Part shown: piece by piece, positions 1 to 64,000 of the stretch
Numbering within the stretch: the first letter of the stretch is position 1
How the letters are laid out: every line of letters begins with the position of its first letter
Assembly (NCBI GenBank): GCA_001464755.1
Contig: LNDR01000411.1
Coordinates: 1-64,000, forward strand
Source of the DNA: Rhizobiales bacterium Ga0077524
GTDB taxonomy: Bacteria > Pseudomonadota > Alphaproteobacteria > Rhizobiales > Hyphomicrobiaceae
DNA length: 64,000 bases
Direction: 5' to 3'
Notes under the pieces: model-generated
The model's database searches: none
Told to the model about the DNA's origin: nothing
Seen by the model: only the letters and a program-made list of their open reading frames with translations
Position numbers and translations under genes: made by a program

Positions 1-92
1 AATCCCCGTTGCGCTCACGCGCCTTAGTCGACACGTCGGGGCGGGTCACCTCATCGGTCCCCCTATCCCCAGCTCTCAGCGGACATGATGGT

Positions 93-818
93 CTAGGCGG
101 TGGGCTTCGGGCTCGCCCGCGACGGTGATCGCGACCGAAACGCGAAGCGTCCGATGACCGACAGAATCTTGATTCCGGCCATGACGGTGCCTTTGATGGT
201 GCCAGACACCTTCGACTGGCCGATGCGGCGGCGATAGCTGACGGGCACCTCGCGGACCCGAAGACCCGCGACGGCCGCGCGGATCTGCATCTCGACCGTC
301 CAACCGTAGTTTCGGTCCGTCATGCCGAGCTGCCGCAGTGCCTTCGCGGAGATCGCCCGGTAGGGGCCGAGATCAGTATAGCTCACCCCCCAGATCAGGC
401 GAATGAGGCAGGTCGCGAGCCAGTTGCCAAAGCGTTGCTGTGGGGTCAGAGAGCCTGCCTCGCGCGCGCCAAGAACCCGCGAGCCGATCACCATGTCCGC
501 GTCGCCCGACGCGATCGGCTGCACAAGCGAAGCCATTTCCGCGGCATGGTCGGAGTAGTCGCCGTCCATGAAGACGACGATGTCGGCATCGCCCACATGA
601 CGCAGCGCCGCCAGGCAAGCGGCACCATAGCCACGCTCGGGCTCAGCGACGACAATGGCGCCATGCGCCCGGGCCACATCGGCGGTCCGATCGGTAGAGC
701 CATTGTCGGAAACGACCGTCAAGTCCACGAGTGGCGGCAGGTCCGCCAGGACACGGCCAATCGCCCGCTCCTCGTTGAGTGCAGGAATGACGACGGCGAT
801 ACGGCGTCCCAAGTGCAT
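93..818 (-). CDS. Family 2 glycosyltransferase (dolichyl-phosphate mannose synthase-like)
   Basis: VVIPALNEERAIGRVL, VSDNGSTDRTADVA and FMDGDYSDHAAEM are GT-A GT2 motifs. Confidence 0.9.
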   Translation of the reverse strand: MHLGRRIAVVIPALNEERAIGRVLADLPPLVDLTVVSDNGSTDRTADVARAHGAIVVAEPERGYGAACLAALRHVGDADIVVFMDGDYSDHAAEMASLVQPIASGDADMVIGSRVLGAREAGSLTPQQRFGNWLATCLIRLIWGVSYTDLGPYRAISAKALRQLGMTDRNYGWTVEMQIRAAVAGLRVREVPVSYRRRIGQSKVSGTIKGTVMAGIKILSVIGRFAFRSRSPSRASPKPTA

Positions 819-1075
819 GTCGTTACCTTACTCGCTCAGCGGTCGGACAGAACGGCTCCGATAGCACGTCCCAGTGGCGAAAAGCATGCCGCCTCGCGGG
901 CTCGTGATCGACTTCGCGCATCTCACTGCCCGCGCAAGTCGTGGCTGGAACCGTGTCGCCCGCCTCGCATTGCCCAACCTTCGCGGCGGCTTCGCGTTGC
1001 GGCCCCTGCGCGCGTGCGATAACTGTTTTCAGCGGCGTCCCGAGTCGCATATCTCGCCAAGGAGCTTGTCCGGTC

Positions 1076-2347
1076 GTGCAAGACCCATTCGTGCTGGGCT
1101 GGGAGGAGTGGCTGGCCTTGCCGGACCTCGGGCTGCCCGCCATCAAGGCAAAGATCGACACGGGAGCCCGCACGTCTGCCATTGCCGCAAGCGCGGTGGA
1201 GGAGATCGGCACGCCCGAGCTCCCACGGGTTCGCTTCGTCGTTCGCCCCATTCCTGGCCGGGACGACGTCGAGGTGACGTGCCTTGCCGATGTCATCGAC
1301 CAGCGCGAGGTTACGAGCTCAAACGGCGAAACCGAGCGGCGCTACGTGATCCGCACCCTGGCGCGCATGGGCGAACGCGAGTGGCCGATCGACATCACGC
1401 TCGCCAACCGCAACACCATGGCCTACCGCATGCTGCTCGGCCGCCAGGCGGTGAAGGACGACATGTTCGTCGATCCCGCCACCTCGTTCCGACAGCCGCA
1501 GCTCAATTACCGCGCTTACGGGTCGGCAGTGCGCAGCGAGCCGGTCAAGCGGGCCCTCACCATAGCGCTTCTGTCGCGGCGGCCGGAGAATGCCTCGAAT
1601 AGGCGCCTCGTGCGCCTCGCCGAGCAGCGTGGCCATGCCATGCCGATCATCGACCGCCGACGGCTCTCGCTCTACATAGCGGCGGCAGAGCCGGCGATCC
1701 TGGTCAACGGGCTGCCGCTCGAGCCGATCGACGCCGTGATCTTTCGCGCCGGCAAATCGCCGAGCCACTTCTCGCTCGCTATCGTGCGCCAGATGGAGAT
1801 CCTCGGCACGCTGGCCCTGAATCAGGCAGATGCGCTGGCGAAAGCCGGCGATGCGATCGTTTTGCGCCAACTGCTCGCGGGCGCCGGAATCGCGGTACCG
1901 GAGGTGGCGGTCAACCCTAAGGATATGTCGAGAGCGGCCGGCGGCGTCGAGCATGTCCTGGCCGATAGCCTCGGCGCCCTCGGCGCGGGACCGGTTCTAC
2001 GCTTCGCGGTGGTCGGCGGGCGGGCGCTCGGCGCCATCGAGCGGGCCGCCGTCACGGCGCTCGACCAGAGCCCGGAGTGGCAAACAACCGAATACACGAG
2101 CAGCCAGCTTGCCGCCGGCCGCAAGCTCGCCGAGAAGGCAGCACGCACCGTCGGGCTCGGCCTTGCAGCGGTCGACGTCACGCTCTCGCGCGCGGGTCCG
2201 CTGGTCATCGACATGACGGCCAACGTCTCGCTCTCCCAGTTCGAGCGGCTGACTGGTGTCTCGCTGGCGGAAGCCGTAATCGTGCACATCGAGCGGACGG
2301 TCGAGGCAAGGGCGCTGCTTAAAGCGCGCGCGGCCGAGGAACGCTGA
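1076..2347 (+). CDS. Fusion of RimB-like retropepsin ('ATP-dependent zinc protease', PF05618-type) with a RimK-like ATP-grasp domain
   Basis: N-terminal KIDTGARTSAIAA aspartyl protease motif and YRMLLGRQAV; C-terminal similarity to RimK. GTG at 1076 preceded by aaggag; ORF is open from 941. Confidence 0.8.
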   Translation: MQDPFVLGWEEWLALPDLGLPAIKAKIDTGARTSAIAASAVEEIGTPELPRVRFVVRPIPGRDDVEVTCLADVIDQREVTSSNGETERRYVIRTLARMGEREWPIDITLANRNTMAYRMLLGRQAVKDDMFVDPATSFRQPQLNYRAYGSAVRSEPVKRALTIALLSRRPENASNRRLVRLAEQRGHAMPIIDRRRLSLYIAAAEPAILVNGLPLEPIDAVIFRAGKSPSHFSLAIVRQMEILGTLALNQADALAKAGDAIVLRQLLAGAGIAVPEVAVNPKDMSRAAGGVEHVLADSLGALGAGPVLRFAVVGGRALGAIERAAVTALDQSPEWQTTEYTSSQLAAGRKLAEKAARTVGLGLAAVDVTLSRAGPLVIDMTANVSLSQFERLTGVSLAEAVIVHIERTVEARALLKARAAEER

Positions 2348-2613
2348 TCGCCTCGTCCGAAAGATCGAACTGGCAACCGCGGCAAACGCGTCTTCCCCTG
2401 CAAGCCACCGCCGCTGGATGCCCGGATCTGCGGGTGCGACCCAAAGCAGGGCGCCAGCTCGCAGGCATGAGCTGGAAGGCCCAGCGCAACCAGTAACGAC
2501 TGCATCGTCACATACGCATTTATCGCATGCGCAGAACGGATCTGCGAGATTTCGAAATGGCCGCGGAAATTCAAAAGTGGGATTTTACCCGACCATTCTA
2601 GCGCGCATAGATA

Positions 2614-2832
2614 TCAGGCAGGGATCCCATTGCGCCGACGAGCCAGCCAGGCGTCCCGCTCGCGCGCGAGATCTATAGAACGATTAGGCTCGGCACTGGG
2701 TTTATCGGGTTGTTGCCGTGTGGCCATGGCCTCTTGTTGCTCGCGGATTGCCTTGCGAATGGCGATGTGAAGTGTGGCGTGAAGGTCTTGCAGTTCGAGG
2801 AGGCTGAGTTCGCTGAGCTGCTTATCGTTCAT
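2614..2832 (-). CDS. Small hypothetical protein (MNDKQLSELSLLELQDLHATLHIAIRKAIREQ...)
   Basis: Short ORF with helical N-terminus loosely reminiscent of alphaproteobacterial H-NS-like N-termini; lies in a lower-GC region with no other confident gene. Confidence 0.35.
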   Translation of the reverse strand: MNDKQLSELSLLELQDLHATLHIAIRKAIREQQEAMATRQQPDKPSAEPNRSIDLARERDAWLARRRNGIPA

Positions 2833-3461
2833 GCTGGGCTGACCTGTTGAGTCCGAAGAGTCTCGCCTGTCGAGTCGCAAAGAAAATGTAGCACGGCTTT
2901 GTAACGGGATGGGAGCGCTGTGGCGAAGTTGTGGAGATCGTCAGGGATAAGACTTGACATAAGGTTGATCACTTTGTTGTCGATAAATTCGGCGACGATA
3001 GCAGGTGCGCATGTCAACTTGTCAGAGGCGCCATCGTCTGCGGGTGAACAGTGACAAGCGATGTTCCTGCAAGACGGATGAGCTACCAGTTCCCGATCGT
3101 CACGACATCGTGATCCAAAGCTGCCGTACAGATGAACAGCTCCCTGAGCTATCGGGGCGCCCCTCTTCAGTAGAATTGCGTTAGTAGGTATACTAATCGC
3201 AAATTCAGGCGTTTTCTTTACAAGCAGAGAAAGAAATTTGCAAGAAGTAGCGCCTTCTCCGGACTGGGTCTTGCTGCCATAACTTGGCACGCGAATTGCT
3301 TTTTTTGGTTGTTCGGCTGGCTGTTGGAACCGGCATCAATGCCAAAGGCCATGGTCAAGGGCCAAGGTGATTAACGATCTCGTGCGCCGCTTCTCTCGCT
3401 GACGCTCGCGCGTTGGTATCATCCGCGGCGATGTTTTGCAGGACATTCCAAGTAAGGTGAG

Positions 3462-5036
3462 ATGACGTTGTCGAGCATCTTAAAAGCTGACTCCATGAGT
3501 GTCGTCGGTTCAGCCCCTCTCCCCGGGGATATCTCGAGCGTGACCGAGACGCCCGACGTCACGCCGACACCAGACACACTGCGGTTGGTGCAGGATCATG
3601 CCGGGCCCGTCATCGTCGACTTTGACGAGACGCTCTATCTGAGGAACAGCACAGAGGACTTCATCGACGCTGCGGCTCCCGGTCTTTTGGGGCGCCTTGT
3701 GTTTGCCGTGCTCGAGGTGTTACGGCCATGGTGTTTGCTTGGCGGCGTCAAGACACGGGATGCTTGGCGTATCCGCGTCGCATCCATGTTTCCCTTCGCA
3801 GCTAGCCGCTGGCACGAACGCGCACAGCAACTCGGCGCAGCAGAGATCAATCAACCGATCCGCCAGTTGCTCGAGAGCCGAAGGGACGCCGTTATCGCGA
3901 CTCTAGGCTTCGAGCCGGTGGTCAAGCCGTTGCTCAAAGCCATGGGCCTCGGCGAGCATCGTCTCGTCGCCTGCAAGATGGGGAGCTTCCGGGATCGCAA
4001 CGCAGGGAAGCTGGCCCTCGTAAGCACCGCGATTGGCGAGGATGCGGTGCAACGCTCCGCAGTCCTGACCGATTCGGTCGACGACCAGGACATCCTTGAT
4101 TCATGCGCGCGCCCATTATTGGTCAAGTGGCCCGCAGCGCGTTTCGTTCCGGCACAGCGCGGGACGTACCTGCCCCTGGAGTACACACATCGCATCAAGC
4201 GGCCGGGATTGGGCTTCGTACAGCGCGCGATCCTAGGTGACGACTACATGGTTTGGGTGATCGCATCGATCGTCATCGCGGCGGCGCCGCTATCGCATGC
4301 CATCGGCCTTTTACTCCTGATCTTGTCTTTCTGGACCATCTACGAGCTTGGCTACGTTGACAACGACCGCATGGGCGAGCGCTACGAGGCCAATCCCACT
4401 CTGACGGCGGAATATCATCGCGAACCGGTCGCAACGTCGTTTTCACAGGCATGGATATGGGCACTGGGACTCGGCGCTGCCGGAGTTGCGGTGCTCGAGC
4501 GCGAACTCACGCCTTGGCTCACTGGTTTCGCGGCATGGACGGCGGCGCTGGTCGGCACTTATGCCGTCTACCTGCTTTACAACAGGGTCGATAAGAGTTC
4601 TCGCATCTGGCTTTACGGCCTTCTTCAGCTGGCACGCGCCGGCTCACTTCTGGTCGTTGTGCCGGTCACCAGCTTCGGTGCGATCGCGTTGGCGGCACAC
4701 GCCCTTTCACGCTGGTTCCTCTACTTCCTCTATCGCGTCACCAAACGCGACTGGCCGCTCGAGGTGCCGGCCAACGTGGTCAGGCTGTTCACGTTCGTTC
4801 TTCTCGCTGCCCCGCTGGCCCTCGGGGTGACGCCACCGGTCGACCAGGCCGCGGTGCTCACTGCAGTGATCGTACTTGTATGGTTCACCCTGCGCGCCGG
4901 GCCCCGCCTGATCCAGCTTTTCAGGAATGCCCACCTCATTACCTCAATCAAATCCGATGGGCAGGCATTGACGCGTTGCACCACAGTTGCCTCAACCAAA
5001 ACCGATCAGCACGCGACGCGTTCGGCCCACCACTGA
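3462..5036 (+). CDS. HAD-like domain fused to a polytopic membrane domain (UbiA-like architecture suspected)
   Basis: N-terminal VIVDFDETLYLRNSTEDF (HAD DxDxT); C-terminal half has many hydrophobic helices and an acidic YELGYVDNDRMGERYE loop. Confidence 0.65.
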   Translation: MTLSSILKADSMSVVGSAPLPGDISSVTETPDVTPTPDTLRLVQDHAGPVIVDFDETLYLRNSTEDFIDAAAPGLLGRLVFAVLEVLRPWCLLGGVKTRDAWRIRVASMFPFAASRWHERAQQLGAAEINQPIRQLLESRRDAVIATLGFEPVVKPLLKAMGLGEHRLVACKMGSFRDRNAGKLALVSTAIGEDAVQRSAVLTDSVDDQDILDSCARPLLVKWPAARFVPAQRGTYLPLEYTHRIKRPGLGFVQRAILGDDYMVWVIASIVIAAAPLSHAIGLLLLILSFWTIYELGYVDNDRMGERYEANPTLTAEYHREPVATSFSQAWIWALGLGAAGVAVLERELTPWLTGFAAWTAALVGTYAVYLLYNRVDKSSRIWLYGLLQLARAGSLLVVVPVTSFGAIALAAHALSRWFLYFLYRVTKRDWPLEVPANVVRLFTFVLLAAPLALGVTPPVDQAAVLTAVIVLVWFTLRAGPRLIQLFRNAHLITSIKSDGQALTRCTTVASTKTDQHATRSAHH

Positions 5037-5112
5037 AAACGGTCCATTGGTAGGCAGCGGCGCGACGCGTCCAGGCTGGAACCGCACCCATAAGAGCGCG
5101 ACAAGCCCACGA

Positions 5113-6546
5113 TCAGGCAACCGTCGGCGGCGTGCGATCATGCCAATCCGTTAGCCTCTGGTAGGCGTCGGCAACCTTGAGGACCCGAGCTTCCGCAAAT
5201 GGTCGGCCCTGGATCATGAGGCCAATCGGCAAGCCGTTGCGATCGAAGCCGCAGGGCACGCTGATCGACGGTAGCCCGAGATAGTTGATTGGTCGCGTAT
5301 TGCTGGAGACGGCGTTGAAGGCGTCGATGGCACTCGGACCCGATCGGTCGATATCGGTCTCGCGCAGCGTCGGGACGGCTTTCCGTAGCCCGGGAGCGAT
5401 GAACACATCCACTTTGCTGAAGACCTCAGCCGCGAACGCCTTCAGGATCGGTCCGCGTCGGGACAGTGCTTCCACGTAGTACGCTGCCGGGATCGCCAAG
5501 CCGCCATAGATGCGCGCCGAAAGGTGGACCGCGTAGTCGCCGGCCCGCTCGCGCATCCATTGGCCATGAATGGCACCCGCCTCGGAGCGCGACACGATCG
5601 ACCCGTAGGTCGAGACGGCCGCCATATGGGGAAGCGCCACGTCGACGACCTCCGCACCAGCCTCTCGCAGAACGGCTGCGGCGTTGTGAATGGCCGCCAC
5701 GATCTCGCTGTCGGCATCGTCGAAGAAGTAGGTCGTCGGAACGCCAACACGAAGGCCTTTGATTTTGCCATCGAGCGCCTTCTCGTAGTCGGGGACCGGC
5801 TCGCGCGCCGACGTAGGATCACTCGGATCGTGGCCCGCGATCGCACCGAGGAGGCGGGCGCAATCGCGAGCCGTGCGCGCGAGCGGGCCGACGTTGTCTG
5901 CCGAGAACGAGAGCGGCATGGCGCCGTAGCGCGAGACCCGGGTTTGCGTCGGCTTGATCCCGCTCACGCCGCACATAGCCGCCGGCAGACGGATCGAGCC
6001 ACCCGTGTCGGAGCCTAGCGCACCATATGTAAAGCGGGCGGCCACGGCGGCACCCGAGCCAGACGACGATCCGCCGGGGCAATAGTCGAGCCCCCACGGA
6101 TTATGGCAATCGCCGAAGTGCGCGTTGTGACCGGTCGGATTCTGGGCAAACTCGGCCATATTGAGCGACGCCACCGTGACGGCACCTGCAGCCTCGAGGC
6201 GTGCGACGGCCGTCGACGTATATGTCGGGACGAAGTTGGCGCGGATCTTGGAGCCGGCAGTGCAGGTCTTTCCGGCACGGTAGTACATATCCTTGTGGGC
6301 GAGCGGGACCCCGTGCAGGGGTCCCAGCAGACGGCCGGCGTTGCGCAGCCGGTCGAGCCCTTCGGCAGCCTCGAGCGCGGCTTCGGCGTCGAGGCTGATC
6401 AGAGAGTTCACCGGAGCGTCTTTGGTCTTGAATGCGGCGATGCTGGCCTCGGTCAACGCAACAGAGGTGAGTTCACCTTTGCGAATGGCCTCTGCCGCTT
6501 CAACAAGAGAGAGATGCAGCGGTTTGGCTGTGGCGGTGCGTTGCAT
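5113..6546 (-). CDS. Amidase signature family protein (AtzE/GatA-like)
   Basis: Ser-Ser-Lys triad motifs LAHKDMYY, CPGGSSSGSGAAVAARF and GSDTGGSIRLPA; start set at ATG 6546 (MQRTATAKPL). Confidence 0.9.
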   Translation of the reverse strand: MQRTATAKPLHLSLVEAAEAIRKGELTSVALTEASIAAFKTKDAPVNSLISLDAEAALEAAEGLDRLRNAGRLLGPLHGVPLAHKDMYYRAGKTCTAGSKIRANFVPTYTSTAVARLEAAGAVTVASLNMAEFAQNPTGHNAHFGDCHNPWGLDYCPGGSSSGSGAAVAARFTYGALGSDTGGSIRLPAAMCGVSGIKPTQTRVSRYGAMPLSFSADNVGPLARTARDCARLLGAIAGHDPSDPTSAREPVPDYEKALDGKIKGLRVGVPTTYFFDDADSEIVAAIHNAAAVLREAGAEVVDVALPHMAAVSTYGSIVSRSEAGAIHGQWMRERAGDYAVHLSARIYGGLAIPAAYYVEALSRRGPILKAFAAEVFSKVDVFIAPGLRKAVPTLRETDIDRSGPSAIDAFNAVSSNTRPINYLGLPSISVPCGFDRNGLPIGLMIQGRPFAEARVLKVADAYQRLTDWHDRTPPTVA

Positions 6547-6550
6547 GGCT

Positions 6551-6778
6551 TTACTCCTTCGTCGCTTGGAGAGCCGCCTCGAAGCTCGACGGCTCATCCT
6601 CAAAGACAAGGGTTCCGCGCAGAGCCTCGAAACCTTCGATGACAGACGCAAGCTGAGCCGCCATGGCGCCGGCAGCTTCGTTCGGCAAGGCGACCGCCGA
6701 CCAGGTCAGCACCTGTTTCTCGATCTGATCTGCAAGCGGATCGGGCATTTCAAGCACTCCTGTCATGACGTTGGCCAA
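6551..6778 (-). CDS. AtzG-like (DUF4089-type) small subunit partner of amidase
   Basis: 75 aa, directly upstream of amidase on the same strand; C-terminal ALRGTLVFEDEPSSFEAAL resembles AtzG-like family. Confidence 0.65.
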   Translation of the reverse strand: MANVMTGVLEMPDPLADQIEKQVLTWSAVALPNEAAGAMAAQLASVIEGFEALRGTLVFEDEPSSFEAALQATKE

Positions 6779-7080
6779 GTCGTGTCAATGGATCTCCAGA
6801 CTAGGCGTGCGCTGGCGCGGACTGCAATGGACGCAAGGTGTGGAAACTCGTGCGGCGTTGCCCAAAACGGCGACAGCACGGATTGGTGCCTTGGCTGACG
6901 GCTGCGCGAAATGTCGAACTCGGGGTTGCCTCTCGCTATCGCGGAAATCGTCGAGAACACGCTGCCGGAGACACGGGAGCACACGGAGCTTCACAAGCAC
7001 CCCAACGACTATCCGCTTCGCAATCACCTGCTGATGTTCTTCGTCACGCGCTCCCGCGAGCTTGCTGGGGCTGAGGAGGA

Positions 7081-7370
7081 ATGCTGAACGAAGTGCTTAT
7101 GCGTGGCGGTGGAACGTCGATGCCGCCAACCGATCCGTCGATTTATCGCCTTTACGAGTTGGTGCTGGTGAATGGTTCGGCCTGGAATGCACTGATCGAG
7201 GGGGAGTTCGGCGACGGAATTATGCCTGCGAGCGATTTTGACATGCCGATGAAGCGCCAACCGAACGAGAAAGGCGACCGGATCAAACTCACGACGACCG
7301 GCAAGTTCTGCCGTCCAAGTATTACGACAACGAGCAGGGTGAGCCGGCCTATGGCTTCAAGGAAGCGTAA
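7081..7370 (+). pseudogene. cynS: Cyanate hydratase (cyanase) C-terminal remnant, frameshifted
   Basis: MLNEVLMRGGGTSMPPTDPSIYRLYELVLVNGSAWNALIEGEFGDGIMPASDFDMPMKRQPNEKGDRIKLTTTGKF, then adding one base at ~7306-7310 restores LPSKYYDNEQGEPAYGFKEA* (stop 7368-7370). N-terminal half is not in frame. Confidence 0.8.
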
Positions 7371-7451
7371 GGCGTCACGACTCTGCGCCGGATCGAGATG
7401 TCGAGGCTCGGAGCTTCTGCGCGGAACTTCGAATTGTGGGCATGTGATCAA

Positions 7452-8960
7452 TCAGCGGCCAACCGGAGGCGGAGCTTCCGCTTGCGGGGTTTGCCGAGCT
7501 AATCGAATGCCCACGAAAATACCGACAGCTGCACCGATCGAGCAGCAGACCGCGAGATAGCGCAAAATGCAATGGTCCGCGAAGCATTCGGTCGACACGA
7601 TGCTCGCCAGCACGATAGCCAACATCCCGCCCAGAACAGCACCGCCCAAAAGACCGAGGATCGCATACGTGATGCTTTGACCGACATTGCTGGCCGCTGG
7701 CGGCGCAGTTTCGTCGGCTAGAACCGCGTCGTCCGTCTGATCGAGCCAGCTCAAGTCGGGGCGCTCGCTTTTGGGGATCGAGCTGCCGCCGCTCACCCGG
7801 CGAGACGCGGACGCACCCTCACCTTCCAATCCTTGTAGAGAGGGGCGGATCGAGTTTTGAACAGCGGACACGGCGCGCTGTGATCTGGCAGGGGCGCTCG
7901 CGGCTGGCGTCGGGCGCGACGCCGGCGCCTGTTGGGCAGCACGCGAGCCAGCCTGGTCGGGCGCCACTGGCGCGCGACGACTGCCGGCGGCGACAGGTGC
8001 GTCCGCGGCTTCGTTCCCCGATCGCTCCGGCTGACGGACCGGCTGGCGGAGGGGCTCAGATTGAAAAAGGAGTTCCCGCCACTCTACGATCGACTGAGGA
8101 CGCTCCTCGACCTTCATGCGCAAGCCGCGATCTATGGCATCGAGAAAACCCTTCCGATAAGCCGCGCGAGCAAGTCGCGCCAAAGGCTGGACGTCGTCGC
8201 GAACAAAACGCTCGGTGGCATCCGGTGGGAGCCGGCCGCTGATGGCTCGGTACAGGGTCGCCGAGAGAGCGTAGATATCCGTCCAGGCCCCCTGGAGTTC
8301 AGGCTTCGACGTGTACTGCTCTGGCGGAGAGTAGCCATGCTTGACGATGGCGGAGAGTGCCCGGGCCCGACCACGGATGGATTCGCGCGCGGAGCCGAAG
8401 TCGATCAGGACGGGCTGGCCATCATCTCGGATCAGCAGATTGTCCGGCGAAATATCGCGATGCATCATGTTGTGGCGATGCACTTCCGACAGCGCGCTCA
8501 GGAGCGGCATCAGCAAGCGGTCCAGCTCCTCTTGCGAGGGTGGACGGCCGAGTTGCTTCAGCCACTGCGCCATGTCAAGGCCAGATTCGTAGGCGAGGAC
8601 GATGTAGGCCGTGCCGTTGGCCTCGAAGATGCTGGTCACATCGACGATCGCGGGGTGCTTGAATTTTGCCAGGGCACGGGCTTCGGTTACGAAGCGCTCG
8701 AGTCCCCACTTGTACGTGCCGTCACCCGACGAGCTGGGCAGCACTGTGCGCCCACTTCGATAGCTGAAAGCGTGCGGGAAATACTCCTTGATGGCGTACT
8801 GCTTGCCTAGGCCTTCGTGCTCGGCGAGGTAGGTGATGCCAAATCCGCCGGCCCCCAGAACCTCACGGATCACGTAGTGGTCGACCCGCGTCCCCGTGGG
8901 CAGCGGGTAGCGCAACTGGGCGTCTGAGCCCGGCGGCCTATGCTGCTCGGAGTCGTTCAT
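7452..8960 (-). CDS. Hanks-type Ser/Thr protein kinase with C-terminal transmembrane segments
   Basis: LGAGGFGITYLAEHE, YAIKEYFP, MHRDISPDNLLI, VLIDFGSAR; C-terminal hydrophobic helices; start MNDSEQH. Confidence 0.9.
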   Translation of the reverse strand: MNDSEQHRPPGSDAQLRYPLPTGTRVDHYVIREVLGAGGFGITYLAEHEGLGKQYAIKEYFPHAFSYRSGRTVLPSSSGDGTYKWGLERFVTEARALAKFKHPAIVDVTSIFEANGTAYIVLAYESGLDMAQWLKQLGRPPSQEELDRLLMPLLSALSEVHRHNMMHRDISPDNLLIRDDGQPVLIDFGSARESIRGRARALSAIVKHGYSPPEQYTSKPELQGAWTDIYALSATLYRAISGRLPPDATERFVRDDVQPLARLARAAYRKGFLDAIDRGLRMKVEERPQSIVEWRELLFQSEPLRQPVRQPERSGNEAADAPVAAGSRRAPVAPDQAGSRAAQQAPASRPTPAASAPARSQRAVSAVQNSIRPSLQGLEGEGASASRRVSGGSSIPKSERPDLSWLDQTDDAVLADETAPPAASNVGQSITYAILGLLGGAVLGGMLAIVLASIVSTECFADHCILRYLAVCCSIGAAVGIFVGIRLARQTPQAEAPPPVGR

Positions 8961-9080
8961 GACCACGCCCAATCCCGCTCAGAAAATCTCGAGGGCTTTC
9001 CCTCTTACTTGATTAGCTCAATTTGGGGCTAGCATCCTAAATGAAACTGCCCCTGCGATCTCGATCGAGCCGAATTTACG

Positions 9081-10241
9081 TCAGCGACGCCTAGGCTCCG
9101 CAGTCTGAGCGGACCAGTTGATAACCTGCACGCGCCGGTTCTCCGGTCCCTGCGGATTGCGGGGGTTCTTGAGCTGAGCCTCGCCAAACCCCCTTGCAAC
9201 AAGAGTATCCGGTGCCAGCTTGAAGTGCTCGATGAGAAAAGCACGCACCGAGTGTGCTCGCCGATCCGATAATGCGACGTTGTAGGACCGCGCGCCCCTT
9301 GCGTCGGTGTGCCCGGCGATGACGAAGCGCTGCCCGGCAAGACGAGGGTCGGCCAGCGCTCGTCCCAGGGACATCAACCCCTCTGCCGCCGCAGGCGTTA
9401 TCTCGTTCGAATCATAATCAAAAAGCACCTCGATATCGACCGACGGCAGCCCCATCTCACGCGCGATTTGCGGGGCGCGCACCATTTCGGCGTCAGACGG
9501 GCCGATCGGCGTCGGGAAGGCTCCCTGCGGTCCGATCGGCGCACCGACTCGAGCAGTATCCGAGGCCGCCGGCGTCGCAGCAACGGGAGTCGGTCTGGGT
9601 GTCCCCGGCGCGACGACAGGCCCAGCCGGCAGCTGGCTCGGCGTCTGAACCGTCTCAGAGGCGGCGGGCTGACTGGCAGGAGCTACGATGACGGTGGTCG
9701 TCGCTGGAGCGGTCGTGGCAGCACTGGCGGCACTCGGACCACTCGATGCGCCAGAGGACGCGCTGCCGAAGGCAGGGGCCGCTCCGACACCAGCCGGGCT
9801 GGTGGCAGGGGCAACTACGGTCGGGACGGCTGCGGTGGCAGGAGCCTCGAGCGAAGCTGGTGCCGGCTGCGCACTCGCGGCAGCGGCCGAAGTTGGCGGC
9901 TCTGGCGATGCCGGCGCTGCGATCGGCGGAGCCGCTGTCGCAGCTGCGGGTTGGTCCGTCGTGGCGACCGACGGCGGAGCAATAGCTGGCGATGCGACCG
10001 GCGACGGGGCTTGCGTTGTCGTTGCGACGGGGAGCGCGGGCTGACCGGGAGACGGCGGCTGGGCAGGGGCCACGCCACGGAGCTTGCCGATCAGATCCTC
10101 GACCGCCTTGCGATCGGACTGTGATTGAGCGCGGTTCAAGATATCCCGGACGCTCTGCCCGTCCTGGCTCGTTTGAGCCGCCAAAGGTGCGCACGCAACA
10201 AGCGCCAGCGTTGCTGCGGTCACCATCGTTCTGACGTTCAT
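9081..10241 (-). CDS. OmpA family protein with Pro/Ala-rich linker
   Basis: Signal peptide; C-terminal VLFDYDSNEITPAAAEGLMSLGRAL...FVIAGHTDARGARSYNVALSDRRAHSVRAFLI typical of OmpA peptidoglycan-binding domain. Confidence 0.9.
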   Translation of the reverse strand: MNVRTMVTAATLALVACAPLAAQTSQDGQSVRDILNRAQSQSDRKAVEDLIGKLRGVAPAQPPSPGQPALPVATTTQAPSPVASPAIAPPSVATTDQPAAATAAPPIAAPASPEPPTSAAAASAQPAPASLEAPATAAVPTVVAPATSPAGVGAAPAFGSASSGASSGPSAASAATTAPATTTVIVAPASQPAASETVQTPSQLPAGPVVAPGTPRPTPVAATPAASDTARVGAPIGPQGAFPTPIGPSDAEMVRAPQIAREMGLPSVDIEVLFDYDSNEITPAAAEGLMSLGRALADPRLAGQRFVIAGHTDARGARSYNVALSDRRAHSVRAFLIEHFKLAPDTLVARGFGEAQLKNPRNPQGPENRRVQVINWSAQTAEPRRR

Positions 10242-10473
10242 GACGAGCATCCTCGGACTTCCAATGAGCAACGTTGCAAAGTCTAGCTGTCGCAGGGCTG
10301 CGCCGCAACAAACGGCCAGCCAAAGCGCTAACTTTGGCTTCCCCTGAGGAACAACTGCGTTCGGCGCTTACCGCGAAGTTGCCGCCAACCAGGCCCCAAC
10401 CGCAGTGGCAGTCGCTGCATTTTCCTGCAGCTGCCACGCGGCACCAGGACAGAGCCCGGCGACGGCATCAGTC

Positions 10474-11184
10474 TTACCAGCGCCCGGGCGGACACCAATC
10501 CCGACCGGACACATGACCATATGAGCGGTGAGACTGGAGCACCGTGTGCCGCGACCCACCCTCGGCGACGACGACTGGGGCTCGGCCCGCCGCCACGACA
10601 GGTGCTGATGCGGTCGGTGCAACATTTGTCGGCGCACTATCAGGGGCCGATGTGACCACGGCTGCACCCTCAGTCCGCCCATTCGCGGCCACAGGCGCGC
10701 CGGCGGATGACGGCGTGGGGGAATTTTCTGGAACAGTGACGATCATTGTCGGGTCAGCGGGGGTGCCCGCACCGCCCGCAGAGGATGCAGACGGCGACGC
10801 AACCGGTGCAGCTGGCCGGCTGCCGACGTTGGCCTGGGCTGTGGTGATCGAGACGGGCGATTGCGCTGCCGGCGCGCCTTGCGCGATGGCGATTGGGTTT
10901 GGTGGTGCCGGCCGGCCCCCGTTGGCCGCGACGGGCCCGCCGGAAGCGGGGGCCGACGGAGCTGTCTGCGCCTCGGCGCGGGAAATGCCGGCAATTCCGC
11001 CAAGCACGTCGCCAACCGTTCGGCGCCTCGACTCTGCCTCTGCCCGGCCCAGGATCTCACGTACGCTGGCGCCGCCCTGATCGGGCAGTTGAGGCAAGGT
11101 CTGAGCGGAAACAACGGTCGATCCGACACTCAGAACTGCAAATGCCGCGAAAGCCGGCAGGCGGAGGACAAATGTTCTGGCCAT
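10474..11184 (-). CDS. Secreted Pro/Ala-rich protein paralogous to the neighbouring OmpA protein N-terminus but lacking the OmpA domain
   Basis: Signal peptide plus ASVREILGRAEAESRRRTVGDVLGG, matching QSVRDILNRAQSQSDRKAVEDLIGK of 9081..10241. Confidence 0.6.
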   Translation of the reverse strand: MARTFVLRLPAFAAFAVLSVGSTVVSAQTLPQLPDQGGASVREILGRAEAESRRRTVGDVLGGIAGISRAEAQTAPSAPASGGPVAANGGRPAPPNPIAIAQGAPAAQSPVSITTAQANVGSRPAAPVASPSASSAGGAGTPADPTMIVTVPENSPTPSSAGAPVAANGRTEGAAVVTSAPDSAPTNVAPTASAPVVAAGRAPVVVAEGGSRHTVLQSHRSYGHVSGRDWCPPGRW

Positions 11185-11459
11185 GATCTTACTTCCTCAG
11201 ATGCAAAAGAAGATCGCAAATAACGATCCGGTTCGTTCCGGATATTAAATAGATCGCTCGACGATCCGCAACCCATCTCTTGCATCTAGCCGGACACGAG
11301 TTCGTGTCCGTCACTCGCGGAGCTGTGGGTCGCTGTCGTGCATCGCACAGCTGCAAAGGGGCACGCGGCGCATCGTGCGTGCCGGTGCATTCTCAAAGTC
11401 CGAGCAAGCGCCTGGCGCGTCGGTTAGCGCCGTGGTCGGGGACGGACGCGCCCTCGCAC

Positions 11460-12359
11460 TTATTCCGCCGCGGATCGCTTAGCGACGACAGGCGTACGGT
11501 AGGCGGTGCGGCGTTCATCCCATGCGGCTGCGTCGAACCGAGCGAAAACCCCGCCAGGTCCCGATTGGGAATACGGCTGCGCGAGTTCCCCCGTTGCCTT
11601 CACATCGGCCAGCATCTTGTCGCAAAGCCCGATGATGGACGAGATCAGCATGCCCGGCAGGATGGTGATGCGGTAGCCCATCTTCTCCGCATCTTTCAGG
11701 TTCACATGTGGCGTCTTTCCCTTGAGCACCATATTCAGGAGGCAGGGCGCTTTCACGACTTGAGGCACCTTGGAGACCTCCTCCAAGGTTTGCGGGGCCT
11801 CGAAGAAGATGAGATCGGCACCGGCATCGGCAGCGGCATTCGCCCGACGAACGGCCTCGTCGAAGCCGGCCACAGAGCGGGCGTCCGTGCGCGCGATGAT
11901 CAGGAAATCCTTAGACCGGCGGGCTGCGACGGCGGCGCGAATCTTGGCTGCGTAATCCTCGACGGAGACGAGTTCCTTGTCGTCGAGATGGCCGCACTTC
12001 TTCGGAAAGACCTGATCCTCGATGTGGATTCCCGAGACGCCCGCGCGCTCGAACTCCTGCACCGTTCGGTAGGTGTTGAGTTCATTGCCGTATCCAGTGT
12101 CGCTGTCGGAGACGAGGGGCACCGAGATGCAGCTCGTAATGCGCCGCGCATTGGCGACCATCTCGCTCATCGTGACAAGGCCGTAATCGGGAAGGCCGTG
12201 GGCAGCCGACGTTCCGGCACCCGTCATATAGACCGCAGGATAGCCCGCCTGCTCAATCAGTCGCGCGGTGATGCAATCGTAAGCCCCCGGGGCGACCACC
12301 ATGGGGCCCGAGCGGATCATTTCTGCGAGTGATTTCGACGGGGCAACAGTGGCTGGCAT
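11460..12359 (-). CDS. Isocitrate lyase/PEP mutase superfamily protein
   Basis: VPLVSDSDTGYGNELNTYRTVQEFERAGVSGIHIEDQVFPKKCGHLDDK; superfamily KKCGH motif. Confidence 0.92.
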   Translation of the reverse strand: MPATVAPSKSLAEMIRSGPMVVAPGAYDCITARLIEQAGYPAVYMTGAGTSAAHGLPDYGLVTMSEMVANARRITSCISVPLVSDSDTGYGNELNTYRTVQEFERAGVSGIHIEDQVFPKKCGHLDDKELVSVEDYAAKIRAAVAARRSKDFLIIARTDARSVAGFDEAVRRANAAADAGADLIFFEAPQTLEEVSKVPQVVKAPCLLNMVLKGKTPHVNLKDAEKMGYRITILPGMLISSIIGLCDKMLADVKATGELAQPYSQSGPGGVFARFDAAAWDERRTAYRTPVVAKRSAAE

Positions 12360-12465
12360 GGGTTATCTCCGGTGAGCAGGCTAGCGCGCGTCCCCGACGA
12401 TAGGATCGTGGTGCGGGTCCGGCAAGCGATCGAGCGCCGTTCGAGGATTTCGCGGCGAAGCCCCG

Positions 12466-13281
12466 TCAGGTGCCAACGACCAGTGAGGCCGTCAACCGGC
12501 GGAGGGCAGCGATCGCTGAGAGTGCCGTCACCTTACCGGTCGCGGGGTTCTCGATCGACGGGATGTTGGCAATCGTCATCGTCAGGTCGGAGCTGTCCGA
12601 GCGCACTTCGATGGTGTGCACGTTACGGTCGACGCCCGGATCGGCCCAGATCTCGATCATGGTGCGGTCTGGACCTATGCCGGCCAGCGAGAGGGCCACG
12701 GCAACATTGACGTTGGCCGGGAAGCCGATGATCGCCTCGCGCGCGTTGCCCTCGAACACTTTGAGCGGGGCGGTCAATCCTTCGACCGAGATCGCATTCT
12801 TGACGAGATGGGGGGCACCGGCGAGCCCGCGGGGTGGCTTCCGCGTGGTAATGCGTACGCTCTCGACTTTACCCTCCGCCACGGCGCGGACGGCATCGAG
12901 GCCCAGCAGCGCACCGGTCGGCACGAGAATGCGCGCACCAGTCGCCTTGGCCGTCTCGACCAGGTGCATGTGGGTGAGCAACTGACCGACCGACAGCGGC
13001 ATGAGGATGCGGCCTCTCGCGACCGTCGGCTCCGCAATCTCGGCGAAGTGGCGCGCAGGCACGCATTCCAGCACGATGTCTGCGTGATCGGCGAGTTGTC
13101 CCAGCGGCACAAGCATTGTGCGGTTGCGGAGCCCGGCGAGCTTGGCCTGGGCTTTCGACTGGTCACGTGCAGCGACGGCCACCAGATCGATGCCAGGAAG
13201 TCCACCACTATCGACCTTGTGGGCAACGGCCATGCCAATGGCACCTAGACCACCGATCGCGAGTTTCAAAGGCTGTCTCAT
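12466..13281 (-). CDS. Aspartate dehydrogenase-like NAD(P)-binding protein
   Basis: IGGLGAIGMAVA, GALLGLDAVRAV and GFPANVNVAVALSLAGIGPDRTMIEIWADP typical of the NadX-like family. Confidence 0.8.
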   Translation of the reverse strand: MRQPLKLAIGGLGAIGMAVAHKVDSGGLPGIDLVAVAARDQSKAQAKLAGLRNRTMLVPLGQLADHADIVLECVPARHFAEIAEPTVARGRILMPLSVGQLLTHMHLVETAKATGARILVPTGALLGLDAVRAVAEGKVESVRITTRKPPRGLAGAPHLVKNAISVEGLTAPLKVFEGNAREAIIGFPANVNVAVALSLAGIGPDRTMIEIWADPGVDRNVHTIEVRSDSSDLTMTIANIPSIENPATGKVTALSAIAALRRLTASLVVGT

Positions 13282-13329
13282 TGCGGTCCCTGTTGCGAAG
13301 TATGCTCGCTGCGTGATGAACCCCTTGCC

Positions 13330-14010
13330 TCAACGTCGGCCGCCGAACCCGCCGACGCTGTCGAGCGCCGCCCAGTTGGACTGGAAAAGGGCGAAGGCCA
13401 CGAACAGCAGCCAGAAGTTGGTGGGTAGCGCCATCCACACCACCAATGCCGTGACGGCGAGACCGAGACCGGCGACGATGCGGACCGACCAGATCGGACC
13501 GAGGACGGGATGGAGCCACGCGTCGAGCGTGCGGCCACCATCGAGGGGGTAGGACGGCAACAGGTTGAACACCAGCAACCAGAAATTGATGCTCGCGAGC
13601 GTCGCCAAAGCGATGCCGAGCATCGGCTTGCCGAGTGCCCAAGCCTCGGTCGTGAGCGCACTAAAACCTTGCCAGAGCAAGAGATTAGCGAAAGGGCCAG
13701 CCAGGAAGACGACGGTCTGGGCCAGGACCGAGCGAGGCAGTGAGGAAGAAAACCGCGCGACGCCGCCGAGGCCACCGATCTCGATCTCGTCAGTGCCGAC
13801 CTTCCAGATCCGCGCCGCCAACATGTGACCGACCTCGTGCAAAAGGATCGAGGCCAAGATGCCGATAATGATGAGAATGCCGGCGGACATCAGCTGGGTG
13901 TCGCCGGACGTGAAGTAGCGGTGGCTGAACAGGATGAGGATCAGCACCAGCAGCATGTCGACAAAGATCGGCACGCCGCCGATACGGCCGAGCTCAAAGC
14001 GGGTGGTCAT
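13330..14010 (-). CDS. Site-2 protease family (M50) membrane metalloprotease
   Basis: LLHEVGHMLAAR (HExxH) and NLLPSYPLDGGRTLDA motif. Confidence 0.92.
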   Translation of the reverse strand: MTTRFELGRIGGVPIFVDMLLVLILILFSHRYFTSGDTQLMSAGILIIIGILASILLHEVGHMLAARIWKVGTDEIEIGGLGGVARFSSSLPRSVLAQTVVFLAGPFANLLLWQGFSALTTEAWALGKPMLGIALATLASINFWLLVFNLLPSYPLDGGRTLDAWLHPVLGPIWSVRIVAGLGLAVTALVVWMALPTNFWLLFVAFALFQSNWAALDSVGGFGGRR

Positions 14011-14081
14011 GGTGCTGGCTTTCCGTTGCCCGACGCGTTCGGCGCTCAGTTAGCTCATGAGTATGTTTGCCGCCTACCCCC

Positions 14082-15332
14082 TCAACCTCGCCCCCTCTGA
14101 CCAAGCGTCCGCAGCCGCAACGCATTCAGCCGAATAAAGCCGGCAGCGTCCTTCTGGTCGTAGGCGCCGCGATCGTCCTCGAACGTGACGAGGGTAGAGG
14201 AATAGAGCGATTTCGGGCTCGAGCGTCCAATGACGATGACATTGCCCTTGTAGAGTTCGAGTGTGACCTCGCCCTCGACGTGCTCCTGGCTCTTGTCGAT
14301 CAAGGCCTGCAACATCCCGCGCTCGGGCGAGAACCAGAAGCCGTTGTAGATCAGCTCGGCATAACGCGGCATCAACTCGTCCTTGAGATGGCCGGCGCCC
14401 CGGTCGAGCGTGATACTCTCCATGGCGCGGTGGGCCGCGAGGAGGATGGTGCCGCCTGGCGTCTCGTAGATGCCGCGGCTCTTCATGCCGACGAAGCGGT
14501 TCTCGACCAGATCCAGGCGACCGATGCCGTTGTCGCGACCGAGGTCGTTCAAGGCCTTGAGCAGCGTGGCCGGCGAGAGCGGCTTTCCGTCGATGGAGAC
14601 TGCATCTCCATTGGCGAAACCGATCCGGATGGTCGTCACCTTGTCCGGCGCAGACATCGGCGAGATGGTGCGCTGGTACACCATCTCCGGGGCCTTTACC
14701 GCCGGATCCTCGAGCACCTTGCCCTCGGACGAGGAGTGCAACAAGTTGGCATCGACCGAGAACGGCGCGTCACCCTCCTTGTCCTTGGCGATCGGGATCT
14801 GGTGGGTGCGGGCAAAATCGATGAGATCCGTGCGGCTCTTGAACTCCCACTCGCGCCAGGGGGCGATGATGCGGATCGACGGCTCCAAAGCATAGTAGGA
14901 CAGCTCGAACCGCACCTGATCATTGCCCTTGCCGGTAGCGCCATGGCAGACAGCGTCCGCGCCCACCCGTCGGGCAATCTCGATCTGTGCCTTGGCGATC
15001 AGGGGGCGCGCGATCGAGGTCCCCAGCAGGTAGACACCTTCGTAGACGGCATTGGCGCGGAACATCGGAAAGACGAAGTCGCGGACGAATTCCTCGCGCA
15101 GATCCTCGATGAAGATATGCTCGGCCTTGATGCCGAGCATCAGGGCCTTCTCTCGCGCCGGGCCGAGTTCCTCACCCTGACCCAGGTCGGCCGTGAACGT
15201 GACGACCTCGCAGCCGTAGGTCTCTTGCAGCCACTTCAGAATGATCGAGGTATCGAGACCGCCCGAGTAGGCGAGCACGACGCGCTTGACCTTGCCTTTG
15301 AGATCATGATCGCTCTCGGCGCTGATGGCCAT
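14082..15332 (-). CDS. argG: Argininosuccinate synthase
   Basis: [53 protein letters not shown]. Confidence 0.97.
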
Positions 15333-15925
15333 CGCACTCTCTCCCAAGCCGCTTCGAATGGGGGCGCACTATAGGCGCGGCGCTCCCGCCCGCAAGGCGA
15401 CAAAGCACGGCACGACAGCGTCGACGCACGCGGCGGAGCCCTTACCCGCGAAGCAAGGAGGGGGAAACGGTTCGGGACCGCTCCGTTTGGAAGTGCGCCC
15501 ACACGTTCGTGAACCTTGTTGAACGAGGTTGGCCTCGCACTTCGCGCTGGCGCACCTATTTCAATTGCAAGGTCGGACCGGAAGCAGAAGCACCCGTGGT
15601 GTTGGCTTCGACGGCTCCTCCATGGCAGTGGTTGCCACGTGGAACTTCTTACCGGTCCGACCGGTTTGTCAAAGCATGGTTGCTCAAGTGGCCGTCGCTT
15701 CCCCGAGCGACGGCCGGGCTCGCAAGCCGTTCCCCCGCGGCGGCGAGCCTTCAGGCCCCGGACGGCACTCCCCCCAATGGCCGTCCGGGGCCCCTCCCGA
15801 TGTCTCCGCCTGGCACCGCCGCCGTTTGCCTTGTCAGCCTCACATTTCTGTGGCCCTTAGCTGGCATTTGCGGCCGCCTCGCACAGGCGCCGTTCCAAGA
15901 GCACGACTGGAGGGAGAACGCGCGC

Positions 15926-17137
15926 GTGTCCGCCAAAGCAAATCCCGTCCGGCTGCTCCTGGCAGGCATCGTGCTGATCGCGGTGCTCACGACTCTCGCC
16001 GCACCGCAAAAGGCGCTCGCCCAGCGGATTGGCGAGGACTTGGCCGCCCGTCTCACTGGAGCGCAGACGCAGGCTTATCTTCGTTACCTGCGGGCCCAGG
16101 CTCAGCATGCCAACGAAACTGAAAGCTATTGGACCATTATCGAGGAGATGAAGGAAGCCCGGCGCCGAAAGCGCGCGGCGGGCCAACCCTTCGTCGCATC
16201 GGATTACGTCGCTGTGCAACCACCGAGGTATGCCGGTCCACCATTGCCCCCGGACGTCGCAAAGATCATTGCCGCACTTCGCCCACCCGAGCCGCCCGAG
16301 CCGATGCCCGACCTCGCGGACTTCCTTCGCCATGCTCGCGAGGTCTACGGCTTCGTCCCAGCACAGACAACCGAAGCGCAGTTCAAACAACGATACGCCG
16401 AGGAATCGCTGGCCCACGGCCTGACAAAGGACCAGGTCGTGCGCGTCTATGCGCTCGAGACAGGCGGTCGTGGCACCTACGACATGCAGGCCGGTATCGA
16501 TCCCGAGACGAAGCAGGGCCGGCCGATCTCATCAGCGCTCGGCTATGCGCAATTGCTCGGAGCCAACTCGGTCAACGAACTCGTCAAGCACGGCGATACG
16601 TTCATTCAACGGCTCAACGCTCTGGCTGCCTCGTCCAACGCGCGACGGCGCACGCAACTCCGAGCCAAGGCCGCTGTGCTCGGGCGCATGCTACGCGATG
16701 CGCGCTCGGTGCCCAACCAGTGGAGTGCTCACGTCGCTCTGTCGCGCACCCCGAAGGGGCTCGGCATCCATGCCCTCAATCTCGATGCCGATATCGGCCC
16801 GTGGTTGCAGACGATCAAGCTTCAAGGCGTGCGCGAGTACGCGGCGAAGGCCGGGCGTCCGAACCTGAGCGGAGCGGAGATCGAGCTGATGAATCTTGCG
16901 GGGCCGCAGACGGGCCTGGACATGATGGACCAGGCTGGGCGCAACGTGCCGACCGCAAATTTCTTCGCGCAACGCGCTTATAACCGCAACCCGATCGTCA
17001 AGGATCGAACCTCGGTCGAATTGCTCGCAGCACTCGAGGATCGCATGAACCACAACCTCCGCAAGGCCGGGTCGATCGAGTTCGCCAGGATCTTCGACGC
17101 CACGCTGGCAGCGCGCTCGAGGGCGGCAGGACGATAG
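15926..17137 (+). CDS. Secreted protein with lytic-transglycosylase-like core
   Basis: GTG at 15926 after ggaggg; signal peptide MSAKANPVRLLLAGIVLIAVLTTLAAPQKALA; VVRVYALETGGRGTYDMQAGIDP...SALGYAQLL resembles an SLT-type active site. Confidence 0.6.
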   Translation: MSAKANPVRLLLAGIVLIAVLTTLAAPQKALAQRIGEDLAARLTGAQTQAYLRYLRAQAQHANETESYWTIIEEMKEARRRKRAAGQPFVASDYVAVQPPRYAGPPLPPDVAKIIAALRPPEPPEPMPDLADFLRHAREVYGFVPAQTTEAQFKQRYAEESLAHGLTKDQVVRVYALETGGRGTYDMQAGIDPETKQGRPISSALGYAQLLGANSVNELVKHGDTFIQRLNALAASSNARRRTQLRAKAAVLGRMLRDARSVPNQWSAHVALSRTPKGLGIHALNLDADIGPWLQTIKLQGVREYAAKAGRPNLSGAEIELMNLAGPQTGLDMMDQAGRNVPTANFFAQRAYNRNPIVKDRTSVELLAALEDRMNHNLRKAGSIEFARIFDATLAARSRAAGR

Positions 17138-17171
17138 CAGTCAAGCTCCGTCGATCGCGCCACCAAATGCT

Positions 17172-17804
17172 TTACCGGCAGACTTTCACCCGCCCGTCCC
17201 TGCCATGCCAGGCGAGGTCGAAATGCAGGTGGTCGCGATGGTAGGCGTCAGCGTAAGGCCCGAGAACAGTCGTGAAGGTTTCACAGGCTCCGGCATGCAT
17301 GTCACGCAGGAAGGCGCGCTCGCGCGGGCTACCCCACCAACCCTGCTTCACCGTCACCCAGTGCCCGTCCGCGAGTTGGAAGGCAGATACGTCGAGCGCA
17401 TTCGCGTGGGCGTGCTCCGAGATCTTCGCCCCAAAGACGCCATTGCGTGTGCGGCAGGCGTAGGACGCGGCCACCTTGATCTCGACCACGCGTTGTCCGA
17501 AATGGCGCCGCGCACCGGCTTGGACTACCTCGGCCATCCATTTCTCGACGGCGGGGATCATCTCGCAACGCAGCAGTGCCGATGGCCTCATGGCAACTTG
17601 CCCCCCGAGAGCACCTGCCATCTCGAACGGTTGCTCCACGCTGCAGCGGCCGGGGCCGCCCAGCGATGCGCGCTGCGCAAGGTAGGGAGAGGGTCTTGCA
17701 AGGCCGAGCGCGATGCAGCGGTCCTGCTCGGTGCGTCTCCAGGTCTCGGGCATCGTGATGGCGCGCCTCGCAACCGAGACGCCCGGCGATGACGACGAGC
17801 ACAA
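17172..17804 (-). CDS. Extensin-like C-terminal domain protein (possibly frameshifted at its 5' end)
   Basis: ASYACRTRNGVFGAKISEHAHANALDVSAF...YHRDHLHFDLAWHGRDG; a signal-peptide-like MSVLRICQVAALVLVVIAG begins in another frame at 17838. Confidence 0.8.
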   Translation of the reverse strand: MCSSSSPGVSVARRAITMPETWRRTEQDRCIALGLARPSPYLAQRASLGGPGRCSVEQPFEMAGALGGQVAMRPSALLRCEMIPAVEKWMAEVVQAGARRHFGQRVVEIKVAASYACRTRNGVFGAKISEHAHANALDVSAFQLADGHWVTVKQGWWGSPRERAFLRDMHAGACETFTTVLGPYADAYHRDHLHFDLAWHGRDGRVKVCR

Positions 17805-18119
17805 GAGCCGCGACTTGACAGATACGCAGTACAGACATGATTCGAGGCTACCGGCGACGGGTTAAAGTTCGGTTAACCTTGACGAAGCTTGAACGCCGGG
17901 CGCCCGCGGGAGCGAAGCTTCCGCTCGCCTTGGGCTTCGACGAAAACGAGCATATCGCTCGGGGCTGTCAGGATTGGGCCGCCATTGCGACGGCCGATGG
18001 CGGAATGTTGGCTCTCCAATGACCGTTCAACCAGATCAGGTCCCTCGGCCCGCACTCGACTGTCGAGCTAAGGCCCGATAGCTGTTGGCGCGGCGAACCC
18101 TCAGGAGCAGGTGATCGGC

Positions 18120-19160
18120 ATGAAAGTTCTGGTCACCGGCGCCGGCGGGCATCTCGGCTTCAATCTCGTCGGCGCTTTGCTGGAGGCTGGGCACGAGCTG
18201 CGCGCATCCCTGCGTTCGCTCGAAGATCCTGCTGCAATAGTGCGGATCAAGGCGCTCGGGCCGGTCGAGGTGGTTGCAGCCCCACTCGAGAGCGAACGAG
18301 CATTGCGTGCCGCGATGGACGGCATGGACGCCCTCGTCCATGCGGCAGCCATCTACCTGCTCCATGCCCCGGGACGCGATGCCGAAATCGTCTCGGCGAG
18401 CGTCGACGGCGTAGAACGTGCGTTCCGAGCTGCCAAGGACGCAGGCATCAAGCGGATCGTGCTCACGTCGTCGGTCGTGACCTTGCCCCTGACGCCTCCT
18501 GGAGCACGCCCTGTCGATGAAAGCGCTTGGGCGGACGACCTCAGGGTCCCTTACTTCAGAGCGAAAACGCTCGCTGAGCGGCGCGCTTGGGAGCTTTCCC
18601 GTGAGCTCCGGCTCGATCTCGTCAGCGTGCTGCCTGGTGCGTTCGGTGGTCCTGGCTTCGTGCGTCCGACGCCGACGATCGACCTGATCGAAGCGATCAT
18701 GAAAGGCGCTATGGACATCGCAGCGCCGCCGGTCGCCTATCCGTATATCGACGTGCGCGACGTGGCGAGCGCGCACGTGATGGCGCTGCTGAGCGGCGCG
18801 ACAGGACGCTTTATCGTCATCAACGAGCCCATTCCGATGCTCGGCGACTTTGCGCGAGCGATGCATGCCCTCGATCCGCGTGTGCGCAAGCCCTTGCTGA
18901 CCCTCCCGTCGTTCACCATGCGCGTTCTGCCCTATCTCGACGGGTTGCTCAGTGCGATGGGAGGAACCAGGCGCACCATGACTCCTGAGATGGCGGCGAC
19001 AATGAGCGGCCGACGGTTCAACCTCTCCTCGGCTCGCATTCGGCGCGAGCTTGGTTGGGCACCGGCAACCACCCTCGGGCAGAGTCTCGCGGATACGATG
19101 ACAGCCATTCGCGCGTTGTCGGCGGCCAAGTCGATAAGCAGCGCAGCGGATCGAACGTGA
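18120..19160 (+). CDS. NAD-dependent epimerase/dehydratase (extended SDR, dihydroflavonol reductase-like)
   Basis: MKVLVTGAGGHLGFNLVGALLEAGHELRASLRS Rossmann motif; ALVHAAAIY. Confidence 0.9.
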   Translation: MKVLVTGAGGHLGFNLVGALLEAGHELRASLRSLEDPAAIVRIKALGPVEVVAAPLESERALRAAMDGMDALVHAAAIYLLHAPGRDAEIVSASVDGVERAFRAAKDAGIKRIVLTSSVVTLPLTPPGARPVDESAWADDLRVPYFRAKTLAERRAWELSRELRLDLVSVLPGAFGGPGFVRPTPTIDLIEAIMKGAMDIAAPPVAYPYIDVRDVASAHVMALLSGATGRFIVINEPIPMLGDFARAMHALDPRVRKPLLTLPSFTMRVLPYLDGLLSAMGGTRRTMTPEMAATMSGRRFNLSSARIRRELGWAPATTLGQSLADTMTAIRALSAAKSISSAADRT

Positions 19161-19181
19161 ACCAGAACAGGCCAGAGCCGG

Positions 19182-20519
19182 CTAGGCCGTCGCCGCGAAA
19201 CGATTGACGGCCGGCTTGAGGCCGAGGTTCTCGCGCAAGGTCTTTCCGGCGTACTCGGTTCGGAAGAGGCCGCGGCGCTGCAGCTCCGGTGTGATCAGCT
19301 CTACGAAATCCTCGCAGCCCGAAGGCAAGTGCGTCGGCGTGATGTTGAAGCCGTCGCAAGCCCCATGCTCGAACCAGTCCTGCATGACGTCGACGATGTC
19401 GCTCGGCGTGCCGATGAGACAGAAGCCGCCCATGCCAGCAACCTGCTCGTAGAGCTGGCGGATTGTGGGCCTCTCCCGCTTCACGCGTTCGACGATCTGC
19501 TTGCTCAGGCTCTTGATGCCCGTCGGCCCGAAGGCCTCCAGCGGCACCGGCTCGTCGAGCGGATGGCCAGACAGGTCGCCGAACGCATTGCCGAGGCGGT
19601 TGAGACCGACGAGGGGATCCAGAAGTGATTGCAGCACATTGAACTTTGCGCGAGCCTCGTCGCGAGTACGTGCGACGACGGGCCGAAGCGCTGGCAGGAT
19701 TTTCAGATCCTGCGCGTCCCGCTGGTACTTGGCCATGCGCCCCTTGATGTCCGCGTAAAATGCCTGTCCGATCTCCTTTGTCGGATGGATCGCATAGACG
19801 AGGTCAGCCGTTGCGGCAGCAAGCTCTCGGCCTTGCTCGGAGGCTCCCGCCTGAACCACGACCGGATGCCCTTGAGGCGGGCGCGCCATGTTGAGCGGAC
19901 CTCGGACGGTGAAGTAGCGACCCTTGTGGTCGAGCGTGTGCAGCTTGGTCTCGTCGTAGAAGAGCGCATTCCCCTTATCGTAGAGGAAGGCGTCGTCCTC
20001 CCAGCTGTCCCAGAGGCCGCGTACTACCTCCACGAACTCGGCGGCACGGGCATAGCGCGTGTCGTAGTCGAGCTGCTCGTCACGGCCGAAGTTCAGTGCC
20101 TCGGCATCGGACCACGACGTGACGACGTTCCAACCGGCGCGACCGTTGCTGATCCAATCGAGCGTCGCGAACTTGCGGGCCAGATTGTATGGCTCGTTGT
20201 AGGTCGTCGACGCCGTAGTGACGAGGCCGATGTTGCTCGTCACGACGGCAAGCGCCGGAAGCAACGTCATCGGCTCCATCTCGACCAACTCGTAGCCAGC
20301 GCGGACCAGTGAGCCGCGCGGTACGTCACGTTCCCGAATGCCGATGCCGTCGGCAAAGAAAATCAGATCGCACTTGCCCCGCTCGGCGGCCCGGGCGCTA
20401 CGAGCATAGTGCTCGAAGCGCAGCGTCCCATCGGCCGGAACATCGGGATGGCGCCATGCGGCCGGATGGTATCCGAGGCCGCGGATGGACATGCCGATGT
20501 GCATCTGCCTGCGCACCAT
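19182..20519 (-). CDS. Flavin-dependent monooxygenase of the luciferase-like NtaA/SnaA/DszA family
   Basis: ARKFATLDWISNGRAGWNVVTSWSDAEALNFG, GHPVVVQAGASEQGRELAA; start ATG 20519. Confidence 0.9.
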   Translation of the reverse strand: MVRRQMHIGMSIRGLGYHPAAWRHPDVPADGTLRFEHYARSARAAERGKCDLIFFADGIGIRERDVPRGSLVRAGYELVEMEPMTLLPALAVVTSNIGLVTTASTTYNEPYNLARKFATLDWISNGRAGWNVVTSWSDAEALNFGRDEQLDYDTRYARAAEFVEVVRGLWDSWEDDAFLYDKGNALFYDETKLHTLDHKGRYFTVRGPLNMARPPQGHPVVVQAGASEQGRELAAATADLVYAIHPTKEIGQAFYADIKGRMAKYQRDAQDLKILPALRPVVARTRDEARAKFNVLQSLLDPLVGLNRLGNAFGDLSGHPLDEPVPLEAFGPTGIKSLSKQIVERVKRERPTIRQLYEQVAGMGGFCLIGTPSDIVDVMQDWFEHGACDGFNITPTHLPSGCEDFVELITPELQRRGLFRTEYAGKTLRENLGLKPAVNRFAATA

Positions 20520-20545
20520 GGTCGTGCCCTCCAGAGGCGGACGAC

Positions 20546-20983
20546 CTAAAGCTTCTCGACGCCGGCGCGGGCACAATCCTCGTCCTCTTGCGCCGTGCCA
20601 CCGCCAACGCCGCATGCGCCGATGAGCGTGCTGCCCTTGAAAATCGGCACGGCCCCTTGGCCGAGGAACATGTGGTTGCCCTCGGCCATGACGATCCCGC
20701 GCAGCGTCGGGTGATCGGCCCGGGCGGTGAGGTCGCCACTCGGTCGACCGAATGCTGCGGATGCGACAGCCTTGCCTTGGCTGCCATAGGATCCCGCCCA
20801 CATGGCGCCGTCCATGCGCTGAAAGGCAACCAGTCGGCCGCCTGCATCGCAGACGGCAATGTTCATCTTGGCGCCAATTTCGTTGGCCTTTGCGATAGCG
20901 CCGGCGATGATCCGGTTGGCCTCGGCGAGTGTCAGGCTCATGGCGTGTGCTCCTCTGCTCGCGATTACGGTGCTCGTCGTCAA
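20546..20983 (-). CDS. GlcG/HbpS family heme-binding-like protein
   Basis: MSLTLAEANRIIAGAIAKANEIGAKMNIAVCDAGGRLVAFQRMDGA; GACGVGGGTAQEDEDCARAG. Confidence 0.88.
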   Translation of the reverse strand: MTTSTVIASRGAHAMSLTLAEANRIIAGAIAKANEIGAKMNIAVCDAGGRLVAFQRMDGAMWAGSYGSQGKAVASAAFGRPSGDLTARADHPTLRGIVMAEGNHMFLGQGAVPIFKGSTLIGACGVGGGTAQEDEDCARAGVEKL

Positions 20984-22692
20984 TTTCCAGCAAGAATGGC
21001 GTCTGCGATTTTCTCGGCCGTCATGATAGTCGGGAAATTGGTATTGGCGCAGGGCACGACCGGGAAGATCGAGGCATCCACCACGCGAAGGCCGCCGACA
21101 CCGCGCACCCGGCCGCTCGGGTCAGTAACCGCCATGGGATCGTCGCGTGAACCCATGCGACATGTGCACGAGGCGTGCCATACACCGACGGCCGCCTTGC
21201 GGATGAAGGCCTCGGCCTCGTCCTCGTTGTGGCGCACGCCGTCCATGGTGAAACCTTCCATGATCAGCTTCTCGATCAGGATCTTGCGCAGGAATCCCGG
21301 GCCATCCAGCAGCTTGGCCATGATCGTCGTCAGAATTTTGTTCTTGGTGTTGATCTCGCCGACCTGGCGCACCTTGTCGGAATAGCTGGCTGGGAAGGGG
21401 TTGGCGATCATCTGCTGCATGGCGGGATCCTCATAGATCGGCGCCAATCGCTTAATGCCGTCGGCGATGCGCTCGAGGTCACGCCGATCCGACAGCAGGT
21501 TGAACTCGACCGCCGGTTCGTCCGAGGGATTGCGGCTCTGCAGGCGAACCTGACCGCTCTCGGAGAAAGTCTTGTTGACGAACAGAATGAAGGTGCCGAT
21601 CTGCTCTCCGACCGCATGCCAAGACGTCTTCGTGGCTCCCACGACGAACATGTCGCCGGGGGGAGCACCACCGATATGCGAGGAATAGCGCGCACCGATG
21701 AAGAGATGGCGGCGGGTCTCCTTGTTGGTGACGCGGGCGGCGGGTTTCAGGAAGGCGGCCAGCGCGATCGAGGGATGATCCATCAACCGCTGGCCAACGC
21801 CCGAAAGGGCGTGGCGCACAGGAATATCGAGATCGCGCAGATGTCCAGGCGGGCCGATGCCAGCGCGCATCAGATGCGCGGGTGAATGGATCGCGCCAGA
21901 CGAGAGGATCACCTCTTTGGCGCGGAACTCGGTCGTGCGTCCTGCGACGCGGGCTTTGACACCGACGCAACGCAAGTCCTCGAAGATGAGTTCGGTCACC
22001 TGCGTGTCTGTCGAGATCGTCAGGTTCGGCCGTTTGCGCACCTCGGCGTTGAGATAGCCGATCGCGGCGGAGACTCGCTGCTCGTTGGCATTCGAGATGG
22101 TTACGGGAAAGAAGCCATCCTCGAAATGCCCGTTCTGATCGGCAAGCTCCTTGTAGCCAGCCCGTATGAACGCCTGTTTGAGGGCTTTCGCATGCCCGGG
22201 CCATTGCGACTCCGGCACGCGGCGCACCGGGATCGGTCCGTCCTGGCCATGCCACTCGTTGTTGAAATCGAGGTCGCGCTCGAGCTTCTTGAAGTAGGGG
22301 AGCACGCTGTCCCACTTCCAGCCGGTCGCACCGCGGGCCTCCCATTCCTCATAGTCGGTCGGAGCACCGCGGTTTGCCATCTGCCCGTTGATTGCGGAGC
22401 CGCCACCGAGCACGCGCGCCTGCTCGTATTTCCTGAGGCGCGGCTTCGGCGCGGTCGGGTCGTTGTTGTGCGAGACGACCTCGGTTGAGACCTTCAGCTC
22501 CGACCATAGGAAGCGATTGTTGAGATAGGCGGTACCGGAATAGGAATCGAGCACCTCCTTCGGCTCCCGGCCCGGCGGAGTATCCTCTCCCGCCTCGCAA
22601 ACGAGCACGCGTTTGCTGGAGAGTGCGGTCAAGCGGCTTGCGAGCACCGAGCCGGCAGACCCGCCACCGACGATGATGTAGTCGAATTCCAT
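20980..22692 (-). CDS. GMC family oxidoreductase (choline dehydrogenase-like)
   Basis: MEFDYIIVGGGSAGSVLASRLT; ARVLGGGSAINGQMANRG; GVWHASCTCRMG. Confidence 0.95.
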   Translation of the reverse strand: MEFDYIIVGGGSAGSVLASRLTALSSKRVLVCEAGEDTPPGREPKEVLDSYSGTAYLNNRFLWSELKVSTEVVSHNNDPTAPKPRLRKYEQARVLGGGSAINGQMANRGAPTDYEEWEARGATGWKWDSVLPYFKKLERDLDFNNEWHGQDGPIPVRRVPESQWPGHAKALKQAFIRAGYKELADQNGHFEDGFFPVTISNANEQRVSAAIGYLNAEVRKRPNLTISTDTQVTELIFEDLRCVGVKARVAGRTTEFRAKEVILSSGAIHSPAHLMRAGIGPPGHLRDLDIPVRHALSGVGQRLMDHPSIALAAFLKPAARVTNKETRRHLFIGARYSSHIGGAPPGDMFVVGATKTSWHAVGEQIGTFILFVNKTFSESGQVRLQSRNPSDEPAVEFNLLSDRRDLERIADGIKRLAPIYEDPAMQQMIANPFPASYSDKVRQVGEINTKNKILTTIMAKLLDGPGFLRKILIEKLIMEGFTMDGVRHNEDEAEAFIRKAAVGVWHASCTCRMGSRDDPMAVTDPSGRVRGVGGLRVVDASIFPVVPCANTNFPTIMTAEKIADAILAGN

Positions 22693-22862
22693 TGCCTTCC
22701 CCGTCTCGCTCCCTCGTTTCGATCAAGCATGCCCCTCGATGAGAGGCAGTGCAATCGAGGTTTGTGGCTCTGCTTCAGGGCCTGCTCCGAATGGGTGCCA
22801 CGTCACGCCTGCAATTGAGCACCGACGTAGCTTTCGGCCATTGCCGTTTGCGCCGCGCGCGA

Positions 22863-22941
22863 GTGCATCGAGTGCATCGAGTGCATCGAGTGCATCGAGT
22901 GCATCGAGTGCATCGAGTGCATCGAGTGCATCGAGTGCATC
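22863..22941. repeat. 9-bp tandem repeat (gtgcatcga)n, about 8.8 copies
   Basis: Direct reading: gtgcatcga repeats every 9 nt from 22863 to 22934, with a partial copy gtgcatc to 22941. Confidence 0.97.
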
Positions 22942-23236
22942 AGGAAGGCAAGCTCAGCCGACTGAATGCCAGCGTCGAAGAAGGCAGGAGAGTGGAGGCA
23001 ATCAAGCAGCCCCGTCAGCCATCAGGAGAAACGGGTCCCGCGTGGGTCGCACAGACCAGTTCGCTCGATCAGGTCGGCAAGCCCGCAATAATCCCGAGCC
23101 ATGCCAGCAGGCCCACGCGCTCCGAGGGCGTGACCGCCGACGCAGGCATGCTCGCGGCAGGCCGGTCGGCCCTGCACCGATGATCTCGACCTGGGTTCGC
23201 TCCGACCGCTGCAAAAGATGTGTTACGGGCTCAGCG

Positions 23237-24298
23237 TCACACGGTGGCGATGGCATTGGCCGGCGACCCGACCGCGCCAGGCAGGTTCAAGGGTGGTGCG
23301 GTCATCAAGAACGACGAGCGGTTGTTCTTTCTCAACCAATCGGCAAGCTCGGAGAGGCGCCAGATCTCACCCAGGTTGACGCCCAGCTTGAAGAGAGCGT
23401 GGTGGTGCAGTGGAAGCAGCACGCACTGACCGGGCTTCGGTGGCGCGTCATACATCTCGACGGCGTAGTTGTCGGCGATAAGGGCCGAGACCTTGGATTC
23501 GGAGATCCACCGCAACAGACGGTCGTCCCGGCCGTCGAGGCCGCAGCAATGACCGTGCAGCCATTCAGGCGTCGGCTTCTTCTTCGCCTCGAAGATCACC
23601 TCGTCGAAGCCGGTCCGGAAGCAGACCATGTCACCGGGGAGCACCTTGATCCCATCGGCGGCAAAGATCCGCATCAAGTCATCATAGTCGACCGGCTTCT
23701 TGGCACGCCCAAAATGCGCCTCGAGATCGACCATCACGGCGCGGCCCTGGATGCACTTCTTCGCCATATTCTCGACGCCGAGAGCATTGGCGGACGATGT
23801 GCCGACCGCAGGCACCATGGTGCCGGGGACGCCGCCGGCATCCTTGCCCTCTGTTGGCCCGAGGATCTCGTGGGAAAGCCGATAGCCGTTGTAGAATACG
23901 GGCTCACCCGTTCCGTCACCGTCGGCATCGAACAGCGCCCCGACGTGGGCGAGTGTATCCCACTGACTGGAATATTGCAGGTGGAGCAGCACCATGTCGT
24001 CGTTGACGACGTCCAGCATACCGGGGTGATCCCACTCGGCGCGGTAGCCCCAGTTCGGCTTGTCGTTCCTGAGTGTCGGGCGGATCTGCGGCGGAAAACG
24101 GCGCGGATTCAACGCATTGCCACCGGGATGGTCGAGCGGCATGGAGAGGCAGAAGGTCTGACCCGTCTTCACCTCGGCGATGCCTTGGCGCACCTTCTCA
24201 GCCGTGATCTCGTTCAAGCGGCCGAGCTGGTCGTCAATACCATAGTCGCCCCATGTCGAACCTTCGGGGCGGTTCTTCCAGCGGTGGTTGCTCGGCAT
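23237..24298 (-). CDS. Cyclase family protein (kynurenine formamidase-like fold)
   Basis: TFCLSMPLDHPGGNALNPRRFPPQ..., SSQWDTLAHVGALFD. Confidence 0.85.
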   Translation of the reverse strand: MPSNHRWKNRPEGSTWGDYGIDDQLGRLNEITAEKVRQGIAEVKTGQTFCLSMPLDHPGGNALNPRRFPPQIRPTLRNDKPNWGYRAEWDHPGMLDVVNDDMVLLHLQYSSQWDTLAHVGALFDADGDGTGEPVFYNGYRLSHEILGPTEGKDAGGVPGTMVPAVGTSSANALGVENMAKKCIQGRAVMVDLEAHFGRAKKPVDYDDLMRIFAADGIKVLPGDMVCFRTGFDEVIFEAKKKPTPEWLHGHCCGLDGRDDRLLRWISESKVSALIADNYAVEMYDAPPKPGQCVLLPLHHHALFKLGVNLGEIWRLSELADWLRKNNRSSFLMTAPPLNLPGAVGSPANAIATV

Positions 24299-24540
24299 GG
24301 ATCTCGTCTCCTCCGGAGGGCATTCTGGCGGAATTTCCAATCAAGCATACGCGAGACGCGCCTGTGGGCAATACGGCCGGCGCACAGGGCAGATGCCGAA
24401 CTCTCGTTGTCGGGCCAAACGCACTACGGGAGCCGCCATCTCATGTCCGGACTTTTCGCGCCACTCGGATTGGCCTAGCCTTGTCGTCGTGACAACGCGC
24501 CGGCTCCCGTGGCCTGCGCCAACTAGCCCGAGAAGGAGGA

Positions 24541-25434
24541 GTGCCCGTGGCCATTTCCATCCGCCAGCTCACGCCCATATTCGCCGGCGAGGTATCCGGT
24601 GTCGACTTGACGAAGGCGCTCGGCAAGGACGAGGTCGTCGCCCTCGAGGCCGGCATGGACAAATACGCCGTTCTCGTCATTCCCGGCCAAAGGATCAGCG
24701 ACGAGCAGCAGCAGGCGTTCTCCAGGAATTTCGGTCCCCTCGAGAACGCTCGAGGTGGCAACATCACCAAGGACACCGACAAGCGTCTAGCCGAAGGCAT
24801 GAACGACGTCTCCAACCTCGACAAGGACGGCAAGCCGCTGCCAAAGGACAGCCGTCAACACCTCTTCAACATCGGCAACATGCTGTGGCACTCGGACAGC
24901 TCCTTCCGCGCCGTCCCGGCCAAGTACTCGCTTCTATCGTGCCGGATCCTCAACACGAACGGCGGCAATACCGAGTTCGCCGACATGCGTGCCGCCTACG
25001 ACGATCTCGATACCGCCACCAAGGCCGAGATCGAGGACATGGTCTGCGAGCACTCGCTGATGCATTCGCGCGGCTCGCTCGGCTTCTCCGAATTCACGGC
25101 CGAGGAGAAGGCAATGTTCAAGCCGGTGCGCCAACGCCTCGTACGCACGCACCCAGTGACGGGCCGGAAATCGCTCTATCTCTCGTCCCATGCCGGCACG
25201 ATCCTCGGAATGACCATGCCGGAGGCCCGCATTCTGCTGCGCGACCTCACCGAGCACGCGACGCAGCCGAAATTCGTCTACGTGCACCGCTGGCAACTCC
25301 ACGACCTCGTCATCTGGGACAATCGCCAGGTGCTGCATCGCGTCCGCCGTTACGATACGAGCCAGCCCCGAGACATGCGCCGCACGACCGTCGCCGGCAA
25401 CACCATGACCGCGGCCCAGGCCGAGGCCGCCTGA
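24541..25434 (+). CDS. TauD/TfdA family Fe(II)/2-oxoglutarate dioxygenase
   Basis: LWHSDSSFRAVPAKYSLL (HxD), WDNRQVLHRVRRYDTSQPRDMRRTTV (distal His/Arg); GTG start after agaaggagga. Confidence 0.93.
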   Translation: MPVAISIRQLTPIFAGEVSGVDLTKALGKDEVVALEAGMDKYAVLVIPGQRISDEQQQAFSRNFGPLENARGGNITKDTDKRLAEGMNDVSNLDKDGKPLPKDSRQHLFNIGNMLWHSDSSFRAVPAKYSLLSCRILNTNGGNTEFADMRAAYDDLDTATKAEIEDMVCEHSLMHSRGSLGFSEFTAEEKAMFKPVRQRLVRTHPVTGRKSLYLSSHAGTILGMTMPEARILLRDLTEHATQPKFVYVHRWQLHDLVIWDNRQVLHRVRRYDTSQPRDMRRTTVAGNTMTAAQAEAA

Positions 25435-25455
25435 AACAACCGCGGAGCAAGATGA

Positions 25456-26826
25456 ATGGACGCCATTGCAGCTTTCGCGGACCACGTTGCCCGCTCGCGC
25501 TACGAGGATCTCCCGAAGGCGGCAGTGGCGGCCGCCAAGACGTTCATCCTCGATACCTTCGGCGTTGGCCTTGCAGGTAGCAACGGCCCACGCGCGCCGG
25601 AGCTGGCCACCGCGCAGACACTCTCGGGCGAAGGCATGTCCGCACGCGTCTGGGGCAACGGCGCCTATCTGCCCGCGCCGGCAGCGGCCATGTGCAACGC
25701 CTATCAGGCCCACTGCTCCGAGTTCGACTGCGTCCACGAGAAGGCCGTCGTACATGCGATGACCGCTGTTCTGGCCGCATCCATGGCCGGTGCCGAGCGC
25801 CGCGGCGACGTTACGGGAAGCGATCTCATCCTGGCATGCGCTCTGGGCGTGGATGTCGCTGCCGGCTTGGGCGTGGCGGCCGAGACCGGCCTGCGTTTTT
25901 TCCGACCCGCGACCGCGGGCGCGTTCGGCGCAACGGGGGCACTCGGGAAGCTGATGGGCTTCGACGCAGCACGTCAGACACAGGCGTTCTCTCTTGTCTA
26001 CGGCCAAGTGTCAGGCACCATGCAGGCCCATACCGAAGGTTCGCCGCTCCTCGCCCTGCAACTCGGCTTCAATGCACGCAACGCCGTCGTCGCCTGCGAT
26101 CTCGCGGCCGCCGGCTTCGAAGGCCCGGCGAACGTCCTCGAAGGCCCCTTTGGATACTTCCGCCTGATTGAAGCCAAAGGTGATCCCAGCACCGTCGCCA
26201 CAACGCTCGGCAAGATCTGGCGAGTCACCGAGTTGGCACACAAACCGTGGCCCTCCGGCCGCGCGACGCACGGTGTGATGGAAGCGTGCCTTGCGATCCG
26301 CGCGAAGGTGGGCCTCACAACCGACCAAATCGCGCACGTCACAGCCTGGGTCCCGCCACTGGTCAATCACTTGGTCGGCCGTCCGTGGAAGCCGGAGATG
26401 GATATCAACTATGCGCGCCTGTGTACGCGCTTCACCGCTGCCCGCATCCTATTGAACGGCACGCTTCGCCTCAGCGATTTCACCCCTGCGATCTACCGCG
26501 AGCCGACAACCGCCGCACTCGCCCAGCGCATCGCAATCGAGGTTCGCGACGCGGGCGATCCGAACGCCTTGACCCCGGTCGAAGTCGAGATTGTGACGAC
26601 CGATGGCCAGCGACACAGCGCATCCCTCGACACCGTCCTCGGCAATCCCGCAAAGCCACTCTCGCGCGAGGCACATCTCGCGAAGTTCCGGGGCAATGCG
26701 GCGGCCGCCTACCGGCCTCTTGCGCCGAGCCTGATGGACCGGTTGATCGAGACGGTCGATCGGCTCGAGAGCTTGCCCGACGTCCGCATCCTGGCCGATC
26801 TGTTGGCACCATTACCGTCGGACTAG
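25456..26826 (+). CDS. MmgE/PrpD family protein
   Basis: FILDTFGVGLAGSNGP, NAYQAHCSEFDCVHEKAVVHAMTAVLAA; KPWPSGRATHGVMEA. Confidence 0.92.
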   Translation: MDAIAAFADHVARSRYEDLPKAAVAAAKTFILDTFGVGLAGSNGPRAPELATAQTLSGEGMSARVWGNGAYLPAPAAAMCNAYQAHCSEFDCVHEKAVVHAMTAVLAASMAGAERRGDVTGSDLILACALGVDVAAGLGVAAETGLRFFRPATAGAFGATGALGKLMGFDAARQTQAFSLVYGQVSGTMQAHTEGSPLLALQLGFNARNAVVACDLAAAGFEGPANVLEGPFGYFRLIEAKGDPSTVATTLGKIWRVTELAHKPWPSGRATHGVMEACLAIRAKVGLTTDQIAHVTAWVPPLVNHLVGRPWKPEMDINYARLCTRFTAARILLNGTLRLSDFTPAIYREPTTAALAQRIAIEVRDAGDPNALTPVEVEIVTTDGQRHSASLDTVLGNPAKPLSREAHLAKFRGNAAAAYRPLAPSLMDRLIETVDRLESLPDVRILADLLAPLPSD

Positions 26827-26827
26827 G

Positions 26828-28219
26828 TCATCCAAAGGCGCCGCGTACGAGCCCGGGCAAACGGGCGCCGAGCGTGATCGCCCGGGTAATGAACAGCACC
26901 AAGTACGACGCCCAAAGGCCATGGTTCCCGAACGCCTCACCGAGGACCCAGAACGCGACGAAGAACACGCCGATCGAGACGATCATCATATTGCGCATGT
27001 CGCGCGTGCGCGTCGCACCGGTGAAGATGCCATCGAGCTGGAAGCACCAGACGCCTGCGAGCGGCCCCAGGGCAACCCAAACGAGATAGGCGAGCGCCAC
27101 CGCCTGCACCTCGGGGCTCTTGGCGCTGATCGCGATGATATGGGGCCCTGCCAGCCAGATCACAAAGCTGAGCAGCACCGCGAAAATCCCCGCCCATAGA
27201 GTCGATATCGCGACGGCGCGATCAAACCCGGCCCGGTCGCGTGCCCCCACGCTGCGGCCGACCAACGCTTCCGCCGCGAATGCGAAGCCGTCGAGCAGAT
27301 AGATCGAGATCGCCATGATGCTGAACAGGAGTGCGTTGGCAGCCAGCGTCACATCTCCAGCCTTGGCTCCCTCCGACGTGAACACCACGAGCGCCGCATA
27401 GCCCGTGAGCGACCGCACCACGAGATCGCCGTTGATCACGAGCGATCGCTTGAGCTTGCCGGCGTCGAGCGCGTCCGGGAGAGGTGCGCGGGCCCCCATC
27501 CCGCTCGCGATCCGCATTGCGACGGCGAGCCCAGTCAGCGCCGCGATGTTCTCCGCAACGAGCGCGCCCCATGCAACGCCAGCAACTCCGCCGCCGAGCA
27601 CGAGCCCGAATAGCAGCGCGAGACCGATGTTCAAGAGATTGAGGAAGAGTTGCAGCACGAAAGCGACACCCGCCCGTCCTAGTCCGATCAACCAGCCGAG
27701 CAGCGCGAAGTTGACGAGGCCCGCCGGTGCCGCCCAGATCCGGATATCGAAATAGATGGTCGCCGCCGCCAGCACTTCCGCCGAGCCACCTGTAAGCCAG
27801 AATGCGCCTGCCCGTACGGGCACCTGCAGCATGACGAGCGCGGCGCCGCAGACCAGCGCCACCATCAGCGCCCGCAGCAGATGGCCGGCGATCTCGCGCT
27901 TCTCGCCGGCGCCGAACGCCTGCGCGGTAAGCCCTGTCGTCCCCATGCGCAGGAACGAAAACGTCCAGTAGAGCATGTTGAAGATGACAGAACCGATCGC
28001 CACCCCGCCCATCAGATGCGGCACGCCGAGTTGCCCGACAACGGCCGTATCGACGAAGCCGATCAGGGGCACCGTGGCATTGGAGAGTGTAATCGGCAGC
28101 GCAATGGCCAACACCTCGGCATGGCCGATCCGTCCCGACACCGAGGACGGTTGCCGGTCGGCGGCCTCGGGTGCTGGCAGTCCGCCCCCGGACTTCGCTG
28201 CGGCAGACCCGTCGTTCAT
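26828..28219 (-). CDS. MATE family efflux transporter
   Basis: IALPITLSNATVPLIGFVDTAVVGQLG; 12-TM pattern; start ATG 28219. Confidence 0.93.
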   Translation of the reverse strand: MNDGSAAAKSGGGLPAPEAADRQPSSVSGRIGHAEVLAIALPITLSNATVPLIGFVDTAVVGQLGVPHLMGGVAIGSVIFNMLYWTFSFLRMGTTGLTAQAFGAGEKREIAGHLLRALMVALVCGAALVMLQVPVRAGAFWLTGGSAEVLAAATIYFDIRIWAAPAGLVNFALLGWLIGLGRAGVAFVLQLFLNLLNIGLALLFGLVLGGGVAGVAWGALVAENIAALTGLAVAMRIASGMGARAPLPDALDAGKLKRSLVINGDLVVRSLTGYAALVVFTSEGAKAGDVTLAANALLFSIMAISIYLLDGFAFAAEALVGRSVGARDRAGFDRAVAISTLWAGIFAVLLSFVIWLAGPHIIAISAKSPEVQAVALAYLVWVALGPLAGVWCFQLDGIFTGATRTRDMRNMMIVSIGVFFVAFWVLGEAFGNHGLWASYLVLFITRAITLGARLPGLVRGAFG

Positions 28220-28551
28220 CAGTCGCGACGCTCGCTGCGCCCGCCTAGGAAACCAAGCAGGCGCGCGATGAGCCAGATCGGCACCACGACCACCGCACCC
28301 AGGACAAGGTAGGCAAAGATGCTCTCGAACACGCCGAATCCGAGCATCGAGATGCGATGAATGAGCATCTGCACGTGATAGAGAAGGGTCTCGGGCCTGA
28401 TTTCGAGTGCCGACATGACGATGCCGACGATGATCGAGAGGACGACAAGACGCACGATCACGCCGATCGGATTGCCGCCGAGAAACCTGTTCCTGTCCAC
28501 GCGCCGCTCCCAGGTCGTACTCGGCTCGCGGGGCAGCCATTGCCGCCGCAA
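28219..28551 (-). CDS. Small integral membrane protein of unknown function
   Basis: Two or more hydrophobic helices; stop/start overlap with the MATE gene suggests coupling. Confidence 0.65.
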   Translation of the reverse strand: MRRQWLPREPSTTWERRVDRNRFLGGNPIGVIVRLVVLSIIVGIVMSALEIRPETLLYHVQMLIHRISMLGFGVFESIFAYLVLGAVVVVPIWLIARLLGFLGGRSERRD

Positions 28552-28641
28552 GCATCAATCCCCAATCAACGGTCCCGATAGCACGAACGGCAGACGATCG
28601 CGACAGCCTCTCCCCGACGCCCCCCTCGAGAGACGGTCCGC

Positions 28642-31242
28642 ATGGCGACACGACCGTTGAGACCGTCTTCCGGCGCGAGACGCCGCGATGTCGCCCGTTC
28701 GCAGTCCTCGCGACCTTTACCGACGGCTCTCCCCTCACCAATCGCCAACTGGTTCGCCGCAAAGGGTTGGACGCCGCGGCCGCACCAGCTCGCCCTGCTG
28801 AGCCAGGCCCGAGCCCGTCGCTCGACGCTTCTGATCGCCCCGACCGGCGCCGGCAAGACGCTCGCCGGCTTCCTGCCGAGCCTTGTCGCCGCCACCGAGC
28901 CGCAGCGCGGCGAAGGCAAAGGCGCAGGCCTCAAAACCCTTTACATCTCCCCCCTGAAGGCTCTGGCTGTCGATGTTGCGCGCAACCTGACTGGACCGAT
29001 TGCCGAGATGGAACTCGGCCTCAAGGTCGAGACTCGCACAGGGGACACGCCCCAATCGCGCCGCACCCGCCAACGCACGCGTCCGCCCGAAATACTGCTG
29101 ACGACCCCCGAGCAGGTCGCCTTGTTGATCTCCGGCGAGGATGCCGCCTACCTGTTCGCCGACCTCGAGACAGTGATCCTCGACGAGTTGCACGCTCTGG
29201 TCCCGTCAAAGCGCGGCGATCTCCTCGCCCTGGGCCTCGCCCGGTTGCGCGCCCTGGCCCCGGGCCTCGTGCTGACCGGCCTTTCCGCGACCGTCGCCCG
29301 ACCGACCGAGCTCCGCGCCTGGCTCGAGCCGCAGACAACCGCCGAATTGTCGATACGCCTCGCCGACGTCATCGCGTTGTCGGGCGGCGCCAAGCCCGAC
29401 GTGACCATCCTCGAGACCGAGGCCCCCCTGCCCTGGGCGAGCCACACGGCCCGCTATGCCGTCCCGGACGTGCTCGCCGCCATCGCCCGGCATCGCCTCG
29501 CCATCGTCTTCGTCAACACGCGGCTGCAGGCCGAACTGATGTTCCACGAGCTCTGGAAAGCCAACGAGGCAACCCTCCCGATCGCACTCCACCACGGCTC
29601 ACTCGACGTCGCCCAGCGCCGCAAGGTCGAGGCGGCCATGGCCGCCGGCAAGCTGAGGGCCGTCGTCGCCACCTCCACGCTCGATCTCGGCATCGACTGG
29701 GGTGACGTCGACCTCGTCATCCACATCGGCGCACCCAAAGGCGCAAGCCGCCTCATTCAACGGATCGGACGCGCCAATCACCGCCTCGATGAGCCGTCGA
29801 AGGCTCTACTGGTCCCCGCAAACCGCTTCGAGGTGCTGGAGTGCCGTGCCGCCCTGGAGGCGGCCGAGGCCGGCGCCCAGGACGCCGTCATCAACCGTCG
29901 GGGAGGGCTTGACGTCCTCGCCCAGCATATCCTCGGCGTCGCCTGCGCCGGACCATTCGATACCGGAACGCTGCACACCGAGGTGGCCACTGCCCTACCC
30001 TACGCCGATCTCACTCGCACCGACTTCGATCGCGTTGTCGATTTGGCGGCCACCGGCGGCTATGCGCTACGCGCCTATGACCGCTTCGCGCGCCTCAAAC
30101 CGACTGACGACGGGCGCTTGCGCATCGCCCACCCGCGCGTCGCCCAGCAGTACCGCCTCAACGTCGGCACCATCGTCGAAAGCCCGATGGTCAAGGTACG
30201 CCTCGTCGGCCGCCGTGGCGCGTCGGGACGTCCCGGTCCGAAACCCCTCGTCGGCGGTCGTTTGGTCGGCGAGATCGACGAGGGGTTCGCCGGCGAACTC
30301 AAGCCCGGCGACGCCTTCGTGCTCGGCGGCGAGACGCTGCGCCTCGAGGGCTTCCGGGACAACGAGATATTCGTTTCCCGCGCCACCGCCAAGGATCCCA
30401 TAGTGCCGAGCTACCCCGGCGGTCGCTTTCCCTTGTCGACCCATCTCGCCAAGCGCGTTCGGGAGATGCTCGCCGAGCCGACCCGCTGGCAGAGCCTGCC
30501 GACGCCCGTCGCCGAATGGCTCCGCCTCCAGGAACAGCATTCCGCGCTCCCCGGCCCGAACGAGGTCCTGATCGAGACCTTCTTTCACGGCGGGCAACAT
30601 CACATGGTCGCCTATCCGTTCGAGGGCCGCCTCGCCCATCAGACACTCGGCATGCTCCTCACCCGCCGTCTCGAGCGTGCGGGCGCAAAGCCGTTGGGTT
30701 TTCTCGCCAATGATTACGCAATGGCGATCTGGGGGCTCGGCGACCTGTCAGCAATGATCGCGGAAGGCGCTTTGGATCTTGGCCGCCTGCTCGACGAGGA
30801 CATGCTGGGCGACGATCTCGACGCCTGGCTCGCGGAGACGAGCCTGATGCGCCGCACATTCCGTCATTGCGCCATGATTGCGGGGTTGATCGAGCGCCGC
30901 CATCCGGGCAAGGAGAAGAACGGCCGGCAACTGACAGTGTCTGCCAGTCTCGTCTACGATGTGCTGCGCCGCCATGACCCCGGGCACGTCCTGCTCGAGG
31001 CAGCCTACACCGATGCAGCGACGGGGCTCCTGGACATCGCACGCCTCGGCGAGTTCCTCAGGCGCATCAAGGGACGCGTGCGCCACATTGCACTGCAGCG
31101 CGCATCCCCCTTGGCCGTGCCGATCTTGCTTGAGCTGGGACGCGAAATAGTCGGCGGCGACGCCCGCGAATCGGCTTTGCGCGAGGCGGCGGAGGAGATG
31201 CTTCGTGCGGCCGGCCTTGCAGACGGGGCGCCGCAACCATAG
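28642..31242 (+). CDS. Lhr-like, ligase-associated DNA damage response DEXH-box helicase
   Basis: LIAPTGAGKTLAGFLPSLV, ILDELHAL, LDLGIDWGDVDLVIHIGAPKGASRLIQRIGRANHR. Confidence 0.93.
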   Translation: MATRPLRPSSGARRRDVARSQSSRPLPTALPSPIANWFAAKGWTPRPHQLALLSQARARRSTLLIAPTGAGKTLAGFLPSLVAATEPQRGEGKGAGLKTLYISPLKALAVDVARNLTGPIAEMELGLKVETRTGDTPQSRRTRQRTRPPEILLTTPEQVALLISGEDAAYLFADLETVILDELHALVPSKRGDLLALGLARLRALAPGLVLTGLSATVARPTELRAWLEPQTTAELSIRLADVIALSGGAKPDVTILETEAPLPWASHTARYAVPDVLAAIARHRLAIVFVNTRLQAELMFHELWKANEATLPIALHHGSLDVAQRRKVEAAMAAGKLRAVVATSTLDLGIDWGDVDLVIHIGAPKGASRLIQRIGRANHRLDEPSKALLVPANRFEVLECRAALEAAEAGAQDAVINRRGGLDVLAQHILGVACAGPFDTGTLHTEVATALPYADLTRTDFDRVVDLAATGGYALRAYDRFARLKPTDDGRLRIAHPRVAQQYRLNVGTIVESPMVKVRLVGRRGASGRPGPKPLVGGRLVGEIDEGFAGELKPGDAFVLGGETLRLEGFRDNEIFVSRATAKDPIVPSYPGGRFPLSTHLAKRVREMLAEPTRWQSLPTPVAEWLRLQEQHSALPGPNEVLIETFFHGGQHHMVAYPFEGRLAHQTLGMLLTRRLERAGAKPLGFLANDYAMAIWGLGDLSAMIAEGALDLGRLLDEDMLGDDLDAWLAETSLMRRTFRHCAMIAGLIERRHPGKEKNGRQLTVSASLVYDVLRRHDPGHVLLEAAYTDAATGLLDIARLGEFLRRIKGRVRHIALQRASPLAVPILLELGREIVGGDARESALREAAEEMLRAAGLADGAPQP

Positions 31243-31262
31243 GGACGTTTGGGGGGGATCAG

Positions 31263-31988
31263 ATGACAGCATTCGTCGGGGCATCACGCGCTCCGGCCGG
31301 ATCGTTCGAGTCCAGAGCGATGCAAGTCGGCGGGATCGAGGTCGTAGTCGATTGTTCACGCGCGCTCTATGTGCCTGGAGAACGCACGCTCGTGGTCGCC
31401 GATTTGCACCTCGAGAAGGGATCGGCCTTCGCCGTACGCGGCATCATGCTCCCCCCCTACGACACTCGCGAGACACTGCACCGACTCGCGGCCGTGCTGG
31501 TCCGCTATGGGCCGCATCACGTCGTGGCGCTCGGCGACAGCCTGCACGACCGCTCCGCGGAAAGCCGCCTCCCAGCCGCCGAACGATCCGAACTCTCGCG
31601 CATGCAGGCGGGCCGCGCCTGGACTTGGATCACCGGCAATCATGACCCGGAGATCTCCGCAGGGCTGGGTGGAGGTGTCGCGCAGAGCCTGAACCTTGGC
31701 AAAGTCGTCCTCCGCCACGAGCCGTCAACTGGCGAAACCTCTGGCGAGATCGCCGGCCACCTTCATCCCACGGCACGTGTCGTCTTGAGCGGCGCGGGGA
31801 TGCGGCGCCCTTGCTTTATCGGCAACGCCAATCGCCTCGTGCTCCCGGCGTTCGGCGCATTCACAGGCGGCCTGAACGTTTTGGATCAGGCATTCGCTGC
31901 GCTGTTCGCCGACGGCCGCTTCGACGTGCACGTGCTCGGCCAGAACGGCGTCTACCCAGTGGCCCGCGCGAACCTGGCGCCGGAGTGA
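31263..31988 (+). CDS. pdeM: Ligase-associated DNA damage response endonuclease PdeM
   Basis: TLVVADLHLEKGSAFA, VALGDSLHD, WITGNHDP metallophosphoesterase motifs; directly after the Lhr-like helicase gene. Confidence 0.92.
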   Translation: MTAFVGASRAPAGSFESRAMQVGGIEVVVDCSRALYVPGERTLVVADLHLEKGSAFAVRGIMLPPYDTRETLHRLAAVLVRYGPHHVVALGDSLHDRSAESRLPAAERSELSRMQAGRAWTWITGNHDPEISAGLGGGVAQSLNLGKVVLRHEPSTGETSGEIAGHLHPTARVVLSGAGMRRPCFIGNANRLVLPAFGAFTGGLNVLDQAFAALFADGRFDVHVLGQNGVYPVARANLAPE

Positions 31989-32000
31989 CGTCACGCCCCC

Positions 32001-32766
32001 TCATCGCCGGGCGACGTCCGCATGATCGAGGGCCAACAGGTTCCGGCGTGCCGCTTCGTAGGTCGAATCTGCGGCGAGCGCACCTCTGAAATCGGCGGCC
32101 GCAAGCTCGATGTGTCCGTCCTCAATGTGCAATTCACCGCGGCTGTTCAACGCGGCGGCATAGCCGGGCCGCAGCGAGATTGCAGCGCTGAAATCCCTGA
32201 TCGCACGAGCCCGATCACCATTTCTCCGCCAAGCGACGCCGCGGTTGTTGAGAAGGAACGCGACAGTCGGATCAATCTCGATGGCCTTCGAGAAATCGAC
32301 CACTGCTGCATCGTAGAGACCAGCCTTCAAGTTGGCGAGGCCGCGGTTGTTGTACGCGGCCCATCGATCCGGTTCGAGCCTGATCACCGTGTCGAAATCG
32401 GCGATTGCCGCCTCGAGATTTCCAATCTCGAGATAGGTGGCGCCACGATTATACCGTGCATTGACGTAGTGAGGATCGAGCGCGAGCGCCCGACTATAAT
32501 CCTCGATGGCCTCGACAGAGCGTCCCAATGCTCCATAGGCATTGGCGCGATTGTTCAACGCCAATACCTGTTGCTCATCTGTCGCCCATCTGGACCGGAT
32601 GATCTCTGAGCAACCGGTCACAGAGACTTCGAGATCTGAGCGGCTCGCGCAGTCGACGAGCGGATCCGCCGAAGCAGACGGATGACCGAGGAAAAAAGGC
32701 GCGCCGACCGCTACCCACATGATCCGGAAGGTAACCGCCCGACGCCGCACCCTGGATAAGGACATA
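32001..32766 (-). CDS. TPR repeat protein with signal peptide
   Basis: Consecutive TPRs (ALNNRANAYGALGRSVEAIEDYSRALALDPHYVNARYNRGATY...); start MSLSRVRRRAVTF. Confidence 0.85.
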
Positions 32767-32913
32767 CCGGCCTCATACAAGAGAAAACGAAAGTGACATG
32801 GAGCAATATCAAAAGCGGATTTTCTTATGACAGATGGAAATCCATCATAGGAATTGATAACATAACGCTCTAGAACTTGGAAAGGAATTCGCCTGGCGTC
32901 GGCAAGCAGACTG

Positions 32914-33773
32914 CTATCGACCGACACCGCGAAATGCGACGGCGGCCAGCAAGCCCGCGCTCATCGCGATAACGATGATGCTGAAGCCATAGATCAGCGG
33001 ACGTCGGAAGGCGAGGCCGTAAGTCAGCTCCTCGAACCCCTGTCGATGCAGCTCCAGACGCGCATTGTACTGGCTCAGCAGCTCACCGTTACGAAACAGG
33101 AAAACACGCGTCTCGAAAGGGCCGACCACGACATTCGCCGGCACATCGATCGAGGCCCGGAACAGGCTGCGTCCGATGAACGCCACCGCATACTCGTTGA
33201 TCGTGTAGAGCCGATCCTTGTTCTTCAGACCCACGATCGCCTGACGAAAGGCCCTGACTTCGGTGGCGTTACGCTTTTCCGCGCTTTTGGCGAGTTCCAT
33301 CGGCACATACTCGAAGCCGACGCCCGTCGATTTCAGCACCTCCGGCGAGGCGACCTCGTCGAGTGGTCGCGTGGAAGCGATTGCGTAGTAGCTCGGGACG
33401 CTGTCGAATCAGTCAACCGCGTCGGCGTCCCTACGACCACAATCACGACGTCGTAGAGACCGGCCTCGGCGCTTGACTGGCGGCTGTAGTCGACCGCGCC
33501 GAAGACGACGATCTCAGTGCCGGCGAAATTGGACGTGACGGGAACATTCCGGGTCGAGACGTCGGCTTGCACCGATTCGCGCGGCAGCTCTGCCGCTGCT
33601 CCCTCACTTGTCGGCGACGATGGCTCGATCCGCTGGGGCACCGGTACCGGTATCGGCGTGATCCGCTGGCGCCTCTGAGCGTCGGCGGCGCTGCCAGCTG
33701 CCAGCGCGATCCCTGCAACGAAGATCGACGCGAGCCTGGTCGCGCACTTCGTCCAGTTCCGCTTCTCTCGCAT
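32914..33773 (-). pseudogene. TIGR02186-family membrane protein, disrupted by internal deletion/frameshift
   Basis: N-terminal part ...STRNVPVTSNFAGTEIVVFGAVDYSRQSSAEAGLYDVVIVVVGTPTRL in one frame; FDSVPSYYAIASTRPLDEVASPEVLKSTGVGFEYVPMEL... in another; junction ~33400-33415. Confidence 0.75.
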
Positions 33774-33952
33774 GCCAGCTTCCGCCCCGCATGATCGCCG
33801 CGCGATCACCGGCAAAGGACACACAAAGCGCGGCGTTTGGCAAGCCTCACCGGCCGTCGCAACGGCAAATTGTCAGATGGCTGCCACGTCGCCGCAGAGA
33901 CGCTCGTGGCGGAGCACACTGGCCCCGCCTCGACTTCTTCCTTGCCGTTGGC

Positions 33953-36900
33953 TCAGCGGGGTGCTGCTGCCTTGCGCTGCTGCCAATTGTTACCCGCTAC
34001 TCGAGCATTGTTGGCCTGCTCGTCGGCCGGAGCCGGACGCCACGCCACAATCTGGCGGTCCATCGCCTGCAGCGTTTCCGCCGGCAGCCGTGAGATCAAG
34101 GAATCGCGACGCCGAGCCGCATCCGCATCGCCGCCGCGAGCGGCGAGCGTGTACCACTTGTAGGCCGCTGCATGATCCTTCGGAACGCCGAGACCGCTCT
34201 CGTAGAGCACGCCGAGATTGTACTGGCTGTCTGCAAGACCATGCCCCGCGGCGCGATTGAAGAGCGCTGCCGCCGTATCGTAGTCGGGGCTTCCGGTCGC
34301 GGGGCTCGCGCTGATCACTGCAAGATTGTGCATCGCCTTGAGGTTGCCTTGCTCGGCGGCCTGCTCGTAGAGCGACCGCGCGCGTCCGCGATCCGCTTTC
34401 ACCCCCATACCGCGCTCATAGAGTGTCGCAAGGCGATACTGAGCAATCGGCTGGCCTTGCATCGCGGCGCGCTCGTACCACGTGGCGGCCTCGGCAAAAC
34501 TCTGCTTCACGCCCTTGCCTTCGGCGAGACGCGTCGCGATCTCGAGCTGGGCGGACGCGTCGCCTTGCGCAGCCGCGAGCCGGAGCGACAGGGGGCCTGC
34601 GGCGGCCGGCGGCAGAATGAGCTGCTGGATTTGCTCCTTCGCGGCGGTCGGAATGGCTGCTGGGGCCGTCGCTTGCGGAGTGGTCGGAGCAGGAGTTACC
34701 GAAGCCGTCTCAATGTCACTGACGTTCCGTGGCGCCTCCGGGACTGGATCTTGCGGTATGGCGTGCGACCGCGCTGCAGCGAACGCCGTCCGGTGCGACA
34801 GGCTAGCAAGACGTGAACGCTCACGGGCCTGCATGACGGTCTCGAACGTCGCGGGAGACTGGCCGAAGGCCACGGCCATACCGGGGCCGGCGGCATCGGA
34901 CGCCGGGGTCAAGCCTGCTTCCTGTTGATCACGCGCGGGCACCGACGGAGCTTCGTTGGATATCTTGCTTGGGCCTGCTGGAGCCTCCATTGCCGGCGGT
35001 GCATCGGCCGGCGACGTTGCCTCCTCACCGTCCAGATCTGGCTTCGCCCCGTCTGAAGGCTGGCGATCCGCCGGCTCGACGTGCTCGCTGACTGTCGGCG
35101 TGAGCACGCCCGGCAAACTGCCCGTCTGTCCGAGCAGGAGCCAATAGCCGGCAACCAGGGCAAGCACGATGGCACCAACAGCGATGGCGATCACACCAGG
35201 CCGAATAACGCCGACTGACGGGCCGGCTACGGCCTCATTGCTCTTGCCCTTTGCCGCACGTCCTTTGGCGGCCCTGTCGGCATCCCTCTTCGATGGAATG
35301 TCCGCTTCATTCTTGGCCCGCTCGGCGGCCTTGCGAGCCATCGCGATGAACGCCTGCCGCTCGCTGAGCTGTGGCTGGACAGCATCGGCAATGCCGGCGA
35401 TTTGCTGCGCACTCGCAACACCGCCCGGCAGCCGGGGAGCCACATCGCGAGGAACGTCGTCGAGTTCACCGGCCATCGGGTCGGGCTGGCGGCCTCGCAG
35501 CGAGGGCGCACGCGTTGCTGTCTCGTCATAGCCTCGAGCATCCGGAATCGTTTCGAGATCCGGGGTCCGCTCGTCCGGCATCCGATAGGCATGCGCTTCG
35601 AATCCACGGACACCTTGATTCGCGGTCAAGTTGACGAGACCGTCCGGCACGAGATCGCCCGATCTAGGCGCGGCAAGAGTCGGCCCGACGCTCAACTCTG
35701 GCGTCAGCGGGACAGTTGGAAAGCCCCCGGCTGGCCGACCATCGATCGGTTCGACCTCCTCGACCCGATCGATGCGGTCGAGCACATGTTGCATGGCGAG
35801 TTGCAGCGTCTCCAGCGCTTCGAGCGTACCGGCATCGGTGCGCCGACGTTCGTCCATGAACGCCGCGAGAAGCTCCCCGAGCGCCTTCAACTGGCTGGCT
35901 GAGGCTGAACCGGCAACGACATCCGCTCGCGGTGTCGCCTGTACCGCAAGCTCCTGAGAGTAGGCTTCGAGAACTCGCTCGGCGGCGCGCCCCGCTGCAT
36001 CCTCAGCGAAATGCGTGAGATCCTCCGCGGTCGGCACCAGCGAGCCGAAAAGGGCGACGACCTGCTCGTCTGAAAGCTTGTTCCCAAGCTCTCCGAGGCG
36101 CGTCTCGATTCCGTCGAGCCTCTTTAGTTGTAGGCTGGCTCGTCCGACCTCGCTCTCCAGCGTCCCGAATCGCGCACCGAGCGCATCAACGGCTTCGCGC
36201 GATGCCAACCGGTCGAGCATCGCCTCGACTCGGCGTGCCGCATCGATGAGGTCACTCTGCGCGGTCTCGACATCCGCCGCACTCGCGCTGACTCCAAAGT
36301 CATGTCCACGTTCGGCTGCACCGAGCCTGCGCTCGCTGCCGCGACGTTCGATCGAACCGCCGCTCGGCCCGCCCATTGCCTCGAGCATGCTCCGCAGCGG
36401 CGGCACCGCTAGATCGGCCTCATAGGTTCGCGTCAAAGCTTCGGCCGCTGCATCGTCCCACGGCTCGTCCGCGCTGCGCGCGGCCCCTCCCGATGCGCGA
36501 ACGGACACGCCTTCCACCAGGTTCGGCTCTGAACCTGCGCCTGCGGGCTCAACCCGCGTCTCCGACGTCGTGCCGTCACCTGGCTCATCGCCGTCGTCCC
36601 TCCGCGGGACCGGCAAGCCGGAAAGACCTCGCCCCGGCGTAGCGAGCCCCGAGCTACCGAGAGCAGAGCGAAGCGCGGGTGGCTCGATGCTCGATGGCGA
36701 ACGCCGCAGCGTAGCCCCGGCGCGGGGCCTATCCGGGGCTACCGTGTCCCGGTGTTGCGCTGCCTTCGCATGGTCAGGTCGCGCCGCATTGGTCTGCTGA
36801 TTCGATGCCCCTTCGGCGTCCGTGGTCGCCGCGGACGACGCGTCTGCTGCCGGCTCGCCATCCCCTTTGTCGACCTCCGCGATGTGCGCCGCGATGCGCT

Positions 36901-36985
36901 GCAGCAGCTGGTCCAGCTCCTCACGCCGCTTCACCGGCTTCCCGGGCGCCTCTCCCTCGTCGTTCGCTCGCTCCGCTTCCGCCAT
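33953..36985 (-). CDS. Large Sel1-like repeat protein (PodJ-like architecture: coiled coil, TM, Sel1 repeats)
   Basis: C-terminal Sel1 repeats QIEIATRLAEGKGVKQSFAEAATWYERAAMQGQPIAQYRLATLYERGMGVK-type; central TM IAIAVGAIVLALVAGYWLLL. Confidence 0.85.
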   Translation of the reverse strand: MAEAERANDEGEAPGKPVKRREELDQLLQRIAAHIAEVDKGDGEPAADASSAATTDAEGASNQQTNAARPDHAKAAQHRDTVAPDRPRAGATLRRSPSSIEPPALRSALGSSGLATPGRGLSGLPVPRRDDGDEPGDGTTSETRVEPAGAGSEPNLVEGVSVRASGGAARSADEPWDDAAAEALTRTYEADLAVPPLRSMLEAMGGPSGGSIERRGSERRLGAAERGHDFGVSASAADVETAQSDLIDAARRVEAMLDRLASREAVDALGARFGTLESEVGRASLQLKRLDGIETRLGELGNKLSDEQVVALFGSLVPTAEDLTHFAEDAAGRAAERVLEAYSQELAVQATPRADVVAGSASASQLKALGELLAAFMDERRRTDAGTLEALETLQLAMQHVLDRIDRVEEVEPIDGRPAGGFPTVPLTPELSVGPTLAAPRSGDLVPDGLVNLTANQGVRGFEAHAYRMPDERTPDLETIPDARGYDETATRAPSLRGRQPDPMAGELDDVPRDVAPRLPGGVASAQQIAGIADAVQPQLSERQAFIAMARKAAERAKNEADIPSKRDADRAAKGRAAKGKSNEAVAGPSVGVIRPGVIAIAVGAIVLALVAGYWLLLGQTGSLPGVLTPTVSEHVEPADRQPSDGAKPDLDGEEATSPADAPPAMEAPAGPSKISNEAPSVPARDQQEAGLTPASDAAGPGMAVAFGQSPATFETVMQARERSRLASLSHRTAFAAARSHAIPQDPVPEAPRNVSDIETASVTPAPTTPQATAPAAIPTAAKEQIQQLILPPAAAGPLSLRLAAAQGDASAQLEIATRLAEGKGVKQSFAEAATWYERAAMQGQPIAQYRLATLYERGMGVKADRGRARSLYEQAAEQGNLKAMHNLAVISASPATGSPDYDTAAALFNRAAGHGLADSQYNLGVLYESGLGVPKDHAAAYKWYTLAARGGDADAARRRDSLISRLPAETLQAMDRQIVAWRPAPADEQANNARVAGNNWQQRKAAAPR

Positions 36986-37308
36986 TTTCGTCCTCGTCGG
37001 CAAAGTCGTTCCCAGGTGTCTGCAGGGCTGGGGCATCCGAATTCGAAGCCTGCGTCCTTCGGTTGTTCACCGATGTTCGCATGTACCAGCTAGTTGCATT
37101 AACAAGGCTCTGACTAAGAACGAGAAAAAGCCGTCCGATCTGACGGTGTCTGCATCGCGTAAAAGAACGGTTAAGTATCGTCTTCTTCTGCGACCCGCTT
37201 GGCAATGTGCCCGGATTGCCACAATTTCGAGATATCGAGCCGGCGAGGCGACGGGAGCCTTGTTCGGGTGTCCCGGCATGGCGCCTCAGGAGTGGTTGGG
37301 AGGATAAG

Positions 37309-37773
37309 ATGCACATGCGAACAGTGTTGGCCGGCGTCCTGCTTGCGGGACTGGCCGGCGCGGCGATCGCAGCTCCTCCGAGCGGCGAGGAGAAGCCAGG
37401 CCGCTTCACTATGCAGCCTTCAGAGGGTGGCTTCCTACGCCTCGATACCGCAACTGGCGACGTCTCCCTCTGCGCGCGAGCAGGCGGCTCGTTCGAGTGC
37501 AAGCCGGTCAAGGACGACCGCGACCTTCAGGCCGAGGTTGCCCGACTGGCCGACGAGAACAAGGACCTCAAGGCCGAGATAAAGCGCCTTGAGGAAATGC
37601 TCGGCCTCGATGGAGGCCTCGCCCGGCCGAAGCCCAAGCTCGAGCTGCCGAGCGAGGAGGACGTCGACAAGGCACTGAGCTACCTCGAGCGAATGTTCAA
37701 GAAGTTCCGGGACAAATTGAAGGAGTTCGACAGCCCGGGGACGGGACCAGACGGCAAGGGGACCCCGCTCTGA
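37309..37773 (+). CDS. Secreted coiled-coil protein of unknown function
   Basis: Signal peptide MHMRTVLAGVLLAGLAGAAIA; coiled coil LQAEVARLADENKDLKAEIKRLEEMLGL; RBS ggaggataag. Confidence 0.75.
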   Translation: MHMRTVLAGVLLAGLAGAAIAAPPSGEEKPGRFTMQPSEGGFLRLDTATGDVSLCARAGGSFECKPVKDDRDLQAEVARLADENKDLKAEIKRLEEMLGLDGGLARPKPKLELPSEEDVDKALSYLERMFKKFRDKLKEFDSPGTGPDGKGTPL

Positions 37774-37922
37774 CGGGACGAGCGTAAGTGGCTCGTCGCC
37801 CTCTCTCCTTGATGGCGAGATGGCGACGGCAAGGCCAATTGTGGAGCCCCTCTAGCCACACGGGCTCCAGACTGCAACCGCAGCCGTCCCGACTAGTCGC
37901 GCGCATCCATCGGCCCGGAAGT

Positions 37923-38753
37923 TCAAGCCTTCTTGATCACGATCTCCTGGTAGGTGGACGGCACGCGCATTGTCCCATCCTTGGCCGTGTCGAAACTGGC
38001 GATCGTGGCGAGAAGGTCCTTTTCCAATGCCACTTGGCCGGTAGAATCGAGCGCAAGGAACGCCTTGTGGACGGGCCCGTAGTAGGTACGGAACACGTCC
38101 ATGAAGTGCGCCGGAGAACGATAGCGGAACATGAAGTCTTTGGGCGTCATGGCGATGGCGCTGGCTTGGCCCCCGAACCGCTCCTCGATCCAGCCTTTCG
38201 TCCCCCAGAGTGCAGGTGAGCTGACACCGGCCGGGGGTGTGATATGGCGCCCTAAGGTCTTGAAGACTTGCCCTATGAAGCCCTCCGGCGTCCAGTTGGC
38301 GAGCCCGATTTGCCCGCCCGGCCGGCAAACACGCATCAGCTCGCTAGCGGCCTTGGCCTGATTGGGGGTGAACATCACTCCGAAGGTCGAGACCACCGCG
38401 TCGAACTGCCCGTCAGCGAATGGAAGCTGTTCAGCATCGGCCACCTGGAACGTAACCGGCAGCGACTCGGCCTCGGCCCGGCCTCTCCCGCGCGCCAACA
38501 GCGTATCGACATAGTCCGTAGAGGTTACGTTGCACCAGCGCCTTGCGAAGGCGAGAGTGGCATTCCCGTTGCCAGCCGCAACGTCCAGCACGGTCGACCC
38601 TGGACGAACGTCCAGCGCCTCCGCAAGACTTTCCCCGACGATCTGGAGGGTCGTGCCGATCCGAGCATAGTCCCCCGAGGCCCAGGCGGCGTTCTGTTTG
38701 GCCTTTATGCTGCTATAGTCGGGGGCAGCAGTAGATTGTATCGAGGTCGTCAT
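37923..38753 (-). CDS. Class I SAM-dependent methyltransferase
   Basis: STVLDVAAGNGNATLAFARR, QLPFADGQFDAVVSTFGVMF. Confidence 0.92.
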   Translation of the reverse strand: MTTSIQSTAAPDYSSIKAKQNAAWASGDYARIGTTLQIVGESLAEALDVRPGSTVLDVAAGNGNATLAFARRWCNVTSTDYVDTLLARGRGRAEAESLPVTFQVADAEQLPFADGQFDAVVSTFGVMFTPNQAKAASELMRVCRPGGQIGLANWTPEGFIGQVFKTLGRHITPPAGVSSPALWGTKGWIEERFGGQASAIAMTPKDFMFRYRSPAHFMDVFRTYYGPVHKAFLALDSTGQVALEKDLLATIASFDTAKDGTMRVPSTYQEIVIKKA

Positions 38754-38990
38754 TATGAGCTCCTTCAGGGTCGTATCGGGGGAGGATCTGTCCGCAACCT
38801 GCATTTCTTCTGTGCCGGCGGACACGCTGAATATCTCTCGAACAATTGGTGCCTGCTTGAGCCCAGCGTGGGGATTTCGGGTGTTCTTCATGGTGATTGC
38901 TGGGGGGCCTGCGGCAGATCCTGGGACATGCCTGCACATCCGCCTGGTGGGAATGGTCTCTCGCACGATCTCTGCGAGGATGAGCAGCTG

Positions 38991-40559
38991 ATGCGCTATC
39001 GCTTCGACCAGTTCGAGATCGATTTGACTCGTTACGAGCTGCGACGCGGGCGGGATACGTGCCCTGTCGAGCCGCTCGTTTTCGACTTGATTTCGTATCT
39101 CGCCAGCAACGCTAATCGCATCGTCACGCGCGACGATATGGTTGCAGCGGTCTGGCAAGGCCGCGCCATTTCCGACGCCACCATTTCGAGTTGTATAAAG
39201 TCCGCGCGCAGGGCGCTCGGCGACAGCGGTGACAGTCAGAGTTACATCCGCACCGTGCGGGGTCGCGGTTTCGAGTTCTGCGCCAACGTCGAGGTCGGCC
39301 ACGATCCGCCGACGGCAGGAACCATTCCCCCGGCGACCCGCACCGCTTCCTCGGCCGAACCCGACGGCGCCTCGCTGTCCGCCGACCATGACCCTAAGCC
39401 TATTCTCGTCGTCCTCCCCTTTGCGAATCTCAATACTGAGACCGACGAGTACTTTGCTGACGGCCTGACCGAGGACATCATCACGAATCTCTCTCGCTTC
39501 CGCGACTTGAGGGTCATCGGCGGCGCCTCGTCCTTCCAGTTTAAAGGCCGCACGCATGATCTCTCCGAGATCTGCGAGCGCACCAATGCCGGCTATGTCG
39601 TACAGGGCAGCGTTCGCCGCGCCGCCGGACGCCTGCGGATTTCGGTGCAGCTCATTGATGGCGAGACCGGTGTCCAGCTGTGGGGCGACCGCTACGACCG
39701 CGAGATGGTTGACATCTTCGATCTCCAGGACGAAGTCACCCGCATCATCGCGGCTACGCTCGGCGTCACCATGCAGGACGTGGCGCTCCAACGCGCCATG
39801 AAGAAGGGCCCGCTACAGCTCAGCGCCTATGATTGCCTGCTGCGGGCGCGCCGCTACACTTGGATGCTCAGCGCCGAGATGCACGGCGAGGCGCGCGATC
39901 TCCTCGAGAAAGCCGTCGAACTCGACCCGCTATCGGCCGACGCTCACGCGCTCCTCGCCAATGTCTACCTGGGTGAACATCGCTTCGACATGAACCCGCG
40001 GCCCAATCCGATCGGGCGAGCGCTCACTCATGCCCTCGCCGCGACCAGCCTCGACCCGAAGAATGCCTATGCTCGCTGCTGGCTCGCGATCGTCCACTTT
40101 TTCCGTGGAGAGAACGAACGGTTCGAGACCGAGGCCCAGCTTGCGCTTAGCCTCAACCCGAACGATCCCGAGACGCTCGCCGACGTGGGCCATTACTATG
40201 CCTTCATGGGTGAGTTCGAGCGAGGTGCCGCCTTATCGCGCCGCGCCCAGCAACTCAATCCCCTGCATCCCAGCTGGTACTATTTCAGCTTCGCCCGTTT
40301 GCATTACAGCCAACGGCGCTACGACGAGACACTGGCTGACATGCAGCGCATCGGGTTGCCCCACTTCGCCTGGTCCCACCTCCTCGCGGCGGCCGCCAAG
40401 GGGCAGCTCGGCCACCCCGATGCCGGTGAGCCCGTGGCGAAGCTCTTCGAGATCAAGCCTGGCTTTTCCGCCCGAGCCGAACTCCAGAAATGGAATGCCG
40501 CTGCGGACGACCTCCAGCACATTCTCGAAGGACTGCGCAAAGCCGGCCTCAAGGAATAA
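38991..40559 (+). CDS. Winged-helix (OmpR/CadC-type) regulator with FlgO/TolB-like and TPR domains
   Basis: MRYRFDQFEIDLTRYELRRG...IRTVRGRGFEF (wHTH), ILVVLPFANLNTETDEYFADGLTEDIITNLSRF, C-terminal TPRs. Confidence 0.88.
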   Translation: MRYRFDQFEIDLTRYELRRGRDTCPVEPLVFDLISYLASNANRIVTRDDMVAAVWQGRAISDATISSCIKSARRALGDSGDSQSYIRTVRGRGFEFCANVEVGHDPPTAGTIPPATRTASSAEPDGASLSADHDPKPILVVLPFANLNTETDEYFADGLTEDIITNLSRFRDLRVIGGASSFQFKGRTHDLSEICERTNAGYVVQGSVRRAAGRLRISVQLIDGETGVQLWGDRYDREMVDIFDLQDEVTRIIAATLGVTMQDVALQRAMKKGPLQLSAYDCLLRARRYTWMLSAEMHGEARDLLEKAVELDPLSADAHALLANVYLGEHRFDMNPRPNPIGRALTHALAATSLDPKNAYARCWLAIVHFFRGENERFETEAQLALSLNPNDPETLADVGHYYAFMGEFERGAALSRRAQQLNPLHPSWYYFSFARLHYSQRRYDETLADMQRIGLPHFAWSHLLAAAAKGQLGHPDAGEPVAKLFEIKPGFSARAELQKWNAAADDLQHILEGLRKAGLKE

Positions 40560-40573
40560 GCGGGACGGCCCGC

Positions 40574-41536
40574 CTACCCCTCTCCGAGGCGGCGCGTCGC
40601 CTGGATCAGCTCATGCACGATGCCGGGCTCCGTCATGGCGTGCCCGGCGTCCGGCACCACGACCAGCTCCGCTCGCGGCCAGTGGGCTTTAAGATCGAAG
40701 GCCGACTTGATCGGCGTGACCACGTCGTAGCGCCCGTGGACAATCACGCCCGGAATATCGCCGATACGGTGCGCTTCAGTGAGCAATTGACCATCGTGCG
40801 AAAAAAAGCCGCCATTTACGAAATAGTGGCACTCGATACGTGAAAAGGCGAGCGCATAGGCGTCGCCGCTGAACAACCGGATCCGCTCGGCGTCGGGCAT
40901 CAGCGCCAGCGTCGAGGCTTCCCACAGACTCCACACGCGCGCCGCAGCAACTTGCACCGCAAGGTCGGGATGCGTGAGGCGTCGATAATAGGCCCCGATC
41001 ACGTCGCAACGCTCGTCCTTTGGAATTGCAGCCATGAGATTGGCAAACGCATCCGGAAACAGCCAGCTTGCGCCATCCTGGTAGAACCAATCGAGCTCCG
41101 CCCGCCGCAAGAGAAAAATTCCACGGAGCACGAGGGCAGACACCCGGCTGGGATGGGCCTGGGCATAAGCGAGGGCCAGCGTCGAGCCCCACGAGCCTCC
41201 GACGAGCTGCCACTGCGAGATGCCGAGGTGAACCCTCAGCCGTTCCATGTCTCCGACGAGATGCCAGGTCGTATTCGCCTCTAGTGAGGCGTTGGGCAGT
41301 GACCGGCCGCATCCGCGCTGGTCCGCGAGAACGATGCGATAGCGCGCAGGGTTGTGAAAACGGCGCATTGTCGGGTTGCTGCCGCCACCTGGTCCGCCGT
41401 GCACGATCAGAACCGGTTGGCCCCGTCGGTTTCCGCTCTCCTCGAAATAGATCTCGTGGCCGTCGCCAACTTCCAGACGGCCGCGCGCATAAGGCTCGAT
41501 CGGCGGATAGAGGCCGAGCCTCTCGCGTACCCCCAT
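40574..41536 (-). CDS. pip: Proline iminopeptidase (alpha/beta hydrolase)
   Basis: VLIVHGGPGGGSNPTMRRF, QLVGGSWGSTLALAYAQ. Confidence 0.93.
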   Translation of the reverse strand: MGVRERLGLYPPIEPYARGRLEVGDGHEIYFEESGNRRGQPVLIVHGGPGGGSNPTMRRFHNPARYRIVLADQRGCGRSLPNASLEANTTWHLVGDMERLRVHLGISQWQLVGGSWGSTLALAYAQAHPSRVSALVLRGIFLLRRAELDWFYQDGASWLFPDAFANLMAAIPKDERCDVIGAYYRRLTHPDLAVQVAAARVWSLWEASTLALMPDAERIRLFSGDAYALAFSRIECHYFVNGGFFSHDGQLLTEAHRIGDIPGVIVHGRYDVVTPIKSAFDLKAHWPRAELVVVPDAGHAMTEPGIVHELIQATRRLGEG

Positions 41537-41656
41537 CGTACCTGCTTCCTGCGCCGTTGGCGCCCGCAGCTCGCCGCTCACCGTTCTCCGCCCATGCTCA
41601 CGGTGCCCACCGATCGCTCTGGCGCACCAGCTGTGCAAGCACGATCGCCGACGCCG

Positions 41657-43489
41657 TCAACGTCCCCGTGGACCACGGTGACGGGCCTGACGCAACTCGC
41701 GATCGTAGATCGTCTCGCCGCCCGGAATACGCAAGTCGCGCACTATCTCCAGAATGTGCCGCCCAGGCACGGGCGTCAAATAACTGACTGCCAACGTCGC
41801 GATCACCGCCATCGGAAGACCGACGGCAGGCGCCAGAAGCCCATGCAGCCCGAGCGTTCCGAGATCTGCCAGCACGGCGATCAGAGCCCCTACGAGCCCT
41901 GCCGACAGTCCCGCGATAGCCCCCGCTGCCGTGATCCGCTTCCACCAGATCGAGAGGGCCAGCACCGGGAACAGCGCGGAGCCGGAAATCGCGAAGGCAT
42001 AGAGAAGAAGCACAAGGGGATCGCCGCGAGCCAGGACGGCGCCGAGGCCAACGAGCCCGGCCGAGGCAAGGATTGCAACACGGCACACCATGACCCGGTG
42101 CGCGTCGGTCGCGCGCCAGTTTGCCGGACCGTTGATCACGTCATCGCCAATGATGATGCCCAGTTGCGTCACGCTGGCAGCCGCGCCGCCCAGCGCTGCC
42201 GCCATCACGCCCGCGGCCACCAGATTGACCACCGCCAGTGGCATGCCCATCAGCAACGGAAGTGCGAGCAGCATGCCGTCGCGATCGAACTGGATCGAGG
42301 TGGCCGTCAGTTTGGCTCCGGCCCCCTCTGTCGCTGCCAGCCCGACGTCGACCAGTCTCTGCAGCGTTTCCGGGATTGCCGACGTCGGCTGTCCTACGAG
42401 ACTACTCAAAAGAATGTCGCGCTGGAAAACGGCGACGCTTGAGAACGTCAGCAGAAGGATGCCGGACACCGCTACGGCCCAGCCGATCGCCTTGCGCGTA
42501 TCGAAGACGCTGGGCGTGGTTACGGAGCGCGCCAGCAGCGAAGGCGAACCCGCCACTCCGACCAGAACCGACAATGTGCCAAGCACGAACGCTATTGGGC
42601 CGACGCTACCGAAGGCTGTCGCGAACCTCCCGGCGATTGGCTGCAGACCTGCTCCCGGCAACTCCAGCGCCATAAGCCCGGCGACGGGAATGGGCACCCC
42701 TTGCGCCGCTTCCACTCGGCCCACCGACCTCATCAACGGTCCGTGGCTCAATTGACCGAATGGAAGATTGGTTTCCATGACCGCAGCAATAGCGGCAGGT
42801 AGAAGTATCGCGATCAAGACCATCAGCGCCTGCGCCGCGCTGGACCACGACAGTGATCGGACTCCTCCCGGCACCACTGTAACGACCACGACCAGCACGA
42901 TCAGTACCGCCGCCATCTCCGTCGAGATCGGCATCAGCCACTTTGCGGCCACGACACCGATCTTGATCTCCGCGATCGCAATCAGCACCAGCGGCAGTAC
43001 TGCGATAGAGGCTGCGAGCAGCCTCAAGGCGCCGCTCTCGAAGCGCTGCCCAAGGTAAGCCGGCACCGTCGGCGCGCCGAACTTGCGCAAATACGGGGCC
43101 AACAGCATCACCGAAACCGTAAGCCCCGCCACGATGCCGACGCCCAGGAACAGCATATCGAAGCCGGTGATAAACAGGGCGCCGGAGATCCCGGCAATTC
43201 CGGCCCCACCCGGCGCGGCGACGGCCAGTGAAATGCCGATGTAGACCGCCGGCACCCGTCGTCCCGAAATCAGGAACTCGCGAGCTCGGTTCGAGTAGGC
43301 CCCGACACCGATCGTAGCGGACAGTGCGACCGAGATCACCGCCATCGCCGTTTTGAGCGATGCCTCGGTCACGCCCAGTTGCTCAAGGATCAAGAGCAGC
43401 ACCACGCCGGCGGCAAGGCAAGCTGCGAAGATGCCGAAATAAACGCCGACCATCGGATTGGCCAGCTGAACCCCATGGCGGTGCGGCAT
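41657..43489 (-). CDS. Sodium:solute symporter family protein (VC_2705/ActP-like)
   Basis: Long SSS-type polytopic protein; co-located with a DUF4212-type small subunit. Confidence 0.88.
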   Translation of the reverse strand: MPHRHGVQLANPMVGVYFGIFAACLAAGVVLLLILEQLGVTEASLKTAMAVISVALSATIGVGAYSNRAREFLISGRRVPAVYIGISLAVAAPGGAGIAGISGALFITGFDMLFLGVGIVAGLTVSVMLLAPYLRKFGAPTVPAYLGQRFESGALRLLAASIAVLPLVLIAIAEIKIGVVAAKWLMPISTEMAAVLIVLVVVVTVVPGGVRSLSWSSAAQALMVLIAILLPAAIAAVMETNLPFGQLSHGPLMRSVGRVEAAQGVPIPVAGLMALELPGAGLQPIAGRFATAFGSVGPIAFVLGTLSVLVGVAGSPSLLARSVTTPSVFDTRKAIGWAVAVSGILLLTFSSVAVFQRDILLSSLVGQPTSAIPETLQRLVDVGLAATEGAGAKLTATSIQFDRDGMLLALPLLMGMPLAVVNLVAAGVMAAALGGAAASVTQLGIIIGDDVINGPANWRATDAHRVMVCRVAILASAGLVGLGAVLARGDPLVLLLYAFAISGSALFPVLALSIWWKRITAAGAIAGLSAGLVGALIAVLADLGTLGLHGLLAPAVGLPMAVIATLAVSYLTPVPGRHILEIVRDLRIPGGETIYDRELRQARHRGPRGR

Positions 43490-43492
43490 GGC

Positions 43493-43753
43493 TCAAAGGT
43501 CCTCGTGCGCACCGTGCCAGTGATCGATTGCGTCCTGCCGGTTGATGTAGGCGAACGCCGTGACGATCGCGATCAGCACCACCCCGTGACAGGCGAGAAA
43601 ATAGCCGAGCGGGAAGCCCAGAAATCGCCGGGTGTTCAGCTCGTCTGCATAGAGCGGCAATACGATGAGGGCCAACAAGAACGGCAGAAAACTGGTCAGC
43701 ATCTGCCATTTCGTGTGACGCCAGTAGGGCTTACGCTCCTTGCGTTCGATCAT
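43493..43753 (-). CDS. DUF4212 family small membrane subunit of the symporter
   Basis: MIERKERKPYWRHTKWQMLTSFLPFLLALIVLPLYADELNTRRFLGFPLGYFLACHG; 3 nt upstream of the symporter gene. Confidence 0.88.
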   Translation of the reverse strand: MIERKERKPYWRHTKWQMLTSFLPFLLALIVLPLYADELNTRRFLGFPLGYFLACHGVVLIAIVTAFAYINRQDAIDHWHGAHEDL

Positions 43754-44246
43754 GCCCGTCCCCCTCCTGTCACCTCACGGCCAAACCCGCCATGCTCTAA
43801 GCCCCCGCCAACGCCGTCCCGACTGAAGTAGCTCCTTCAATGTGGTCGCGACTGGGCAGATTGGAAGCCACGCAACCAGCGAGTCGCTTCGCAGCGTTCG
43901 CCGATCACCTTCTGCTCTAGCCGCAACACGCTCTCGGCGCCAGGACGTCGTCCCCAGCCATGAGCAAGCCCGATTACACTGCAGCTCGAGACGGCAAACT
44001 GTCCGAATCCATAGTCTGTCGTAGCGCCAATCTGGCTAGTGCGCCCAAACCGTCCCCGACAACCCAAAAGGTTTGTGTGTAGAGAGATGATTGCCTCACA
44101 ACTCAAACACGGACTATTGTTCAGCCGCCACGCACAGGCGCGCGGCGCGCACGGTGCTGCGCGCACCACTTGTGCTGGTCAGGGTTCTTCAGACCGGGAG
44201 AGCGGCACTGGACCTTGAGAGGCATGAATGATCGAAGGGGCCAGAG

Positions 44247-44654
44247 ATGTCGCTACTATCGGAATTCCGTGAGTTTGCCCTGAAGGGCAATGTCGTCGAT
44301 CTCGCCGTGGGCGTCATCGTCGGCGCAGCATTCGGCAAGATCGTCGATTCGCTCGTCAAGAACGTGCTGATGCCGCCCATCGGCTACATGATCGGCGGCG
44401 TCAACTTCGCTGAACTCGCCATCAACATGCCAACGCCGACCGGCAAGCCCGTGCTCCTGAAGTACGGTGAGTTCATCCAGACGATTATCGACTTTGCGAT
44501 CATCGCATTCGTGCTCTTCATGGTGATCAAGGCGATCAACATGGCCAAGAAGCGCTTCGAGAAGCAGCAGGCAACTGCACCTCCAGCGCCGCCAGCACCG
44601 AGCGAGGTCTACCTCAAGGAGATCCGCGACGCCCTGGTCGCCGGCAAGCGCTGA
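44247..44654 (+). CDS. mscL: Large-conductance mechanosensitive channel
   Basis: [42 protein letters not shown]. Confidence 0.97.
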
Positions 44655-44678
44655 TACAGCCACATTGTCAATGTTGAG

Positions 44679-44712
44679 CACCCGGCCGTTCCAGCGTGGG
44701 ATCGGCCGGGTG
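44679..44712. terminator. Candidate bidirectional hairpin between convergent mscL and radical SAM genes
   Basis: Perfect 10-bp inverted repeat cacccggccg (44679-44688) / cggccgggtg (44703-44712); no T tract. Confidence 0.55.
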
Positions 44713-44735
44713 AAGGTGGCCCCGCGAGCGCACTG

Positions 44736-45821
44736 TCAGGAGCAGCTGCCGCCGCCGAGCACACAAAACTTCGCGCAGTGAGGATGACAGAGCTTAACCG
44801 CCCCGTCGGCAAACATGCCTTTGTTCGCGGACGCTGCCTCGCCGAAGGTCGCACCCATCTCGAACGCCGGCTCGTAGGGCAGTAGCGTACAAGGCAGCAC
44901 GACCGGCCCTGCCGCCCCTCTCCGCTTCACGACCATGCGGCTCGTCGCACACATCATGTCTTGCGGCCGCTTGTCGAGGATACCCCAGCACCGGGTCGTG
45001 ATCTCCGGCACCTCGCGGCTTCCATCCATTTCAGGCAACAGCATCATCTGCTTCGGATTGGCCGGATCAATCCGCCACCCGCGGCTGGCGACCAGCGCTG
45101 CATAGCCGTTGCGCTCCTCGGCTTCCGGCTCATTCCAGCACGTTCGCCCCGCGACAGCGATCTCAAAGCCATTGGCATTGAGCCAGTCGATCCCCGCAAT
45201 CGCCTTCGCCCACGTGTTGGCGCCGCGCTCGGCCTCGTGCAGCTCTCGCGAGGAGTGATCGAGGCTGACCCGCAGCCGCAGGCGCGCGCCATGCTGCTCC
45301 TTGAGCGCGAGCAGCCCGCGCTTGATAGGAGCCCGCTGCATCGGCTGCATGGCGTTGGTGAGCACGAGCACGTCGAAGCCCCGGTCGAGCGTCGCTCCAA
45401 GCATCGCAAGGAAATCCGGATTCATGAACGGCTCGCCACCTGTAAACCCGATCTCGCGTGTGCCGTGTCCATCTCTGAGCAATTCATCCAGAAGCTGCGT
45501 CACCTCTACCGCACTGATGTAGGCGAGGCGGTCGTTCGATGGGCTCGAGTCGATGTAGCAGTTTGCGCAGGTGATGTTGCAGAGTGTTCCTGTGTTGAAC
45601 CACACGGTCTCGAGCTTTTCGAGCGGTACGCTCGCGCGCTGCTCGCCCGAGGCTGTGACATCGGGATGCTCGAATTTCGCAAGGCTGGCCAGACCCAAGT
45701 CATGGCTGGGCTGAGTCACTGTGAAACGTCCCCTGATTGTGGTTTGAGCGACGCTTTTCGCGTCTTCCCCGTATTGATCCGACGTTCGCGTACCATGCCG
45801 GCGGGTGGACGCGGTACTCAC
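44736..45821 (-). CDS. Radical SAM protein, coupled to selD
   Basis: LCNITCANCYIDSSPSND (CxxxCxxC); C-terminal Cys-rich CHPHCAKFCVLGGGSCS. Confidence 0.88.
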   Translation of the reverse strand: MSTASTRRHGTRTSDQYGEDAKSVAQTTIRGRFTVTQPSHDLGLASLAKFEHPDVTASGEQRASVPLEKLETVWFNTGTLCNITCANCYIDSSPSNDRLAYISAVEVTQLLDELLRDGHGTREIGFTGGEPFMNPDFLAMLGATLDRGFDVLVLTNAMQPMQRAPIKRGLLALKEQHGARLRLRVSLDHSSRELHEAERGANTWAKAIAGIDWLNANGFEIAVAGRTCWNEPEAEERNGYAALVASRGWRIDPANPKQMMLLPEMDGSREVPEITTRCWGILDKRPQDMMCATSRMVVKRRGAAGPVVLPCTLLPYEPAFEMGATFGEAASANKGMFADGAVKLCHPHCAKFCVLGGGSCS

Positions 45822-45828
45822 GATGACT

Positions 45829-48135
45829 TTATTGCGCCGTGAGCGGCGAGAGTGAGGCGCCGCGCAGAGCGGTGCCGGCCAATTCCGGCAGGACCACCGC
45901 GGACTTCACCACGACGCGAACGGCGGCGTTCAGCGCTTTCCCTTGACCACGCTCCACGACACCGATGGCCGCGGCCTCGACCCCCGCCTGCGCCATGGCC
46001 GCTAGCAGAGGTTCAACGACCTCGGGCGATATGCCAGCGAGCAACCCGCCCGACGTTTGCGGATCGAGCAGCAATGCCAGCGCGGCTTCCTCGTCGCCCA
46101 CTTCGAGCGCCATCTTGTCCCGGAACGCCAAGTTTTCAGCGAGCAGGCTCGACCGTACACCACTGGCGATCAATCTATCGACCCCCTCGTACCGCATGCA
46201 CTGCGCAAGCCCGATCGTCGCCCGACCGCTCGTCGCCTCGAGCATCTCCGTCAAGTGACCGGCCAAGCCAAAGCCTGTGACGTCTGTCACACCTGTGGCC
46301 CCGTGCTCACGCAGCACCCGCGCCGCAACCGAGCTGGATGCCCGCATCCCGGCAAGCGCTGCCGCCACCTCTCTCGCCTTCGCTAACCTGCGCATCCACC
46401 CGGCGAAGATAATCCCTGTCCCGAGCGGTTTGGTCAGCACCAGCACCTCGCCGCCTTTGAGCCCACCCTTGAGCCAGAACTGATCTCGAGCCACCGCTCC
46501 CGAGATGAAGAAGCCGATACTGATCTGCTCGGCGCGTGCCGTGTGCCCACCGACGACCGGAACGCCCTCGCGACCAAGCACCGCTCGGGCGCCCGCGAGA
46601 AGCTGAAAAAGGTCATCCTCCTGAAGGTGTGCCGCAGCTGATGGCAAGCCCGCCAGCGCCAACGCATGGTCGGGCTTTGCACCTTTCGCCAGGATGTCAC
46701 TCAGGGCATGCGCCGCCGCAATTTCTCCGAGCACGTAGGGCTCCGGCCAGATTGCCGGGAAGTGATCGATGCTCTCCACGCGCAGCGCGTCGCCCCCGAG
46801 ATCGAGCAGTGCTGCGTCGTCGCGAGGTGCCAGGTTGCGTACCCGGTCAGCTGGCCCCGTCTCGGCGCTGGCCGCGAACCGCGCAAGCGCCCTTGCCAAC
46901 GGTGCAGGGCCGAGCTTGGCCGCGCACCCGGCACAAAGGATGCTGTCCGATGCCTCCGACATCCCATGCATCGGATCGGGTAGATCCTGGAATTTCCGCA
47001 TGAAGGTCCGGTCGATATGGTCCTTCAGTCGCCACGCCCAGCGCCCGCCGGCCGCAAACGCGCCTCTCGACGCAATCGCTGTGGTGCCGCCACACGACAA
47101 GAGAGTCAGGAACTGCTTTTGCGGCACGAACGGCTCGGCAGTCATTCCACGCGCTCGCAAACGCAGATTACGAGTGAGCGGCGGCGCCTGGCGCACGGCG
47201 AACACGCCAGCTTTCTCCCTCGGGTGCTCCAGAACGGTCGCGCAGTCCCCGACCGCGAAGATGTCGCTCTCCCCGACCACCTGCAGGGTTGGCTCGACCG
47301 CCAGGAACCCCCGGGGATCGAGGCTTAGCCCGGTTCCGGCAAACCAGCCCGGCGCCGCCGCCTTAGTCGTCACGAGAGTTGCGTCACTCAGGATCTCGCG
47401 TCCACTTGCAAGGCGCACCCGATCCCGGTCGACCGCCACCGCGGCATCGCCTTCGACCAATGTGACACCAGCACGGACCAACTCCCTCCTCGCCAAGCCT
47501 CGCGCCCCTGGGTTGTGGCTCGCGAGAAGCGTTCCGCTACCGATCAAGGCGAAGCTGAAATCGCCGGCCCCTATCCCATGAGCCGGCCCGAGCTGTCTCA
47601 ATCTATGTCGGATCGCCAGGACCAGCTCGAACCCGGCTGCCCCCGTTCCGATAACCGCGATCCGTCGCGGTCCGCCCTTCCCGAGTGCGCGGGCCTCCAG
47701 CGCCTTCCAGCGTGGTGCGAACGTCGAGACCGGCTTCACCGCGACGGCATGAAGGTCGGCACCTGCGATATCCCCCACCGAGGGTGTTATTCCGGTATCG
47801 ATGGATAGAATATTGAACGCAATCGGCGGCCGTCCTAGGATGTGGACCTGGTTCAGCTTTGTATCGACGCCGTTGGCAGTCCCGTGAATGAGGCGGGCAC
47901 CGGCGAAATGCGCGAGACGGACGAGATCGATGTGGCAACCATCGATATCGTAGTGACCGGCAACGTATCCTGGCAGCATCCCCGAGTAGGGGGCGTCGAG
48001 TTCTTTGGCCACAAGGACGACATCGAGCCCTGGCTCAGGCGCCATGGCGAGTTCGCGAAGAACCCCTACGTGGGCGTGCCCCCCCCCGACGAGCACGAGG
48101 CGTCGTTCAACGCGGCCTGGAGGGTTGGAATGCAT
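45829..48135 (-). CDS. selD: Fusion of FAD/NAD-dependent oxidoreductase with selenide, water dikinase SelD
   Basis: N-terminal RRLVLVGGGHAHVGVLREL; C-terminal LCAGCAAKLGPAPLARAL (aligns with the catalytic Cys/Lys GCGCK of E. coli SelD) and SelD motifs through TGVTDVTGFGLAGHL. Confidence 0.92.
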   Translation of the reverse strand: MHSNPPGRVERRLVLVGGGHAHVGVLRELAMAPEPGLDVVLVAKELDAPYSGMLPGYVAGHYDIDGCHIDLVRLAHFAGARLIHGTANGVDTKLNQVHILGRPPIAFNILSIDTGITPSVGDIAGADLHAVAVKPVSTFAPRWKALEARALGKGGPRRIAVIGTGAAGFELVLAIRHRLRQLGPAHGIGAGDFSFALIGSGTLLASHNPGARGLARRELVRAGVTLVEGDAAVAVDRDRVRLASGREILSDATLVTTKAAAPGWFAGTGLSLDPRGFLAVEPTLQVVGESDIFAVGDCATVLEHPREKAGVFAVRQAPPLTRNLRLRARGMTAEPFVPQKQFLTLLSCGGTTAIASRGAFAAGGRWAWRLKDHIDRTFMRKFQDLPDPMHGMSEASDSILCAGCAAKLGPAPLARALARFAASAETGPADRVRNLAPRDDAALLDLGGDALRVESIDHFPAIWPEPYVLGEIAAAHALSDILAKGAKPDHALALAGLPSAAAHLQEDDLFQLLAGARAVLGREGVPVVGGHTARAEQISIGFFISGAVARDQFWLKGGLKGGEVLVLTKPLGTGIIFAGWMRRLAKAREVAAALAGMRASSSVAARVLREHGATGVTDVTGFGLAGHLTEMLEATSGRATIGLAQCMRYEGVDRLIASGVRSSLLAENLAFRDKMALEVGDEEAALALLLDPQTSGGLLAGISPEVVEPLLAAMAQAGVEAAAIGVVERGQGKALNAAVRVVVKSAVVLPELAGTALRGASLSPLTAQ

Positions 48136-48375
48136 ATGGGATGGCTCCTCCGGCAGCAGCACACGCGACGTGGCTTACGCGTGGCACACCGGTGGAGACC
48201 AGGATTTCAGCACTCTTGGGGAGTGAACGCATATTGGCGCGGTCTTCGCCACATCAGCCCATCACGGCAGGCAACGCGGCCCACCGGTACGCCACTGGAT
48301 CGTCCGATGCAAGGGTCGCAGTGGTCGGGAGCCAATGACAGCGCCGTTCCGGCGCCCGCGGTTCCCGATCCCGCA

Positions 48376-48882
48376 TCATTTCGAGGAGGGATAGGCCTCC
48401 ACAAGTTGCATCAACGCCTCGGTCAGGGCTGGAACATCCTGGCCATTGAACGCGCGGCGAAGACGTTCCTCGGCGCGTTGCGCAGCAGGCTCGACCTCGC
48501 CGAGAAGGGCCTCGCCTTCGTCGGTGAGCCGCACCGCATAGGCACGTGCATCAAGACGCGTCCGCTTGCGCTTGATCAAGCCACGCCGCAGGAGTCGCTT
48601 GACGATTTCGGCAACCGTCGAGCGATCTATGCCGGTTACCTGCACCAGTCCCGTTTGGCTGATGTCGCGATTGTTGGCTACGGCGATCAACACGGCGAAC
48701 TGCCGCGTCGTCAGCCCGGTTTTGCCCGCTTCCTCGTTGAACACGCTGTCGGCGACTTGGCAGGCCCGGTGCAGAAGATGCGTGATAGACGTAGTCAAGG
48801 CTGCCTTGGGTTCCTCCCCCGTCATTGTCTTGGGCTCCGTTGGTCTTGTGAGCATGGGGCCTCCTGGTATTTGCGCCGGCAC
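48376..48882 (-). CDS. MarR family transcriptional regulator
   Basis: TTRQFAVLIAVANNRDISQTGLVQVTGIDRSTVAEIVKRLLRRGLIKRKRTRLDARAYAVRLTDEG. Confidence 0.92.
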   Translation of the reverse strand: MPAQIPGGPMLTRPTEPKTMTGEEPKAALTTSITHLLHRACQVADSVFNEEAGKTGLTTRQFAVLIAVANNRDISQTGLVQVTGIDRSTVAEIVKRLLRRGLIKRKRTRLDARAYAVRLTDEGEALLGEVEPAAQRAEERLRRAFNGQDVPALTEALMQLVEAYPSSK

Positions 48883-49054
48883 GTGGGCACTTCACCTCAC
48901 ATGCGGACCGACGGAGGCGCTGACAATGCGCCCCCTCAAACGTGCACCGTTCTCAATGACCCGCCCCCGCTCTTGGGCTACCGCAAGTCAAACGGCCACA
49001 TTCCTGGTAACGTGCCCGTGATCAGTTCTCGTCGCCAGTGGCAAAGATTGTACA

Positions 49055-49948
49055 ATGGGTGTTAAAAGTCGTTCAGTCCGTCTCGATTGGGAGGACCTTC
49101 GGGTTCTAATCGAATTGGCGCGCCGGGGCAGCTTGTCGGCGACGGCACGAGCGCTCGGTGTGACGCACGTCACGGTCAGCCGACGTATCGCCAATCTCGA
49201 AACGGATCTCGCGCAACCGCTCTTCACGCGAGAGTCCGGCCGATACGTGTTGACCGAGGCCGGCAAACGCATTCTCGAGTTGGCTAGCCCGATGGCCGAC
49301 CGGGCAGAGGCGATCGTACGTATCGTCTCTGGCTTCCACGCCAAAGTCGCGGGCGCAGTCCGCATAACCGCTACCGAGGCGGTAGGCGTATACGTTGTAA
49401 TGCCCGCCCTCAAGGAAATTCGTCAGCAATATCCAGATCTCGATCTCGATCTGCGGATCAGTCAGCAGAACTTGAACCTCGCTCGAAGCGACGCCGACGT
49501 TGCCGTTCGTCTGTCCGAACCGGCGGCGGATTCAGGGCTGTTCGGTTTTAAGGTCACCGAACTCGCCTACCATCTCTACGGTGCCCGCAGTTACGTCGAC
49601 GCGCGCAAGCCCGAACTCTTCGAGTACATCGGCTACGCTCCCGAATTCGCGACATGGCCTGAGGCCCAGGCACTCGATCGTATCGCACGCGGCGGTCGAA
49701 CCGCGGTGCGCATCAATCATCTCGGCAATCGGATCGAGGCGACCCGGCTTGGCCTCGGCCTTTCGCTCCTGCCGGCACAGATGGCCGAGCCATGGCCCGA
49801 GCTGGTCCGCGTCTCCCGCGGCGCTCCGATTATGAAGCGCGACGTCTGGGTCCTCATGCACCAGGATTTGAAGGACGTTCCACGCATAACGGTGTGCTTC
49901 GACCTTCTCGTCGAGACCATCAGAACGCGTTACGCAGGTGAAAACTGA
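49055..49948 (+). CDS. LysR family transcriptional regulator
   Basis: LDWEDLRVLIELARRGSLSATARALGVTHVTVSRRIANLETDLAQPLFTRESGRYVLTEAG. Confidence 0.94.
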   Translation: MGVKSRSVRLDWEDLRVLIELARRGSLSATARALGVTHVTVSRRIANLETDLAQPLFTRESGRYVLTEAGKRILELASPMADRAEAIVRIVSGFHAKVAGAVRITATEAVGVYVVMPALKEIRQQYPDLDLDLRISQQNLNLARSDADVAVRLSEPAADSGLFGFKVTELAYHLYGARSYVDARKPELFEYIGYAPEFATWPEAQALDRIARGGRTAVRINHLGNRIEATRLGLGLSLLPAQMAEPWPELVRVSRGAPIMKRDVWVLMHQDLKDVPRITVCFDLLVETIRTRYAGEN

Positions 49949-50065
49949 GCCGGTCGCTGCGCCATCGCGCCGAACCGCTCTGGACAAGCCACCGCGAAGG
50001 CGCAATCGTGCCTCGGGACCGGGGAGATACGCACCCCTCGTGCACACATTTCAGGGAGACCGCCC

Positions 50066-50941
50066 ATGAGCACCGCCATCGAGCTCGGCGACATTAAGAT
50101 TCGACGCATTGTCGAGCAGGAGGCCCCGTTCTTTCCCGTGCACGATTTTTTTCCGAAGTTTACCAAGGAGATGATGACCGAGAACAGTCATTGGCTGCAG
50201 CCGCGCTTTGTCGACAACAACGGCATGCTGGTGCTTTGCATCCAAAGCTACGTCATCGAGACTCCGCATCACAAAATCCTGGTCGACACCTGCGTGGGCA
50301 ACCACAAACCGCGCCCACACCGGCCGTTCTGGAACATGATGGAGTCCGACCGATACGAGAGGAGCCTCGCTGCAGCCGGCCTCACCGTGAACGACATCGA
50401 CTTCGTGATGTGCACCCATCTCCACGTCGACCATGTCGGCTGGAATACGCGCCTCGAGAATGGCCGCTGGGTTCCGACATTTCCCAAGGCGCGCTACATC
50501 TTTTCCGACCGGGAACTCGAGTTCTGGACAGCGCGTCACAAGCAGAACCCCGAGGCCGCTGCGTGGATTACCGACAGCGTCTTGCCTGTCGTCGAGGCAG
50601 GACGTGTCGACATCGTCAAGAGCGACTACGCATTCAACGATCACGTTCAACTGGTTCCAGCGCCTGGGCACACCATCGATCAGTACAATGTCCTCGCTGG
50701 CAAGGCTGGACACGATGCCCTTGTTACAGGCGACATGGTGCATTCGCCGATCCAGGTCCGCTATCCCGAGATCGGCATGATGTCGGATTGGGATTCCAAA
50801 ATCGCCGGCGAGACGCGCAATCGACTGTTCTCGCGCTTCTGCGATACCTCGACGCTGATCTGCACCGGCCACTTCCCGTCGCCCTCAGCAGGCCGCATCA
50901 CCCGCGACAAGGCAGGACACTTCAAATTCGTCGAAGCGTAG
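50066..50941 (+). CDS. MBL-fold metallo-hydrolase
   Basis: MCTHLHVDHVGWNT, VPAPGHTIDQ, VTGDMVHSP. Confidence 0.93.
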   Translation: MSTAIELGDIKIRRIVEQEAPFFPVHDFFPKFTKEMMTENSHWLQPRFVDNNGMLVLCIQSYVIETPHHKILVDTCVGNHKPRPHRPFWNMMESDRYERSLAAAGLTVNDIDFVMCTHLHVDHVGWNTRLENGRWVPTFPKARYIFSDRELEFWTARHKQNPEAAAWITDSVLPVVEAGRVDIVKSDYAFNDHVQLVPAPGHTIDQYNVLAGKAGHDALVTGDMVHSPIQVRYPEIGMMSDWDSKIAGETRNRLFSRFCDTSTLICTGHFPSPSAGRITRDKAGHFKFVEA

Positions 50942-51048
50942 GGCGCACCGCACTCGATTCGACAGCAGCAGATTTCCCTCGGACACCCGATGGCGAGATC
51001 GAGTGCACCTCGGAGGCACCGCACCCAAGTCGGATCGCAGCGACGGCC

Positions 51049-51966
51049 TCAGCCGAGTGCCGTCGCGACGACCCACCAGCCGGGCCGCGCCGCCGCAAGG
51101 TGTCGCGCGCCCTCCTGCGCGGCTTCGGACGAGGCGAAGAGCGAAAAGCACGTCGGCCCGCTCCCGGACATCCGAGCGAGCAGCGACCCATCGAGTTCGG
51201 AGAGGCGCGCTCTCACATCGGCCACCTCGGGACACATTAGGCTGGCCACCACCTCGAGATCGTTGCCGCGATCGGCCAGATAGCCGAGCAGTACGGCCAG
51301 ATCTGCGAACCTCGGAGGCGCGGTCTCCCGCGTCGGTCTTCCTCCGGCCTTCAACGGGCCCGCACCCAGTGCGGTGAAGACATCGCCTGTCGCCAGCGGC
51401 ACCCGCGGATTTGCCAGTACTGCCCAGAGCAACGGCAAATTCGGCACGGCGACGACCCGCTCTCCCAGACCACTCATTATTGCTGCCGAACGTCCGAGGC
51501 AGACCGGGACATCAGCCCCTAGCGACGCCGCGAGCCCCATCCAGTCTATCTCGTCGGCCAAGCTTGCATTTGCCCGCCGCAACAGACGCAATGCGGCCGC
51601 CGCATCTGCCGATCCGCCGCCTATGCCTGCCGCGATCGGCAGCCTTTTCTCCAGCCGGAATGTACCTGTCTGCAGTTGCGGCACCTTTGTCGAGGCGGCG
51701 ATGGCAGCCCTCGCCACAAGGTTCGCGCCCTCCCCCGCCTCGGTGAGGGCGCCGGCCCCAGGCCCCGTCGTCTCCAGGCGAAAGGCCCCGCCCGGCTTGA
51801 GGCTGACCACGTCCCCAGCTTCGGCGTCGGCGAACACCACTAGGCTCTCGATCTCGTGGTATCCGTCCGGTCGACGCCCGTGGACGGTCAGCGTCAGATT
51901 GACCTTGGCAGGAGCCGCCTCGACCAGCGAGCCCTGCGCGTTTCCTCGGCTGACCAAGATCGACAC
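51049..51966 (-). CDS. ispE: 4-(cytidine 5'-diphospho)-2-C-methyl-D-erythritol kinase
   Basis: APAKVNLTLTVHGRRPDGYHEIESLVVFAD; LPIAAGIGGGSADAAAALRLL; LARMSGSGPTCFSLF. Confidence 0.96.
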   Translation of the reverse strand: MSILVSRGNAQGSLVEAAPAKVNLTLTVHGRRPDGYHEIESLVVFADAEAGDVVSLKPGGAFRLETTGPGAGALTEAGEGANLVARAAIAASTKVPQLQTGTFRLEKRLPIAAGIGGGSADAAAALRLLRRANASLADEIDWMGLAASLGADVPVCLGRSAAIMSGLGERVVAVPNLPLLWAVLANPRVPLATGDVFTALGAGPLKAGGRPTRETAPPRFADLAVLLGYLADRGNDLEVVASLMCPEVADVRARLSELDGSLLARMSGSGPTCFSLFASSEAAQEGARHLAAARPGWWVVATALG

Positions 51967-51999
51967 GCCTCCGGCTCGCGTGAGACCATCTCTTCGGGC

Positions 52000-53829
52000 T
52001 TACTGGAAGCCGGGGCTTTGTGGCGCAAGGCGCGTCTCGACGCGTTTCCGCGGCTCTCCGGACTTCACGGCTCGAGCCTTCTTGGCCTTCTGCGCCCGTG
52101 CCTGCGGCAGGTTTGGCAATCCCTTGGCGACCTTCTGCCTGATTTTCGCTTCTTCATCGGGCTCCGGCTTCAGCGTCAAGGCCTGCTCCCACTGGAATTG
52201 GGCCTCGCGTTGGCGCCCTACGCGCCAGAAGGCGTCGCCGAGATGATCGTTAAGTGTCGGATCCTCCGGTCGCAGCTCAACTGCCCGCTCCAGATACTTG
52301 ACCGCCTGCTTGAAGTTGCCGAGCCGGAAATGTGCCCACCCGAGACTGTCGACGATGTAGCCATCGTCGGGCTTTAGCTGTACGGCCCGCTCGATCAGCT
52401 TGAGGCCCTGCTTCAAATTCACGCCCTGATCGACCCACGAGTAACCCAGATAGTTGAGAACCAGCGATTGATCGGGCGAAAGCTGCATCGCCTTTTGCAG
52501 GTCGGCTTCGGCCAGAGGCCACTTTTTGACCCGCTCATAGCTTGTGCCGCGAGCATAGAAGTACGGCCAGTGCTTGGCTTCCGGCTTGTCGATCAGCGCA
52601 ATGACTTTCGAGTAGTACTCGATGGCTTCCTCGTAGCGCTTGCGCCCGCGCATCATGTTTCCGAGCGCATCGAGCGCCCTCGGATCAGACGGATCCCGCG
52701 CCGACAATCGCTCGAGCAACAGCTTGGCTTCGTCGACGCGATCCAAAAGGTTGAGATTCTGGGCCCTCCGAATATCGATCGCCTGCTGCAAGGGCGAGCC
52801 TTCGGGAATCCGATCGTATGCCGCGATCGCAGCCTCGTAGTTCTTCGTTGTCTCGTAGACGTTCGCCAGCGCCGCCAGGGCAAAAGGCGAGGCCGGCTCT
52901 AGATAGAGTGCCATTTGCAGGTAAACGGAGCCGACGCTGATTCCACCCTCGCTCGCCAACGCCTCACCGAGTCCATAGAAGATCTCGGCAAGCCCCTGGC
53001 TTGGCGTTCCGACCAGAAGCTCGACCCGCTTGCCGCTATTGAGCTGTTCTGCGAGCCCCTTGGCGACAGGATGCACGGCACCGCCCGTCTTCCTGGCATG
53101 CTCGTCGAGCGTAGCTGACGCGAGCTTATTGTCGCCCGCCGCCGAGGCATGGTGCGCATAGGCGAGGGCCACACGGAACGACTTCGTGTCACTGCGGAAG
53201 ATGCGCTCATAGCCCTGGCGGGCCTGCGTTCGCTGCCCCGCCACATCGTACATCAGCGCCTTGTGATAGCGCACATAGAAGCGCGCCCATTCAGCCTGGT
53301 TGACGGCATCCGCCTCGGCAATGGCACCTGTGACGTCGCCTTGCGCGATTTTCATCCAGCCGCGTGCCAGTGCGAGCGTCAGCTGCTCCATCACGCCATT
53401 TCCAGGCGCTCCGAAATGCCGGGCCGCGTCCGCGTAGCGCTTCTCCTTTGCAGCTTCCAATCCGAGCACCAGCCGAGCCATCCGGTGCTCCGGATGGCTT
53501 TCGATGAGCCGCTTTGCCAGCTCGATCGCGGGCTCGAAGCGCCCCTCGGTAGCCTCCATGAGCAACGCTTGCTCGGTAAGAGGCATGTTGCTCGGATCAC
53601 GTGACAACGCCGCCCGGTAGTGCTCCGACGCGGCCACGGTGTCGTGCTGTCCGCGCGCAATGCGTCCTGCCAGATAGCTGCCGAGCAGTGAACTCGCCCC
53701 TTGGGCGTCGCTACCCGTTCGAGCTGTCGCCGCCCCGCCGCCGAGCGAGCAGACCAGGGGCAGCACTAGCAGGAGCCTCGCTACGCCCCGGCTTCCCCTG
53801 ACGGTGGCTCGCTTCCACATCGCTTGCAC
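52000..53829 (-). CDS. TPR repeat protein with signal peptide
   Basis: Multiple TPR units (LVLNYLGYSWVDQGVNLKQGLKLIERAVQLKPDDGYIVDSLGWAHFRLGNFKQAV). Confidence 0.9.
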   Translation of the reverse strand: MQAMWKRATVRGSRGVARLLLVLPLVCSLGGGAATARTGSDAQGASSLLGSYLAGRIARGQHDTVAASEHYRAALSRDPSNMPLTEQALLMEATEGRFEPAIELAKRLIESHPEHRMARLVLGLEAAKEKRYADAARHFGAPGNGVMEQLTLALARGWMKIAQGDVTGAIAEADAVNQAEWARFYVRYHKALMYDVAGQRTQARQGYERIFRSDTKSFRVALAYAHHASAAGDNKLASATLDEHARKTGGAVHPVAKGLAEQLNSGKRVELLVGTPSQGLAEIFYGLGEALASEGGISVGSVYLQMALYLEPASPFALAALANVYETTKNYEAAIAAYDRIPEGSPLQQAIDIRRAQNLNLLDRVDEAKLLLERLSARDPSDPRALDALGNMMRGRKRYEEAIEYYSKVIALIDKPEAKHWPYFYARGTSYERVKKWPLAEADLQKAMQLSPDQSLVLNYLGYSWVDQGVNLKQGLKLIERAVQLKPDDGYIVDSLGWAHFRLGNFKQAVKYLERAVELRPEDPTLNDHLGDAFWRVGRQREAQFQWEQALTLKPEPDEEAKIRQKVAKGLPNLPQARAQKAKKARAVKSGEPRKRVETRLAPQSPGFQ

Positions 53830-53960
53830 CTCGCGGGCCTCGTAAAGGCACCCGGCTTGAGTGATTCACCAGTCCGGACGCTAGCAAATCTAGGCGCCTC
53901 TTGACCATAACGATTCCCAGTGCTCTTACCGTGCAATCACCGATCGTTCCCAGCATTCTC

Positions 53961-54950
53961 TTATACGATCGGCGTCTCACCGGCGAGCACCTGTGCCAGC
54001 ACAGGCCGGTCGACATTGCCCCCCGAAAGAATGACGCCGAGCCTTGCTCCGGCCTGCCTGCGGCGGTCTTTCAGCATCGCCGCCGTGGCGGCCGCACCCG
54101 CCCCCTCCGCCACGTTGTGCGTCGTCTCGTAGAGGAGACGGATCGCCTCCGCAATCTCGTCCTCGCTCACGCGGACAATCTCGGCAGCCCCCCGCGCGAT
54201 CACGGCGATCGCATCGGGGTGCGGCTCTCGGCAGGCCATTCCGTCGGCGAAGGTCGCCGCGCTGTTGGTCGCCACCACCCGACCCGCCTCGAACGACAAG
54301 GCTACGGCCGGCGCCGCATCGGCTACGACACCGACGATCTCCGTGGAGAGCCCGAGCGCATCCCGCGCCGCGATCAGCCCCGAGATGCCCGAACCCATGC
54401 CGATCGGGACGTAGACGGCATCAAGCGGCCCTGCGGCGGCGAAAAGCTCGAGCGCATAGGTCGCCACACCCTTGACCAGCGCGGGGTGATACGACGGCAC
54501 CATGTGGAGCCCCTCGACCGAGGCGAGCCGCGCTGCCTCGTCCTTCGCCTCGTCGAAATCTTTGCCATGTTCGATAAGGCGGGCCCCAAACGCGCGCATG
54601 GCGGCATTCTTCTCGACCGAGTTCCCATGCGGAACCAGAATCGTCGAGGCGAGCCCGGATGCCTTGGCGGCGCGGGCGATCGACTGTCCGTGGTTGCCGC
54701 GCGTCGCGGTAATCACCCCATTGGCACCCGCACCGCACTTGGCCAACTCGTCGATATAGACGATGCCACCGCGGATCTTGAAGGCGCCTGTCGGCGTGTG
54801 ATTCTCGTGCTTGACCCAAACCTCTGCGCCCGACCGCTCCCCTAGCAGTGGCCACACGTAAGCCGGAGTGGGTGGCATCTGCGCGTGCACCAGATCGGCC
54901 GCCGCCTCGAGATCGGATCGACTGAGAGCATAAGGGTCTCGCACCGGCAT
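53961..54950 (-). CDS. Threonine/serine dehydratase family PLP enzyme
   Basis: VWVKHENHTPTGAFKIRGGIVYIDEL (PLP Lys), TATRGNHGQSIARAAKASGL. Confidence 0.92.
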   Translation of the reverse strand: MPVRDPYALSRSDLEAAADLVHAQMPPTPAYVWPLLGERSGAEVWVKHENHTPTGAFKIRGGIVYIDELAKCGAGANGVITATRGNHGQSIARAAKASGLASTILVPHGNSVEKNAAMRAFGARLIEHGKDFDEAKDEAARLASVEGLHMVPSYHPALVKGVATYALELFAAAGPLDAVYVPIGMGSGISGLIAARDALGLSTEIVGVVADAAPAVALSFEAGRVVATNSAATFADGMACREPHPDAIAVIARGAAEIVRVSEDEIAEAIRLLYETTHNVAEGAGAAATAAMLKDRRRQAGARLGVILSGGNVDRPVLAQVLAGETPIV

Positions 54951-55089
54951 ACCTCCGCAAGGTCACTCCCGCAGCGCTAGCACGGCGACCGATCCCGTCG
55001 CATCTGGCTCCCTGATCTGCGTCAATCTGCGCAATGCCCGGGCATCGATGTTTCCGGACTATCGCGCCGAAGTCGCACCGAGGAAAAAC

Positions 55090-55680
55090 ATGTCGATGAG
55101 CGAGATCGCAGACTTGAAGGCGACGGATGACAACCGCTCCAAATGGATCGGCGTCTATGTCGGCGTGCTGGCCACATTGCTCGCCATCTGCGGCGTCGGC
55201 GGCGGCAATGCATCCAAGGACGCGACACGCGCCAACATCGAGGTCACCAACATGTGGGCGTTCTTCCAGGCAAAGAACGTCCGCCGCACGACGTATTCGC
55301 TGGCCGGCGACGAGCTCGAGCTGATGCTCGCGGTCAACCCGGCCATGCCCCCCGAGGCACGCCGTGCGGTACAGGACAAGATCAAGTCCTATCGCGACAC
55401 CGTCGCCGCTTTCTCCAGCGACAAGCAGCGCAATGAAGGCCTCGACGAGCTGTTCCAGCGCGCCAAGGTGCTCGAGGCGGAGCGCGACCTGGCCCTGCGC
55501 AAGGACCCCTACTTCGATCTCTCCCAAGCCCTGCTGCAAATCGCCATCGTGCTCGCATCCGTAGCCCTGATTGCTGGCACGGACGCACTCTTGATAGCGA
55601 GTTTCGCCCTCGCCGCAGGCGGCACAGCCCTGATGATCAACGGCTTCACCCTCTGGTTCGCGGTGCCGCTCCTCGGCTAG
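55090..55680 (+). CDS. DUF4337-like membrane protein
   Basis: WIGVYVGVLATLLAICGVGGGNASKDATRANIEVTNMWAFFQAKNVRRTTYSLA. Confidence 0.8.
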   Translation: MSMSEIADLKATDDNRSKWIGVYVGVLATLLAICGVGGGNASKDATRANIEVTNMWAFFQAKNVRRTTYSLAGDELELMLAVNPAMPPEARRAVQDKIKSYRDTVAAFSSDKQRNEGLDELFQRAKVLEAERDLALRKDPYFDLSQALLQIAIVLASVALIAGTDALLIASFALAAGGTALMINGFTLWFAVPLLG

Positions 55681-56564
55681 CCGAGTGGTCGCGGCGGGAG
55701 CTTCGTGACGGTACCGTGCAGGTCGGACCAGAGCCCGGTGTCGTGAGTAAAGAGCCTTGGCGGCTCGACAAGGCGGTGCGAGATCTCCCGTCCGTCGAGC
55801 GTCCATTCGACGAAGCCCGAGCGCGCGAAGCCGCCGAAGTGCTTCTGCCATTTCGCGATGTTTACGAACGACGTGCAAGGCGCCCACACGATCTCGATAT
55901 CGCGCCACATCATGCGTCGATAGACGTGCAGATGGCCGCACGCGATAACCCGCACACCGCCTTGCTGACAGGCTTCGAGGAAGGCAAGCCGCCCCTCGAA
56001 CGGGATGCTCGATGTCGTCGCCTGGCGATCCTCGACATCATCGACGAACGGCGGCATGTGCATGAAGACCATGACCGGCCGTCCGCCGCGCGTTCCCAGT
56101 GTGTCCGCCAGAAACGCCACCTGCTCGGCTTCCTCGGGTCGATCGCTGCCGAAAAGCGACGTATCGAGCCCGACGAGCCGCCAGTCGCCGACATCCTCCA
56201 TCCACGATAGTGGCCCGAATTCCCGCCGCCAGGCAGCCAGGCGCCGATCGGTCAACGGTTGGTCTAGTCGCGAGTGGCGCGGCGCTTCGCCCACATCGTG
56301 GTTGCCGGGAATGATCCGCCAGCATGCCGCAATGCGTCCCATCTCCGCTCGCGAGAATGCAAGGTCGGCCGCACAAGCGGGTCCGTTGAACGAGACATCG
56401 CCAGAATGCACGACGAGGTCCGGCGCCGATGCCCCGACCTCGTCGGCCAGAACCCGGAAATTATCGACGAAGTAAGAGTGCGTCGCCGATAGGTGAGTAT
56501 CGGAGATCTGCACCACGCGATAAGTCCTGCGCGCGCCCGGCGCGGCCGTCTCTTGGCTCATCAA
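55677..56564 (-). CDS. Metallophosphoesterase (CpdA-like)
   Basis: RVVQISDTHLSATHS, VVHSGDVSFNG, IPGNHDVGE, VIACGHLHVYR. Confidence 0.93.
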   Translation of the reverse strand: MMSQETAAPGARRTYRVVQISDTHLSATHSYFVDNFRVLADEVGASAPDLVVHSGDVSFNGPACAADLAFSRAEMGRIAACWRIIPGNHDVGEAPRHSRLDQPLTDRRLAAWRREFGPLSWMEDVGDWRLVGLDTSLFGSDRPEEAEQVAFLADTLGTRGGRPVMVFMHMPPFVDDVEDRQATTSSIPFEGRLAFLEACQQGGVRVIACGHLHVYRRMMWRDIEIVWAPCTSFVNIAKWQKHFGGFARSGFVEWTLDGREISHRLVEPPRLFTHDTGLWSDLHGTVTKLPPRPLG

Positions 56565-56653
56565 TGAACGCCCCTTGATCCGCCCTTCATGCCCGATACT
56601 AGGGCGCCACAGGCCGGTTGGCGATCATCTCAGGGATATCGAAAGCGCCCGGC

Positions 56654-56950
56654 TTACTCCGCCGCGTCCAGCATCTCGTCGGGCATCTGCATCGAAGGAC
56701 CATCGGCCAGCATGCCCAGCGCATGCAGGTACGTCTCGAGCAGCGCCTCTTCCTCGGTGCGCTCCGCCTTGGGCTTCTTCCGGAGCGAGATCACCTTTTT
56801 CATGATCTTCGGATCGAAGCCCTCGGACTTGGCCTCGAGGAACTTGTCCCGGATATCGGCTGCCAACGCCTTCTTCTCCTCCTCGAGACGCTCGATCTGC
56901 TCGATGTACTGGCGGAGCTGGTTCTGGGAGGAGGCCTGCAGCGTGGTCAT
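56654..56950 (-). CDS. gapR: GapR family nucleoid-associated protein (DUF2312)
   Basis: QLRQYIEQIERLEEEKKALAADIRDKFLEAKSEGFDPKIMKKVISLRKK. Confidence 0.93.
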   Translation of the reverse strand: MTTLQASSQNQLRQYIEQIERLEEEKKALAADIRDKFLEAKSEGFDPKIMKKVISLRKKPKAERTEEEALLETYLHALGMLADGPSMQMPDEMLDAAE

Positions 56951-57120
56951 GTCGTATGCCCTCGATCGCTTGACGTTTGCCCGCAAAGCTACGCCCCCGT
57001 CCGGCGCGATCAAGGCGGTTGGGTTGTCTCTCCCGCCAATTCACACCCCACTTGCCTCGCGCGCGAGATCGCTTGACAGTGGCCTCCGCGCCGTCACGGC
57101 GAGCGATGGAGTCTGACCCC

Positions 57121-58174
57121 ATGAATCAAGCCTTCCGCCCGCTGGCGGGCGTAAAGGTCGTCGACGTCAGTCACGTCATCGCCGGACCATTTGCCACTTT
57201 CCACCTCGCCCAGATGGGCGCCGATGTCCTCAAGATCGAAAGCCCAGCCGGCGATGTCATGCGCCGCGGCGCGCGGGGCCCCCAGGCGTTCGTCGCCCTC
57301 AATGCCGGCAAACGCAAGCTGCGCCTTGACCTGCGAATGCCCGAGAATCTCGCGCGGATCAAAGCTGAGATCGCCGGCGCCGACGTCTTCGTCGACAACC
57401 TGCGCCCCGGCGCAAGCGATCGTCTGGGCCTCGGCTGGGAGGCCCTGAAGGCGCTCAACCCGCGCCTGATCTATTGCTCCATCTCGGGCTTCGGCCGCGA
57501 CACCGGCCGCTCGGCCTACGATCACGTCGTCCAGGCGGCCACCGGCATGACGCTCGCCTCCGGGGCCGAGACCGATCCCCCGCAGAAGATCGGCTTTCCC
57601 CTGATTGATGCGGGGGCAGGCATTATTGCGGCGCTCGCCATCGTCTCTGCACTCCGCGAGCGTGACCGCCGCGGTGCCGGCATGCTGATCGACGTTTCCA
57701 TGGCAGGCGCCGCTCTGCAGCTCATGTATCCGCTGACCTGCGAGGCATTGACCGACGGCACCCGCCCCGTGCGCCAGGGCAACCAGGCCTTCTCCGGAAG
57801 CCCCGCCGCCGATCTATTCCCGACCCGAGACGGCGGCCAGATCGCCTTCGCAGCCAACACGCCTCGCCAGTTCCTGGCCCTTCTCGACGTGCTCGGCATC
57901 ACCGAGGTCGCCAGTGATCCAGCGCTCTTCGAGAGCCCTCTGACTATCGATGCACCGGCCGCGTTCCTGCGCGCCAAGGACCCGCCGGCCGTCAAGGCTC
58001 GCCTCTCCGAGGCAAAGAGCCGTCACGACTGCGTCGACATCGAGCGCAGGTGCGCCGAGGCCCCTCGACGTTTTCGCCCGGGAGGCGGCGGCCGCGGGAC
58101 ATCTCGCCACCACCATCCTCGACGACGAGGGCACCCGCGTCGTCTCCCCGGGACTGGGCTTCAAGGTGTCCTGA
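57121..58174 (+). pseudogene. CaiB/BaiF CoA-transferase gene with apparent frameshift near its 3' end
   Basis: MNQAFRPLAGVKVVDVSHVIAGPFATFHLAQMGADVLKIE...; after KSRHDCVDIE the family-like sequence continues in another frame as GAPRPLDVFAREAAAAGHLATTILDDEGTRVVSPGLGFKVS* (stop 58174). Confidence 0.7.
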
Positions 58175-58184
58175 CCGTCGACGC

Positions 58185-59954
58185 CTATTCCCCACCCCGC
58201 GTGTTGATCTCGATCACCTCGAAGCGGCGGCGTGCCCGCTCCACAGAGGCGCCGGGACGCGCCGTCGTGTAACAATTGCCGAGCACCAGAACTTCCATAT
58301 CGGTCCGCAGAAAGCAGGAGATCGCCTCCTCCGGCCGCGTCACGATCGGCTCCTGCTTGTTGAAGCTCGTATTGAGCAGCACCGGCACGCCCGTGATCTG
58401 GCCGAAGCGCTCGATCAGTGCATGATACCGCGAGTTTGCCGCCCGCGAGATCGTCTGGATGCGTGCCGTCCCATCCACATGCACCGCCGCAGGAATACGC
58501 GGAGCCGCAGCCGGCCGCACGCGCGGCGCCATGGTCATGAACGGATCGGGCTGATCGATCTCGAAGAATGCGCCTGCCTGCTCCTCCAGAACCGACGGCG
58601 CAAACGGCCGAAATGGCTCGCGAAACTTGACCCGCCGATTGATGGTATCGCGCACATCCGGTCGGAGCGGCGAAGCCAGGATCGAGCGGTTGCCCAGTGC
58701 CCGCGGCCCGATCTCGTACCGGCCCTGATACCAACCGACGATGCGTCCATCAGCCAGGTCTTGCGCCACCCGCTCGATCAACTGGGCGTCTTCCAGCCGC
58801 TCATAGGTGAGACCGGCGTCACCGAGCGCCCTTTCGATCTCCACGTCACCGTAGGCGAGACCATGATAGGCATGGTCCATCACTTCACCTCGGGGCTTCC
58901 CGAGCGTCTGATGCCAGTGCCACAGCGCGCTGCCGAGCGGCGCGCCGGTATCGGAGGCACACGGTGGCACCCAGATCCGATCGAAGCCGGCTTCACGCAC
59001 CAGTCGCGCATTGGCGACGCAATTGAGCGCCACACCGCCGACCAGACACAGATTGCGCGACGGAAATTGCCGGCGCGCCGCGCGCGCCACATGCAGGACC
59101 ACCTCCTCGGTCATGGCCTGTAGCGCGTAGGCAAGATCGTGATGATGCGCAGTGAGCGGCTCGCCCTTTTGTCGCGCAGGTCCGAATGCATCGAGAAATT
59201 TCTGCCGGAATGGCCGCAGCATGCCAAAGCTATCGTAGCTGAAATAGCTCATATCGAGGGTGAATCTGCCGTCCGGCTCGAGCCGCACGACCTTCTTGAA
59301 CTCACCCGCCAGACGGTCGCTTCCGAGCGCCGCCAGAGCCATCACGGTTCCTTCCTCGAACGCCTCGAAGCCGAGATGCCGCGTCACGAAAGTATAGATC
59401 ATGCCAAGGCTGTCGAAGAACTGACCGTGCCAGTGTCGCTCGAGCCGATTGCCCTGGCCGCTGAAGACGCTCGTGGCCGCATCGTCTCCGAATCCGTCCA
59501 TCACGATCACGGTCGCGTCTTCGAATGGCGAAACAAAAAACATCGCAGCGTGGGACTCGTGATGCCCGACATTGACGATTTTCGGCAACCGCTCGCCGGG
59601 CAGATATTTCCGCGCATCCATCCGCATCCAGAAATTGAGCGTGATGACACCGCTGTCCTGTGTCGTGTGCGCGTTCGGGCGGAGCAGATTGAGGCTCGCC
59701 GGAAAGCGGCGAAGGATCACCTTCGCGAAGGTGCGCTTGAGCCGCGTCGTATCCCATGGCGTGGTGACGACATCGAATTCGGCAAGCCGAGAGCCGGTTG
59801 CTCTGAGCAGCGCCTCGATCGATTCCTTCGGGAATTGCAGCGTGTGCTTTTCCCGGTTGTGCCGCTCCTCCTCGAGCACATACCTGATCGCGCCGTTTTC
59901 GACGAGCGCAACGCCAGTGTCATGGGTCTGGCTGACGAGGCCCAGGATTCGCAT
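58185..59954 (-). CDS. Carbamoyltransferase (NodU/CmcH/TobZ family)
   Basis: GLVSQTHDTGVALVENGAIRYVLEEERHNREKH, VGHHESHAAMFFVSPFEDATVIVMDGFGD, NLCLVGGVALNCVANARL. Confidence 0.94.
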   Translation of the reverse strand: MRILGLVSQTHDTGVALVENGAIRYVLEEERHNREKHTLQFPKESIEALLRATGSRLAEFDVVTTPWDTTRLKRTFAKVILRRFPASLNLLRPNAHTTQDSGVITLNFWMRMDARKYLPGERLPKIVNVGHHESHAAMFFVSPFEDATVIVMDGFGDDAATSVFSGQGNRLERHWHGQFFDSLGMIYTFVTRHLGFEAFEEGTVMALAALGSDRLAGEFKKVVRLEPDGRFTLDMSYFSYDSFGMLRPFRQKFLDAFGPARQKGEPLTAHHHDLAYALQAMTEEVVLHVARAARRQFPSRNLCLVGGVALNCVANARLVREAGFDRIWVPPCASDTGAPLGSALWHWHQTLGKPRGEVMDHAYHGLAYGDVEIERALGDAGLTYERLEDAQLIERVAQDLADGRIVGWYQGRYEIGPRALGNRSILASPLRPDVRDTINRRVKFREPFRPFAPSVLEEQAGAFFEIDQPDPFMTMAPRVRPAAAPRIPAAVHVDGTARIQTISRAANSRYHALIERFGQITGVPVLLNTSFNKQEPIVTRPEEAISCFLRTDMEVLVLGNCYTTARPGASVERARRRFEVIEINTRGGE

Positions 59955-60240
59955 TGGAAGCCGCTCCACTGTCGATGAATGCGATTGTTTCGCATTTTCG
60001 TGGCGAGCGGTCGAGGATCGCGCCGCGTCTTGGGAAACAGCCACTCGAACCCGAATAGCAGCGCGCCCTCATCAGTTGACGACCGGCCCAATCCTAGCTT
60101 TGTCCGCCGGCTGTCGTCGGACATCGACGTCCGACAGGCTGGCGGACCACCGCGAACGCGCCTAGATTGCCGAAGCTGCTCGAAGAATTTCGGTCGGGCA
60201 GGCGCATCTCCGAGGCAATCAAGGAGGTTGACCGAGCACG

Positions 60241-60765
60241 ATGGAAAGCAAGTTTCTGCTCGACCCCACGGGCGAGCATCATCCGGCGAGCCGTAGACAA
60301 ACGGCCCGTCCAAAGTCCCTCGACGGCATGACCGTCGGGCTTCTCGACATCGGCAAGGCGCGCGGTGACGTGTTCCTGAACCGCCTCGCCGAGCGCTTGA
60401 CGGAGCGTGGCATCACCGTCAAACGCTACGCCAAGCCGACGCCGAGCCGTCTCGTCGCCACCGACACCAAGCAAAAGATCACATCGGAGGTGCAGGCCGC
60501 GATCATCGGCCTCGCTGATTGAGGCTCATGCACAACGTGCAGTTTGCACGACGGATCAAATTTTGACCTCTCCGGTGTGCCGGCATTGATCGTCGCCACC
60601 ACCGCCTTCACGCAGGCCGCTGACGTCCAGTCGAAGGCCCTCGGCTACGACCCCACCATGGTGTGGGTGCCCCATCCGATCCAGGACCGCACCGACGACG
60701 AGCTGAAAGCGCTCGCCGACAAGCACTGCGACGAGATCGTGGGCAAGCTGACGGCAAGCGCGTAG
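60241..60765 (+). CDS. UGSC-family selenoprotein (in-frame UGA read as selenocysteine)
   Basis: 60241..60522 and 60544..60765 are in the same frame; only TGA at 60520-60522 interrupts ...AAIIGLAD-U-GSCTTCSLHDGSNFDLSGVPALIVATTAFTQAADVQSKALGYDPTMVWVPHPIQDR...; SD aaggaggt at 60222-60229. Confidence 0.9.
60520..60550 (+). promoter_or_regulatory. Sec UGA codon plus candidate bacterial SECIS hairpin
   Basis: UGA 60520-60522; perfect stem CGTGCA (60536-60541) / TGCACG (60545-60550) with loop GTT (60542-60544); 19 nt between UGA and loop, first loop base G. Confidence 0.75.
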
Positions 60766-60855
60766 ACGCGGCCGAGCTTGAGCCGCTCCGACGGCGGCAT
60801 TCCTTTGGGATGCCGCCGTTCTCCTGCGCGATACATTGACGAGGAGCCCACGCCC

Positions 60856-61680
60856 ATGCCGTTCCAGCACATTAGGCTCGACATCGAAGGACCAGTGGCG
60901 ACGCTCGTCTTCAATAGACCGAGCGTCCTCAATGCCTTCCACAACGAGGCTATGGACGAATGCGTCGCGGCACTGAAACAGGTCGCGGAGAACGACACCG
61001 TCCGCGCCGTTCTGGTTCGCGGCGAGGGCCGCGCTTTCTCTGCCGGCTTCGACATGAAGGCCTCCGCCGAGCGCGACATGTCCACCGTGGACAAGGTCCG
61101 CGCCCAGATGGAGCGCCAGTTCGATTTCATCATGGCGTTCTGGGATTGCCCGAAGCCGACCATTGCGCTGGTCCACGGCTTCTGCATGGCAGGGGCCTTC
61201 GAGGTGGCGTTGGCCTGCGACATCACCATCGCGGCGGAAGCCACCCGCTTCGGCGAGCCCGAGGTGCGCTTCGGCACCGGCATCGTCGCCATGCTACTCC
61301 CCTGGGCCGTGCTCCCGAAGCACGCCAAGGAGATGCTGCTCACCGGTAACGACAAGATGGACGCCCAGCGCGCCCACCAGATTGGCATCGTCAATCATGT
61401 CGTACCCGCCGATGAGCTGGTTCCTTTCGGTCGTCGCATGGCCCTCGACATCGCCGCCGCCGCAGGCCCATCGGTTTTCTTCACGAAGCGCGCCATGAAC
61501 CGCACCTACGAGATCATGGGCATGCGAGACGCCCTGAAGGCTTCACTGGATATCGACGTCATTCTCAACGCTACGCCCAGCGCCGAGAAGGCCGAGTTCC
61601 AGCGCATCCGCAAGGAGCAGGGCCTGAAAGCCGCCCTCGCCTGGCGTGACGGACGCTTCTCCGACGGCAAGGGAGGCTGA
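60856..61680 (+). CDS. Enoyl-CoA hydratase/isomerase family protein
   Basis: ATLVFNRPSVLNAFHNEAMDE, GRAFSAGFDMKA, ALVHGFCMAGAFEVALACDITIA. Confidence 0.94.
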   Translation: MPFQHIRLDIEGPVATLVFNRPSVLNAFHNEAMDECVAALKQVAENDTVRAVLVRGEGRAFSAGFDMKASAERDMSTVDKVRAQMERQFDFIMAFWDCPKPTIALVHGFCMAGAFEVALACDITIAAEATRFGEPEVRFGTGIVAMLLPWAVLPKHAKEMLLTGNDKMDAQRAHQIGIVNHVVPADELVPFGRRMALDIAAAAGPSVFFTKRAMNRTYEIMGMRDALKASLDIDVILNATPSAEKAEFQRIRKEQGLKAALAWRDGRFSDGKGG

Positions 61681-61874
61681 AGTCGCGGATGCGCCCTCCA
61701 CCCGACGTCTATCCCCAAGGCTAGGTCAAGTTTTTCGATGAGCCTGCGGCATGGCTGCGACGAATGCAGACCACTGCAAACAGCATTGATCCATCTTCCG
61801 CGATCACGCGTTTCCAAATCGTCGGGCGGCGTGCGGCGCTCAATCGTAACTTCGCGTCGTTCCGGAGACTGCTC

Positions 61875-62330
61875 ATGCCCCGTCAAATCGCGATGCTGAT
61901 CGCCTTCGTTCTGGTGACAGCGGCCGTCTCAGCCTTCGGTGCCGTTTTTCGCCCTGGCCCGTGGTACGCCGCGCTGACCAAACCCTCCTGGAACCCACCC
62001 AACTGGGTATTCGGCCCCGTCTGGACGATCCTCTACATCATGATCGCCATCGCCGGCTGGCTCGCCTGGCGAGCTGAGGGTTTTGGTCGCGCCGTAACGA
62101 TCTGGACGGCCGCTCTGGTCGTCAACGGTCTCTGGTCGTGGCTCTTCTTCGGCCGTCAGATGATCGGCCTCGCCCTCGTCGACATCGTCGTGCTGCTGGG
62201 GCTCATCGCAGCCTTCATCGCGACCACGTGGACGTCCGCGCGCACGGCTGCACTTCTGTTCATTCCGTATTTTGCTTGGGTTGCCTACGCCTCCACGCTC
62301 AACGGCGCGATCTGGATGCTGAACCGATAG
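61875..62330 (+). CDS. tspO: TspO/MBR family protein
   Basis: PGPWYAALTKPSWNPPNWVFGPVWTILYIMIAIAGWLAWR. Confidence 0.94.
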   Translation: MPRQIAMLIAFVLVTAAVSAFGAVFRPGPWYAALTKPSWNPPNWVFGPVWTILYIMIAIAGWLAWRAEGFGRAVTIWTAALVVNGLWSWLFFGRQMIGLALVDIVVLLGLIAAFIATTWTSARTAALLFIPYFAWVAYASTLNGAIWMLNR

Positions 62331-62342
62331 TTCAGCCTCAGC

Positions 62343-64000
62343 CTACAGAAAGCTGTAGGGATCAATGTCGACCGTCAGCTTGATGTCGCCCTTGATCTCG
62401 GGCAGCAGCGCCAGCCATTCGCGGATGTAGGCCTGCACATCGATTTCGCGTGGCGCCTTGAGCAAGAGACGCCACCGATACCGCCCCCGAATGATCGCAA
62501 TCGGTGCTTCCGCCGGCCCCAGTAGCTCGATCCGCTCGGCGGCAGGCGCTCGCCGCGCCACCTCCCGCGCGAACCCTTGCGCCACGTCGCGGTGTTTCGC
62601 GGAAACCACCAGCGCAACCAACCGCCCATAGGGTGGCAACATTGCCGACTGCCGCACCAGTATCTCGTGATTGAGGAAGGCCTCGCGGTCGCTCGCCACG
62701 ATCGCCTGCATCACAGGATGATCCGGCATGTGCGTTTGCACAAACCCGCGCCCCCGCGCAAACGATCGCCCCGCGCGCCCCGTCACCTGATGGAGGAGCT
62801 GAAACGTCCGCTCGCCTGCCCGAGGATCCGCGCCTTGTGCCAGCCCTAGATCGCCGTCGACGACACCCACCGTCGCGAGATCCGGGAAGTGGTGGCCCTT
62901 CGCCACGATCTGCGTGCCGATGATGATGTCTGCCTCACCCTCTTCGATCTTCTTGATGATCGCCCGCATCTCGACCAGCCCCGGAATGAGATCCGACGAC
63001 AGAATGAGCGTCCGGGCCTCCGGCCAGCGTTCGGCCACCTCTTCCGCGATCCGCTCGACACCCGGACCGCACGCGACGAGCGTGTCCTCCTCCTCGCACT
63101 TCGGACATCGCTTCGGTAGCGGCAGTGAGAATCCGCAGTGATGACAATTGAGCCGGCCACGGAAACGGTGCTCGACAAGCCACGCCGAGCACTGCGGGCA
63201 CTCGATGCGATGCCCGCACGTTCGGCAAAGCGTCAGCGGCGCATAACCTCGCCGGTTTAGAAAAAGCAACGTCTGCTGTTTTTTCGCCAACGTCTCGTTG
63301 ACCGCTTCGACCATCGGCGGCGCCAGCCACTTGCCCCGCTCGGGTGGCGTCTTGCGCATATCGATCGCCGTGATCTCGGGCAGCTCAGCGCCGTGATACC
63401 GCCCGGGCAGAACGAGATGGCGATAGCGCCCCGTGCGCGCGTTGACGTGGCTCTCAATGGAGGGCGTTGCCGAAGCGAGTACGATCGGAGCATCTCCAAT
63501 CCGCGCCCTGACGATCGCCATATCGCGCCCCTGGTAGTGGACGCGATCCTCCTGCTTGAACCCGGGATCGTGCTCCTCGTCGATGACGATCAATCCGAGG
63601 TCACGGAATGGCAAAAACAGCGCCGATCGCGCGCCGACGATGCAGCGCGCATCGCCCGTCGCCGCCGCTTTCCAAGTGCGCCCACGTTCAGCTGGCGACA
63701 GCGCCGAGTGCCACTCGGCCGGCGGCGCACCGAAGCGCGCCTTGAACCGGTTCATGAACTGGCTGGTGAGCGCGATTTCCGGCAGCAGGATCAGCACCTG
63801 CCTCCCTTTCGAGAGCGCGTGAGCGACGGCCTCGTAATAGACTTCGGTCTTCCCCGATCCCGTCACGCCATCGAGCAGCGAGACGGAGAACGCATCGGCG
63901 TCTATGGCCGAGCGCAAGGCGTGCGCCGCTGCCGCCTGGTCGGGTGACAGCGCGACCTCGGCATGCCCGTGCAAGGGCACTGCGAACCGCTTTTCAGGGA
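62343..64000 (-). CDS. priA: Primosomal protein N' (replication restart helicase PriA), partial; N-terminus lies beyond the window
   Basis: LLDGVTGSGKTEVYYEAV, LILLPEIALTSQF, Zn-binding CRTCGHRIECPQCSAWL...NCHHCG. Confidence 0.94.
   Translation of the reverse strand, partial: PEKRFAVPLHGHAEVALSPDQAAAAHALRSAIDADAFSVSLLDGVTGSGKTEVYYEAVAHALSKGRQVLILLPEIALTSQFMNRFKARFGAPPAEWHSALSPAERGRTWKAAATGDARCIVGARSALFLPFRDLGLIVIDEEHDPGFKQEDRVHYQGRDMAIVRARIGDAPIVLASATPSIESHVNARTGRYRHLVLPGRYHGAELPEITAIDMRKTPPERGKWLAPPMVEAVNETLAKKQQTLLFLNRRGYAPLTLCRTCGHRIECPQCSAWLVEHRFRGRLNCHHCGFSLPLPKRCPKCEEEDTLVACGPGVERIAEEVAERWPEARTLILSSDLIPGLVEMRAIIKKIEEGEADIIIGTQIVAKGHHFPDLATVGVVDGDLGLAQGADPRAGERTFQLLHQVTGRAGRSFARGRGFVQTHMPDHPVMQAIVASDREAFLNHEILVRQSAMLPPYGRLVALVVSAKHRDVAQGFAREVARRAPAAERIELLGPAEAPIAIIRGRYRWRLLLKAPREIDVQAYIREWLALLPEIKGDIKLTVDIDPYSFL

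Follow-up and report, generated by a model that had tools for sequence, protein, structure and literature searches.

The locus

The window, i.e. the whole stretch of 64,000 nucleotides analysed here, carries at positions 1076-2347 of its forward strand a gene for a 423-aa hybrid protein, assigned from the ORF translation and Pfam domains, in which a RimB domain is joined to a putative pseudo-RimK half. The gene has a GTG start, 11 nt downstream of an AAGGAG (1059-1064, +) read from the sequence as a likely ribosome-binding site, and its homologs share the same architecture and end points. Four parts follow each other on the same strand: the retropepsin-like domain of RimB (residues 6-141, 1091-1498), with its DTGA catalytic motif (residues 28-31, 1157-1168); a well preserved RimK pre-ATP-grasp domain (residues 161-254, 1556-1837); a shrunken linker (residues 276-308, 1901-1999) in place of the ATP-grasp lid; and a remnant of the ATP-grasp C-lobe (residues 308-404, 1997-2287), inside which VIDMTANVSLSQ (2204-2239) replaces the E260/N262 metal site. 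In Pfam, Zn_protease (PF05618) was matched at 99.3 bits against a curated cut-off of 27 (E 2e-28) and Rimk_N over its full profile at 80.3 bits (E 1e-22). The RimK ATP-grasp match (E 9e-6) was limited to profile positions 90-187 of 188, so that the first half of the profile is missing.

Upstream, on the reverse strand (93-818), lies a divergent glycosyltransferase-2 gene identified with Pfam, a conserved positional marker which is outside the system. Antisense ORFs covering the hybrid gene were set aside as ordinary in GC-rich DNA. Downstream, a segment of about 1.1 kb (2350-3460) contains no clear gene, and the G+C content of its mid-part is about 0.51-0.54 versus about 0.65 upstream. It is followed at 3462-5036 by the gene of a 524-aa protein, conserved in genome G003, with an N-terminal HAD phosphatase domain and a membrane-like C-terminal half.

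The RimB half

The initial annotation had pointed out the DTGA motif of the N-terminal half; it is invariant in 37 aligned homologs, D28, T29 and G30 included. In Pseudomonas fluorescens RimB the equivalent catalytic aspartate, D31, is essential (PMC11957791). The N-terminal half of the predicted structure matches 2pma with a TM score of 0.86 (by target length). The domain scores below the cut-off of the NCBIfam RimB equivalog NF052261 (114.2 versus 200 bits), as does that of an intact hybrid (111.2 bits). It is the sole RimB found in the window's genome and, judging by its motif, is probably an active polyglutamate protease.

The RimK half: lesion and predicted structure

In the alignment with Escherichia coli RimK, the 74 residues P115-R189 correspond to only 34 residues, P275-R309, of the hybrid. 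The deletion of the nucleotide-binding segment, initially put at about 30 residues, is thus real but larger, with a net loss of 40; the linker stands where K141, EGTQG and VQEY are found in E. coli RimK. K141 (E. coli numbering throughout) is deleted, and the replacements are K100->A, E178->S, F210->D, N213->P, E260->D (D379 of the hybrid) and N262->T (T381); D248 is kept. The change first suspected at the metal site is borne out, since VIDMTANVSLSQ stands in place of VMEVNASPG. In Pseudomonas RimK, ADP is contacted by K141, E178, I180, F210, S212 and N213 (PMC10092738). All the RimK ligase residues for ATP and metal (K100, K141, E178, E260 and N262) are deleted or replaced in the window protein, which also falls short of the RimK cut-offs (NF007764, 107.8 versus 331 bits; TIGR00768, 69.6 versus 143.4 bits).

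An AlphaFold model of the window protein was built with 37 sequences (pLDDT 82.5, pTM 0.72). Residues 277-306 showed no strands and were of low confidence (pLDDT 53-69 in the linker). As a control, an intact Hyphomonas hybrid modelled with the same 37 sequences gave four strands (275-279, 296-302, 308-312 and 331-336; pLDDT 81-88), and helices too, in the corresponding region. The ATP-grasp lid subdomain is therefore missing from both alignment and model of the window protein and present in the control. As the C-terminal half of the model matches RimK 7qyr with a TM score of 0.72 (by target length), this half is predicted to be a RimK minus its lid. Neither approach, both proposed in the initial annotation, revealed an intact ATP site. 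Because the ATP and metal sites are gone, the RimK half would be, by sequence, a pseudo-ligase, and the original proposal is supported as regards a protease that keeps its catalytic motif, fused to a ligase pseudoenzyme.

Occurrence of the lesion

A survey of fusion homologs, also suggested at the outset, found the same RimK lesion throughout 24 genomes belonging to the family of the window (probably the Hyphomicrobiaceae). K141, K100 and N262 were lost in 24/24 of these degenerate homologs and E260 in 23/24. Each of these four residues survives in at most one of the 24, against 69-70 of 70 aligned hybrids from named genomes. The degenerate ORFs contain no internal stops, and an apparent split of the gene in G016 was merely a 23-N assembly gap. 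An assembly or sequencing error in the window has a negligible chance of being the explanation, in spite of the fragmented state of the genome (415 contigs, 88% complete), since the lesion recurs in the 24 genomes, including congeners whose proteins are 89% and 73% identical. Hardly more credible is a ligase half still active via some unusual mechanism: D248 and much of the fold are retained, but K141, K100, E260, N262 and the EGTQG loop have disappeared from all homologs or almost all of them, and the model has no lid strands.

Intact hybrids are frequent among Rhodobacterales, Hyphomonadaceae and Caulobacterales-type bacteria. In the window's family a single member, G026, has an intact hybrid, and it has no separate RimK. 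G192 (L069, G192:C1), from another family, has a partly degenerate hybrid that was eroded independently (K141->R, E260->D, N262->V); a stand-alone RimK is present there too. In intact hybrids of the window's order (L067, L076-L079 and L081) the EGTQG of the ATP-binding loop is modified, e.g. to QSTQGKG, KSTQGKG or ASTQGRG; from these sequences, their activity may differ from that of RimK.

Selection on the degenerate half

Between the window gene and its G003 homolog (89% identical), the NG86 omega was 0.06 for RimB, 0.04 for the pre-ATP-grasp domain and 0.09 for the ATP-grasp remnant, at dS values of 0.8-1.0. The maximum-likelihood values for the genus were 0.040, 0.029 and 0.029, respectively; the stand-alone RimK was at 0.015 (three closest genomes). 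Fixing omega at 1 (kappa 2) cost the dead half 98-148 log-likelihood units in the window's genus and 50-151 units in three other genera; varying kappa did not rescue omega = 1 in the single case tried. The remnant is less constrained in other genera (omega 0.08-0.19). The omega values are rough because dS is near saturation in most pairs, but their direction is not in doubt: the dead half is under purifying selection, and in the window's genus its constraint equals that of the protease (omega of about 0.03-0.04 in every part).

A separate RimK in the same genomes

The window's genome also contains a stand-alone RimK which passes the NCBIfam RimK equivalog cut-off (387.8 versus 331 bits). Its gene, L092 (G000:C339:2515-3420), comes directly after two oligopeptide-type ABC permease genes, and no rimB neighbour was present in the part of the contig read. 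The methylofuran polyglutamate ligases MyfA and MyfB (PMC8141765) were considered because methylotrophs carry RimK-like ligases; they were set aside, the stand-alone protein being above the RimK equivalog cut-off.

A separate canonical RimK was found in 25 of 26 genomes with a degenerate hybrid (the exception, G060, is 87% complete), versus two of the 21 intact-hybrid genomes of the order (G175 and G266; a further genome has a separate copy that is broken), with the catalytic residues of 15 of these 21 intact hybrids judged by length and overall similarity only. Fisher's test, which ignores shared ancestry, gave P ~1e-9. In the family, an intact RimK accompanies the RimB orthologue in 61/62 genomes and is present in 3/41 of those without RimB (counts tallied by hand from tables; Fisher's P 2e-23, shared ancestry again ignored). 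The co-occurrence counts are not phylogenetically independent, only two degenerations being clearly so. Since a stand-alone RimK is usual with degenerate hybrids and rare with intact ones, ligation appears to have passed to the stand-alone enzyme. G288 (C56:5446-6349) shows the reverse case, an intact hybrid alongside a stand-alone RimK that a frame change with a TAG has split.

Ribosomal protein S6, as encoded in the window's genus by L221 (G000:C240), L222, L223 and L200, was examined as a substrate through its tail sequence. The S6 tails are long and Gly/Arg/Asp-rich; those of the window's genus end in ...ERT or ...EKT, and no pattern relating tail to gene architecture was seen. Without a terminal glutamate, S6 was rejected as the obvious substrate, which argues for another target of the system: judging from these tails, glutamylation in this genus is probably directed at something other than S6, even though a canonical RimK is present.

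History of the hybrid

In the RimB-domain tree the intact hybrids, the degenerate hybrids and the RimB-alone proteins of the family form one clade (SH-aLRT 99), which lies apart from the operonic RimB+RimK pairs. The 24 RimB-alone rows correspond to four changes on the best RimB tree, the well-supported branches forcing only one. In the RimK-part tree, the family's stand-alone RimKs group within the operonic lineage, beside the operonic RimKs of the family itself; owing to long branches, the precise position of the degenerate halves is unreliable there. Synteny provides a further marker. The glycosyltransferase-2 gene adjoins the degenerate hybrid in nine of the scanned loci (the window and eight others) and also flanks the intact hybrid of G110, from another family; because they share this neighbour, the degenerate hybrids and the G110 intact hybrid are positional orthologues.

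The fusion gene and the operon present a clear case of reciprocal loss. In the likely course of events, an ancestor would have possessed an operonic rimB-rimK pair in addition to a hybrid; the operon would have kept its ligase and lost its protease, and the hybrid would have kept its protease and lost its ligase activity. Later, some lineages would have dropped the dead half. Several sister lineages have indeed retained RimB alone, and the search for RimK-half remnants downstream of RimB-alone genes found none that was convincing, with one borderline match (E 0.008). Having been lost outright there, the dead half is dispensable in these lineages.

Role of the degenerate half

The explanation that we favour, with moderate confidence, is that the protein is a RimBK-type hybrid composed of a working polyglutamate endopeptidase and a dead pseudo-ligase that has been retained for docking, as a non-catalytic module. 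The docking itself, to RimK or to polyglutamate, is what we infer. Glutamate would be ligated by the stand-alone RimK and the product trimmed by the RimB of the hybrid; less certainly, the pseudo-RimK half would act as a tether that keeps the protease where ligation takes place, and would do this either as a member of the RimK oligomer, via its preserved pre-ATP-grasp core, or through a hold on the polyglutamate chain. G192 offers an independent parallel. Counting against the explanation are the outright loss of the half in several sister lineages, the weaker constraint on it in other genera, the missing stand-alone RimK in G060 and its presence next to the intact hybrids of G175 and G266. We only tentatively regard the pseudo-ligase as an adaptor that would plug the retropepsin into an active RimK oligomer or onto the polyglutamate product. 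If that is true, a dead copy of the writer links it physically to the eraser.

One version of the docking explanation, possible but less likely than not, is that the pseudo-RimK half and the stand-alone RimK assemble into mixed oligomers, the protease thereby sitting inside the ligase tetramer or the activity of the ligase being regulated. In the RimK tetramer, the glutamate-binding region occupies the core (PMC10092738), and it is this core region that is best preserved in the dead half (mean retention of 0.50 versus 0.23 in the ATP-grasp part). The near-constant co-occurrence with a stand-alone RimK goes in the same direction. However, the two RimKs are of different lineages, the window's RimK half and its stand-alone counterpart being about 33% identical over the aligned part, and the damage affects the ATP-binding domain, which contributes to the published dimer contact.

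The other version, in which the pseudo-RimK half is a polyglutamate-binding exosite presenting tails to the protease, we consider rather doubtful. Seven RimK residues are reported to touch polyglutamate: S7, R8, S14, R64, S68, R189 and N262 (PMC10092738). The first six are kept in the window protein, although among the degenerate homologs as a group only R64 (24/24) and R189 (17/24) are well retained. On the other side, the seventh contact, N262, has been lost, no more than 46% retain S14, the conserved neighbours T70 and Y72 are gone, and the enrichment of contacts over other conserved positions is marginal (P ~0.04, three positions). In addition, the isolated RimB domain of a published hybrid already cleaves glutamylated RpsF in vitro as efficiently as RimB (PMC11957791). 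Retention of the pocket, being only marginal, was therefore not accepted as proof of substrate binding. The substrate-recognition module suggested in the initial annotation fits the contacts kept in the window protein but is not established by the homologs; docking to RimK fits equally well.

Finally, the RimK half could be a plain relic without function of its own, whittled down toward RimB alone after the stand-alone RimK took over. This reading, likewise improbable in our view, owes its place to the sister lineages that lost the half without a downstream trace. The RimB-alone forms arose within the hybrid clade, the most eroded half, that of G012, stands beside the RimB-alone clade (with weak support), and the omega of the remnant reaches 0.13-0.19 in two genera. 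Against it, both parts of the dead half have an omega of about 0.03 in the window's genus, like the protease, the degenerate ORFs have remained free of internal stops, and omega = 1 is strongly rejected.

The only RimBK hybrid assayed so far cut polyglutamate without RpsF glutamylation, which puts the role of the RimK half in question. With a half that is plainly dead by sequence yet conserved, in genomes that have an intact RimK of their own, ligase activity can be told apart from any docking role and this question becomes testable, the RimB-alone descendants being natural deletion controls.

Comparison with known systems

RimBK hybrids have been published and are reported mainly in Flavobacteriales and Rhodobacterales; the text mentions no degenerate ones (PMC11957791). 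The window protein belongs with them, as it combines an N-terminal RimB and a RimK in one chain and its RimB falls in the hybrid clade (SH-aLRT 99). The hybrids examined from other orders have an intact ligase site in the RimK half and the window protein does not; such a site is not required by the published definition. Three points lie beyond the initial annotation: the fusion type is published, a canonical stand-alone RimK is present in the genome and the dead half has been lost in sister genera. The opposition between RimB and RimK evoked there is an incomplete description, since RimB stimulates polyglutamate synthesis by RimK in P. fluorescens (PMC11957791).

In P. aeruginosa, the RloA retropepsins (PMC12239564) are of the same protease superfamily; RloA is described as secreted, and the match with the window protein is far weaker (48 bits or less). 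With RimK, the S6 glutamate ligase (E. coli; P. aeruginosa 7qyr), the window protein shares the pre-ATP-grasp domain and the topology of the C-lobe (TM 0.72), but its RimK half has no lid, no ATP site and no metal site, and is below the RimK cut-offs. With Pseudomonas RimB, a retropepsin-like aspartic endopeptidase, it has in common the retropepsin fold, the DTG motif and a RimK partner; there, however, RimB is a separate operonic gene, and the window RimB domain is under the NCBIfam cut-off. The closest comparison is with DP2392, the RimBK of Desulfotalea psychrophila (Little et al. 2025, PMC11957791), in which the same N-terminal RimB is fused to RimK. DP2392 cuts polyglutamylated RpsF, its RimB domain alone being sufficient, and glutamylation of RpsF was not observed (PMC11957791). 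The window hybrid differs from it in being devoid of the ATP-grasp lid and catalytic residues, and in having a canonical stand-alone RimK in the same genome. In the open-licence papers searched, no description of a degenerate RimK half in a hybrid was found. To conclude, RimB-RimK hybrids as such were already known (PMC11957791), and what is new is their conserved pseudo-ligase form.
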